Part shown: positions 1-41,279 of the stretch, in pieces
Layout of the letters: each line of letters begins with the position of its first letter
How positions within the stretch are numbered: the first letter of the stretch is position 1
Assembly: GCA_902587565.1 (NCBI GenBank)
Contig: CACILT010000008.1
Location: forward strand, 1 to 41,279
DNA: 41,279 nt
Origin: an uncultured Alphaproteobacteria bacterium
GTDB taxonomy: Bacteria; Pseudomonadota; Alphaproteobacteria; HIMB59; GCA-002718135
Direction of reading: 5' to 3'
The notes under the pieces: generated by a model
Seen by the model: the letters and a program-made list of their open reading frames with translations, nothing else
What the model was told of the DNA's origin: nothing
Database searches by the model: none
Translations under genes and position numbers: made by a program

Positions 1-1390
1 AACAGGTACAGACGAGCATGGGCAAAAAGTAGAAAAAGCTGCTATTAATTCAAACTTAAAACCTAAAGAATTTGTCGACAAACTTTCAGTTAATTTTATT
101 AATTTAATACCTTTTTTAGGATGTGAAATAGATGATTTTATAAGAACTACTGAAGAAAGACATATTAAAGCTTCACAAGAACTTTGGAAGCAATTAGAAA
201 AAAATAATCAAATATATCTTTCAAACTATGAAGGTTGGTACTCAGTTAGAGATGAAGCATTTTATTTGGAAAATGAATTAAAAAAGATTGATGGTAAATA
301 TGTGACGGATAATGGATCGCCTGTAGAGTGGGTCAAGGAGGAGAGTTATTTTTTTAAGCTTTCAGAATGGCAAGATAAGTTGATCAATTATTATGAAAAA
401 AATCCAGAAACAATTTTACCAAAAACGCGATATAATGAAGTATTAAGTTTTATTAAAGGTGGGTTAAAAGATCTGTCCATTTCTAGAACAACTTTTAATT
501 GGGGAGTGCCAGTTCCAAATAATTCTAAGCATGTGATGTATGTTTGGATTGATGCATTATGTAACTACTTAACTGCAATTGGTTATCCAGATACAAATAA
601 TAATAATTATAAGAAATTTTGGCCAGCAACACATATTGTGGGTAAAGATATATTAAGATTCCATGCAGTTTATTGGCCAGCTTTTTTAATGGCTGCAGGT
701 ATCGAACCGCCTAAAAGAATATTCGCACATGGGTGGTGGACAAATGAAGGACAAAAAATTTCTAAATCACTTGGTAATGTCATTGACCCTTATGAAATAA
801 TTGATGAATATGGTTTGGATCAAATAAGATTTTTTTTATTTAGAGAAGTACCTTTTGGGAATGATGGAGATTTTTCAAAAAAAGCAATCGCAAATAGAAT
901 TAACGCAGATTTATCGAATAATTTTGGTAATTTAGTACAAAGGATTTCATCATTTGCTGTAAAAAATAATGATTCTTTACTAAAACCAGCAGAAAATTTA
1001 ACCAATGAAGATCAGGATTTAATTAATATTTTTCAAAATAAATTTGACGAATATTGTAACTTTATGAATAATCAACAAATTGATAGGGCAATTAAGTCTG
1101 TCTTGGAGTTAATATCTGCTGGTAACGCATATGTTGACACTCAAGCACCATGGACACTAAAAAAAACAAATAAAATTAGAATGCAAGAAGTTTTATATAT
1201 AATTACAAATATAATTATTAAATCAGCTATTATGCTCTATCCAATAATACCAACTAGTTCTAAAAAAATTCTTAATATTTTTAATTATAATATGGACAAT
1301 AATAAATTTGAGAACTTCACTAAACTAATAAATCAAAATATAAAAATAAATAATCCAGAACCAATATTTCCAAGAATATTGAATGATTGA
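1..1390 (+). CDS. metG: methionyl-tRNA synthetase, 5'-truncated by window edge
   Basis: Charges tRNA-Met with methionine in the cytoplasm; a class Ia synthetase. The frame is open from base 2, giving GTDEHGQKVEKAA, the block after the HIGH region that is typical of MetRS, so the gene starts upstream of the window and the ATG at 266 is internal. The KMSKS loop is present as KISKS (about base 758), preceded by the family block GWWTNEGQ. The anticodon-binding helical region follows, with a conserved-type APWTLKK segment. The protein ends shortly after this region, with no appended EMAP/tRNA-binding domain, as in the short MetG1 type. The last 8 bases overlap tatD (ATGATTGA), indicating cotranscription. 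The missing part is the N-terminal Rossmann half containing HIGH. Confidence 0.97.
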   Translation, partial: TGTDEHGQKVEKAAINSNLKPKEFVDKLSVNFINLIPFLGCEIDDFIRTTEERHIKASQELWKQLEKNNQIYLSNYEGWYSVRDEAFYLENELKKIDGKYVTDNGSPVEWVKEESYFFKLSEWQDKLINYYEKNPETILPKTRYNEVLSFIKGGLKDLSISRTTFNWGVPVPNNSKHVMYVWIDALCNYLTAIGYPDTNNNNYKKFWPATHIVGKDILRFHAVYWPAFLMAAGIEPPKRIFAHGWWTNEGQKISKSLGNVIDPYEIIDEYGLDQIRFFLFREVPFGNDGDFSKKAIANRINADLSNNFGNLVQRISSFAVKNNDSLLKPAENLTNEDQDLINIFQNKFDEYCNFMNNQQIDRAIKSVLELISAGNAYVDTQAPWTLKKTNKIRMQEVLYIITNIIIKSAIMLYPIIPTSSKKILNIFNYNMDNNKFENFTKLINQNIKINNPEPIFPRILND

Positions 1391-2165
1391 CTCACATTGC
1401 CATTTAAATTTTAAAAAATTATCAGAAAATTTTGAGAATATAATTTATAACTCCAAAAAAAATAATATTAGCTCAATATTATCAATCAATACCAATCCTG
1501 AAGATTTTCAGGATCATTTAAATTTAATAAAAAATTATAATTCTATTTATCTCTCATATGGACTTCACCCAAGTAATGTTCAATTAATGAACCAAATAGA
1601 ATTACAAAACTTTGATCAAATCTGTAGTAATAAAAAAGTAATAGGAATAGGTGAAACAGGTATTGACTTGTATCATAATGATCAATTTCTTAAAGAACAA
1701 ACACAGGTATTTGAAACCCACATTGAAGCTTCAATAAAGCATTCATTACCAATTATCATTCATCAAAGAAATTCTGAAAAAGAAATAGTAGATATTTTAA
1801 AAAATTATAAATCAAATAATTTAAAATTAATTTTTCACTGTTTTACTGGTTCAAATCAACTATTAAATTTTTGTCTTGAGAATAACTATTACATTTCAAT
1901 TTCTGGAATAATAACATTTAAAAATGCATCAAATCTAAGAGATATAATTAAGGAAGCTCCCCTAGATTCTATACTTATAGAAACTGATAGTCCTTTTTTA
2001 GCACCTGAGCCAATGAGAGGTAAAGTTAATGAACCATCTTTTGTAAAATATACAGCTGAATATTTGGCAAAATTTTTTAAATTATCCTTAGCAGAATTTG
2101 AAAAAATCACCGATAATAATTTTTTTAATTTGTTTACGAAAGCTAAAAGAGATAATTATCTGTAA
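1383..2165 (+). CDS. tatD: TatD family metal-dependent deoxyribonuclease
   Basis: A TIM-barrel metal-dependent hydrolase of the TatD/YcfH family (known members are DNA 3'-exonucleases), cytoplasmic. The 260-residue length is normal. Visible metal-site motifs, in order: HCH at residues 5-7 (IDSHCHLNF), GIGETGID, an internal His in IIHQRNSEKE, HCFTGS, and the terminal signature ETDSPFLAP. The start ATG lies inside metG with 8 bases of overlap; its stop TAA shares a base with the next ATG (TAATG). The metG-tatD-MBL hydrolase order is common in alphaproteobacteria, which supports both the call and the operon. Confidence 0.95.
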   Translation: MIDSHCHLNFKKLSENFENIIYNSKKNNISSILSINTNPEDFQDHLNLIKNYNSIYLSYGLHPSNVQLMNQIELQNFDQICSNKKVIGIGETGIDLYHNDQFLKEQTQVFETHIEASIKHSLPIIIHQRNSEKEIVDILKNYKSNNLKLIFHCFTGSNQLLNFCLENNYYISISGIITFKNASNLRDIIKEAPLDSILIETDSPFLAPEPMRGKVNEPSFVKYTAEYLAKFFKLSLAEFEKITDNNFFNLFTKAKRDNYL

Positions 2166-2917
2166 TGAAAATAACAATTTTAGGCTGCGGAGGATCTTTT
2201 GGCTCACCTTTAGCGTGGAATAGACATGGTAATATTGATCTAAATAATAAAAGAAATTTTAGAACAAGATCATCTGTACTTATTGAATATAAAAATACAA
2301 ATATTCTAATTGATACTAGTCCAGATCTTAGACAGCAACTTTATAATGCTAAATGTACTAATATTGATGCAGTTCTTTATACGCATATCCATTCTGATCA
2401 CACATCAGGAGTACCAGATATGAGGGCAATGTCTTTAATAAATAAAAAAATTATACCTGCATATATGCCGAAAGAAATGATTTCCGAGATGGAGACAAAT
2501 TATAAATATATTTTTAAAGGAGAAAAAGATTATTTACCATTTATGGAAATTAATGAATTAGATTCTAATATAAATTTTAAAAATGTAAATATTGAAACAT
2601 TTAAACATAATCATGGTTCAATTGACGTTCAAACATACAAGATTGGAAATTTTGCTTATTCTACAGATTTAAAAAAATTTTATAATCAAGATATTGATAA
2701 ATTAAAAAATCTAGATTTATGGATTGTTGGTTTGTTAAGAGAAGATACTCATCCAGCTCATGCTGGATTTGATCAAATAATGGATTTCGTTTCATATATT
2801 AAGCCAAAACAAACTATTTTTACTCATATGACAGCTTTATTAGATGAAAAAGAATTAATAACAAAGTGCCCAGCAAATGTAAAACCTGGATATGATGGTA
2901 TGATTATTGATTTATGA
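2165..2917 (+). CDS. MBL-fold metallo-hydrolase, PhnP-like
   Basis: A metallo-beta-lactamase-fold hydrolase resembling the PhnP/Lactamase_B_2 group, probably acting as a phosphodiesterase; the substrate is unknown. The N-terminus has a glycine-rich strand (LGCGGSFGSP), then a SPDLRQQL block, and the core metal motif HIHSDH (around residues 75-80) in THIHSDHTSG. Further candidate ligands are the His-rich FKHNHG segment, the D of YSTD, and the late TIFTHM motif. At 250 residues it is full length. It overlaps tatD by 1 base and the next gene by 4 bases (ATGA), so it is translationally coupled on both sides. There is no phn C-P lyase cluster here, so a phosphonate role is not supported. Confidence 0.9.
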   Translation: MKITILGCGGSFGSPLAWNRHGNIDLNNKRNFRTRSSVLIEYKNTNILIDTSPDLRQQLYNAKCTNIDAVLYTHIHSDHTSGVPDMRAMSLINKKIIPAYMPKEMISEMETNYKYIFKGEKDYLPFMEINELDSNINFKNVNIETFKHNHGSIDVQTYKIGNFAYSTDLKKFYNQDIDKLKNLDLWIVGLLREDTHPAHAGFDQIMDFVSYIKPKQTIFTHMTALLDEKELITKCPANVKPGYDGMIIDL

Positions 2918-3849
2918 AGCCGGTATCGATTGGCTTCATAGGAATTGGAAATGTTGGCTCAAACCTTGCAAACAATTTATTAAAATCAAATAACAATGTA
3001 TTTGTTTATGATAAGAATAAAAAATCTTATTCAAGATTAAATAAATTAAAAAACAAACCTTGTAAGACTTTAGATGAATTAGTAGAAAAAAGTAATATTA
3101 TAATAACTTGCCTACCTTCTCCCAAATCAGTTAATAATGTTATTGAAACTTTATTAAAATATTTAACAAAAAAAAATATTTGGATTGAAATGAGTACAAC
3201 AGATAAAGATGAAATGATTAGATTGTCAAAAAAGGTAAATTCTAAAGGTGCTAACGTATTAGAATGCCCAATTACTGGGGGGGAGCATAGAGCTAAATCA
3301 GGTAATATATCTATTTTAGCTGCTGGCAAAAAATCAACTTTCAAAAAATGTTTCCCAATTTTATCATTGCTTGGTCATGAAATTTTATACTGTGGAAAAA
3401 TTGGAAATGCCTCAATATTAAAAGTAATTACAAATTATTTAGCATCATTACATTTAGTAGGTATAGGTGAAGCACTGAGTGTTGCAAAAAAAAATAAAAT
3501 TGATTTAGGTTTAACATATAAAGCTATACAAATAAGTTCTGGAAATAGTTTTGTTAATGAAACTGAAACTAAGGTTATACTTGGAGGTAGTTATGATGTT
3601 GGCTTTACAATGGATCTAGTTAATAAAGATATAAATCTTTTTAATAAACTTGGAAAAAATATAAAATTAGAACTGGGAAATTATCTAAGTAAAAAATTTA
3701 AACTTGGTATGAAAAATTTAGGCGAAAGATCATTTAGTACTAGTATTATTAAATTAATTGAAAAAGATGCAAAAATTAAATTAAGAGCAAAAAATTTCCC
3801 AAAACAATTAATTGATAAACAAAAAAAACAAAAAGGTGTAGAAGTATAA
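2914..3849 (+). CDS. NAD(P)-dependent dehydrogenase, 3-hydroxyisobutyrate dehydrogenase family
   Basis: A beta-hydroxyacid dehydrogenase of the 6-phosphogluconate/3-hydroxyisobutyrate dehydrogenase superfamily. Residues 5-35 carry the Rossmann fingerprint GFIGIGNVGSN followed by an acidic residue at the end of strand 2 (VYDKN), which suggests NAD preference. The substrate-binding block appears as ECPITGGEHRAKSGN near residue 125, with the glycine pair characteristic of the family. The catalytic lysine is expected in GNASILKVITNYL (about residue 177). Length 311 residues, slightly longer than typical because of a basic Lys-rich tail. The substrate cannot be told from sequence. It overlaps the MBL gene by 4 bases and lies 1 base before the SMP-30 gene, so it belongs to the same operon. 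Confidence 0.88.
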   Translation: MKPVSIGFIGIGNVGSNLANNLLKSNNNVFVYDKNKKSYSRLNKLKNKPCKTLDELVEKSNIIITCLPSPKSVNNVIETLLKYLTKKNIWIEMSTTDKDEMIRLSKKVNSKGANVLECPITGGEHRAKSGNISILAAGKKSTFKKCFPILSLLGHEILYCGKIGNASILKVITNYLASLHLVGIGEALSVAKKNKIDLGLTYKAIQISSGNSFVNETETKVILGGSYDVGFTMDLVNKDINLFNKLGKNIKLELGNYLSKKFKLGMKNLGERSFSTSIIKLIEKDAKIKLRAKNFPKQLIDKQKKQKGVEV

Positions 3850-3850
3850 T

Positions 3851-4804
3851 ATGTCAGATAAAAAATTATTACCTGCAGATTTAGATCCAAGAAATCCAAG
3901 TTATGCCTACAAAAATAAATATAATGAACATGTAGAAAATACTTTTCAATTCAATAACTATGTAAAGTCTACTGAAGTTAAAAAAGTTTTTTCTGGAATG
4001 TTATGGGGAGAAGGACCGGCTTATATTCCTCATTTAGATACATTAGTCTGGAGCGATATACCGAATAACAGGATGCTAAAGTTATCAAATGATTTAGTAT
4101 CTGAATATAAAAATCCCTCCAACTATTGTAATGGAAATACTATTGATAAAGAAGAGAATATAATTTCTTGTTCACATGGAGGAAGATGTATCTATAAAAC
4201 TAATGATAATTTAGAAGTGGAAGTCTTAGTTGATAGTTATAATGGTAAGAAACTTAACTCGCCAAATGACCTATTTGTTAAATCGGATGATACAATTTGG
4301 TTTACAGATCCACCTTATGGTATTCTATCAGATTATGAGGGATATCCTGGCGAGCAAGAATATGGTGGTTGTAATGTGTTTTCTTTTAATCCCAAACTAA
4401 ATACTTTAAAAGTTATGATTGACGATCTTGATAGACCAAATGGAATTGCCATTTCTCCAGACGAAAAAAAATTATATGTTGCAGATACTGGAGAAAATAT
4501 CAAACATTTGTATGTTTATGATATGATTGATGGATTGCCCATGAACAGAAAATTAATTTATGATTTTAAACCCTTTTTCTCCGATGGTTTTAGATGTGAT
4601 AAAGATGGTAATGTTTGGACAAGTGCAGGAAAAGCAATTAAATGTTTTAATCGTCAAAACGAATTAATTGGGCAACTTATAATCCCTGAATTAGTATCAA
4701 ATTTAGAATTTGGAGGACAGGAAGGAAATATCTTGTACATAACAGCTACAACTAGTTTATATTCAATTGAATTAAATCAACAAGGCGCTAGATTTTATGA
4801 ATAA
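3851..4804 (+). CDS. SMP-30/gluconolactonase-like beta-propeller hydrolase
   Basis: A six-bladed propeller of the SMP-30/Gluconolactonase/LRE-like family, which hydrolyses sugar lactones using a single divalent metal. Metal-site blocks: GEGPAY near residue 55 (first Glu ligand), LNSPNDLFVKSD near 140 (Asn ligand), DRPNGIAISPDEK near 196 (Asn), then the strand YVADTG. A FSDGFRCDKDGNVW block near 240 supplies the final Asp. Length 317 residues; no signal peptide is seen, so it is probably cytoplasmic. It overlaps the pterin dehydratase gene by 8 bases. With the adjacent dehydrogenase it could form part of a sugar-acid or hydroxy-acid pathway, but this is inference. Confidence 0.87.
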   Translation: MSDKKLLPADLDPRNPSYAYKNKYNEHVENTFQFNNYVKSTEVKKVFSGMLWGEGPAYIPHLDTLVWSDIPNNRMLKLSNDLVSEYKNPSNYCNGNTIDKEENIISCSHGGRCIYKTNDNLEVEVLVDSYNGKKLNSPNDLFVKSDDTIWFTDPPYGILSDYEGYPGEQEYGGCNVFSFNPKLNTLKVMIDDLDRPNGIAISPDEKKLYVADTGENIKHLYVYDMIDGLPMNRKLIYDFKPFFSDGFRCDKDGNVWTSAGKAIKCFNRQNELIGQLIIPELVSNLEFGGQEGNILYITATTSLYSIELNQQGARFYE

Positions 4805-5132
4805 ACCTTTATCTTCAGGAAAGTGTGAACCATGCAATGGGAACACTCCTAAATTAGATTATCAAGAAATTAGTAAGTTTTTATCTGAACTTAATGAATG
4901 GTCAGTCAATGACAATCAAGAAATGATTTTCAAAAAATTTAAATTTAGCAATTTTAAAAAAGCTATATCATTTGCAAATGAAGTAGGAGAAGTAGCAGAA
5001 AAAGAAGGTCATCATCCCGATATATCAATAGGATGGGGTTATTGTTTAGTTATGGTCCATACTCACGCAATAGAGGGATTGTCAGTTAATGATTTTATAT
5101 TAGCTTCCAAAATTGATTTAATTAAAAGTTAA
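4797..5132 (+). CDS. 4a-hydroxytetrahydrobiopterin dehydratase (pterin carbinolamine dehydratase)
   Basis: Dehydrates the 4a-carbinolamine formed by aromatic amino acid hydroxylases; PhhB/PCD homologues without such a hydroxylase can support molybdopterin metabolism. The 111-residue protein has the family motif EGHHPDISIGW (residues about 72-82) followed by VHTHAIEGLSVNDF, supplying the conserved His residues of the active site. The N-terminal CEPCNGNTP segment is typical of the proteobacterial subgroup. The ATG overlaps the end of the SMP-30 gene by 8 bases, and the M81 gene follows after 4 bases. No phenylalanine hydroxylase gene is in view. Confidence 0.93.
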   Translation: MNKPLSSGKCEPCNGNTPKLDYQEISKFLSELNEWSVNDNQEMIFKKFKFSNFKKAISFANEVGEVAEKEGHHPDISIGWGYCLVMVHTHAIEGLSVNDFILASKIDLIKS

Positions 5133-5136
5133 CTTA

Positions 5137-6513
5137 ATGAAAAAAAAAATTTTTATTTGCGGTATTAGTACTGAATGCTGCTCTTATTCAACATTAATAC
5201 AAAATAAAAAAGATTTTGAAGTTTTAAGTGGAAAAAAACTTTTAAAATATATAAATTTTCCATATTCCAAACATAATAATATAACATTTATACCAAATAA
5301 ATTTTATAGAAGTTTACCTGGTGGGCCTGTAGATAAAAAATTTTTTATAAAAACAATTAACAATATCGCAAATGATTTAATAAAATCAAAACCTATTGAT
5401 GGTATTTTGCTAATCATGCATGGTGCGATGTATGTCAAAGGTATTACTGATCCCGAAGGTTTTTTTATTAAAAAAATTCGCTCTAAAGTATCTAAAAACT
5501 GTAAAATATCATTATCTTATGATCTTCACGGGCAGATGACTGATTCAATTATAAAAAATATCGATTATTTTGCAGCATATAAAACAGCCCCACATATCGA
5601 CGTTAAGCAAACTTATTCAAGGTCATTGAAAATGTTAATAGATGGAATATTAAAAAATAAAAAAAATCATATTATTTGGGAAAAAATACCAGTTTTAGTT
5701 TCAGGCGAAATGTCATCTACAATAGTTGAGCCATGTAAAAAAATTTATAATAATCTTAATATTTTTAATAAATTGAATGGGATTAATGATTGTAATTTAC
5801 TTATAGGGTATGTTTGGGCTGATACTAAGAGGGCAACAGCTTCTGCAATTGTAAATTGTACAGATGTTAATATCGGTAAAAGAATTTGTAAGAAAATAGC
5901 ACTAAGTTATTGGAATAATAGGTTTAATTTAGTTTATGATATGAAATCTTATAAGTTAGATAAGATTTTTCATGTAGTTAATAAAAAAAGATTTACAATT
6001 TTAGCCGATAGCGGAGACAATCCAACAGCTGGAGGCGCAGGTAGTAGAATTGATGTATTAGAGCACGTATTTAAAAACAAGATAGAGAACACTCTATTTG
6101 CAGGAATTTATAATGAAGAAATTTTTAGAGAGTTAAAAAATAAAAAAAACAAAATTGTCATAAAAGATAGTATCTCAAAAAAGAAAATTTCTATTTCAAT
6201 TGATAAATTTTATCTAAAAAATGATAATGCGATTGTAATCTCAAATAATAATACAGTAATTTTTACTAAATACAGAAAACCTTTTCATTATCTGAGTGAT
6301 TTCAAGGAATTAAATATAAATTTAAAAAAATATAAAATATTGATTGTAAAATCAGGATATCTTTCACCAGAACTTAAAAAACTTAAAGCAGATAATTTTA
6401 TGATTTTAACAGATGGATTTGTTACCCAAGATTTTAAAAGAATTAAAAATTTATTTAGGGAAAAACCAATTTATCCTTTTCAAAAAAATTTTAGATATAA
6501 TATAGCTATTTAA
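5137..6513 (+). CDS. M81 family metallopeptidase (MlrC/microcystinase-C-like)
   Basis: A member of the DUF1485/MlrC family, named for MlrC, which cleaves linearised microcystin; most environmental members have unknown substrates. The N-terminus matches the family (ICGISTECCSYS, where TETN/S is usual). Metal-ligand motifs are seen in order: LLIMHGAM (about residue 96), SYDLHGQM (D-x-H, about 128), and TAPHIDVKQTY (His, about 150). The glycine-rich DSGDNPTAGGAGSRID near residue 288 is a strong family signature. At 458 residues it is slightly shorter than the usual 490-500. It ends the metG operon and abuts the convergent selO gene with no intervening base. Confidence 0.88.
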   Translation: MKKKIFICGISTECCSYSTLIQNKKDFEVLSGKKLLKYINFPYSKHNNITFIPNKFYRSLPGGPVDKKFFIKTINNIANDLIKSKPIDGILLIMHGAMYVKGITDPEGFFIKKIRSKVSKNCKISLSYDLHGQMTDSIIKNIDYFAAYKTAPHIDVKQTYSRSLKMLIDGILKNKKNHIIWEKIPVLVSGEMSSTIVEPCKKIYNNLNIFNKLNGINDCNLLIGYVWADTKRATASAIVNCTDVNIGKRICKKIALSYWNNRFNLVYDMKSYKLDKIFHVVNKKRFTILADSGDNPTAGGAGSRIDVLEHVFKNKIENTLFAGIYNEEIFRELKNKKNKIVIKDSISKKKISISIDKFYLKNDNAIVISNNNTVIFTKYRKPFHYLSDFKELNINLKKYKILIVKSGYLSPELKKLKADNFMILTDGFVTQDFKRIKNLFREKPIYPFQKNFRYNIAI

Positions 6514-7902
6514 TTAAGTACCACAAAAAGTTTCAAATACTTTTTCACTTTCAAGAGGTGGGGTAATATATTTTTTATTTTCTATTTTCTCGTAAGGATT
6601 TTTTAGTAATTTTTCGAATTCATATAATTGACCGAAATTATTGCTGTACACTTCATTAATTATTTCTTCAATAATATGATTCCTAGGTATAATTTGAGGA
6701 TTAACATTTTTAAATTTTCTTATTTTATTATTTTTATATTTTTCTTCCCAATTTTTAAAAATCTTTTTATCAAGAGTATTATTTTCTAAATCTAAAAATG
6801 TATTTGTATAATCAAGTTTATAAATATGCATCAAATCTAAAAATTCTTTAATAATTTCTTCGTTATTATTATTAGTATCTAAATTTAATTTCATAGACAT
6901 CATTATTAACCAAGATTGATCAAACAATTTTTTATATTTATTTAATATATCTTCGATTTTTTTAATCGCTGTTTTTTCATTTGAATCAATTAAATGAAGA
7001 AAAGTTTCAGCAAATCTTGCTAAATTCCACAACGTTATTTTTGATTGATTTTCAAAAGAATATCTTCCCATTTTATCAATTGAGCTAAAAACTTTTTTTG
7101 GATTATATTCATCTAAATATGCTGCTGGACCATAATCTATAGTTTCACCAGATAAAGACATATTATCGGTATTCATAACACCATGAATAAAACCAACTCT
7201 CATCCAATCTACGACTAACTTAATTTGTAAATCACAGATTGTCTCATAAAATTTTAAATATTTATCATTATTATTATCTATATCAGGATACAGTCTTGAA
7301 ATTGTATAAGATATAAAGTTTTGAAATTCCTCTCTATTTTTTAAAAGACTTCCAAATTGAAAAGTTCCCACTCTAATATGCGAATTTGCAACTCTAATTA
7401 AAATTGCACCAGGCTCTAATCTATCACGTAATATATTTTCACCTGTAGTAATAACCGCAAGTGCTCTGGTTGATGGTATACCAAGATTATGCATCGCTTC
7501 ACTCAATATATATTCCCTTATCATTGGACCTAATGCAGCTTTTCCGTCTCCGTTTCTAGAGTAGGGTGTCTGCCCTGATCCTTTTAACTGTATATCAACC
7601 CTTTGTTTATTATTAGTAATATGTTCACCAATAATTACAGCTCTACCATCACCTAAAATTGTAAAATTTCCAAATTGATGTCCAGCATAAGCTTGTGAAA
7701 AGTAATTTTTATCTAATTTATTTTTTCCCAAAAGAATATTACACTTTTCATCATCATCATATTTACTAAAATCTAAATTTAAGCCACTTGCAAGATCACT
7801 ATTGAACAAAATTAATTTTTTATTACTAAAATTTTCTGGATTAACCTTACTATAAAAAATACTAGGTAATTTCGTATAACTATCTTGAAAATTCCAAACC
7901 AT
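6514..7902 (-). CDS. selO: protein adenylyltransferase SelO (YdiU/UPF0061 family)
   Basis: A pseudokinase-fold enzyme that transfers AMP to Ser/Thr/Tyr of target proteins, linked to redox stress. Conserved blocks: QAYAGHQFGNF, LGDGRAVIIGE, the long catalytic segment QLKGSGQTPYSRNGDGKAAL with RE in MIREYILSEAMHNLG, and the metal-binding block VMNTDNMSLSGETIDYGP. The C-terminus is TFCGT, the position where eukaryotic SelO carries selenocysteine; here it is a cysteine (TGT codon on the coding strand). Length 462 residues, near the short end of the family. Convergent with the M81 gene, and divergent from the 2OG oxygenase with a 70-base AT-rich gap. Confidence 0.95.
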   Translation of the reverse strand: MVWNFQDSYTKLPSIFYSKVNPENFSNKKLILFNSDLASGLNLDFSKYDDDEKCNILLGKNKLDKNYFSQAYAGHQFGNFTILGDGRAVIIGEHITNNKQRVDIQLKGSGQTPYSRNGDGKAALGPMIREYILSEAMHNLGIPSTRALAVITTGENILRDRLEPGAILIRVANSHIRVGTFQFGSLLKNREEFQNFISYTISRLYPDIDNNNDKYLKFYETICDLQIKLVVDWMRVGFIHGVMNTDNMSLSGETIDYGPAAYLDEYNPKKVFSSIDKMGRYSFENQSKITLWNLARFAETFLHLIDSNEKTAIKKIEDILNKYKKLFDQSWLIMMSMKLNLDTNNNNEEIIKEFLDLMHIYKLDYTNTFLDLENNTLDKKIFKNWEEKYKNNKIRKFKNVNPQIIPRNHIIEEIINEVYSNNFGQLYEFEKLLKNPYEKIENKKYITPPLESEKVFETFCGT

Positions 7903-7972
7903 TTTGAATAGATATATATAAATTTTTTAAATTTAACATCTATAACTTTAGTATATAAGTATTAAGTCAGCA

Positions 7973-8755
7973 ATGAATACCATAATTGATATAGTTAATC
8001 AGTCAAAACATCCAATAGATAGCGATGAATATATTCAATATTGCAATGATGAAATTAAAAAAAATTCTATACTAATATTAAATAATTTTTTAACAAATGA
8101 ATGCTTAAGTGAATTAATTACTGAAGCACATGGATTACAAGATCAAGCTTTTTATTGTTCTCAAAATCATACTATTTTCCTTAATAAACAAGATAAATTA
8201 GGTGACTTAAATGATCCTTTAAATAGAGAGGTCGTAAGTGATAAAGGTTGTGTTCCTCATGATTTGTTAAATCAGCAATCTAAATTAAATATTTTATATC
8301 AATCAAACTTCTTTAAAAATTTTTTAAAAGGTGTCTTAAATTTAAAAGATATTTATCCATACAATGATACTTTATCTTCCATTAATTATAATTATTATCA
8401 AAAATCACAACAGCTAGGATGGCATTTTGATAATGCATCATTTGCTATTACTTTAATGATACAATCATCAGATAAAGGTGGTGAATTTGAATATGTTAGT
8501 AAAGGTAGAAATTTTTCAGAAAACTATATCGATAAATCATATATTAAAAATATATTAGATAGAAAAACTTTACCACAAAAAGCAGATGTTGATGCTGGTA
8601 CTCTTATATTATTTTACGGTAGAAATTATTTGCATCGTGTAACACCAGTAGAGTCAGAAAAACCAAGAATATTAGTAACACTAAATTATAATGAAGAGGA
8701 AGGTACAATGCTCTCAGAAAATGCAAGATTAACCTTTTTTGGTAGAATTAACTAA
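7973..8755 (+). CDS. 2-oxoglutarate/Fe(II) oxygenase, HalD/ArpA-like
   Basis: A double-stranded beta-helix Fe(II)/2OG-dependent oxygenase. The facial triad is visible as LGWHFDN (His151, Asp153) and LHRVTP (His221), with the 2OG-binding Arg in KPRILVTLNY. The segments SFAITLMIQ, GGEFEYVSKGRN and GTLILFYGRN match the ArpA/HalD-like group that includes the BesD amino acid halogenases. Radical halogenases replace the triad Asp with Gly/Ala to make room for chloride; the Asp is kept here, so hydroxylation is more likely. 260 residues. Its stop overlaps the convergent TupA-like gene by 4 bases. The substrate is unknown; free amino acids are plausible by family. Confidence 0.85.
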   Translation: MNTIIDIVNQSKHPIDSDEYIQYCNDEIKKNSILILNNFLTNECLSELITEAHGLQDQAFYCSQNHTIFLNKQDKLGDLNDPLNREVVSDKGCVPHDLLNQQSKLNILYQSNFFKNFLKGVLNLKDIYPYNDTLSSINYNYYQKSQQLGWHFDNASFAITLMIQSSDKGGEFEYVSKGRNFSENYIDKSYIKNILDRKTLPQKADVDAGTLILFYGRNYLHRVTPVESEKPRILVTLNYNEEEGTMLSENARLTFFGRIN

Positions 8756-9543
8756 TTATGATTAAAGAAAAATAATTGTTTTCCATTTACTCGATAATTA
8801 TTAATCAATCTTTTTGCTTCTTCTGATGTAATCCAATCAATATATTTTTTAGCCTCTTCAATATTTAAATTATTATTTGTCTTATTGCTTACTAAAATTA
8901 TTCCATATTGATTAAATAATGGCGGTAAATTTTCACAGACAATTTGTAGATTTTCTTTTTTATTAAAAGCTATCCAAGTGCTACGATCACTAAGAGTGTA
9001 CGCTTTTTTTTGATTGGCTATTAACAATGTAGATCCCATTCCCTGACCTACACTGAGATACCAATTTTCTTTAAATGGTATTTTTATATTTGATAATTCC
9101 CAAAGTTCTTTTTCTTTTTTATGCGTGCCACTCTCATCACCTCTAGATACAAATAACAATTTTGATTTTTTAATTTCAATCATTTTATTTTCAATTGAAG
9201 AGCATGTTTTTTTATCTTTTTTCGGTCCTATCAAGACAAAATCATTATACATCAAATCATGTCTAAGAATTCCATACCCTTTATTCATAAATTCTAGTTC
9301 TGATTTTTTATGATGAACTAATAAAATTTCAACATTACCATCCATTGCAACTTTAATTGCCTGTCCTGTTCCAAGAGATAAGGCTCTAACTTTTGTCTCA
9401 TATTTATTTTCAAATTTTTTGTTAATATATTCTAATAAACCCGTATCGTGAGTAGAAGTTGTGCTAGCTATGGTTATATATTTATTAGCAAATGCATTCT
9501 TAATCAAAAATATTAAAATGAATATTAGAAAAACTCTAATCAT
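8752..9543 (-). CDS. TupA-like extracytoplasmic oxyanion (tungstate) binding protein
   Basis: A periplasmic solute-binding protein of the PBP-like tungstate group (TupA/WtpA type). It has an N-terminal signal peptide (hydrophobic residues 3-19, ending NAFA). The mature start ITIASTTSTHDTGLL is the family hallmark, providing the Ser/Thr side chains that bind the oxyanion, followed by ALSLGTGQAIKVAMDGNVE, LLVHHKKSE and SRGDESGTHKKE. 263 residues. No TupB permease or TupC ATPase gene is adjacent, so it is an orphan here; the partner may be elsewhere, or the protein may act as a sensor or with another transporter. The specificity (tungstate, molybdate or other) is inferred from family only. Confidence 0.87.
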   Translation of the reverse strand: MIRVFLIFILIFLIKNAFANKYITIASTTSTHDTGLLEYINKKFENKYETKVRALSLGTGQAIKVAMDGNVEILLVHHKKSELEFMNKGYGILRHDLMYNDFVLIGPKKDKKTCSSIENKMIEIKKSKLLFVSRGDESGTHKKEKELWELSNIKIPFKENWYLSVGQGMGSTLLIANQKKAYTLSDRSTWIAFNKKENLQIVCENLPPLFNQYGIILVSNKTNNNLNIEEAKKYIDWITSEEAKRLINNYRVNGKQLFFFNHN

Positions 9544-9603
9544 AAAACTTGATACATCTTATAGTACTTACTAAATATATTTATATATTTTGAAAGGATA
9601 GTT

Positions 9604-9789
9604 ATGAAAATTGTTAAAGTTTTAGAAAAAACTGAATTAGTTATAGTCGATTTAGAGGTAAATCTGGGTAAAGAAAAAAGAAATGGCTTAACATTATGCG
9701 TTAAATATAATGGTGATTATTACCCATTAAATACTGCACATGATGGAAGACCAATTTTAATGAATAAAGAGAATGTTATTAAAAATTAA
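9604..9789 (+). CDS. small conserved-looking protein, function unknown
   Basis: A 61-residue ORF beginning MKIVKVLEKTE, preceded by a good Shine-Dalgarno (GAAAGGA, 9592-9598) at 5 to 6 bases from the ATG. That is stronger than most sites in this window and is the main support for it being real. The composition is soluble and mixed, with alternating beta-like hydrophobic residues (ELVIVDLEVN) and a GDYYPLNTAHDG segment; no signal peptide or membrane segment. I do not recognise the family. It is divergent from the TupA-like gene and overlaps the 3' end of the convergent DUF3147 gene by 11 bases. Confidence 0.55.
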   Translation: MKIVKVLEKTELVIVDLEVNLGKEKRNGLTLCVKYNGDYYPLNTAHDGRPILMNKENVIKN

Positions 9790-10126
9790 AATTAAATTTT
9801 TTAATTATAAACATGAAAATTGTATAAGCTATTGCAGTACTGATTATTGAAACAATTAGTGAAAAAACAAAATTTTGTTTAAATTTCAGAAGAATAGGTA
9901 AAACAATAAAAAAAACAAAAGAAGGAATACTCATAACAAGTGTGCTATAAGATAACTCTATTATTTTTTGATTATCTCTTGTGTCCCAATATAACCATAT
10001 AAAAGCTAATAAAGATGTTAGTGGCAAGGAAACAATTATTGCAGCAGTCCAAGTATATTTTTTTGCTATTTCAGATACCGCAACAATTATAATAGCACTT
10101 ATTATAGTTTTAAGAAAAAAATACAT
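9779..10126 (-). CDS. DUF3147-type small inner-membrane protein
   Basis: A 115-residue protein with four predicted membrane helices: residues 3-20, about 28-46, 62-82 and 88-110. The order AVSEIAKKYTWTAAIIVSLPLTSLLAFIW, split between the first two helices, resembles DUF3147 proteins, where the LPLTS motif follows a short loop. The function of the family is not known. Its ATG shares one base with the stop of the upstream DMT permease gene (TAATG), so the two are probably cotranscribed. Confidence 0.7.
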   Translation of the reverse strand: MYFFLKTIISAIIIVAVSEIAKKYTWTAAIIVSLPLTSLLAFIWLYWDTRDNQKIIELSYSTLVMSIPSFVFFIVLPILLKFKQNFVFSLIVSIISTAIAYTIFMFIIKKFNFNF

Positions 10127-10986
10127 TAATTACTCACATTTGTTCTTGTAGCTATATAGACACCAAATGTACAAATTAATAGCCCAATAATATCAATTAT
10201 AAATAATTTTTCATCTAAAACAAACCAAGCCATTACAGCAGTAGTTGGAGGAACAAGGAAAAAAAGACTGCTAGTTTTAGAAGCTGTTCCATTTTTTATT
10301 AGATACATAAGTATTGCGTACGCTCCAAAAGATACCATAATGATTTGCCACGATATTGATAAAATAAAACGTGTATCAAAATTAATAAATGATATTTCAA
10401 AAAATAATGAAATTATAAATAAAAATATTCCAGCACTTAATGCTTGATAAAAATTATTAACTGAAAGACTTATTTCATGAGTAAATTTTTTTTGCCAAAT
10501 AGTAGCTGAAGTTGCCCCTAAAAGTGCAACAATAGAAGCAATAACACCTATTGTTGGGATTTCTGTTCCAATATCATAACCTATAACTAATATAGTACCT
10601 AAAAAACCAAAAAATATTCCTATCCATTGCGTAACAGTAACTTTTTCTTTTAAAATAGGTCCACTTAGAATATTTGTTAAAATAGGTTGGAGGCATACAA
10701 TTAACGCAGATAATGTTGCAGTAAGTCCCATAGAATAAGAAAAAAATACTCCACCTAAATAAAATCCATGAAAAAGAATTCCAGTAATCATAGCTTGAAA
10801 GATTAAATTTCGATTTATTCTTATTCTTTCTCTAATAATAATAGATAAAATTAAGAAAAATGCACTTACAATACAAAACCTAAAACATAATGCAGCAAAA
10901 GGGCTTGCTGATTGCACAATAAATTGACCACTTATAAAAGCACTACTCCAAAAAAAGATAAATAGATATGAAAGATATAGGTTCAT
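10126..10986 (-). CDS. EamA-family DMT superfamily permease
   Basis: A 286-residue inner-membrane permease with the two EamA repeats typical of the drug/metabolite transporter superfamily (about ten helices). The first repeat ends in SALIVCLQPILTNILSGPILKEKVT, and its GIFFGFLGTILVIGYD segment is a repeat-1 signature. The second repeat contains FFLVPPTTAVMAWFVLDEKL, the equivalent helix-9 motif. The N-terminal LFIFFWSSAFISGQF is also characteristic. The substrate is not predictable; members export amino acids, purines or other metabolites. Cotranscribed with the DUF3147 gene and divergent from the zinc-ribbon gene. Confidence 0.9.
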   Translation of the reverse strand: MNLYLSYLFIFFWSSAFISGQFIVQSASPFAALCFRFCIVSAFFLILSIIIRERIRINRNLIFQAMITGILFHGFYLGGVFFSYSMGLTATLSALIVCLQPILTNILSGPILKEKVTVTQWIGIFFGFLGTILVIGYDIGTEIPTIGVIASIVALLGATSATIWQKKFTHEISLSVNNFYQALSAGIFLFIISLFFEISFINFDTRFILSISWQIIMVSFGAYAILMYLIKNGTASKTSSLFFLVPPTTAVMAWFVLDEKLFIIDIIGLLICTFGVYIATRTNVSN

Positions 10987-11046
10987 TATAAATAATAATT
11001 CTATTCTTTATTTATAAATGTTATGAAAATTTATTCATAGAATAAA

Positions 11047-11454
11047 ATGCTTAGCAATAAAATCAATTTTTTTTGTCCAAATTGTAGTTCAGATAAATAT
11101 ATTGGGAAAACCACTATAGGAAAAAACTATAAAGATGAGCCATATAAAAATGTAACATCTGAAATACAATGCGCTAAGTGTTTTATGGATATTCCATCAA
11201 TTATTTCAGAAAATATTTCCCCTGATAAGCAAAATGAAATGTCCAAACTTTGGAATGAAATATATAAACCATCACATAAAGAAAATGCTGCACAATGTTC
11301 AAGATGTTTTAGGTTTTATTGGGAAATAGAAAAATATTTATCTGAAAATAATATTTCTACAAAAGACATTTTCTATCAAACTTATAATCCTAAGAAATCA
11401 ATTGGAGATTTAATTTGTAAGATTTGTGATCCGTCATCATTTAAATCAAATTAA
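11047..11454 (+). CDS. four-CxxC zinc-ribbon protein, function unknown
   Basis: A 135-residue protein with four CxxC pairs: CPNC near residue 10, CAKC near 42, CSRC near 83 and CKIC near 124. They are spaced as two consecutive zinc ribbons of about 35 and 45 residues. The first half ends in MSKLWNEIYK, which recalls the W-N after the ribbon in Lar-type restriction-alleviation proteins, but the rest does not match, so I make no functional call. No membrane segment. The stop TAA shares a base with the ATG of the following DMT permease gene, so the two are translationally coupled. Confidence 0.75.
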   Translation: MLSNKINFFCPNCSSDKYIGKTTIGKNYKDEPYKNVTSEIQCAKCFMDIPSIISENISPDKQNEMSKLWNEIYKPSHKENAAQCSRCFRFYWEIEKYLSENNISTKDIFYQTYNPKKSIGDLICKICDPSSFKSN

Positions 11455-12308
11455 TGTTAGCATATATTCTTAATATATCGGGTTGGCTGCTATTACCTTT
11501 CATGGATGGTATTGCAAAGTATCTATCTTCAGAAATACATTTCATACAAGTAATTTGGGGAAGATATTTTTTTATGCTTTTAGTTAGTTTCCCATTGGTA
11601 TTTATATTTTTTAAAAAAGAAATTAGTTTTCCAAAAACAATTTCAATACAACTATTTAGAAGTTTTTTTTTATTTTTATCTACCGTTTTTTTCTTTTATG
11701 CAATTTCAATTATATCATTAGCTGAAGCTTTAACCCTTGCCTTTATATCTCCAATAATAGTTACAATATTATCTATTTTTTATTTAAAAGAAAAAGTTGG
11801 AATTCATCGATGGATTGCAGTTTTGATCGGTTTTTTTGGAGTTATGATAATTATACGACCAGGTTTTGTAGAAATTAATTTTGCATCTTTTTCAGCTATT
11901 GCTGCAGGAATTTCATATGCTTTTTATATAATTTATACTCGAAAATTATCTTTTACAGATAGTGCTGTTGTAACTTTGCTTTTTACAGGTATCGTTGGTT
12001 GTATTTTTATATCTCTTATTGTTCCTTTTTACTGGATAAATGTAGATTTAAGACAATTATTATTACTGATCTCATTAGCTTCAATTGGAACTTTAGGGCA
12101 TTTTTTAATAATTCTTTCTTTAAGACTTGGTGAAGCTTCAAAACTAGCTCCGTTAGGTTATTTTGAGATCTCTACAAATATACTTGTTGGTTATGCTTTC
12201 TTTGGTGATTTACCTGATATTTGGATTTATTTAGGACTAACTTTGATTGTTTTTAGCGGGATTTATATTTTCGTTAGAGAAAGTAAATCAGTTAATAACA
12301 CTAATTAG
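11454..12308 (+). CDS. EamA-family DMT superfamily permease
   Basis: A 284-residue permease with ten predicted helices and two EamA repeats. Repeat 1 includes SLAEALTLAFISPIIVTILS and FYLKEKVGIHRWIAVLIGFFGVMIIIRPG, a very typical RhaT/EamA helix-4/5 junction (LKE.vg..rw.av..GF.Gv.iiirPG). Repeat 2 includes LGEASKLAPLGYFEISTNILVGYAFFGDLP. This resembles the subgroup related to S-adenosylmethionine carriers in alphaproteobacteria and rickettsias, but the substrate is not established. Coupled to the upstream CxxC protein by a TAATG overlap, and overlapping the convergent third DMT gene by 8 bases. Confidence 0.9.
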   Translation: MLAYILNISGWLLLPFMDGIAKYLSSEIHFIQVIWGRYFFMLLVSFPLVFIFFKKEISFPKTISIQLFRSFFLFLSTVFFFYAISIISLAEALTLAFISPIIVTILSIFYLKEKVGIHRWIAVLIGFFGVMIIIRPGFVEINFASFSAIAAGISYAFYIIYTRKLSFTDSAVVTLLFTGIVGCIFISLIVPFYWINVDLRQLLLLISLASIGTLGHFLIILSLRLGEASKLAPLGYFEISTNILVGYAFFGDLPDIWIYLGLTLIVFSGIYIFVRESKSVNNTN

Positions 12309-13155
12309 TTTTTTTAGTTGTTTGATATGTAAATATTGTCACTGATCCAAGTAAAAGGGTTCCGCCTATGATTGTGTTGATGGGTGGAATTTCATTTATA
12401 ACAAACCAAACCCAAGCGGTACCTAAAACACTTTCTAATAAAAAAATTAATGCAACTTCATGAGCAGGAGTAAATTTAGGAGAAATTGCTAAAATAATAA
12501 ATGGTATTGGTAATATTATAAAACACATCAATAAAAGTAGATATATCTGATCGATGTTTAATTGAAAATTAATTCCAAAAGGAAGTACATATAGAGCTGA
12601 TAATAAACAACCAATTAAACAAGCAGGAACAAAATCTTTATTTTTGAATAATCGAACAAGTACCATACTAAATCCCATACCAACAGCTACAATTAAAGCC
12701 ATTAGATCTCCATATAATCCTGAAGTTGTAAAACTACCTATACCAATGATGATCATAGCAAACATTGCTATTAAAATTACAATCCACGTAAAAAAACTTG
12801 GGATTTCTTTAAGTATGAAAACTGAAAATAAAGCAGCAAAAATGGGTGCTGATGCGATGAGAACCAATGTATTTGCTACGGCAGTATTTTGAATTGAGTA
12901 TACAAAACAAATATGAGTTATAGCATAAAGAATAGCATAGATGATACCTGGTAAACCAATTAGATAAAATGATTTAAGAAAAGATTTTTGGTAAGTATAA
13001 ATCAGAAATATTAATATGGAAACAGCTGGTAAAGCGCTTCTATAAAATATTAAACTAAAATCATCTAAATTTACTAGTCTAATTAATAAACTATCAGGAC
13101 TAAGAATTAAAACTCCAATAAATGATAGTATTAGGCCTTTATTTCTTGTTTTCAT
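12301..13155 (-). CDS. EamA-family DMT superfamily permease
   Basis: A third DMT permease, 284 residues, ten helices. Signatures: an N-terminal GLILSFIGVLILSPDSLLIRL, NTAVANTLVLIASAPIFAALF and LKEIPSFFTWIVILIAMFAMIIIG in repeat 1, then PAHEVALIFLLESVLGTAWVW and FVINEIPPINTIIGGTLLLGS in repeat 2. The paralogues in this window differ clearly from each other, so this is not a recent local duplication. Its 3' end overlaps the convergent permease by 8 bases. The transported compound is unknown. Confidence 0.9.
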   Translation of the reverse strand: MKTRNKGLILSFIGVLILSPDSLLIRLVNLDDFSLIFYRSALPAVSILIFLIYTYQKSFLKSFYLIGLPGIIYAILYAITHICFVYSIQNTAVANTLVLIASAPIFAALFSVFILKEIPSFFTWIVILIAMFAMIIIGIGSFTTSGLYGDLMALIVAVGMGFSMVLVRLFKNKDFVPACLIGCLLSALYVLPFGINFQLNIDQIYLLLLMCFIILPIPFIILAISPKFTPAHEVALIFLLESVLGTAWVWFVINEIPPINTIIGGTLLLGSVTIFTYQTTKKTN

Positions 13156-13223
13156 AAATACTTGAAAATAAATAGATTGTTAATATATCTATCAGTATCG
13201 TTCTTTAAATCACACTTTTTTTT

Positions 13224-13631
13224 ATGAAAAAATTACTTTTTTTATATTTTATTTTTTTATCACTAAATACTCATGCCTTAGATTCAGATAAATTAATAAA
13301 CATTGATGATTTAAATATACTTTTTGATCTTCAAAAGAATGATTGGAACGAAAATGTTCTTTTCCTTATAAAAAAGAAATCATTTTCTAAGGTAGATAAT
13401 GACACAGATACATTTTATTTAAAATCAATATTTAATGATGGCGAAATAATTACAATGCCAATATTTTCTAACAATATTGTTAAAAAAATTAAATTTAAAT
13501 ATATTTTTTTCAAGCATAATAAAAAAAATTTAAAAACTATTAATAATCATTTTAATTCTTTTGAAAATTTTTGTTTTGAATATTTCTATAAAAATCTGTC
13601 TATAGAAGTAGTTATTTACAAATGTGACTAA
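13224..13631 (+). CDS. small secreted protein of unknown function
   Basis: A 135-residue protein with a clear signal peptide (MKKLLFLYFIFLSLNTHA, cleavage after THA). The mature part is about 117 residues, rich in Lys, Asn and Phe, with predicted beta strands and two Cys near the C-terminus (ENFCFEYF and a final YKCD) that could form a disulfide. I do not recognise the family. It abuts the convergent deacetylase gene directly (13631/13632). Confidence 0.65.
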   Translation: MKKLLFLYFIFLSLNTHALDSDKLINIDDLNILFDLQKNDWNENVLFLIKKKSFSKVDNDTDTFYLKSIFNDGEIITMPIFSNNIVKKIKFKYIFFKHNKKNLKTINNHFNSFENFCFEYFYKNLSIEVVIYKCD

Positions 13632-14537
13632 TTAAAAAACCATCGATGTAGCTTTAAAAATTAAACTATGTCTTTTAGCTAGCTCTAATTTATCATTTGA
13701 ATACCCACCACCTATAACTGTTGCAATAGGAATTGATTTATTTTTGAAAAATTCTAGAACTGTAATATCTCTTTTTAATATACCTTCCGTTGATATTTTT
13801 AAATTTCCTAATTTATCATTCTTATGAATATCAACTCCCGTATCAAAAATTACTAAATCAGGATAAAAATTTTTTAAACAATTATTAAGAGTATGATGTA
13901 ATATATCTAAATATTCATCATCTTCTAAATTATCATCTAATTCTACATCCATGTCACTTATTGATTTTCTAAAAGGAAAATTATTTTTACAGTGAATAGA
14001 GCAAGTAAAAATTTTATCATTATCAGTAAGAATTGAAGCTGTACCATCTCCTTGATGGACATCAGTGTCAAAAATTAATATTTTTTTTACTATTCTTTCT
14101 CTTATCAAGTGTAATGATGCATAAGCCATATCGTTAAAAACACAATATCCAGAGCCAAAATCTCTATGACTATGGTGTGTGCCGCCAGCTAAATGATTTG
14201 CTATTCCATGGCTGATTGCTTCTTTGCATGTTAATAGAGTGCCATTAACTGCTAAAAATGAACGATTAGAAAGTGTTTCTGACCATTTAAAACCTAATCT
14301 TCTTATTTCTTTATCTGATAAACTGCCATTTTTAATTTTTAATACGTAATCCAAATCATGGCATATAGAAACTTCATCAACACTTGCTTTTTGAGGTTTT
14401 AGAATGTTTGCACGATGATAAAAATCTAAAATTTTCAATTCATTATACAAATCTGAAAACTTACTGGCAGTAAATTTATGATTTTCAGGCAAAGGAATAT
14501 CATAATCTTCATGTGTTACCCAACTGATTTTTTTCAT
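13632..14537 (-). CDS. histone-deacetylase-fold zinc amidohydrolase
   Basis: An arginase/deacetylase-fold enzyme of the bacterial HDAC-like group (acetoin-utilisation/acetylpolyamine amidohydrolase relatives); likely removes acyl groups from lysine, polyamines or related small molecules. Active-site elements: the His dyad in GGTHHSHRDFG (His121, His122), the GYCVFNDMAYAS block, zinc ligands in FDTDVHQGDGT (Asp159, His161), and the third zinc Asp in DTGVDIHKND (Asp236). The closing VIGGGYS motif is also present. The 301-residue length fits the short, class-IV-like bacterial members. A good SD (AAGAGG) precedes the ATG. Upstream lies a 232-base intergenic region with an inverted repeat. Confidence 0.92.
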   Translation of the reverse strand: MKKISWVTHEDYDIPLPENHKFTASKFSDLYNELKILDFYHRANILKPQKASVDEVSICHDLDYVLKIKNGSLSDKEIRRLGFKWSETLSNRSFLAVNGTLLTCKEAISHGIANHLAGGTHHSHRDFGSGYCVFNDMAYASLHLIRERIVKKILIFDTDVHQGDGTASILTDNDKIFTCSIHCKNNFPFRKSISDMDVELDDNLEDDEYLDILHHTLNNCLKNFYPDLVIFDTGVDIHKNDKLGNLKISTEGILKRDITVLEFFKNKSIPIATVIGGGYSNDKLELAKRHSLIFKATSMVF

Positions 14538-14592
14538 AAATTTGCCTCTTTTTAACTCAATTTACGCCTAAATTTATATGTACACAGATTAT

Positions 14593-14659
14593 GTGGCACT
14601 AATCTACCAATATATATTTAGTGAGTAAATGTATTCTATCCATAAAGAATTAGTGTCAC
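14593..14659. repeat. 67-base inverted-repeat element A
   Basis: The arms GTGGCACTAAT (14593-14603) and ATTAGTGTCAC (14649-14659) pair over 11 positions with a single G-U, enclosing 45 bases. The interior contains TATTCTAT (14632-14639). A similar element lies at 16036-16111, sharing GTGGCAC, TATTCTAT and a right arm AGTG(T/C)CAC. It could be a structured RNA, an operator for the divergent deacetylase gene, or a small intergenic repeat; the sequence alone does not decide. Confidence 0.5.
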
Positions 14660-14666
14660 AACAATT

Positions 14667-14738
14667 ATGGAATTTTTTTTAATATTTGATTTATTAATTA
14701 TTTGTTTAATTGGATTTTTTATTGTCAATTACTATTGA
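14667..14738 (+). CDS. candidate 23-residue hydrophobic micro-ORF
   Basis: The frame ATGGAATTT... reads MEFFLIFDLLIICLIGFFIV followed by NYY and a stop. It is an uninterrupted hydrophobic stretch able to span the membrane once. It begins 8 bases after inverted-repeat element A and ends 31 bases before the PhyH gene. There is no convincing Shine-Dalgarno, and AT-rich DNA readily yields Phe/Ile/Leu runs, so coding is uncertain. Confidence 0.25.
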   Translation: MEFFLIFDLLIICLIGFFIVNYY

Positions 14739-14769
14739 ATATAAAATTAATTTTTATAAAATTTAATTA

Positions 14770-15546
14770 ATGAAAGAATTATATTTTGAAAATGGGTATT
14801 ATTCACCATTAAAAATTTACAGCGAAAACAAAGCTAAATATTTTAGGAATAAGTTAGAAATCACAGAAAGAAAAATTGGTAAAATTCATTATATTGTTAA
14901 AACGTATACAATTATGAAGTGGGTATTTGAAATAGCAACAAATAGTATCTTACTTGATTTTGTTGAAGAAATAATTGGTAAAAATATATTATTATATAAT
15001 GCAACTTTTATAATCAAAGAACCAAATACCAAAACCCATGTTAGTTGGCATCAAGACTTAACATATTGGGGGTTTGATAATAATGAAAAACAAATTAGTG
15101 CATGGCTAGCTTTATCTAAAGCTGATAATATAAGTGGTTGTATGCAAATGATACCAGGCTCACATAAAAATGGTTTCTTTAAACATAAATCAACAAATGA
15201 TAAAAATAATGTTTTGTTAAGAGGTCAAACTGTTTCTGGTATTGATTTAAGTAATTCAAAATCTTGTCCTTTAGCGCCGGGCGAAGCATCTTTTCATCAT
15301 GGACTTACACTTCATGCATCCAAACCCAACACCAGTAACGATCGAAGAATTGGATTAAATTTCCAATATATAACTCCTGATATGAAACAATTAAAAAATA
15401 AAAATGACAGTGCAATATGTGTTAGAGGTGAAGATAAATTTAAAAATTTTAAAATTGATAAAATAGCAAAAACTGATTTTGATTATACCGCTTATGAAAA
15501 TCTTCTTGATTTGAATAATCAATATATTCAAACACAAAATAAGTAA
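14770..15546 (+). CDS. phytanoyl-CoA dioxygenase (PhyH) family Fe(II)/2OG oxygenase
   Basis: A 258-residue PhyH-family oxygenase. The start fits the family's opening FENGYYSP, followed by a helix of charged residues. The iron ligands are His and Asp in VSWHQDLTYWGF (about residue 95) and His in GLTLHASKPN (about residue 178), with Arg in SNDRRIGLNFQY for 2OG binding. The block GCMQMIPGSHKNG is the family's substrate-side loop. In marine bacteria such proteins act on varied small molecules, so hydroxylation of a specific substrate is not claimed. It is flanked by two inverted-repeat elements and faces the convergent yjbQ gene across 48 bases. Confidence 0.9.
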   Translation: MKELYFENGYYSPLKIYSENKAKYFRNKLEITERKIGKIHYIVKTYTIMKWVFEIATNSILLDFVEEIIGKNILLYNATFIIKEPNTKTHVSWHQDLTYWGFDNNEKQISAWLALSKADNISGCMQMIPGSHKNGFFKHKSTNDKNNVLLRGQTVSGIDLSNSKSCPLAPGEASFHHGLTLHASKPNTSNDRRIGLNFQYITPDMKQLKNKNDSAICVRGEDKFKNFKIDKIAKTDFDYTAYENLLDLNNQYIQTQNK

Positions 15547-15594
15547 CAAATACTTAATTAATAGATTTTAATCGAATTATTATAAAAATAAAAT

Positions 15595-16014
15595 TTACTC
15601 ACCTAAGTAACTTAAAATTATTTTTCTTTTATATTTACTATATCTATGTTCAATTAAATATATACCTTGCCAAGTCCCTAAAAGCATTTGTTTATTATCT
15701 ACAGGAATAGTTAATGAAGTTTGTGTAAGCATAGATTTGATATGTGCTGGCATATCATCATTTCCTTCATAACTGTGTTTATATAATGAAGCATCTTCAG
15801 GAACAATTTTTTGAAAAAAAGAATTTATATCTTCCAAAACATCAGGGCTAGCATTTTCCATAATTGTTAATGAAGCTGAGGTGTGTTGTATAAATAAATT
15901 TAGCTGACCTTTAATAATATTATTTTTTATAATCCAATCATAAACATTATGTGTAATTTCATACATTCCTTGTCCATTATTAGAAATTAATAATTCTTCT
16001 TGTAAATTTAACAT
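15595..16014 (-). CDS. yjbQ: YjbQ/UPF0047 family protein
   Basis: A 139-residue protein of the YjbQ family (secondary thiamine-phosphate synthase activity has been reported for members; the true role is uncertain). The signature is LFIQHTSASLTIMENASPDV (about residues 42-61), then EGNDDMPAHIKSML, LTIPVDNKQMLLGTWQGIYL and the terminal EHR. These include the conserved His residues that line the metal/active site. Full length. Convergent with the PhyH gene, and divergent from the inverted-repeat element B region. Confidence 0.93.
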   Translation of the reverse strand: MLNLQEELLISNNGQGMYEITHNVYDWIIKNNIIKGQLNLFIQHTSASLTIMENASPDVLEDINSFFQKIVPEDASLYKHSYEGNDDMPAHIKSMLTQTSLTIPVDNKQMLLGTWQGIYLIEHRYSKYKRKIILSYLGE

Positions 16015-16035
16015 TTTATAATCTTAAAATGAAGT

Positions 16036-16111
16036 TGTGGCACCTACAAGGAGAATTATAATGAAAATTAATGTAATGAAAAAAAGAACTATTCTATAGA
16101 TAAGTGCCACA
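16036..16111. repeat. 76-base inverted-repeat element B
   Basis: The arms TGTGGCAC (16036-16043) and GTGCCACA (16104-16111) are perfect 8-base complements. Inside lies an SD-like AAGGAG (16048-16053 region) and the micro-ORF at 16061. It shares GTGGCAC, CTAC, TATTCTAT (16090-16097) and the AGTGCCAC arm with element A 1.4 kb away. The right arm is followed by ATCTTTTT, so on the plus strand it could act as a terminator or be the end of a small RNA. Confidence 0.5.
16061..16099 (+). CDS. candidate 12-residue micro-ORF inside inverted-repeat element B
   Basis: ATG at 16061 reads MKINVMKKRTIL and stops at TAG (16097-16099). An AAGGAG sits about 7 bases upstream, a better ribosome site than many full genes here have. 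The ORF is enclosed by the GTGGCAC/GTGCCAC arms. It may be a leader peptide or merely chance; no homologue is recognised. Confidence 0.25.
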   Translation: MKINVMKKRTIL

Positions 16112-16195
16112 TCTTTTTAAATACTGTTAAATTATGTTTTAATAGAGATACAAATAAGGAAAAACTATGATACATTATTTATAAAAAAATTTAGG

Positions 16196-17449
16196 ATGAC
16201 TTTGAACAACAATTATTTTCATTATTGGGTTGACAGTAAGAAGGATGAAGAAATTAAGAAATTTCAAGAATGTATTGATTCATATATTTATTTTAAAAAA
16301 GATGCATTGCTCATAACTAATCAATTAATACGAGAGAATAGAAGTTTTCAGGCTCCAAAATTGCTGAAAACTTTTTTATTACTATTTTCAAGAGATATAA
16401 ATAAATTAACACTAGCTAAAGACACCATAAAATCAATTTCAGTTGATAATATCAATAATCACTTTCATGAATATTTAGAAGTTGCAAAACTTTGGATTAA
16501 TAATGATTTAAAAAATTTATTAAATAAATTAGAGTTAATTATAAAAGAAAATCCCAAAGATATTTTTGCTATCAGATTATTCCATTTTAATAATATTTTC
16601 TTAGGTATTGACGGTAATTTTTTAGATAAACATGTAGAAATATTGAGTAAGTGGTCAGAAAATGATCAACATTACAATTTGCTATTAGGCATGACTAGCT
16701 ATGCTTATGAAGAAAATAATTTAATTGATAAAGCCAAGTTTCTAGCTGTAAATTCACTAAAACAATCATCCAATGATTTATGGAGTTGGCATGCTCTTTT
16801 GCATGTACACGATAATGAAAATAATGACTCGATTAACAAAAATAATAATTTTAATAAAATTAATTGGTCAATATACGGACCAATAAAAAGACATATATGG
16901 TGGCATCAATCATTAATATTATTCTATAATCAAAAATATAAAAAAAGCTTAAAACTATTTGATAAATATTTTTCTTCTTCACAAATTTTTTATTTAGATT
17001 TTTGTAATGCTTGTTCTTTCTTATTAAGACTTCATTACAAGGGAGTGGATGTTAAAGATAGAATGGATAAATTAAAAGATTATGCTGAGTATTTTAAAAA
17101 TCAACACGTACTTCCTTTCATCGATTATCACCTTATTTTTTATTACTCATACTATGATGATCTAGGTTATTTTGAGCAACTTGAAAAGAAAATGGAAGAT
17201 AATTACTTAGAAAACTCTTTTAAAGAAAATTATATAAATTTTTTAAAGCCAATTATCAAAAATATGAAAACTCATGAATTATTAAATGAAAATTTAATTA
17301 AATCGCAATTTAAATACCTTGGGGGTAGTTTTGCACAACGAGAACTTATTTTTTTGAGTTTAATTCAAAATACGAAATATGAAAAAAATAAATCAAATTT
17401 AATATCAGAATATAATAATTATAAATCAGTGTCAAAATTATATGTATAA
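16196..17449 (+). CDS. tetratricopeptide-repeat protein, TTC38-like
   Basis: A 417-residue helical protein resembling the TTC38 family (a TPR-related alpha-solenoid found in bacteria and animals; biochemical role unknown). Supporting blocks are the DLWSWHALLHVHD segment near residue 198, HIWWHQSLILFYNQKYKKSLKLFDKYF near 236, and CNACSFLLRLHYKGVDVKDRM near 268, where TTC38 proteins have a D...S.L.RL..EG pattern. No signal peptide. The ATG at 16196 is only 1 base after AGG, a poor spacing, but no better in-frame start was found. The stop overlaps the next ORF by 8 bases, coupling it to the apionate lactonase gene. Confidence 0.75.
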   Translation: MTLNNNYFHYWVDSKKDEEIKKFQECIDSYIYFKKDALLITNQLIRENRSFQAPKLLKTFLLLFSRDINKLTLAKDTIKSISVDNINNHFHEYLEVAKLWINNDLKNLLNKLELIIKENPKDIFAIRLFHFNNIFLGIDGNFLDKHVEILSKWSENDQHYNLLLGMTSYAYEENNLIDKAKFLAVNSLKQSSNDLWSWHALLHVHDNENNDSINKNNNFNKINWSIYGPIKRHIWWHQSLILFYNQKYKKSLKLFDKYFSSSQIFYLDFCNACSFLLRLHYKGVDVKDRMDKLKDYAEYFKNQHVLPFIDYHLIFYYSYYDDLGYFEQLEKKMEDNYLENSFKENYINFLKPIIKNMKTHELLNENLIKSQFKYLGGSFAQRELIFLSLIQNTKYEKNKSNLISEYNNYKSVSKLYV

Positions 17450-19256
17450 CTCTAAATTATTGGAAGAAAAGTTTATTAAAAACTCAAATAATAATTTTAC
17501 TATATTAAAAGATAATCTTTTTTTTCGAAATATAACTTTTCAAAATCTTCAAATTTTAAAAATGATATCATTCTTGGTAAGAGACAAAAATTGGAACAAT
17601 TATGATCCTAAAATTCTTAATTATGAAGAGAATTTTGATTCATCCCTAGAATATATATTTGATTTAGAATATGGTAATAGTGAAATTCTTAAAACAAAAA
17701 ATACTATATTATTTTCTGAAAATTCTATAACCTTATCTTCTGAAGGAAGATTCTTAACTGATTTTTGGACCAATAGAATAGGTTTTAATTTATTGATTCC
17801 ATTACAAAATCATGTTGGTTCAAATATTATTGTAACAAAAGAAGACGGGGTAAAAGAGGAAAAAAAATTTCCTGAATTTATAACGCCTGATCAACCATTT
17901 TTTAAATTTAAAAAGTTGGCTTACAACTTAGACGATAGCTTACTAGTTAATATACATTTTGAAGGTATTTTATTTGAAATGGAGGATCAAAGAAACTGGG
18001 GTGACGCTTCTTTCAAAATATATAGTGGCTCTTTATTAGATCCTTTTCCTTACTTAGAAAAAGAGGGGTCTAATTTCTCTCAAACTGTTAAAATAGATAT
18101 AGTAAATAAAAAACAAAGATCATTTCCAACTAAGAATATTGTAAAACTTGATCATACTTCTTCTTATAAATTTCCTAAAATTGGTATAAAAATTGATTCT
18201 CTAATTCTTCCTAATGATCATTTAATAAGTAACTTTGATTATTATTACTATCTTATTGATTTTACTGAAGATTATAAAAGTGTAGCTTCAAGATTTCAAA
18301 ACAAGATGTTTCTTGTAGCCTTGGTTGATCATATTAATGATCCTGAAAAAGAGTTAACTAAAATTTATAATTTTATAACTGATAATACTATTAATTTAGA
18401 TAAAATTTTAATTTGTCCAAAAATATATTTGAATAGTTTTCAACCTGCTGGTGAATGGCCTAAAGTTCCAGACTTAAATGAATACTATAAAATTGCGAAA
18501 AAGATGTTTTCTAATAGTCAAATTGTTTCAGGAATGGTCACTAATTTTACAGAATTAAATAGAAAGAGGCCAAAAATGTTTTATGATTTGGTTAGTTTTT
18601 CCTTCACCCCACTTATTCATGATTCTAGTGATTTTGGTGTGTTAAATACACCTGAAACTATACCTTATATATTTAAAACTTTAAAAAATTTTTCTAATAG
18701 TTGTGATGTTCATATTGGTCCAATTTCTATTGGTATGCATTTCAATCCATATGGCGAAAGTCTTGTAAATAATAAAAAGAAAATAAGATTAGAAATGGCT
18801 GATAGTGATCCAAGACATGATGCATTATTTTCACTAACTTGGACACTGGCAATTTTTATTCAATCTATTAATAAAGAGTCAAAGTATTTTACTTTTAATT
18901 CTATTTACGGATATCACGGAATATTAAATAAAGATAATACCAAAAGACCATTGTATCATTTAAATAATTTTTTTATTTCATTATCAAATTCAGAAATTTT
19001 TAAATTTAATCCAATTAATGAAGTGTATGGATTAAAAATTGTATTAAATGATAAAAAGTATTATTTATTTGTAAATTCTTCAAAACAAAAAAAGGAAATT
19101 AATATTTCTGAATTAAATTCTAGTTATCAATATAAGCTTAATTTAAAAAATTATACTGATATTTTTAGTAATAATTTTTCTTTTTTTAACTTTAAAATAG
19201 ATACAAATCCAAATGCGTTTGAGCCATTAGAAATTAAATTTATTGAAGATAAATGA
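17442..19256 (+). CDS. probable D-apionate lactonase
   Basis: Probably hydrolyses D-apionolactone to D-apionate, the second step of D-apiose oxidation. The 604-residue protein matches my memory of the ApnL family in several blocks: ILKMISFLVRDKNWNNYDP near residue 38, TDFWTNRIGFNLLIPL near 106, FPEFITPDQPFFKFKKL near 143, and above all GILFEMEDQRNWGDASFKIY near 174, a family hallmark. A TIM-barrel-like C-terminal half follows, with HIGPISIGMHFNPYG near 425 and the DPRHDALF block near 455. No signal peptide. It overlaps the TPR gene upstream by 8 bases and the Gfo/Idh/MocA dehydrogenase downstream by 4 (ATGA), the expected partner enzyme. Assignment rests on recalled family motifs. Confidence 0.75.
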   Translation: MYNSKLLEEKFIKNSNNNFTILKDNLFFRNITFQNLQILKMISFLVRDKNWNNYDPKILNYEENFDSSLEYIFDLEYGNSEILKTKNTILFSENSITLSSEGRFLTDFWTNRIGFNLLIPLQNHVGSNIIVTKEDGVKEEKKFPEFITPDQPFFKFKKLAYNLDDSLLVNIHFEGILFEMEDQRNWGDASFKIYSGSLLDPFPYLEKEGSNFSQTVKIDIVNKKQRSFPTKNIVKLDHTSSYKFPKIGIKIDSLILPNDHLISNFDYYYYLIDFTEDYKSVASRFQNKMFLVALVDHINDPEKELTKIYNFITDNTINLDKILICPKIYLNSFQPAGEWPKVPDLNEYYKIAKKMFSNSQIVSGMVTNFTELNRKRPKMFYDLVSFSFTPLIHDSSDFGVLNTPETIPYIFKTLKNFSNSCDVHIGPISIGMHFNPYGESLVNNKKKIRLEMADSDPRHDALFSLTWTLAIFIQSINKESKYFTFNSIYGYHGILNKDNTKRPLYHLNNFFISLSNSEIFKFNPINEVYGLKIVLNDKKYYLFVNSSKQKKEINISELNSSYQYKLNLKNYTDIFSNNFSFFNFKIDTNPNAFEPLEIKFIEDK

Positions 19257-20275
19257 AAAAATTAAAAGGAGCATTAATCGGTTGCGGTTTCTTTGCTGAA
19301 AATCATATTTTAGCTTGGAAAGAATTAAGAAATATAGAAATAATATGCGTTTGTGATTTAGATATAAAAAAAGCTAATAAATTCAAATCTAAATTTAATA
19401 TTTTGCATTCTTATTCATCCATTGAATTAATGTTAAAAAAACATAAAATTGACTTCGTTGATGTTGTAACAACAATGGAGACACACTTAAATATTGGTAA
19501 AATTTTATCTAAGTATAAAATTCCGACTTCTATACAAAAACCATTTGCAGAAAATTTATCAAATGCAAAAAAAATTGTATCTTTATATAAAAAAAACAAA
19601 ACACCACTTATGGTTCATGAGAATTTTAGATGGCAAAGCCCTCTGTTAAAATTAAAAGAAATTATAAATAAAGAGAAGTTAACTATACCACATTATGCCA
19701 AGATATCTTTTAGACATGCAAATCCTGTTGGATATATCAATCAAACATATTTATATGATTTAAAAGAGTATTTAACCTTAGATGTGGGAATTCATTTATT
19801 TGATTTAAGCAGATACTTTATGGGAGAAGCCAAAAGTATTTATACAGTAAATCAAAATACAAATAATAAATTTAAAGGTGAAACTGATTTTATATCTCTC
19901 ATAAGAAATAAAAATAAAAGTATTACTATTGTTGATGCATCTATATCTTCAATTAAAAAACCAGATAGATTTGCTCAAACTCTAGTTAATTTAGAATTTT
20001 CTAATGGCTCAATAGATCTGGACTACAATTATAAAATTACTTTACATAAAAATAAAAAGAAGAAAATTTATTATGGAAATCCAAAAAAATACAAATGGAT
20101 TTCTCAACCTTGGGATCAAATTCAAGAAAGTGTAATAAATACACATAAACATTTCATTTATTGTTTAATCAATAATATTGATCATGATACTAGTGGTGCA
20201 GATAATATTAAGAGTTTGTCGTTGGTTTTTAATTCTTATAAATCTAATAAATTACGAAAAGAAATTAAAATTTAA
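19253..20275 (+). CDS. Gfo/Idh/MocA oxidoreductase, probable D-apiose dehydrogenase
   Basis: An NAD(P)-dependent sugar dehydrogenase, probably oxidising D-apiose to D-apionolactone (ApsD type). The N-terminal Rossmann domain shows LKGALIGCGFFAENH, with the acidic CVCDLD at strand 2. The catalytic EKP-type motif is QKPFAENL (about residue 97), followed by PLMVHENFRWQSPLLKL, and the active-site LDVGIHLFDLSRYFMGE (about residue 175) supplies Asp and His. The late blocks SQPWDQIQESV and DTSGADNIKSL also fit ApsD as I remember it. 340 residues. Overlapping the lactonase gene by 4 bases strongly suggests a shared pathway. A different branched or plain sugar remains possible. Confidence 0.75.
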   Translation: MKKLKGALIGCGFFAENHILAWKELRNIEIICVCDLDIKKANKFKSKFNILHSYSSIELMLKKHKIDFVDVVTTMETHLNIGKILSKYKIPTSIQKPFAENLSNAKKIVSLYKKNKTPLMVHENFRWQSPLLKLKEIINKEKLTIPHYAKISFRHANPVGYINQTYLYDLKEYLTLDVGIHLFDLSRYFMGEAKSIYTVNQNTNNKFKGETDFISLIRNKNKSITIVDASISSIKKPDRFAQTLVNLEFSNGSIDLDYNYKITLHKNKKKKIYYGNPKKYKWISQPWDQIQESVINTHKHFIYCLINNIDHDTSGADNIKSLSLVFNSYKSNKLRKEIKI

Positions 20276-20283
20276 AAAACCTA

Positions 20284-22896
20284 TTAAATGGTAAATTTTG
20301 AAATTTCATCTCTTATTAACTTACTTAAAAGACTATATCCTAAAACATTCATATGTAATGGATCCTCAGAATAAAATTTTTCAAATCCTGCATCAAGCAT
20401 CGGAGAACACAAGTCAATATATCTCCATTGACTTAAATTTTTAATGTTATTTTTTATTCTTTCATTTGCATCTAAAATTGTATTTATATAATTTTTTCGA
20501 AATACACTTGGTTTAATTGATACAAAAAAACATAATGAATGTGGTAATTTTTCATTTACCTCTGAAGTAAATAATAGAAACTCCTTTTCAAGCTCTGCAG
20601 CACTCATACCGCTACCAATATCGTTATCTCCCGCATAAAACACAATCTTATCAGGATTATTTGGGACCACTATTCTATTAAAATATGTACGACATGAAAC
20701 TAATGTTGATCCACCAAATCCTAAATTTAACAAATTATCAAATGATAAATCTGTTTTTGCTTTCTCCCAATCTTTAAATGTAGAGCTACCAAATAAAACT
20801 ATTCTATTATTTGAATATTTATCTAAGTGTAATTTAATTTCTAATTCTCTTACATCTGCTTCAAATTCTTCTTCTGTAGGACTTAATGAATTTAAATTAG
20901 TTATAATATTTTCATTATTGATTTTATTTTTTTCTGCTGATTTTGCTAATTCAATTGCTTCTTCAACATAAGATCGAAAAGTTTTTCTATACTTAGATAA
21001 AAAATTTTCTAATTCTTTTTTATTTTTCATATCATTTACAAAATCTTTTATTTTAATTGGTTCTTTAATAACTACAGAATAAATCGTATTAGAAATTGAA
21101 TAATCAAAATTGGCTAATGCAATTGGCACAAGAAGAGGCTCTGGTTTTAGTTGATCTGCTAATAAAAACGCTCCTGGTTTTAATGGACCCGGGGAGTTTG
21201 GAGTTAAATTATCTTCAGTTTCAGAAGTACCCTCTGGGGCAATAACTAAAGGTCTATTTTGATCAAAAATATTTTGAGTTTCGATGAATAATTGACTTTT
21301 TCTTTTCTTTTTTTGTTCTTGGGTCTCATATAATTGATCTGACTCTGGCGTATGAACAAAAATATAATCTAAATTCTCATAATAATTATATCGCCAAAAT
21401 TCTGTATTTCTTGAATATCTTGCAATTCTTTGACCTCCATCACCATATTTGGGAAATAAAATTTTTGCACTTATAAAATGACTATCAATACTAAATTGAT
21501 GCCCATTAGCTAAACCATTTTCTTCAATACTAGCTAAATGATTATAAAAAAATATGTTTGTTGGCTCATCCGGTAAATTCTCCATTCCTTTAATAATATA
21601 AGGAACTTGATCAAAAGCTTTAATAAAATCTGAATTTGTTAATTTTTGTAAAGCTTGTTTATTTATTGAATCATAAGATGTTGCTACACGATTGTAAATT
21701 TTATTTAGTTGTTTGAAAAATCTATCTTTTCTTTCTAAACCACTTAATGCATCAATCATCAGACTAGCTATGGATTTTTCATCATCATTACCAGAAATAA
21801 TTAAATCATAAATGGTATTAAAAGCTAAAGAATGGGTTAAATGATTTTCTAATAAATGAGGAATTGTATAGAGTTTTGAATTACTTGGTATTGTTGAAGA
21901 ATTATCATCTAATAAATATTTAAAAAATTCTTTTTCATTTTTAGCTGGGTATGTAGTTAATCCAGTTGAACTTTGAATATATCGACCTAATTGCCAGAGT
22001 TGTCTTTTAAAAAATTTGATTGCCAATTCTGGATTGGTTTTAATTAAATTATCAATAAACTCATTTGAAAATTTTAATATTGTTGTATCTCTTGTTGATT
22101 TTAACGAGTAGGGTGATTTAATATCATGTAATCCTGAAGACAAGGATAGTGCTACTCCTGGTCTAGCTATTGATCTTGAATTTTTTTCTAGCTGCTCATT
22201 TTTTAAATTTGTAAATGAAGCTTCAACTTTACCTTTTAATAAAATATTTATTCCATCGGATTTGGTACCTTCTATTGATATGTATTCGCCAACTGAAAAT
22301 AATCTAACGTTTGCATAATTTATTAGTTGATCTAAATCTTTATCATCAAGAAAAGCTAAAAATGCAGAATTTTTTATTCTTTGTGTGTTTACAATATCTC
22401 CACCAGTTTTAACACCATCTGCTAAATTAATATTTTTTTGTTCAACGGGTCTTTCTAAATTTCTAGATGACCAAATTAAATTAATTGATTCAAATAGCAA
22501 AAAAGAATAAAAAAAACTTGCATAATTAGGATCTAATTCTTCTAATTCTTTTAATTTTTCTATTTTGATAGAAATATATTTTGAATTACCTTTAATAAAT
22601 ATATCTGACATGTATCTCCCTGGGGCATTTACACCTGAAATACCAAGAGGCGATCCAGTATTTTTTAATGTTGCTAACTTATAAAAAACATTATTATGAT
22701 ATTTTACGTATTCCGCTTCACCTTTTAATAGAATAAAAATTTTATCTGCAATACCATGCTGTTCTGCAATTTTGATGTCTTCGTTACTTTCATGTAATTC
22801 TGCGCTTGAATTTATTAAATCTTCAGTATTTTTTTTTGGAGATAAAGAAAAACCTTTATCTACTAGTATTAAAGATATTTTTTCACTTATATTCAT
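20284..22896 (-). CDS. four-domain fusion: two cNMP-binding folds, acyltransferase and SGNH hydrolase
   Basis: An 870-residue protein. Residues about 28-125 and 177-310 look like cyclic-nucleotide-binding (CAP_ED) folds: KIFILLKGEAEYV and INILLKGKVEASF are the beta-barrel strands. Neither shows the canonical GE...RTA phosphate cassette, so ligand binding is doubtful. Residues about 430-640 form a PlsC-like acyltransferase: NHLASIEEN (Asn452-His453) at the HX4D position with Glu replacing Asp, then VIAPEGTSE near 555 as the EGTS block. Residues about 695-870 are an SGNH hydrolase with all blocks: FGSST (nucleophile Ser), GFGGS, AGDNDIG and DPLHMN (Asp/His). No membrane helix is evident. Inferred role: regulated phospholipid acyl exchange, the hydrolase removing and the transferase adding chains. 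No pseudo-stop or frameshift breaks the fusion. Confidence 0.85.
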   Translation of the reverse strand: MNISEKISLILVDKGFSLSPKKNTEDLINSSAELHESNEDIKIAEQHGIADKIFILLKGEAEYVKYHNNVFYKLATLKNTGSPLGISGVNAPGRYMSDIFIKGNSKYISIKIEKLKELEELDPNYASFFYSFLLFESINLIWSSRNLERPVEQKNINLADGVKTGGDIVNTQRIKNSAFLAFLDDKDLDQLINYANVRLFSVGEYISIEGTKSDGINILLKGKVEASFTNLKNEQLEKNSRSIARPGVALSLSSGLHDIKSPYSLKSTRDTTILKFSNEFIDNLIKTNPELAIKFFKRQLWQLGRYIQSSTGLTTYPAKNEKEFFKYLLDDNSSTIPSNSKLYTIPHLLENHLTHSLAFNTIYDLIISGNDDEKSIASLMIDALSGLERKDRFFKQLNKIYNRVATSYDSINKQALQKLTNSDFIKAFDQVPYIIKGMENLPDEPTNIFFYNHLASIEENGLANGHQFSIDSHFISAKILFPKYGDGGQRIARYSRNTEFWRYNYYENLDYIFVHTPESDQLYETQEQKKKRKSQLFIETQNIFDQNRPLVIAPEGTSETEDNLTPNSPGPLKPGAFLLADQLKPEPLLVPIALANFDYSISNTIYSVVIKEPIKIKDFVNDMKNKKELENFLSKYRKTFRSYVEEAIELAKSAEKNKINNENIITNLNSLSPTEEEFEADVRELEIKLHLDKYSNNRIVLFGSSTFKDWEKAKTDLSFDNLLNLGFGGSTLVSCRTYFNRIVVPNNPDKIVFYAGDNDIGSGMSAAELEKEFLLFTSEVNEKLPHSLCFFVSIKPSVFRKNYINTILDANERIKNNIKNLSQWRYIDLCSPMLDAGFEKFYSEDPLHMNVLGYSLLSKLIRDEISKFTI

Positions 22897-22943
22897 TAAA
22901 AATATAGTTTAATAAATTTCCTTTTAATTAAAAGAGAAAAATA

Positions 22944-23648
22944 TTATCTTCTTATAATTGACTTAAAAATGTTAATAAAAGATAATAGTATTATCTTTAA
23001 TCTAAATATACTTACAATTGATTGAGCTAAATATGTTAAAGCAGCTGCTCTTAAAACAGATTTACATTGGTACATATTCTCTTTAGGAACATATCGTTTG
23101 AGTATAGGTAATGCTCTCTTAAAACTTGCATCAAATTCTACAGGAAGAGTAATTAAATGAATTAATACATTTGTAGATAAACATCCCATTATTATTATCG
23201 CAGCAATAAGTGTGATAAATGGACTTTTAGTAAAAGCAAATATTGAAGGTAGCCCTATAATTAATAAAAATGATCCAATTCTTTGGAAAATCATTGTTTT
23301 TTCAATTAATGATTGTCTAAGGATAAGGGGCTTATATTTTTCTTTGTCTTGAATTGCATGACCAATTTCGTGGGCAACAACTGCAATGCTTGTTATACTT
23401 TTCTTATCAAGTTTATCTGTGGCAATATGTATTTTTTTTTCTTTAGGATTATAATGATCTAATTGTTTAATTGGATTAATTGAAACATTGGTAATTTCCT
23501 CTTCTTCAAGTATTTTTTTACCTAGTTCTCTACCAGTGAAGGGCATATCGGATAAAATTTTATTATATTTTTTTAAAATATAATTTACCCATAAACTAGG
23601 TACGAAAAGTGCAATAAAAGGTAAAAAATAGTAAAATAACTTAATCAC
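22944..23648 (-). CDS. membrane zinc metallopeptidase, YugP-like
   Basis: A 234-residue inner-membrane protein with an N-terminal helix (residues 3-24), the zinc motif HEIGH (His93-Glu94-His97) in VVAHEIGHAIQDKE, and further helices at about 113-133, 138-160 and a C-terminal segment. The pattern FTGRELGKKILEEE near residue 37 and the HVxIHIATDKL-type block before the HExxH are typical of the YugP/neutral zinc metallopeptidase family. Roles in membrane protein turnover are assumed for the family but not proven. It lies 47 bases downstream of the start of the fusion gene, on the same strand. Confidence 0.9.
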   Translation of the reverse strand: MIKLFYYFLPFIALFVPSLWVNYILKKYNKILSDMPFTGRELGKKILEEEEITNVSINPIKQLDHYNPKEKKIHIATDKLDKKSITSIAVVAHEIGHAIQDKEKYKPLILRQSLIEKTMIFQRIGSFLLIIGLPSIFAFTKSPFITLIAAIIIMGCLSTNVLIHLITLPVEFDASFKRALPILKRYVPKENMYQCKSVLRAAALTYLAQSIVSIFRLKIILLSFINIFKSIIRR

Positions 23649-23703
23649 ATTATAAAAATAGTAGTAATGTTAGTAAAAATCAAATGTATTAAAAATCTTA
23701 AAA

Positions 23704-24675
23704 TTATAAAATTTTAATATGATGTGATAATTTTTCTCCTGCATCCCAGGCATCACTTAAACTTTTGCCTAGAATCCAGTCTCCACTTAAGAATATTTTA
23801 TTATTCCTTGAAGTAATCCAATTTTTTTTTGAAATACTGTTATAACTCACTTTGGTTTGTGCATATAGCCACCTGTGTGATTTAATAAAATTTATCTCAT
23901 TTTTTATACCAAATGTTTTTTCAAATATTGACTGTGCATATTTTTCTAGTGCAGACCTATCTATGTCAATATTATTATTTGTATATTCTGAACTCATATT
24001 TAATACCCAGCAATCATGAGATAATTCATTAAATTTTATATTTTGATTCATAAAGAAACTAATATCCTTATGAAGATTCAATCCTGCTTTAATATTAATG
24101 TTATTAATTTCTTTATAACTTAACATTATAGTATGAATGGGATCATAAGATGGTTCATTAATAACTTGAGTAAAATCAATGAAATTTGATGAAAGTTCTT
24201 TAGATTGTAGATAGGGTATACAAATTAAAACATAATCAAAATTCTTAAATTCTTCTTTTTCAGAAAATAATGAAAACGTACCATTATTATTTTTTGAAAT
24301 CTTAATTATTTTTGAATTAAAATAACTTTTTGATTTAATATTTTCAAATATAGACTTAGGAATACTATTCATTCCATTTTTACCAATAATAATTTTTTTT
24401 CTAGTCTTTTCTTTTTTTAAATAATCTGTTGCAAAATCTATTTCTATTACATGCCCTAAATTATACCTACTTATTACTTCATTTAACTGATTAACAGAAT
24501 GATTTGTTGATAGATAATGTGCACCATGATCAAAAAGATAATTACCATGCTTTCTAGTAGAGACTCTTCCTCCTGGTCTCCATGATTTATCAAAAATTGT
24601 AATATTATGTTCTTGAAGATTATAAGCAAGAGATAAGCCAGTCATCCCAGCTCCAATTATTGCAATATTTTTCAC
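23704..24675 (-). CDS. FAD-dependent oxidoreductase, renalase-like
   Basis: A 323-residue flavoprotein. The N-terminus has the dinucleotide-binding fingerprint IAIIGAGMTGLSLAYNL and the following IFDKSWRPGGRVSTRK motif, as in renalase and other amine-oxidase-fold NAD(P)/FAD enzymes; FDHGAHYLST continues the pattern. The C-terminus has the second FAD motif as IFLSGDWILGKSLSDAWDAG. Mammalian and bacterial renalases oxidise isomeric dihydro-NAD(P)H; whether that applies here is uncertain. The ATG directly abuts the stop of a 67-residue ORF upstream. Confidence 0.87.
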   Translation of the reverse strand: MKNIAIIGAGMTGLSLAYNLQEHNITIFDKSWRPGGRVSTRKHGNYLFDHGAHYLSTNHSVNQLNEVISRYNLGHVIEIDFATDYLKKEKTRKKIIIGKNGMNSIPKSIFENIKSKSYFNSKIIKISKNNNGTFSLFSEKEEFKNFDYVLICIPYLQSKELSSNFIDFTQVINEPSYDPIHTIMLSYKEINNINIKAGLNLHKDISFFMNQNIKFNELSHDCWVLNMSSEYTNNNIDIDRSALEKYAQSIFEKTFGIKNEINFIKSHRWLYAQTKVSYNSISKKNWITSRNNKIFLSGDWILGKSLSDAWDAGEKLSHHIKIL

Positions 24676-24879
24676 TTAATTAATGTTAATTATTTGAAAA
24701 ATTTTTTTATCTGAAGATTTAATTTTTTTTAAACCAAATTTACTGCATAGATTCTTGTATCTCTGTTTTGCAGGTAAGTTAATTGTTTTAAAATGTATAT
24801 TATCGTGGCCAAACATCATTTTCTGACCATTTATCTCATATAATTTTTTATAAATACTAGATTTTCTTCTGATAACCAT
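24676..24879 (-). CDS. small basic protein, function unknown
   Basis: A 67-residue Lys/Ile-rich ORF (MVIRRKSSIYKKLYEINGQK...) ending one base before the renalase-like ATG. It has a plausible soluble composition (FGHDNIHFKTINLPAKQRYK) and no membrane segment. I see no strong SD, and do not recognise the family. The tight junction with the flavoprotein gene is the main reason to keep it. Confidence 0.4.
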   Translation of the reverse strand: MVIRRKSSIYKKLYEINGQKMMFGHDNIHFKTINLPAKQRYKNLCSKFGLKKIKSSDKKIFQIININ

Positions 24880-24882
24880 AAT

Positions 24883-24966
24883 TTAATAGAAAAAATATAT
24901 AGTTAAATTTAAAGCAGCAAAGATAAATACTATCGCAATAGCTGCATATAAATTTCTTTTGTTCAT
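24883..24966 (-). CDS. candidate 27-residue single-span membrane micro-protein
   Basis: Starting at 24966 on the minus strand, the frame reads MNKRNLYAAIAIVFIFAALN and continues LTIYFFY to a stop at 24883. A basic N-terminus followed by one hydrophobic helix is the usual form of small membrane proteins. It ends 3 bases before the 67-residue ORF. The upstream SD is weak, and the ORF is short enough to be chance. Confidence 0.3.
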   Translation of the reverse strand: MNKRNLYAAIAIVFIFAALNLTIYFFY

Positions 24967-25010
24967 AGCTATTTATAGATAAAATTATACTTAAAAGTCA
25001 AGATGCTAAT

Positions 25011-25868
25011 TTAATTTAACATTAATGATTTTAAGAAATCTAAGTTTTCAATTAATCGTCTTAATTCTTCTGGATCTAATCCTTTTAAATTTTCTTTAAA
25101 TAAATTTTGATAATCTAATGTATCAATACGATCAGTATATATTTCTTTCAAAGAAATTGTATTTGAATTATCATAATCATAATTTCCAATTAATATTTTT
25201 GATAAAGCAGGAAATATTAATGATGTAGTTGTGTAAGTTGCAAATCCTATGTCTCTGTCTTCGTCTTGTCTTTTATCAATAAAAGTAAAATAAATAGCTA
25301 TTCTTGCTGCACGTGTTAATTCTGCAACGGATAATTCGTCATCTTGTGATACATCTAAAAATGAAAAAGTTTCATTAATACAATTTGCAGGATTGCTATC
25401 ATTATTACATGTTTCAATTAATTGAGAATTCATTAAATTAATAATTTCACCATAAATAATTTGAAAGACACTAGGGATTGATTCACATTTTTCATAAACG
25501 GAATAATCTGATGAATTTAAAAAGGAATAATCTATACCATCCCAATCATCAGGAGCAGTAAACTCAAGTAAATTATCGCCATCTTTTTTTAAAAAATAAT
25601 AATAACTTCCATCTAGTTCACCCCATTTATAAGCTGACCAATCATTTACCTTTGATGTTTTTGATACATTAAATCCAACATATGTCTCGTCAATCCACAT
25701 ACTTGTGTTATTTGATATTATGAATACTTGATATTCTGCATCACAATCATCGCTCCAAATACCTTGCATATCTTTTGGAAAATTATCTTCAAATATTAAT
25801 TCTGCACTGAGATGAAATGGAAAAAATAAAAGAATACTAAAAATGAATTTTACTAAATTATTCTTCAT
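25011..25868 (-). CDS. secreted EF-hand-type protein
   Basis: A 285-residue exported protein with a signal peptide (hydrophobic residues 7-20, cleavage likely after LSA). Two EF-hand-like calcium loops are visible: LDVSQDDELSVAEL (about residue 172) and YDYDNSNTISLKEI (about residue 230), each with acidic residues at positions 1, 3, 5 and a terminal Glu at 12. The mature N-terminal part contains several aromatic residues and four Cys. The function is unknown; calcium binding is inferred. The ATG lies within the 3' end of the lipoprotein gene upstream (11 bases of overlap). Confidence 0.75.
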   Translation of the reverse strand: MKNNLVKFIFSILLFFPFHLSAELIFEDNFPKDMQGIWSDDCDAEYQVFIISNNTSMWIDETYVGFNVSKTSKVNDWSAYKWGELDGSYYYFLKKDGDNLLEFTAPDDWDGIDYSFLNSSDYSVYEKCESIPSVFQIIYGEIINLMNSQLIETCNNDSNPANCINETFSFLDVSQDDELSVAELTRAARIAIYFTFIDKRQDEDRDIGFATYTTTSLIFPALSKILIGNYDYDNSNTISLKEIYTDRIDTLDYQNLFKENLKGLDPEELRRLIENLDFLKSLMLN

Positions 25869-26367
25869 AAGGCATAACTCTTATTACATCTCCGTAAATA
25901 ATTACAACTCTTTGACCATTTGGAATAGCGTCATTATCTCCTTGTACAAAAGCCTTTTCTTGATCATTTTGGCAATTAGAAATATCATTACCGCATTCAT
26001 CAATATTCACTATATATTGGAAGCCATCATGATTACCAATTTTAGCTTGTATTACTGAGCCCATAGCAGCTCCTCCAATAGTTCCATATACTATTGCAAT
26101 ATCTTGGCACTTAGTTCCCAATATTTCTTCTTCTCCACATATTTGAGATGCTAAAAGACCTCCTATCATTGCTCCTGCAGTTGCTCCAATCCAATCACTT
26201 TCACCTTCTATTTTTACTGGAAGAGAGGTTTTAATAGTTCCATATTCAATATTAGTTACTTTTTGTGCATCAGATTTTTTCACCTTATTTGGAGATGTGG
26301 TATTACAAGATATTAGTGCAAAGCTAATAATAATTGGAATTACAAATAATTGTACTATTTTGGTCAT
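25858..26367 (-). CDS. glycine-zipper outer-membrane lipoprotein, SlyB/Rick_17kDa-like
   Basis: A 169-residue lipoprotein. The signal peptide ends in a lipobox (FALISC, Cys21), so the mature protein is lipid-anchored. A glycine-zipper segment follows (GATAGAMIGGLLAS ... GTIGGAAMGSVIQAKIG, residues about 62-110), as in 17-kDa antigen/SlyB envelope proteins, and the tail GQRVVIIYGDVIRVMPYEE resembles the end of those proteins. The two zipper halves are separated by a Cys-containing loop. It overlaps the EF-hand gene by 11 bases; the two probably form an envelope operon. Confidence 0.8.
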   Translation of the reverse strand: MTKIVQLFVIPIIISFALISCNTTSPNKVKKSDAQKVTNIEYGTIKTSLPVKIEGESDWIGATAGAMIGGLLASQICGEEEILGTKCQDIAIVYGTIGGAAMGSVIQAKIGNHDGFQYIVNIDECGNDISNCQNDQEKAFVQGDNDAIPNGQRVVIIYGDVIRVMPYEE

Positions 26368-26460
26368 TAATTTATAACTTATTATAGTTAAAAATTGTCT
26401 AAAATAAGCAATTAATTTTAATAAATCATATAAATTTTCTAATAACTTACTATTTAAATA

Positions 26461-27942
26461 TTGATGAAAAGTGTATTTTTAATTCTTGGAAATCAATTAT
26501 TCCCACATAAACACCTAAGGAAATATAAAGACTCAACTATTTTTATGTGTGAAAGTTTTGATCTTTGTACTTTTCAAAAACATCATAAATTAAAAATCAT
26601 TTTTTTTCTGTCCTCAATGAGATCTTATGCTGATGAACTAAAAAAAAATAAATTTAAAGTAAATTATATTGATTTAAAAAAGGATTTTAAAATATCCTAC
26701 GAAAAAAAATTAGAAAATTTTATAAAAAAAAATAAATTTGAAGAATTAATTTCTTTTGAAATTGAAGATAAATTTTTTGAAAAAAAAATAAGCACCTTAT
26801 GTAAAAAAAATAAGATTAAATTAACTTTTATACAATCACCCATGTTTTTAAATTCAAGAGATGAATTTAAAAATTATTTAAGTAAAACAAAAAAACCTTT
26901 TATGGCAAATTTTTATAAAATTGCTCGTGCAAAAATAGACATTTTGATGGAAAATAATAAGCCCAAAGGCGGAAAATGGAGTTTTGATGAAGATAACAGA
27001 AAAAAACTCCCTAAAGATATTAAAATACCAGAAATGATTACTGCAAAAGAAACAAAACATACAAAAGCTTTAAAAGAACAAATAAATAAAATTTTTAAAA
27101 ATCACCCAGGACAAGTTGATAATTTTTGGCTACCTACAACTTATGATGATGCAGTCAAATGGTTAGATCATTTTATTATTAAAAAATTTAATTTATTTGG
27201 TGATTACGAAGATGCAGTTGATACTAATAATAACTTTTTATTTCATAGTGTTCTAAGCCCCATGATTAATTTAGGTTTATTAACACCAGATCTAATAATC
27301 GAGAGGATAAGAAAGGTTGAAAATAAAATTAAAATTAATTCTTATGAAGGTTATATTAGGCAAATTATTGGATGGAGAGAATTCATTAGAGGAATTTACC
27401 AAAATTATGATCAACAATTAGAAGAAAATAATTTCTTTCAACATAAAAATTCTCTTACTAAAAAATGGTATGACGGTACAACTGGATTAGATCCTTTAGA
27501 CCATTCAATTAAAAATGCTCAAAAATATGGGTACACTCATCATATTGAGAGACTTATGGTTTTATGTAACATTATGAACTTATGTGAAATTAAACCTAAT
27601 GAAGTTTATAATTGGTTTATGGAAATGTTTGTAGATAGTTCTGATTGGGTAATGGCACCTAATGTTTATGGTATGGGATTGTTTAGTGATGGAGGTATAT
27701 TTAGTACCAAACCTTATATTTGTGGTTCAAGTTATTTTATGAAAATGATGAATTTTAAAAAAGGTAATTGGAATTATATTATGGACGGATTGTATTGGCG
27801 TTTTATTAATAAAAATAGAAAATTTTTTCAATCCAATCCTCGTTTAAATATGATGGTTAATATCTATGATAAAATGAATACAGAGAGGAAAAATCATATA
27901 ATAAAAAAAGCAAATCAATTTATTCGTGATAATACCAATTAA
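26461..27942 (+). CDS. cryptochrome/photolyase family protein, PhrB-type without visible Fe-S cysteines
   Basis: A 493-residue flavoprotein of the prokaryotic (6-4) photolyase-like group, using light and FAD to repair UV lesions. The N-terminal domain fits (SVFLILGNQLFP, HHKLKIIFFLSSMRSYADEL). The FAD-domain blocks are IRQIIGWREFIRGIYQ (about residue 299), YGYTHHIERLMVL (about 357), NVYGMGLFSDGGIFSTKPYI (about 401), and LYWRFI near 445. Where FeS-containing members have a YC..C...ACP block, this protein has MMNFKKGNWNYIMDGLYW and no Cys after residue 421. It may lack the 4Fe-4S cluster. It is followed directly by a Nudix gene whose ATG overlaps its TAA. Confidence 0.88.
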   Translation: MMKSVFLILGNQLFPHKHLRKYKDSTIFMCESFDLCTFQKHHKLKIIFFLSSMRSYADELKKNKFKVNYIDLKKDFKISYEKKLENFIKKNKFEELISFEIEDKFFEKKISTLCKKNKIKLTFIQSPMFLNSRDEFKNYLSKTKKPFMANFYKIARAKIDILMENNKPKGGKWSFDEDNRKKLPKDIKIPEMITAKETKHTKALKEQINKIFKNHPGQVDNFWLPTTYDDAVKWLDHFIIKKFNLFGDYEDAVDTNNNFLFHSVLSPMINLGLLTPDLIIERIRKVENKIKINSYEGYIRQIIGWREFIRGIYQNYDQQLEENNFFQHKNSLTKKWYDGTTGLDPLDHSIKNAQKYGYTHHIERLMVLCNIMNLCEIKPNEVYNWFMEMFVDSSDWVMAPNVYGMGLFSDGGIFSTKPYICGSSYFMKMMNFKKGNWNYIMDGLYWRFINKNRKFFQSNPRLNMMVNIYDKMNTERKNHIIKKANQFIRDNTN

Positions 27943-28319
27943 TGGATAAATTCGATGTTGTTGCAGCAATAATAATAAAAGATGATAAATATTTTATTGC
28001 GCAAAGAAATAGAAATAAACATATGGGATTAAGATGGGAATTTCCAGGTGGAAAAGTGGAAAAAGGGGAATCTTTTGAAATTGCACTTAAAAGAGAAATA
28101 GAAGAAGAACTTAATATAGAAATAAATATTAAAAATAAATTAGGTGAAGAAAATTATCAAGATGACAAAATAAATGTGAAATTACATTACTTTATATGCT
28201 CTCATGCTAATGGTGAAATTACTTTGAGTGAACACGAAGACTCGGCTTGGGTTACAAAAAATGAATTTAAAAATTATAATTTTGCTGAAGGAGATAGTGA
28301 TATTATAAACTTATTATAA
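27942..28319 (+). CDS. Nudix hydrolase, MutT-like
   Basis: A 125-residue Nudix enzyme, probably hydrolysing oxidised nucleotides such as 8-oxo-dGTP. The Nudix box is complete: GGKVEKGESFEIALKREIEE followed by ELNI, matching GX5EX7REUXEEXGU with the final Gly replaced by Asn. The N-terminal VVAAIIIKDDKYFIAQRNRN and the EFPGGK block fit MutT. Overlap of one base (TAATG) with the photolyase gene suggests a small DNA-repair operon protecting against UV and oxidative damage. Confidence 0.9.
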   Translation: MDKFDVVAAIIIKDDKYFIAQRNRNKHMGLRWEFPGGKVEKGESFEIALKREIEEELNIEINIKNKLGEENYQDDKINVKLHYFICSHANGEITLSEHEDSAWVTKNEFKNYNFAEGDSDIINLL

Positions 28320-28413
28320 ATCTAATTTTTAAATTCTTAAAACCCTTAATTTTCAGCTTTTTTTTCAAAAATTTTATTTTCTTTTATTTTAATGATAAAG
28401 ACCAACATCATTT

Positions 28414-29121
28414 ATGAAAGTTGATAAAGATCAAATATCAGCATGGGGTGTTCATGCCTTCACTGGTTCTGGAGCAATACTTGGGTTTCTTGCTTTAATA
28501 TCAATATTAAATAATGATCAAGTTGGTAGTTTTTTATGGCTTGGAATGGCATTACTAGTAGATGGAGTTGATGGGACATTAGCTAGAAAGGTTGGAGTTG
28601 AAGAAAAAGCACCAAATCTAGATGGGATTATTTTAGATTCTATTATTGATTATCTAAATTACGTTATTAACCCAGCTTTAATGATTTACTGGTTTCAGAT
28701 GGTACCATCAGGTTTTGAAATGATTATGCCTGCTCTTATATTTGGAGTTTCTTTATACACTTTTATCAACGTTAATATGAAAACGGATGATTATTATTTC
28801 CAAGGCTTTCCTGCAGTCTGGAATGTTGTGGTTTTATATTTCTTTATATTAAATACGAATGAATGGATAAACCTAATTGTGATAATTGTTCTATCAGTAT
28901 TGACATTCGTTCCATGGAAGTTTGTTCATCCACTAAGAGTAAAATCATTTAGAAATTTAACGATTTTTTTTACTGTTGTTTGGGCAGCAACAACACTTCG
29001 ATTAGTAACAAAATCAGAAATAAACTTAATTATAAATGATACAATTGTTCTTTTAATATGGTTAATTTGTACGGGCTATTTTATTTATATTTGTTTTCTT
29101 AGATCGATAAAAGACTATTAA
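28414..29121 (+). CDS. pcs: phosphatidylcholine synthase
   Basis: Condenses CDP-diacylglycerol with choline to phosphatidylcholine in the inner membrane. The 235-residue protein has about eight helices and the CDP-alcohol phosphatidyltransferase motif in its PCS form: VDGVDGTLARKV (DG..AR, about residues 50-58), followed by the PNLDGIILDSIIDYLN block with the spaced Asp residues. The VHAFTGSGAILGFLAL N-terminus also fits bacterial PCS. An inverted repeat AATGAT...ATCATT lies just before the start. It ends 105 bases before the riboswitch region, with no clear terminator between. Confidence 0.92.
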   Translation: MKVDKDQISAWGVHAFTGSGAILGFLALISILNNDQVGSFLWLGMALLVDGVDGTLARKVGVEEKAPNLDGIILDSIIDYLNYVINPALMIYWFQMVPSGFEMIMPALIFGVSLYTFINVNMKTDDYYFQGFPAVWNVVVLYFFILNTNEWINLIVIIVLSVLTFVPWKFVHPLRVKSFRNLTIFFTVVWAATTLRLVTKSEINLIINDTIVLLIWLICTGYFIYICFLRSIKDY

Positions 29122-29149
29122 AACCGTAAGTAATTCAATATTATTTTGT

Positions 29150-29168
29150 ATATGCAAAAAATGCATAT
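29150..29168. promoter_or_regulatory. palindrome upstream of glutamine riboswitches
   Basis: ATATGCA (29150-29156) and TGCATAT (29162-29168) are perfect 7-base arms separated by AAAAA. There is no U-run, so it is a poor terminator. The position, 58 bases upstream of the first aptamer, suits a transcription-factor operator of the ATP-grasp operon; the regulator is unknown and this is inference. Confidence 0.35.
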
Positions 29169-29223
29169 CAAATAAGTATGAAATTCATTTTTAAAAATAA
29201 ATAAATTTTATTAATAAAATTTC

Positions 29224-29277
29224 ATCGTTCATTTTGAATAATTCAAAACGGAAGTAAACGAAAGTTGAAGGAACGCA
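29224..29277 (+). ncRNA. glutamine riboswitch aptamer 1 (glnA RNA motif)
   Basis: P1 is formed by CGTTC (29226-29230) and GAACG (29271-29275). P2 is TTTTGA (29232-29237) with TCAAAA (29243-29248). The conserved CGGAAGTA (29249-29256) follows, then P3 AAC-GAAA-GTT with a GNRA-type loop, then the conserved GAAGGAACGC. These invariant blocks and their order match the glnA glutamine-binding aptamer known from cyanobacteria and marine metagenomes. It is the first of two tandem copies 67 bases apart. Confidence 0.9.
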
Positions 29278-29290
29278 TGCAAGTTATTAA

Positions 29291-29343
29291 ATCGTTCAAT
29301 CTGTATTAACAGATCGGAAGTAGGCTAAAGCTGAAGGAACGCG
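29291..29343 (+). ncRNA. glutamine riboswitch aptamer 2 (glnA RNA motif)
   Basis: P1 is CGTTC (29293-29297) with GAACG (29337-29341). P2 is ATCTGT (29299-29304) with ACAGAT (29309-29314), loop ATTA. CGGAAGTAGGC (29315-29325), a short P3 (GC-TAAA-GC), and GAAGGAACGCGG follow. The sequences of P2 and P3 differ from copy 1 while pairing is kept, which is covariation support within the window. Two aptamers in series may sharpen the response to glutamine. Confidence 0.92.
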
Positions 29344-29360
29344 GATCTTATTATTAATTT

Positions 29361-29412
29361 CCATAGCTAAGCATGAATTATAACGGATAAGAAAGGTTTG
29401 TTATAACTATGG
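29361..29412 (+). promoter_or_regulatory. hairpin masking a leader start codon (putative riboswitch expression platform)
   Basis: The contiguous 3' strand GTTATAACTATGG (29400-29412) can pair with TTATAAC (29378-29384) and CCATAG (29361-29366), with an 11-base bulge on the 5' side. It includes the ATG at 29409-29411 of the leader ORF. The loop 29385-29399 holds AAAGG. TCTTATT (29346-29352) just after aptamer 2 could pair instead with GATAAGA in the loop, a possible switch. Folding was done by eye. Confidence 0.55.
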
Positions 29413-29471
29413 TTAAAAAGTTAGATAATAAAAAGATAATCTATTCAAATCTCAAGAGGTTTACTCCCTGA
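29409..29471 (+). CDS. 20-codon leader ORF coupled to the ATP-grasp gene
   Basis: It starts at the ATG within the hairpin, reads MVKKLDNKKI then IYSNLKRFTP, and ends at TGA (29469-29471), which overlaps the ATG of the ATP-grasp gene (TGATG). The SD of the main gene (AAGAGG, 29454-29459) lies inside this ORF, so translation of the leader would open it and reinitiate. A short ORF after glnA-type RNAs recalls the cyanobacterial Downstream-peptide RNAs, although I cannot show homology. Lys makes up a quarter of the residues. Confidence 0.45.
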   Translation: MVKKLDNKKIIYSNLKRFTP

Positions 29472-30877
29472 TGTTTAATGAAATGTATCAATCTGAATCA
29501 GTTATAAGAAATCATTATAACAATATTAATGATTGGTTAGATCAAATGACTTCAAAAGTTATTCTTGAAAAGAATGCTGAAGCTGAAACTCATTTTAGAA
29601 ATATTGGAATTACATTTTCTACAAATAACGAAACGGCAAGAGAAAGAATTATTCCGTTTGATTTAATTCCAAGGATATTTACCTATACTGAATGGTTAAG
29701 ATTAGAAAGAGGAGTAATCCAAAGAGCTAAAGCACTTAATGCATTTCTTGCCGATATTTATAATCAAGGTGAAATAATAAAAGCTAATATAATTCCTAAA
29801 GAAATTATTTACAAAAAAAAATCTTTTGAACCTTCAATGTTTGGTTTTTCTCCTCCCAGAGATATCTATAGTCCTATAATTGGTATTGATTTAGTAAGAA
29901 CAGGTCCCAATGATTATTTTGTTTTAGAAGATAATTGTCGAACACCAAGTGGTGTTTCTTACATGCTAGAAAATAGAGAAATAATGATGCGAATGTTTCC
30001 TGATTTATTTCACAACAACAGAGTAACACCAATAGATGACTACCCAACAAGACTTTTGCAAACCTTGATGAGTTTAGCTCCTATTAAATGTGAAAATCCA
30101 GAACCAGTATGTGTGTTACTTACACCTGGGCCTTTAAATAGCGCTTATTACGAACATAGTTTTTTATCAGATCAAATGGGTATTGAAATGGTTGAATCAA
30201 CTGATTTATTTGTTGAAGGAAAATATCTTTATATGAAAACAGTTGATGGTCCAAAAAGAGTAGATGTTGTTTACAGAAGAATAGATGACGATTTTTTAGA
30301 TCCTCTATGTTTTAATCCTCAATCTGTAATTGGTATTCCAGGAATTATGGATGTTTATAGAACAGGTGGTGTCAATATCTGTTCAGCTCCTGGAGCAGGC
30401 ATAGCTGATGATAAAGCAATTTATATTTATGTACCTGAGATGATTAAATTTTATTTAGGCGAACAACCAATCTTAGATAATGTTGAAACATGGAATTGCG
30501 AAAAGGAGCAAGAATTAAAATATGTTTTAGATAATATAAATGAACTTGTCGTAAAAGAGGTTGATGGATCTGGAGGTTATGGGATGTTAATAGGTCCAAA
30601 ATCTTCTAAATCCTCTATAGATGAATTTAAAACAAAACTCTCAACAAATCCAAAAGGATATATAGCTCAACCTTTACTTGATCTTTCATTTTCACCAACA
30701 CTAATCAAAAATCAAGTTGAAGGAAGAAGGGTAGATTTACGTCCATTTTGTTTAATTGGAGAGCAAGCTCAATTAAGTTCTGGTGGCTTAACTAGAGTTG
30801 CAATGAATGAAGGTTCGTTTGTTGTAAATTCTAGCCAAGGAGGCGGTGTGAAAGATACATGGGTTTTGGCTGAATGA
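29471..30877 (+). CDS. circularly permuted type 2 ATP-grasp protein
   Basis: A probable ATP-dependent carboxylate-amine ligase (DUF404/DUF407 family), 468 residues, cytoplasmic. Family blocks in order: FNEMYQSESVIRNHY at the start, RIIPFDLIPRIFTYTEW near 60, the strong YFVLEDNCRTPSGVSYMLEN near 152, MDVYRTGGVNICSAPGAGIADDK near 297 and VVKEVDGSGGYGMLIGP near 362 (the permuted nucleotide-binding loop), then RPFCLIGEQAQLSSGGLTRVA near 423. The product is unknown; in many bacteria it is cotranscribed with alpha-E and transglutaminase-like partners, as here. It is preceded by two glutamine aptamers and a coupled leader ORF, which suggests induction when glutamine is low. The alpha-E gene follows after 9 bases. 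Confidence 0.92.
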   Translation: MFNEMYQSESVIRNHYNNINDWLDQMTSKVILEKNAEAETHFRNIGITFSTNNETARERIIPFDLIPRIFTYTEWLRLERGVIQRAKALNAFLADIYNQGEIIKANIIPKEIIYKKKSFEPSMFGFSPPRDIYSPIIGIDLVRTGPNDYFVLEDNCRTPSGVSYMLENREIMMRMFPDLFHNNRVTPIDDYPTRLLQTLMSLAPIKCENPEPVCVLLTPGPLNSAYYEHSFLSDQMGIEMVESTDLFVEGKYLYMKTVDGPKRVDVVYRRIDDDFLDPLCFNPQSVIGIPGIMDVYRTGGVNICSAPGAGIADDKAIYIYVPEMIKFYLGEQPILDNVETWNCEKEQELKYVLDNINELVVKEVDGSGGYGMLIGPKSSKSSIDEFKTKLSTNPKGYIAQPLLDLSFSPTLIKNQVEGRRVDLRPFCLIGEQAQLSSGGLTRVAMNEGSFVVNSSQGGGVKDTWVLAE

Positions 30878-30886
30878 GGAATAAAA

Positions 30887-31822
30887 ATGTTAAGTAGAAC
30901 TGCTGAATATCTATATTGGATCAGTCGTTATATGGAAAGAGCTGAAACTACAGCCAGGCTTTTGGATGTTGGTTATAGAATGTCTCTTTTTCCAAATCCA
31001 AGTGGTTATAATAATGAATGGGAATCAGTTTTATCAGCTGCTGGTGCAATTGAGGGATATAAAAATAAATATGATACAATTGAACAGAAAAATGTGGAAG
31101 ATTATTTATTTTTTGATGAAAGTAATCCTTCATCTGTTTACAATTGTATTCTTAATGCACGAAATAACGCATTAGTAGTTAGAACTTCCTTCACCCCTGA
31201 GTCTTGGTTAGCAATTAATAAAACTTATCAAGAGATACTAAACTTAAAAGAAAAAAAATTTACAAAATCTGATTTACCTGATCTGACTGAGTGGACAATA
31301 GAACAAGTAAACTTATTTAGAGGATCATTAAGTTCTTTGCTTAGAAATGATGGTTATAATTTTCTTTTCCTTGGTTTATTTATTGAGAGGGCTGATAATT
31401 CTGCTAGATTATTAGATGTAAAGTATTTTGTTTTATTACCCAAGCCTCAATATGTAGGTGGTAATATCGATAATATGCAATGGAGTATATTGCTTCGCTC
31501 CTTATCTTCTTTTAGAGCTTTTAGATGGGCATACGATGGTAATATTACCGCAACTAAAATTGCTGACTTTTTAGTTTTAAATAATAATTGTCCTAGATCT
31601 TTAAGTTTTTGTATTCAGAATATTGTTAAACATTTAACTAACCTAACATGCAGTCCAGAAAAAGTTAGAAGAATTTATAATAATTTAAAAGATCTAAATA
31701 CTAAAATTCAAGAAGAAAAAATAGAAACTATTGTTGAATATGGACTTCATCAATTTGTAACACAATTTATTAGAAAAATATCTAGTGTTGATAACGAAAT
31801 ACATAAGGAGTTTTTTAATTAA
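30887..31822 (+). CDS. alpha-E domain-containing protein (DUF403)
   Basis: A 311-residue all-helical protein of the alpha-E family, found almost always beside permuted ATP-grasp proteins. The N-terminal signature is LSRTAEYLYWISRYMERAE, continuing TARLLDVGYRM; the internal repeat FLGLFIERADNSARLLDVKYF near residue 160 mirrors it, as expected for the family, and LPRSLSFC-type NCPRSLSFCIQNIV near 233 closes it. No catalytic residues are known. An SD (GAGGAAT) lies just before the ATG. The function is inferred to be support or substrate delivery for the ligase. Confidence 0.93.
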   Translation: MLSRTAEYLYWISRYMERAETTARLLDVGYRMSLFPNPSGYNNEWESVLSAAGAIEGYKNKYDTIEQKNVEDYLFFDESNPSSVYNCILNARNNALVVRTSFTPESWLAINKTYQEILNLKEKKFTKSDLPDLTEWTIEQVNLFRGSLSSLLRNDGYNFLFLGLFIERADNSARLLDVKYFVLLPKPQYVGGNIDNMQWSILLRSLSSFRAFRWAYDGNITATKIADFLVLNNNCPRSLSFCIQNIVKHLTNLTCSPEKVRRIYNNLKDLNTKIQEEKIETIVEYGLHQFVTQFIRKISSVDNEIHKEFFN

Positions 31823-31823
31823 T

Positions 31824-32663
31824 ATGAAACTAATAATCGAACACACAACTAAGTATGAATATAAAAATCCAGTTGCGGGATTAATTCAAACCACTAAACT
31901 GCATCCTTCAGAATATAATGGTCTTAAAATTCTAGAGTGGAATGTCCATAATGACTCAGCCAAAAAATCAAAAATTTATCAGGATGGTGAGGCTAATAAT
32001 ATTCAAAGTTTTACAAATACAAACAAGGTGAAAAAAATACAATTTACAGTTCTTGGAAAAGTTGAAACATTTGATACAAAAGGAATTTACCAAAGTGCTT
32101 CTGATAAAATAGATCCATTAGTTTACTTAAGAGAATCAAATTTAACAAAAGCAAATGCGGATATAAAAAATTTAGCTATTGAAGCTAAGAATGGTTTTAA
32201 TGAAAATGAAAATCTAGAAACATCTCATAATCTGATGAATCTAGTAGCTGAAACAATTGAATACAAACCTTTAACGACAAATAATCAAACAACAGCAATT
32301 GAAGCATTTAAACAGAAAAAAGGAGTCTGCCAGGACCAAGCGCATATTATGATTTCAGCTGCAAAAACATTGGGAATTCCAGCCAGATACGTAAATGGCT
32401 ATATGCACAATAATTCCCATTCTTCAGAGTTTCAATCTACACATGCTTGGGCTGAATTTTATATAAATGATTTAGGTTGGGTAGGATTTGATCCAACAAA
32501 TAAATGCAGTCCTGATGAAAGATACGTACGTGTTTCATGTGGACTTGATGCTAGTTACGCATCACCTATTAAAGGTGTTTTTTATGGAAATACCAATAAT
32601 GATGCTGTGATAGAAAACTTAGATATTCATGTACAAACATTAGAAAATAACATTCAACAATAA
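31824..32663 (+). CDS. transglutaminase-like cysteine protease-fold protein
   Basis: A 279-residue protein with an N-terminal bacterial transglutaminase domain (MKLIIEHTTKYEYKNPVAG, ending near residue 85) and a papain-like core. The catalytic Cys is in KKGVCQDQAHIM (about residue 168), His in STHAWAEFYI (about 203) and Asp in GWVGFDPTN (about 218). I chose the ATG at 31824 rather than 31785 because the family starts with this strand and AAGGAG (31805-31810) precedes it; the upstream ATG would overlap the alpha-E gene by 38 bases. The enzyme may cleave or transfer gamma-glutamyl or isopeptide bonds; with the ligase it suggests making and reclaiming an amide-linked product. Confidence 0.9.
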   Translation: MKLIIEHTTKYEYKNPVAGLIQTTKLHPSEYNGLKILEWNVHNDSAKKSKIYQDGEANNIQSFTNTNKVKKIQFTVLGKVETFDTKGIYQSASDKIDPLVYLRESNLTKANADIKNLAIEAKNGFNENENLETSHNLMNLVAETIEYKPLTTNNQTTAIEAFKQKKGVCQDQAHIMISAAKTLGIPARYVNGYMHNNSHSSEFQSTHAWAEFYINDLGWVGFDPTNKCSPDERYVRVSCGLDASYASPIKGVFYGNTNNDAVIENLDIHVQTLENNIQQ

Positions 32664-32717
32664 TTTGTTTGAAATATTTTCTTAACTTACTAGAATTATT
32701 TAAAAAAAGGATAAAAT

Positions 32718-33080
32718 ATGTTTCAAAATAAAAAACAACTTCAGTACTTATGGATTTTTAAACCTGAACTTAATGATATTGCAAAAAGAATTGCAGAAGA
32801 TCATACAAAATGGATGAATGAAACACATACAAAAGAGGGTGATAAAGCACTTCTAATGTTAAATTGGTCCATTGGCCCTGAATTCAAAGATGGTAATAAA
32901 ACAGGCAATATGTCTCTAATCTTAACAGAAGTTTATGAAAATCAAGCAGGAATAGATGATCATTTTGAACAAGCACAAAACAATGGAGCAACTTTTAGAG
33001 ATGATTTTAATGATTTTGAAAGTAAATGTGAAAATTTAGTAAAAATTAATAGTTCAGATATTATCAATTCAATGTGGTAA
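32718..33080 (+). CDS. small soluble protein, possible ferredoxin-like fold
   Basis: A 120-residue ORF with an SD (AAAGGA) before its ATG. It has alternating strands and helices (LQYLWIFKPELNDIAKRIAED, ALLMLNWSIGPEF, MSLILTEVYENQAGIDDHFEQ) resembling the dimeric alpha-beta barrel of ABM-type proteins, but no active-site signature is visible. It lies 54 bases after the transglutaminase gene on the same strand, so it may belong to the glutamine-controlled operon. I do not recognise a specific family. Confidence 0.65.
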   Translation: MFQNKKQLQYLWIFKPELNDIAKRIAEDHTKWMNETHTKEGDKALLMLNWSIGPEFKDGNKTGNMSLILTEVYENQAGIDDHFEQAQNNGATFRDDFNDFESKCENLVKINSSDIINSMW

Positions 33081-33190
33081 ATATAATTTTCAAACTCTTG
33101 TTTCTTTTAAATAGATTAAAATAATCTTATTGTAATATTCAAACTACATATCTAAGTTAGATAATAAATTTATTAGAATTTATAATTATT

Positions 33191-33586
33191 ATGGAAATAG
33201 AAAAAATTTTTAAAAATTTAATTTTAGCAGACTTTATTGTTATAATTTTAATGGTTATATCATCTATGTACCAACCATCAGAAATTACTAATCTTTATGA
33301 AAATTTGAATGATGGATTGTTATCTAATTTTGAAAATTTTTCTCGAATTGTATCCATTAGTTTATTCTTTTTATATCTATTTACTTTAAATTTACTTTAT
33401 AGATTTATCTCTTACAGCAAACCACTGTATTTATTTTTAGTAGTAGCTGGCATAGTTCTTAATTTTTTTAGTGGTTCTGTTATCTATACTGCTTTTAGTG
33501 GAATGCTTGATCAAATAGGTGGTCTCATTAGTGGAGCAATTTTAATACTTTTGTATTTTTCACCAGTCAAAGATAATTTTAGATAA
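33191..33586 (+). CDS. four-helix membrane protein, function unknown
   Basis: A 131-residue protein with predicted helices at residues 9-27, 52-73, 78-96 and 102-124. The start follows an AT-rich leader without a clear SD. Its arrangement (a longer periplasmic loop after helix 1 containing MYQPSEITNLYENL) loosely recalls DUF4386-type proteins but is too short for a confident match. Function not known. Confidence 0.65.
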   Translation: MEIEKIFKNLILADFIVIILMVISSMYQPSEITNLYENLNDGLLSNFENFSRIVSISLFFLYLFTLNLLYRFISYSKPLYLFLVVAGIVLNFFSGSVIYTAFSGMLDQIGGLISGAILILLYFSPVKDNFR

Positions 33587-33699
33587 AAAAACTTTGTTTT
33601 CTGCTAACAATATGGAATTTATATATTTTTTTTGAATCTTTGATTAAAATATAAAAATAGGTTGGTCCAAACCCTATTAAAAAAAAGGCCATTTTATTT

Positions 33700-34092
33700 A
33701 TGGCAAGAACACTAGCGAAAATAATAATAGGCATACTAAGTTTATGGGCATTGGTATCTGTAATTGCAGAAATTATGGGTGTAACTATTTTTTTTCCATT
33801 TAATGTTGTTGAAAAACAGGAGATACCTTATTATCGCGTAGCCTCCGTTAGATTATCTGTACTCTTAACATTTGCATATTTTGGCTTTAGATATTTATTT
33901 TTTCAATCCGAAAAATTATTTCCGATACAGTTTCTTGATGTTTATATAAAATCTTTGACTATTTGTGGTTTTTTTGTTTTTTATACAAGTCAAGTTGAGA
34001 TTAGAGAATATTACTTTGTTTTATTCCTTTTTATAGTTTCTATAATTTTACATTTTGCATCTAGAAATAAAATCAGAAGTTATTTTAATTAA
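33700..34092 (+). CDS. four-helix membrane protein, function unknown
   Basis: A 130-residue inner-membrane protein beginning MARTLAKIIIGILSLWALVS, with further helices at about 48-68, 82-98 and 104-122. Charged loops and Arg-rich ends are consistent with positive-inside orientation. I do not recognise it. It ends directly in front of the hairpin terminator at 34094. Confidence 0.65.
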   Translation: MARTLAKIIIGILSLWALVSVIAEIMGVTIFFPFNVVEKQEIPYYRVASVRLSVLLTFAYFGFRYLFFQSEKLFPIQFLDVYIKSLTICGFFVFYTSQVEIREYYFVLFLFIVSIILHFASRNKIRSYFN

Positions 34093-34093
34093 A

Positions 34094-34112
34094 GGCGATA
34101 ACAATTATCGCC
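34094..34112. terminator. bidirectional intrinsic terminator
   Basis: GGCGATAA (34094-34101), loop CAA, TTATCGCC (34105-34112): a perfect 8-base stem, the most GC-rich hairpin in this part of the window. It lies between two convergent genes and is flanked by TTAATTAAA on one side and TTATAAAATTTTTTATT on the other, so it can end transcription in both directions. Confidence 0.85.
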
Positions 34113-34127
34113 TTATAAAATTTTTTA

Positions 34128-34553
34128 TTAAGTAGTTATCAATTTCAATGCTACAAGAATTAAACCAATTAAAGGAAACATTAATCCTCTAATATTTGGT
34201 TTAAAGCCATAATTATTTACAAAATTAAAATATCTTAAAATTCCATTTATTGTTGCAAACAAAAATAGTATCCCTAAAAATGAATACCAGAATTCGTATT
34301 GAATTATATTTTCTTCATAAGTATTTTCTGTAACATCAAATGTTAATAGAATAGACATTAGTAAGATTGCAAGAAAAATGACTCCAAAATTACCTCTAAA
34401 GATCGTTTTTGGTTCTTCATTTGAAAAACCAAGATCATTATAGAATTTATTGTTAAAAAAAAATTGATAAATTACAAAAACATTAAATAGCATAAATAAA
34501 ACATGAAAACTAAAAGGTAATGTTCCACCTGCTTCTAAAATATGTTGTGACAT
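34128..34553 (-). CDS. membrane protein of unknown function
   Basis: A 141-residue protein with helices at about 13-33, 54-70, 87-104 and 120-138, separated by polar loops (FSNEEPKTIFRGN, DVTENTYEENI). A clear SD (TAGGAGT) precedes the ATG on the minus strand. No known family recognised. It is convergent with the 130-residue membrane protein across the shared terminator. Confidence 0.65.
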   Translation of the reverse strand: MSQHILEAGGTLPFSFHVLFMLFNVFVIYQFFFNNKFYNDLGFSNEEPKTIFRGNFGVIFLAILLMSILLTFDVTENTYEENIIQYEFWYSFLGILFLFATINGILRYFNFVNNYGFKPNIRGLMFPLIGLILVALKLITT

Positions 34554-34630
34554 AAAAAAACTCCTATAAATAAATGTTTATTGAATTAATTGAGATTCTT
34601 CAAAATATAACAATTTTAATTTAAAAGAAA

Positions 34631-35659
34631 TTAATCGTTACTTGATTTTGCCCAGAGATTTATTTTTTCTTCTTTAGCGTATATATCAATGTTCTTTAAT
34701 TCTTTTTTTGTAAATACTAGATTTTTTTGACTATCTAAACATTCATCAAGTTGTTTTACAGTTCTTGCTCCAATTAAAGCTGAAGTCATTGTTTGATGTC
34801 TTAATACCCATGATAAAGCCATTTGTGGTAATGATTGACCTCTTTTTTTGGCAATTTTTGTTAATTCTTTAATCTTAAATAGATAACTTTTCGTAATCAT
34901 TTTTTTATCTAATGAAGAATTATCTGAAATTCTAGATACTTTAGGAATAGATCTTAAATATTTCCCTGACAACATACCTTGGGCAAGTGGTGAAAAAGCT
35001 ATACATCCTATACCGAGTTTTTTTAGAGTATTTAGTAAATCTTTTTCAATCCATCTATTGATCATCGAGTAAGAGGGTTGATGGATTAAGCAGTTTATAC
35101 CCCTTTGTTTTAAGAGTTTATTCATTTTAATAGTTTGTTTTGAGCTATATGATGAAATTCCTATATATAAAGCTTTACCATTTTTTATTGATTGAGCTAA
35201 AGCATCTGCTGTTTCCTCAAGTGGAGTTAAGGGATCAAATCGATGAGAGTAAAAAATATCTACATATTCTAATTTCATTCTTTTTAGACTTTGATCAAGG
35301 CTTGCAGTCAAATATTTTTTTGAACCCCATTCTCCATAAGGACCAGGCCACATATCATAACCAGCTTTGGTTGATATAATCAGCTCATCTCTGTATTTTT
35401 TTAAGTCTGAATTCATTACTCTTCCAAAATTAGCTTCGGCTGAACCATAGGGTGGTCCGTAATTATTTGCTAAATCAAAATGCGTTACACCTTTATCAAA
35501 TGCTCTGAAAAGCATTTTTTTTGATTCACTTGGCATAGAATTTTTACCGCCAAAGTTATGCCAAAGCCCAAGTGTAATAGGGGGTAAAAGTAATCCACTA
35601 TTTCCACATCTTCTATAGATTAATTTTTCATATCTTTTTGTATTAGCTTTGTATTTCAT
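34631..35659 (-). CDS. aldo/keto reductase, YghZ-like
   Basis: A 342-residue NADPH-dependent reductase of the AKR superfamily close to YghZ/Gpr (L-glyceraldehyde-3-phosphate reductase). Visible: the opening YRRCGNSGLLLPPITLGLWHNFG, split by the first beta hairpin, the catalytic tetrad Asp (THFDLANNYG), Tyr in NNYGPPYG, Lys in ISTKAGYDMWPGPYGEWGS and His in FYSHRFDPLTP. The YGPPYGSAEANFG block separates this subgroup from shorter AKRs. C-terminal GARTVKQLDECL supplies the cofactor phosphate contacts. The physiological aldehyde is unknown. Confidence 0.92.
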   Translation of the reverse strand: MKYKANTKRYEKLIYRRCGNSGLLLPPITLGLWHNFGGKNSMPSESKKMLFRAFDKGVTHFDLANNYGPPYGSAEANFGRVMNSDLKKYRDELIISTKAGYDMWPGPYGEWGSKKYLTASLDQSLKRMKLEYVDIFYSHRFDPLTPLEETADALAQSIKNGKALYIGISSYSSKQTIKMNKLLKQRGINCLIHQPSYSMINRWIEKDLLNTLKKLGIGCIAFSPLAQGMLSGKYLRSIPKVSRISDNSSLDKKMITKSYLFKIKELTKIAKKRGQSLPQMALSWVLRHQTMTSALIGARTVKQLDECLDSQKNLVFTKKELKNIDIYAKEEKINLWAKSSND

Positions 35660-35709
35660 ACTTATAAAAAAATTATGTTTTTTTATATAATAATATATAA
35701 ATTAAATAA

Positions 35710-35889
35710 ATGACTGACTTACAATGGTATGCCTATCTTGGAGGATTTGTAGCATTCGCTATTGGGTGTTATTTATACTATCTTTCTAGAAATGAAGAAT
35801 TAAGTGATAAACAAGTTAAAAATAGAAAAAGAATTATGAATTTTTTTTTAATTATTGCATTAGCATGTGTTGGTTATTCATGGTTATAA
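35710..35889 (+). CDS. small two-helix membrane protein (59 residues)
   Basis: An ATG at 35710 opens a 59-residue ORF: MTDLQWYAYLGGFVAFAIGC begins the first helix (residues 5-23), a charged loop (SRNEELSDKQVKNRKR) follows, then a second helix (residues 41-58) ends in GYSWL. The distinct helix-loop-helix form and basic loop suggest a real membrane protein. No strong SD. It is cotranscribed with the next gene, 23 bases downstream, and divergent from the aldo/keto reductase gene. Function unknown. Confidence 0.55.
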   Translation: MTDLQWYAYLGGFVAFAIGCYLYYLSRNEELSDKQVKNRKRIMNFFLIIALACVGYSWL

Positions 35890-35912
35890 AAAATTAACAA
35901 CAAGGAGTAAAA

Positions 35913-36197
35913 ATGTCAGTTGCTAGAATAACAACTATTAATTTTAAATCGAAAGAAGATGCTGATAAATCTATAGAAGATTATTCAGAAAAAGCACCAA
36001 GTGAATTTCCTGAAGCAGAACAATTATTGCAAATTCGTGCAAGTGATACAATGGTTATGGCAATTTCTTTATATGCTGATAATGATGCTATGGATCGAGC
36101 TTCAGCTGCTAGATCTAAAAGAATGAGTAATAATGAAAAAACTTTTGATGTAGTTGATACTAAAACTGGTGAAGTAACATTAAATCATAAAAATTAA
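35913..36197 (+). CDS. small ABM/ferredoxin-like protein, function unknown
   Basis: A 94-residue soluble protein with a strong SD (AAGGAG, 35902-35907) 5 bases before the ATG. The layout is beta-alpha-beta: ARITTINFKSKEDADKSIEDY, then LLQIRASDTMVMAISLYADNDAMDRASAARS, then a C-terminal FDVVDTKTGEVTLNHK. This fits a dimeric alpha-beta-barrel (antibiotic biosynthesis monooxygenase-like) fold without telling the activity. tRNA-Arg follows 7 bases after its stop. Confidence 0.75.
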   Translation: MSVARITTINFKSKEDADKSIEDYSEKAPSEFPEAEQLLQIRASDTMVMAISLYADNDAMDRASAARSKRMSNNEKTFDVVDTKTGEVTLNHKN

Positions 36198-36204
36198 ATT
36201 AGGA

Positions 36205-36281
36205 GTGCCCGTAGCTCAGTAGGATAGAGCACCAGATTCCTAATCTGGGGGTCGCATGTTCGAATCATGCCGGGCACGCCA
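36205..36281 (+). tRNA. tRNA-Arg (anticodon CCT)
   Basis: Acceptor stem GTGCCCG (36205-36211) with CGGGCAC (36271-36277), discriminator G, encoded CCA (36279-36281). The D arm GCTC...GAGC, the anticodon stem CCAGA/TCTGG with loop TTCCTAA giving anticodon CCT, and the T loop TTCGAAT are all intact. It reads AGG codons. Length 77 bases. Confidence 0.97.
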
Positions 36282-36329
36282 AATATTTATTTTCTTCTAT
36301 TTTGTTTCAATTATACTTAATTCAACAAT

Positions 36330-37124
36330 ATGGACAAATTACTACAAAGATCGAAAGGAAATATTAATATTGAATTATTAGATAATACTTTTAAAAAATT
36401 TTATCAAAGTGGTTGTTGTAAAATTTTAAATCCAAATAATTATAATGAAAGTAACGAATTAGTTTTAATTAATACAGCAGGTGGAATAACTTGCAATGAT
36501 AATATTGAAATTAATGCCGTAATTAATAATTCCGAGTTAAGTATTTGCACTCAAGCTGCTGAAAAAATTTATGCAGGAATTGGTGATCCAGCAACAGTAG
36601 AAATAAATATTAATTTAAATAACTCTTCTTTGTATTGGCTTCCAAAAGAATTAATTCTATTTGATAAATCAAAATTAAGAAGAAAAATTAATATTAATTT
36701 ATCAGGTAATTCTAATTTGATTTTTTGTGAAACATCAATTTTCGGAAGAAAAGCAATGTCAGAGCAGATTAAAAATATTTTATTTTCTGATCAATGGAAA
36801 ATAAATGTCAATTCTTCTTTAAAACATTTTGAGGCTATCAATATGCATGGATCAATGACTGATAATTATAAGAATAATTATACATTTGCTAATAAATCCG
36901 CTTTATCAACAATTCTAATATTTGGTGAAATTATTCATCAAGTTGAGTCTGAATTAAGAAAAATAATAGAAAACATAGAAAATCATTATTGTGAGATGAC
37001 AATATTTGACGATAAAATTATTATCAGAAGTTTATCAAATGACAATTATGATTTAAAAAAAACACTAAATTTTATTATTAAAAATATAATTCATGATAAA
37101 CTTCCCAAGAGTTGGGATTTGTAA
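36330..37124 (+). CDS. ureD: urease accessory protein UreD
   Basis: The nickel-delivery scaffold that docks on the urease apoenzyme with UreF and UreG. The 264-residue protein shows the family's LINTAGGITCNDNIEINAVI near residue 50 and TQAAEKIYAG near 75, where the TTQAAEKVYR-type motif is conserved, then WLPKELILFDKSKLRRKI near 105 and FCETSIFGRKAM near 131. Divergent but complete. First gene of the operon; ureA begins on the base after its stop. The 48-base gap to the tRNA shows no SD, which is common here. Confidence 0.92.
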   Translation: MDKLLQRSKGNINIELLDNTFKKFYQSGCCKILNPNNYNESNELVLINTAGGITCNDNIEINAVINNSELSICTQAAEKIYAGIGDPATVEININLNNSSLYWLPKELILFDKSKLRRKININLSGNSNLIFCETSIFGRKAMSEQIKNILFSDQWKINVNSSLKHFEAINMHGSMTDNYKNNYTFANKSALSTILIFGEIIHQVESELRKIIENIENHYCEMTIFDDKIIIRSLSNDNYDLKKTLNFIIKNIIHDKLPKSWDL

Positions 37125-37427
37125 ATGAAATTAACGCCTAGAGAAAAAGATAAGTTGATGGTCAGTATGGCAGCTAATGTTGCTAGAAAACGTCTAGAAA
37201 GAGGTGTTAAACTTAATTACCCGGAAGCTATAGCTCTTATAACAGATTTTGTCATAGAGGGTGCAAGAGATGGAAAAATGGTATCTGAATTAATGGAAAC
37301 AGGTGCTCATGTGGTTAAAAAAGAAGATTGCATGGACGGAATTCAAGATATGATTCCTGAGGTACAAGTAGAGGCAACATTTCCAGATGGAACAAAATTA
37401 GTAACAGTACATAAACCGATTAGATAA
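37125..37427 (+). CDS. ureA: urease gamma subunit
   Basis: The smallest structural subunit of urease. The 100-residue protein is full length and highly conserved: [40 protein letters not shown], and the [20 protein letters not shown] end. It is separate from UreB, as in most bacteria (not fused as in Helicobacter). The ATG follows the ureD stop directly and its own stop overlaps ureB (TAATG). Confidence 0.98.
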
Positions 37428-37738
37428 TGAAACCTGGTGAAATAATAACAAAACAAAATAGTGATATTAATTTGAATGATGAAAGACAATCAATCACTTT
37501 AAAAGTTTCAAATAGTGGAGATCGACCAATACAAGTTGGAAGTCATTATCATTTTGCTGAAACAAATGAATATTTACAATTTGATAGAGAAAAATCAAAT
37601 GGTATGCGTTTAGACATACCATCTGGAACTGCTGTTCGATTTGAACCTGGTCAATCAAAAGACGTAGAATTAATTCCAATAACTGGAAATAGAAAGATAT
37701 TTGGTTTTAATAAGAAAGTTATGGGTCAATTGAAATGA
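37427..37738 (+). CDS. ureB: urease beta subunit
   Basis: The beta-sandwich structural subunit. 103 residues: [20 protein letters not shown], then the signature [20 protein letters not shown] (about residues 28-47), [17 protein letters not shown], and the GFNKKVMG end. The GSHYHF block contacts the alpha subunit's flap. Coupled to ureA by a 1-base overlap and to ureC by 4 bases (ATGA). Confidence 0.98.
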
Positions 37739-39441
37739 AAAAAATAAAAAGAGAAGCTTATTCCGATATGTATGGACCAACAACTGGAGATAAAATTAGA
37801 CTGGCTGACACTGAGCTTTTTATTGAAGTGGAAAATGATTTAACGAATTATGGTGAAGAGGTAAAATTTGGTGGAGGAAAAGTCATTCGAGATGGAATGG
37901 GACAATCTCAAGTATCTCGTAAAGATGGTGCTGTTGATACAGTTATAACAAACGCCTTAATAGTAGATGTAAATGGAATTTATAAAGCTGACATCGGAAT
38001 CAAAGATGGCTTGATTAATGAAATTGGCAAAGCAGGAAATCCAGACACACAACCAAATGTAAATATTATTATTGGACCAGGAACAGAAATAATTGCAGGT
38101 GAGGGAAAAATTATCACAGCAGGAGGATTTGATAGTCATATTCATTTTATTTGCCCTCAACAAATTGATGATGCTCTACATTCAGGCATAACAACGATGT
38201 TGGGTGGAGGAACTGGACCTGCACACGGTACTTTGGCAACTACAGTTACACCTGGACCATGGCATATAGAGAAAATGATACAATCAGCTGATGCGTTTTC
38301 TATGAACTTAGCTTTTGCAGGAAAAGGAAACAGTTCATTATCTCAAGCTCTTGAAGAACAAGTAATTGCTGGTGCAAGTTCACTAAAATTACATGAAGAT
38401 TGGGGTACAACTCCTGCAGCAATTGATAATTGTTTAAATGTTGCTGATGAACACGATATACAAGTTATGATTCACACTGACACGTTAAATGAAAGTGGAT
38501 TTGTAGAGAGTACAATTAAAGCAATTAATAGAAGAACCATTCATGCATTTCATACAGAGGGAGCAGGGGGAGGTCATGCACCAGATATTATAAAAGTTTG
38601 CGGTGAGGAATATGTTATTCCATCATCAACAAACCCAACAAGACCGTATACTGTTAATACAGTTGAAGAACACTTAGATATGTTAATGGTTTGTCATCAC
38701 CTTGATAAATCAATACCTGAAGATGTTGCATTTGCTGAAAGTCGTATTCGTAAAGAAACCATTGCTGCAGAAGATATTCTCCATGACATGGGTGCATTTT
38801 CAATTATTGCGTCTGATAGTCAAGCAATGGGTCGTGCTGGCGAAGTTATTATTAGAACATGGCAAACTGCACATAAAATGAAAGTTCAAAGGGGACAATT
38901 AAAGGAAGAGCAGGGCGATAATGATAATTTACGTGTTAAACGTTATATAGCTAAATATACAATTAATCCTGCAATTGCTCATGGTATTTCCGATCATATT
39001 GGCAGTATTGAAAAGAACAAACGTGCAGATATTGTCATTTGGGACACAGCTTTTTTTGGTGTTAAGCCTGAAATGGTTTTGCAAGGTGGAAGTATTTCTT
39101 GTTCACAAATGGGTGATCCTAATGCCTCAATTCCAACACCACAACCAGTGTATTCAAGACCAATGTTTTCTTCTTTTGGAAAATCATTAGAAAAATCTAC
39201 TGTCACTTTTGTTAGTAAAGTTTCTTTAGATAAAGACTCATTTAAAAACTCCGGAGTAAGTAAATCTTTATTACCTGTTAAAAATATTAGAAAAATTTCT
39301 AAAAAAGATATGATATTAAATGATTATTGTCCAAAAATAGAAGTGAATCCAGAAACTTATGAAGTTTTAGCAGACGGTGAATTAATTACTTGTGAGCCAG
39401 CTGAAACACTACCTTTGGCTCAACGTTATTTTATGTACTAA
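37735..39441 (+). CDS. ureC: urease alpha subunit (catalytic)
   Basis: Hydrolyses urea to ammonia and carbamate at a dinickel site. 568 residues, full length. Nickel ligands and catalytic residues are intact: His135 and His137 in [10 protein letters not shown], the carbamylated Lys218 in [11 protein letters not shown], His in MIHTDTLNE, His in [15 protein letters not shown], the flap His in [20 protein letters not shown], and Asp in [11 protein letters not shown]. The N-terminal [20 protein letters not shown] is the family opening. No sign of decay. The stop is one base before the ureE start. Confidence 0.99.
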
Positions 39442-39442
39442 A

Positions 39443-39886
39443 ATGTATACTTCATTCAAAATTATTCATCACAATAATAGTCATGAAGTATTTGATGAAA
39501 TTTCACTATCTTATGAAGAAAGATTTATTCGTAGAAAAAAACTTATAGCAAATAATGGTACTGAATTTTTAGTTAATCTTGAAGAAACCGTCAGTATTGA
39601 TGAAAATCATTATTTTGAATTAGACAATGGAAAATTAATTAAAGTTATATCTAAAGAAGAAAATTTAATTGAAATAACGGGTGATAATTTAAAGCAAATC
39701 ATATGGCATATAGGAAATAGACATCTGCCATGCCAAATTGAAGAAAACAGAATTCTTATTCAAGATGATGCTGTAATTCTTGATATGATTCTAAAATTAC
39801 ACGGAAATGTAAAAAAAGTTTTTGAAAAATTTAAACCTGAAGGTGGTGCTTATGGTATGGGCAGAACACATAGTCACAAACATTAA
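39443..39886 (+). CDS. ureE: urease nickel metallochaperone UreE
   Basis: Binds and delivers nickel to the UreDFG-apoenzyme complex. I take the ATG at 39443, one base after the ureC stop, rather than the ATG 51 bases further upstream, because the family begins with this strand (MYTSFKIIHH). 147 residues with the motif IWHIGNRHLPCQIEENRILI (about residues 91-110) and the conserved His in LKLHGNVKKVFEKFKPE; this is the UreE N-/C-domain pattern. The C-terminus ends in a short His-rich tail HSHKH, a modest nickel-buffering site. ureF starts one base after its stop. Confidence 0.94.
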   Translation: MYTSFKIIHHNNSHEVFDEISLSYEERFIRRKKLIANNGTEFLVNLEETVSIDENHYFELDNGKLIKVISKEENLIEITGDNLKQIIWHIGNRHLPCQIEENRILIQDDAVILDMILKLHGNVKKVFEKFKPEGGAYGMGRTHSHKH

Positions 39887-39887
39887 A

Positions 39888-40523
39888 ATGAAGAAATTTA
39901 AAGATCCTCATCAAATACTACAAGTATGGTTTTCATCCTCTTTTCCTATTGGTTCTTACGCATATTCCCATGGTTTAGAAGCTCTGATTGATGATAAAAA
40001 AATTAAAAATAGAGACGATGTTAAAGAATTTTTAGATGCGCTTTTATTTTATGGGACATTAAGAAATGATTATATTTTTATGAAATCTATTTACAAAAGT
40101 GAGGAAATTAATGAATTAATCTTAGGAAGTGCTTCTTCGAAAGAAAGGCAAATAGAAATGATAGATATGGGAAATTCTTTTCGTAAAATCATGAAAGATA
40201 GTTGGGAATTATCTCTACCTGAAAATACATCATTTATATATTGTTTGGCAAAAGCTGGATTACATTTTGACATTAAGTTTGATGATTTAATTAAGTTTTA
40301 TCTACAATCATTCATTTCTAATTTAATAAATGTATGTGTAAAACATATACCAATGTCTCAAAAAGATGGACAGAGTCTAAATGTTATTTTTATTAATCAA
40401 ATTCAAAATTTTTTAAATCAATCTGATAAACTAACTATTAAAGATATAGGTACAACTTTTTTTATTGGTGATATTTATGCAATTAAGCATGAAAATTTAG
40501 ACTCAAGGATTTATTTAACGTGA
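39888..40523 (+). CDS. ureF: urease accessory protein UreF
   Basis: A GTPase-regulating partner of UreG within the urease activation complex. The ATG at 39888, one base after ureE, gives 211 residues; a longer in-frame form would overlap ureE by 65 bases. The conserved opening is [20 protein letters not shown] (about residues 11-30), followed by the helical body and [18 protein letters not shown] near 146, where the family has the V(R)..PLGQ.D.Q block. Divergent mid-region but otherwise complete. Confidence 0.93.
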
Positions 40524-41131
40524 ACAATATAAATGGTCCGTTAAAAGTTGGTATAGGTGGTGGGATAGGGACTGGTAAAACTAGTTTAACAGAAGCATTA
40601 TGTCGTCATTTATCTAAAAAAGTTTCTATGGCAGTTATTTCAAATGATATTTATACAACTGAAGATGCGGAATATTTAATGAAAGCACAAGTGCTACCTA
40701 TAGAGAGAATTAAAGGTGTTGAAACTGGTGGATGTCCACATACGGCTATAAGGGAAGATTGTAGTATTAATCTACTTGCAGTTGATGAAATGAAAAAAAA
40801 ATTTCCAGATTTAGATTTAATCCTTATTGAATCTGGTGGTGATAATTTAGCTGCAACTTTCAGTCCAGAGTTAGTTGATTTAACAATTTATATGATTGAT
40901 GTTGCACAAGGTGCAGACATACCGAGAAAAAAAGCACCAGCTATTAAAAAATCTGATTTACTCGTAATTAATAAAGTTGACCTAGCTCCATATGTTAATG
41001 TTGATTTAGAGCAAATGAAACAGGATGTGAATGAAGCCAGAAACGGGTTACCCTATATTTTTGGTGAAATGAAAAATAATAACGGAATTGAAAAAATTTC
41101 TGACTTCTTAACTTCTCAAGGTGGATTATAA
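40520..41131 (+). CDS. ureG: urease accessory GTPase UreG
   Basis: A SIMIBI-class GTPase that couples GTP hydrolysis to nickel insertion. It starts with GTG at 40520, overlapping the ureF stop by 4 bases (GTGA); no in-frame ATG lies nearby that keeps the P-loop. 203 residues: P-loop [13 protein letters not shown] (about residues 11-20), where GPVGSGKT is usual, [13 protein letters not shown], the nickel-binding [17 protein letters not shown] (Cys-Pro-His), [19 protein letters not shown], and the guanine motif [11 protein letters not shown] (NKVD). It ends next to a convergent gene. Confidence 0.97.
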
Positions 41132-41279
41132 CTATTCTACCTTTTGCAAAGAATACACTGTATCTGTACTATTAAATTTTGAATCAAATTCTTTTGATTT
41201 TGGGTCATCAAATAAAGCGTAAAATTTTTCTTGGTCAGTAACATTACACATAATCATCACATGGCCATCTTTAACAAAA
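41132..41279 (-). CDS. 3' end of an unidentified protein gene
   Basis: The minus strand is open from the window edge to a TAG at 41132-41134, giving 48 C-terminal residues: FVKDGHVMIMCNVTDQEKFY, then a charged stretch ending in VYSLQKVE. The strand-helix-strand pattern suggests a small dimeric alpha-beta-barrel protein, but too little is present to name it. It abuts the convergent ureG stop (41131/41132), which supports real coding up to that point. Confidence 0.6.
   Translation of the reverse strand, partial: FVKDGHVMIMCNVTDQEKFYALFDDPKSKEFDSKFNSTDTVYSLQKVE

Follow-up and report, generated by a model that had tools for sequence, protein, structure and literature searches.

Type-1 glutamine riboswitches, or glnA RNAs (Rfam RF01739), are already known as an aptamer, and so are their links to glutamine synthetase (GS), PII, glutamate synthase and ammonium-transporter genes and their occurrence in tandem copies, as described in the accessible parts of the relevant report (PMC2864571). 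Glutamine riboswitches have been counted as 157 doublets and 4 triplets in a study likewise available in part (PMC9481103), and the accessible portion of a third paper describes copies encoded by SAR11 and OM43 phages, where they are linked to tmRNA (PMC9004378). A related aptamer, Glutamine-II or Downstream-peptide (RF01704), has a short ORF downstream (PMC2864571, accessible parts). Since tandem glutamine riboswitches are already known, the aptamers described here are ordinary members of their class, and this tandem riboswitch is interesting mainly for its circuit.

The window, by which we mean the whole stretch of 41,279 nucleotides that was analyzed, belongs to an uncultured, streamlined marine alphaproteobacterium. 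It contains the following leader and operon:

29224..29279, plus strand: glutamine riboswitch aptamer 1 (RF01739, cmscan 66.0 bits, E 1.4e-12)
29291..29345, plus strand: glutamine riboswitch aptamer 2 (RF01739, cmscan 64.2 bits, E 4.4e-12)
29409..29471, plus strand: small upstream ORF MVKKLDNKKIIYSNLKRFTP, whose stop overlaps the ATP-grasp start (TGATG)
29471..30877, plus strand: circularly permuted ATP-grasp protein of 468 aa, first main gene of the operon (PF14403, E 4.4e-153)
30887..31822, plus strand: Alpha-E (former DUF403) protein (PF04168, E 9.4e-87)
31785..32663, plus strand: transglutaminase-like protein (PF01841, E 6.7e-24; PF08379, E 3.7e-12)

Judged from its sequence, this is a genuine tandem glutamine riboswitch. 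The initial annotation had described two copies of the glnA aptamer pattern 67 bases apart, with stems P1, P2 and P3, and with P2 sequences that differ but pair in both. All of this holds under the covariance model: the RF01739 matches start 67 bases apart, both score far above the gathering score of 35 and span positions 1-53 of 53 with P1-P2-P3 and the conserved junctions present, no non-standard pair is marked in either cmscan alignment, and the two P2 stems pair despite their different sequences. In aptamer 1, the P1 CGTTC/GGAACG core corresponds to 29226-29275. When positions 29100-29500 are scanned alone the same two matches return (E 1.3e-14 and 4.2e-14). Two complete aptamers of one class, at 29224-29279 and 29291-29345, share a single leader. 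The Downstream-peptide model, which had been suggested alongside the glutamine one, was also run, and an RF01704 identity is rejected by its best score of 16.8 bits against a cut-off of 33. Beyond the initial annotation lie the regulon, an additional helix proposed for the linker, the repeated association with the ATP-grasp operon and the absent protein glutamine sensing.

The small ORF MVKKLDNKKIIYSNLKRFTP has no Pfam match, and the transglutaminase-like ORF overlaps the Alpha-E gene, its start codon being uncertain. In leaders of the ATP-grasp class a small ORF begins just after a hairpin and, in 26 of the 26 unique leaders examined, an ORF of divergent sequence ends at most 12 nt from the main ATG, which suggests that the upstream ORF and the ATP-grasp gene may be translationally coupled. 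Further along the window, three small ORFs 3' of the transglutaminase gene (32718-33080, 33191-33586 and 33700-34092) have no Pfam or NCBIfam match, and a urease set (ureD, ureA, ureB, ureC, ureE, ureF and ureG) stands in line at 36330-41131, beginning 3.7 kb past the transglutaminase gene of the riboswitch operon. ATP-grasp, Alpha-E and transglutaminase domains co-vary with urea genes in marine metagenomes, according to the accessible part of that study (PMC3597751). An Rfam match to 5_ureB_sRNA (37884-38173, minus strand, 95.4 bits against a cut-off of 40) lies antisense inside the urease alpha-subunit gene (37735-39441), and it probably reflects conserved urease coding sequence, not a small RNA.

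The regulon within the genus and beyond it

The window leader is one of about four leaders in a genus-wide regulon to which glnA and two amtB genes also belong. The genome from which the window comes (1.2 Mb, 70% complete) has six RF01739 matches, arranged as three tandem pairs. The other two pairs each lie upstream of an ammonium transporter gene, the transporters being in line; TIGR03644 of NCBIfam ('probable ammonium transporter, marine subtype') recognizes one of them, and the other matches PF00909. The initial annotation had proposed to look for the same leader in relatives, and this search found RF01739 in 36 of 37 genomes of the genus (f1; 55-89% complete) and also in G220, a further genome of it that is 96% complete; 83 of the 88 leader clusters parsed from fetched loci of the genus are tandem. 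By class, these 88 clusters divide into glnA (28), amtB (35), ATP-grasp (20), a third Amt (4) and one that is cut; the five single-aptamer clusters are the four before the third Amt-type gene and the one cut by a contig end. The tandem riboswitch of the glnA class sits between glnB and glnA. G220 has eight matches, which pair up in four leaders, those of glnA, of two amtB genes and of the ATP-grasp gene. In each of the 21 genomes of the genus in which PF14403 was matched (20 from the parsed clusters, and G024), an RF01739 element lies upstream of the ATP-grasp gene (in G025, a contig end leaves one aptamer of this leader). The alphaproteobacterial host read earlier from the flanking genes also stands: some contigs of the genus bear the deposit label 'uncultured Alphaproteobacteria' (single cells), and others come from a MAG deposited as 'Pelagibacteraceae'.

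Several loci of the genus deserve separate mention. G015 (82% complete), the sole genome of the 37 without RF01739, is also without PII, GlnD, GlnE and CP-ATP-grasp matches. The third-Amt leaders (L157, L180, L225 and L229, the gene being named by eye) carry a single aptamer and a different downstream region. Between the two riboswitch-led amtB genes of L007, a 124 aa ORF without NCBIfam match (8783-9157, minus strand) may, by eye, be a winged-helix regulator.

Outside the genus, RF01739 was found in none of the 24 genomes of the sister family (f2, same order). In the class, 6 of 385 sampled genomes carry it: two of the genus and four of another family (f10), the latter with a single aptamer before an ORF series that resembles the window operon. 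For one of these genomes (L262, G300) all three domains, ATP-grasp, Alpha-E and transglutaminase, were confirmed by Pfam, which also found them in AG-903-D15 (L058), a single cell near-identical to it. A single aptamer likewise precedes a CP-ATP-grasp gene in the alphaproteobacterial single cell AG-337-E20 (L112, 56.7 bits), and CP-ATP-grasp plus Alpha-E genes in the SAR86 cell AG-337-P19 (L119, 61.5 bits). With aptamers before ATP-grasp in the genus, in f10, in L112 and in SAR86, the link between riboswitch and operon occurs in at least three lineages, and this recurrence makes nitrogen status a functional clue for the CP-ATP-grasp/Alpha-E/transglutaminase operon.

Named genomes were scanned with an aptamer pattern, the matches listed being a lower bound, and 18 loci were re-checked by covariance model: 14 pass the RF01739 gathering score, and L061, L105, L116 and L118 have no match at that score. 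Among the matches listed, the aptamer is placed in SAR116 (L038), SAR86 (e.g. L070, L100 and L132) and other Gammaproteobacteria (L056, L114 and L124), and many further matches are cyanobacterial by title. It precedes a glutamine-synthetase-domain gene in L114, L124 and L132. Named hosts are thereby given to glnA RNAs before GS, PII and ammonium-transporter genes, which came earlier from unassigned marine sequences. The expectation of the initial annotation, that the locus would help to tell which hosts carry these RNAs, was sound, given that a 2018 review still described the GS, PII and ammonium-transporter associations as restricted to environmental sequences (PMC6316151).

Other arrangements of aptamers were also seen. 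Three RF01739 aptamers stand in a row in L100 (7358-7532, plus strand; SAR86) and in L075 (2171-2345, minus strand; deposited as Pseudomonadota). Seven tandem leaders from SAR86 and other proteobacteria (L055, L065, L086, L098, L137, L152 and L155) have a parsed linker of about 9 nt or less, and several of them closely precede a short ORF. The gammaproteobacterial tandem leaders L114 and L124 have a 24 nt linker with an apparent hairpin of its own, before the glutamine-synthetase-domain gene. In Alphaproteobacterium TMED109 (L069, 7118-7289), the two aptamers lie 118 bases apart and the linker contains an extra A/T-rich hairpin.

Protein glutamine sensing in the genus and its sister family

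GlnD, GlnE and Tyr51 of PII are parts that sense or transmit glutamine, and all three separate the genus from its sister family, in what is one evolutionary contrast between two families of incomplete genomes. GlnD (TIGR01693) is found in 0/37 genomes of the genus, and not in G220 either, versus 24/24 in the sister family (23 over the model cut-off and one just under), and GlnE (PF03710) in 0/37 versus 22/24. PII is present in both (29/37 and 23/24), with the T-loop ELYRG motif that holds Tyr51 in none of the 27 genus proteins read versus 21 of 21 in the sister family. The gap between glnB and glnA measures 232-253 nt in 26 loci of the genus, where it is filled by the tandem riboswitch, versus 38-44 nt in 21 loci of the sister family. 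In the GS adenylylation region of the genus the tyrosine is retained and its DLP context is not (by pattern and by eye). The best 120 of 7999 proteins scored with the genus PII are near relatives. Sigma-54 activator domains were also considered as a contrast between the two families and dropped, with matches, many of them weak, in 56 of 61 relatives.

These findings point to RNA-based glutamine sensing in place of protein-based sensing, and the two sister families allow testing of this idea. Our best reading is that RNA does the glutamine sensing in the genus, most likely as an OFF switch; it would perform there the task performed by the GlnD/GlnE/PII-uridylylation cascade in the sister family. 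In a stronger version, RNA would have taken over cellular glutamine sensing in the genus: with GlnD, GlnE and the uridylylation site of PII lost, tandem riboswitches with a dedicated linker helix would report glutamine directly to the ATP-grasp operon, glnA and the two amtB genes. We give this version an even chance.

Alternatively, the loss of GlnD, GlnE and Tyr51 and the riboswitch regulon could be unrelated results of genome streamlining, a possibility that we take seriously while holding it doubtful. It would fit with the class at large, where just three of the 108 genomes (out of 385) without a GlnD match carry RF01739 (G000, G220 and G380, the last being absent from the full match list), as do three of the 277 with GlnD (G068, G201 and G300); it would also fit with the contrast being a single one between families. 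Yet what is absent is the machinery that senses glutamine or passes the signal on, whereas PII persists in 29/37 genomes, and the riboswitch sits between glnB and glnA. Also, the genomes of L114, L124 and L132, in which the aptamer precedes a glutamine synthetase gene, show no GlnD match, their completeness not being stated. Absence of GlnD does not hold as a general rule for riboswitch carriers, as 7 of 20 other proteobacterial carriers and 3 of the 4 f10 genomes have it.

Helix PL and the direction of control

Three further features of the window leader lie between and behind the aptamers:

29276..29287, plus strand: linker, 5' strand of the proposed helix PL (CATGC at 29276-29280, A, AGTTAT at 29282-29287)
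29363..29375, plus strand: 3' strand of the proposed helix PL (ATAGCT at 29363-29368, AA, GCATG at 29371-29375)
29378..29406, plus strand: hairpin H, just 5' of the first start codon (TTATAACGGAT / GTTTGTTATAA, minimum-energy fold)

Across leaders, a linker consensus CATGC-(1-3 nt)-AGTTAT is complementary to ATARCT-(2-3 nt)-GCATG past aptamer 2, around which PL would close. Leaders of glnA, amtB and ATP-grasp genes alike have the conserved 3' segment past aptamer 2, and among the tandem leaders of alphaproteobacterial type that were parsed, 105 of 105 contain both strands (102 found by pattern, plus the mis-parsed L156, L179 and L233 with linkers read by eye; L101, counted among this type, is deposited only as Proteobacteria). 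In the alignment of distinct cores (89 among 114 unique tandem leaders, taken as 88 plus the window, which replaced L040), MAFFT places the linker one base off from class to class, so PL pairs were counted on pattern-anchored strands. In the 102 leaders, 1110 of 1122 pair cells (98.9%) are standard, versus 12-43% when one strand is slid by 1-3. Leaving aside six of the 114 leaders with parsed linkers below 8 nt and the three mis-parsed ones, 105 were scored for a linker duplex, and in 102 of them the best duplex between linker and downstream region is PL or a close variant (median z -3.1 versus shuffles). PL forms in the minimum-energy fold predicted for the window leader, a fold that as a whole does no better than shuffles (z -0.84). 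In the window, the Shine-Dalgarno-like AAGAAAGG lies mostly within the loop of hairpin H, and hairpins of differing sequence occupy the same position in other leaders inspected by eye. A self-hairpin within the 3' segment of PL was discarded, as by eye it fits amtB and ATP-grasp leaders and not glnA leaders.

The aptamer pattern missed six tandem loci (L062, L069, L070, L075, L088 and L100). Both PL strands are present in L062 and L088, and L070 and L100 have no CATGC/GCATG pair. With its 63 nt linker, L069 retains CATGC/GCATG with the second part shifted, a weak result in that 24 of 500 shuffles match its duplex. SAR116 L038 carries complementary PL segments, and its AmtB is 64-75% identical to three AmtB proteins of the genus type.

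It is conceivable, although we find it unlikely, that PL is not an RNA helix and that something else, for instance binding of a protein or recent common descent of the leaders, explains the conservation of its segments. Indeed, six of its 11 pairs never vary, no two-sided compensatory change occurs across the 102 leaders, and the median PL probability under unconstrained folding is 0.96 in amtB leaders, 0.35 in ATP-grasp leaders and just 0.06 in glnA leaders. PL is also found in 0 of the 9 other parsed tandem leaders (Gammaproteobacteria or unassigned proteobacterium), which indicates that tandem function does not need it. Still, two separated segments remain complementary across three gene classes and in SAR116 L038, and TMED109 keeps CATGC/GCATG and a shifted second part over its longer linker. 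At the pairs that vary, the changes are one-sided and mostly preserve pairing, from T-A to T-G (T-A 34, T-G 68) and from A-T to G-T, with breaks at pair 10 in five leaders, pair 11 in six and pair 6 in one. PL remains a proposed helix, and with it we put forward a testable composite architecture for tandem riboswitches.

In the mechanism that we favour, the two tandem type-1 aptamers would sense L-glutamine and set the expression of the CP-ATP-grasp/Alpha-E/transglutaminase operon. Both aptamers would bind glutamine, which would give a pseudo-cooperative (steeper) response, and PL, closing around aptamer 2, would relay their occupancy to the start region. Control would act at the translation start rather than through intrinsic termination; a pattern scan of the window leader found no intrinsic terminator. 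The linker seems to be part of a shared downstream helix, an observation relevant to the idea of two separate expression platforms.

As to direction, high glutamine would lower expression, and overall an OFF switch is probable. The targets are assimilation genes, which supports this direction. Support also comes from L112, where the conserved aptamer 3' strand GAAGGAACG, ending 3 nt before the ATG, would be the Shine-Dalgarno sequence of the ATP-grasp gene, and where the modelled openness of the start region falls from 0.89 with P1 forbidden to 0.61 with P1 forced. As a general guide to direction, this folding approach was abandoned: in the 104 modelled leaders with a recognized gene class, openness was equal with P1 forced or forbidden (median difference 0.00 in each class). 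Five f10-type leaders showed no difference between bound and free states in the model, and a candidate f10 antisequestor seen by eye (TCTTTC against the aptamer's GAAGGA) was not favoured by the fold.

The same riboswitch could have the opposite sign, with glutamine turning the operon ON, if PL, favoured when aptamer 2 is folded, tied up an anti-start segment whose alternative pairing partner is the ribosome site. The 3' segment of PL pairs with the start region in many glnA leaders, which would make PL an anti-sequestor: the median pairing energy in this class is -10.0 kcal/mol, and at the median leader 0 of 146 other start regions pair as well. CTATGG, which covers the start of the upstream ORF in the window, has its complement in CCATAG of the 3' strand of PL. 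The known cyanobacterial glutamine riboswitches, of type 1 and type 2 alike, activate expression (PMC6316151). We nevertheless judge an ON switch rather unlikely. The anti-start pairing is weak in the other classes, where 14% (amtB) and 9% (ATP-grasp) of the 146 background regions do as well, it does not hold for divergent glnA leaders, L135 being one example (34/146 as good), and L112 looks built as an OFF switch. Moreover, the expression of glnA and amtB is expected, from general knowledge, to drop with glutamine, not to rise.

Finally, chance similarity without any riboswitch can be dismissed almost entirely, with E about 1e-12 obtained twice, 67 bases apart, and conservation in 36/37 genomes of the genus. 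Taken together, we regard as the likely explanation a tandem glutamine-sensing leader that would act as an OFF switch on translation, with RNA sensing replacing the protein cascade. If the stronger version given above is true, riboswitches would stand at the center of nitrogen control in a proteobacterium, and the ATP-grasp/Alpha-E/transglutaminase system, which is poorly understood, would be connected with nitrogen status.

Comparison with known systems

Within the open-licence literature searched, and as far as these searches show, the new elements are the host assignment with its regulon, the repeated association with ATP-grasp genes, the proposed PL, and the coincidence with absent GlnD, GlnE and Tyr51. 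For glutamine riboswitches in Alphaproteobacteria, this literature, accessible in part, returned the phage study (PMC9004378) and a Clostridioides difficile paper, and the accessible main text of the AEGEAN-169/HIMB59 clade paper contains no riboswitch, glutamine or PII (PMC10308909). We found there no report of glutamine riboswitch control of a CP-ATP-grasp/Alpha-E/transglutaminase operon, a target that the accessible parts of PMC2864571 do not name; the accessible parts of PMC9481103 make no mention of a helix between linker and platform.

Compared with the known RF01739 RNAs, whose whole model both window aptamers match, the locus differs in its host, an alphaproteobacterial genus, in the PL helix and in its target, the ATP-grasp operon. 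It shares with RF01704 a related aptamer and a short ORF downstream, but scores below the cut-off of that family. The tandem glutamine riboswitches described so far share its doublet arrangement, to which the alphaproteobacterial doublets examined here add a linker that would pair past aptamer 2. With the riboswitches of SAR11 and OM43 phages it has in common the aptamer class and a marine alphaproteobacterial setting, although here the riboswitches precede chromosomal nitrogen genes and there they belong to phages and tmRNA. Lastly, the window shares the three domains of the known CP-ATP-grasp/Alpha-E/transglutaminase peptide modification operon, and differs from it in that this copy stands behind a tandem glutamine riboswitch.
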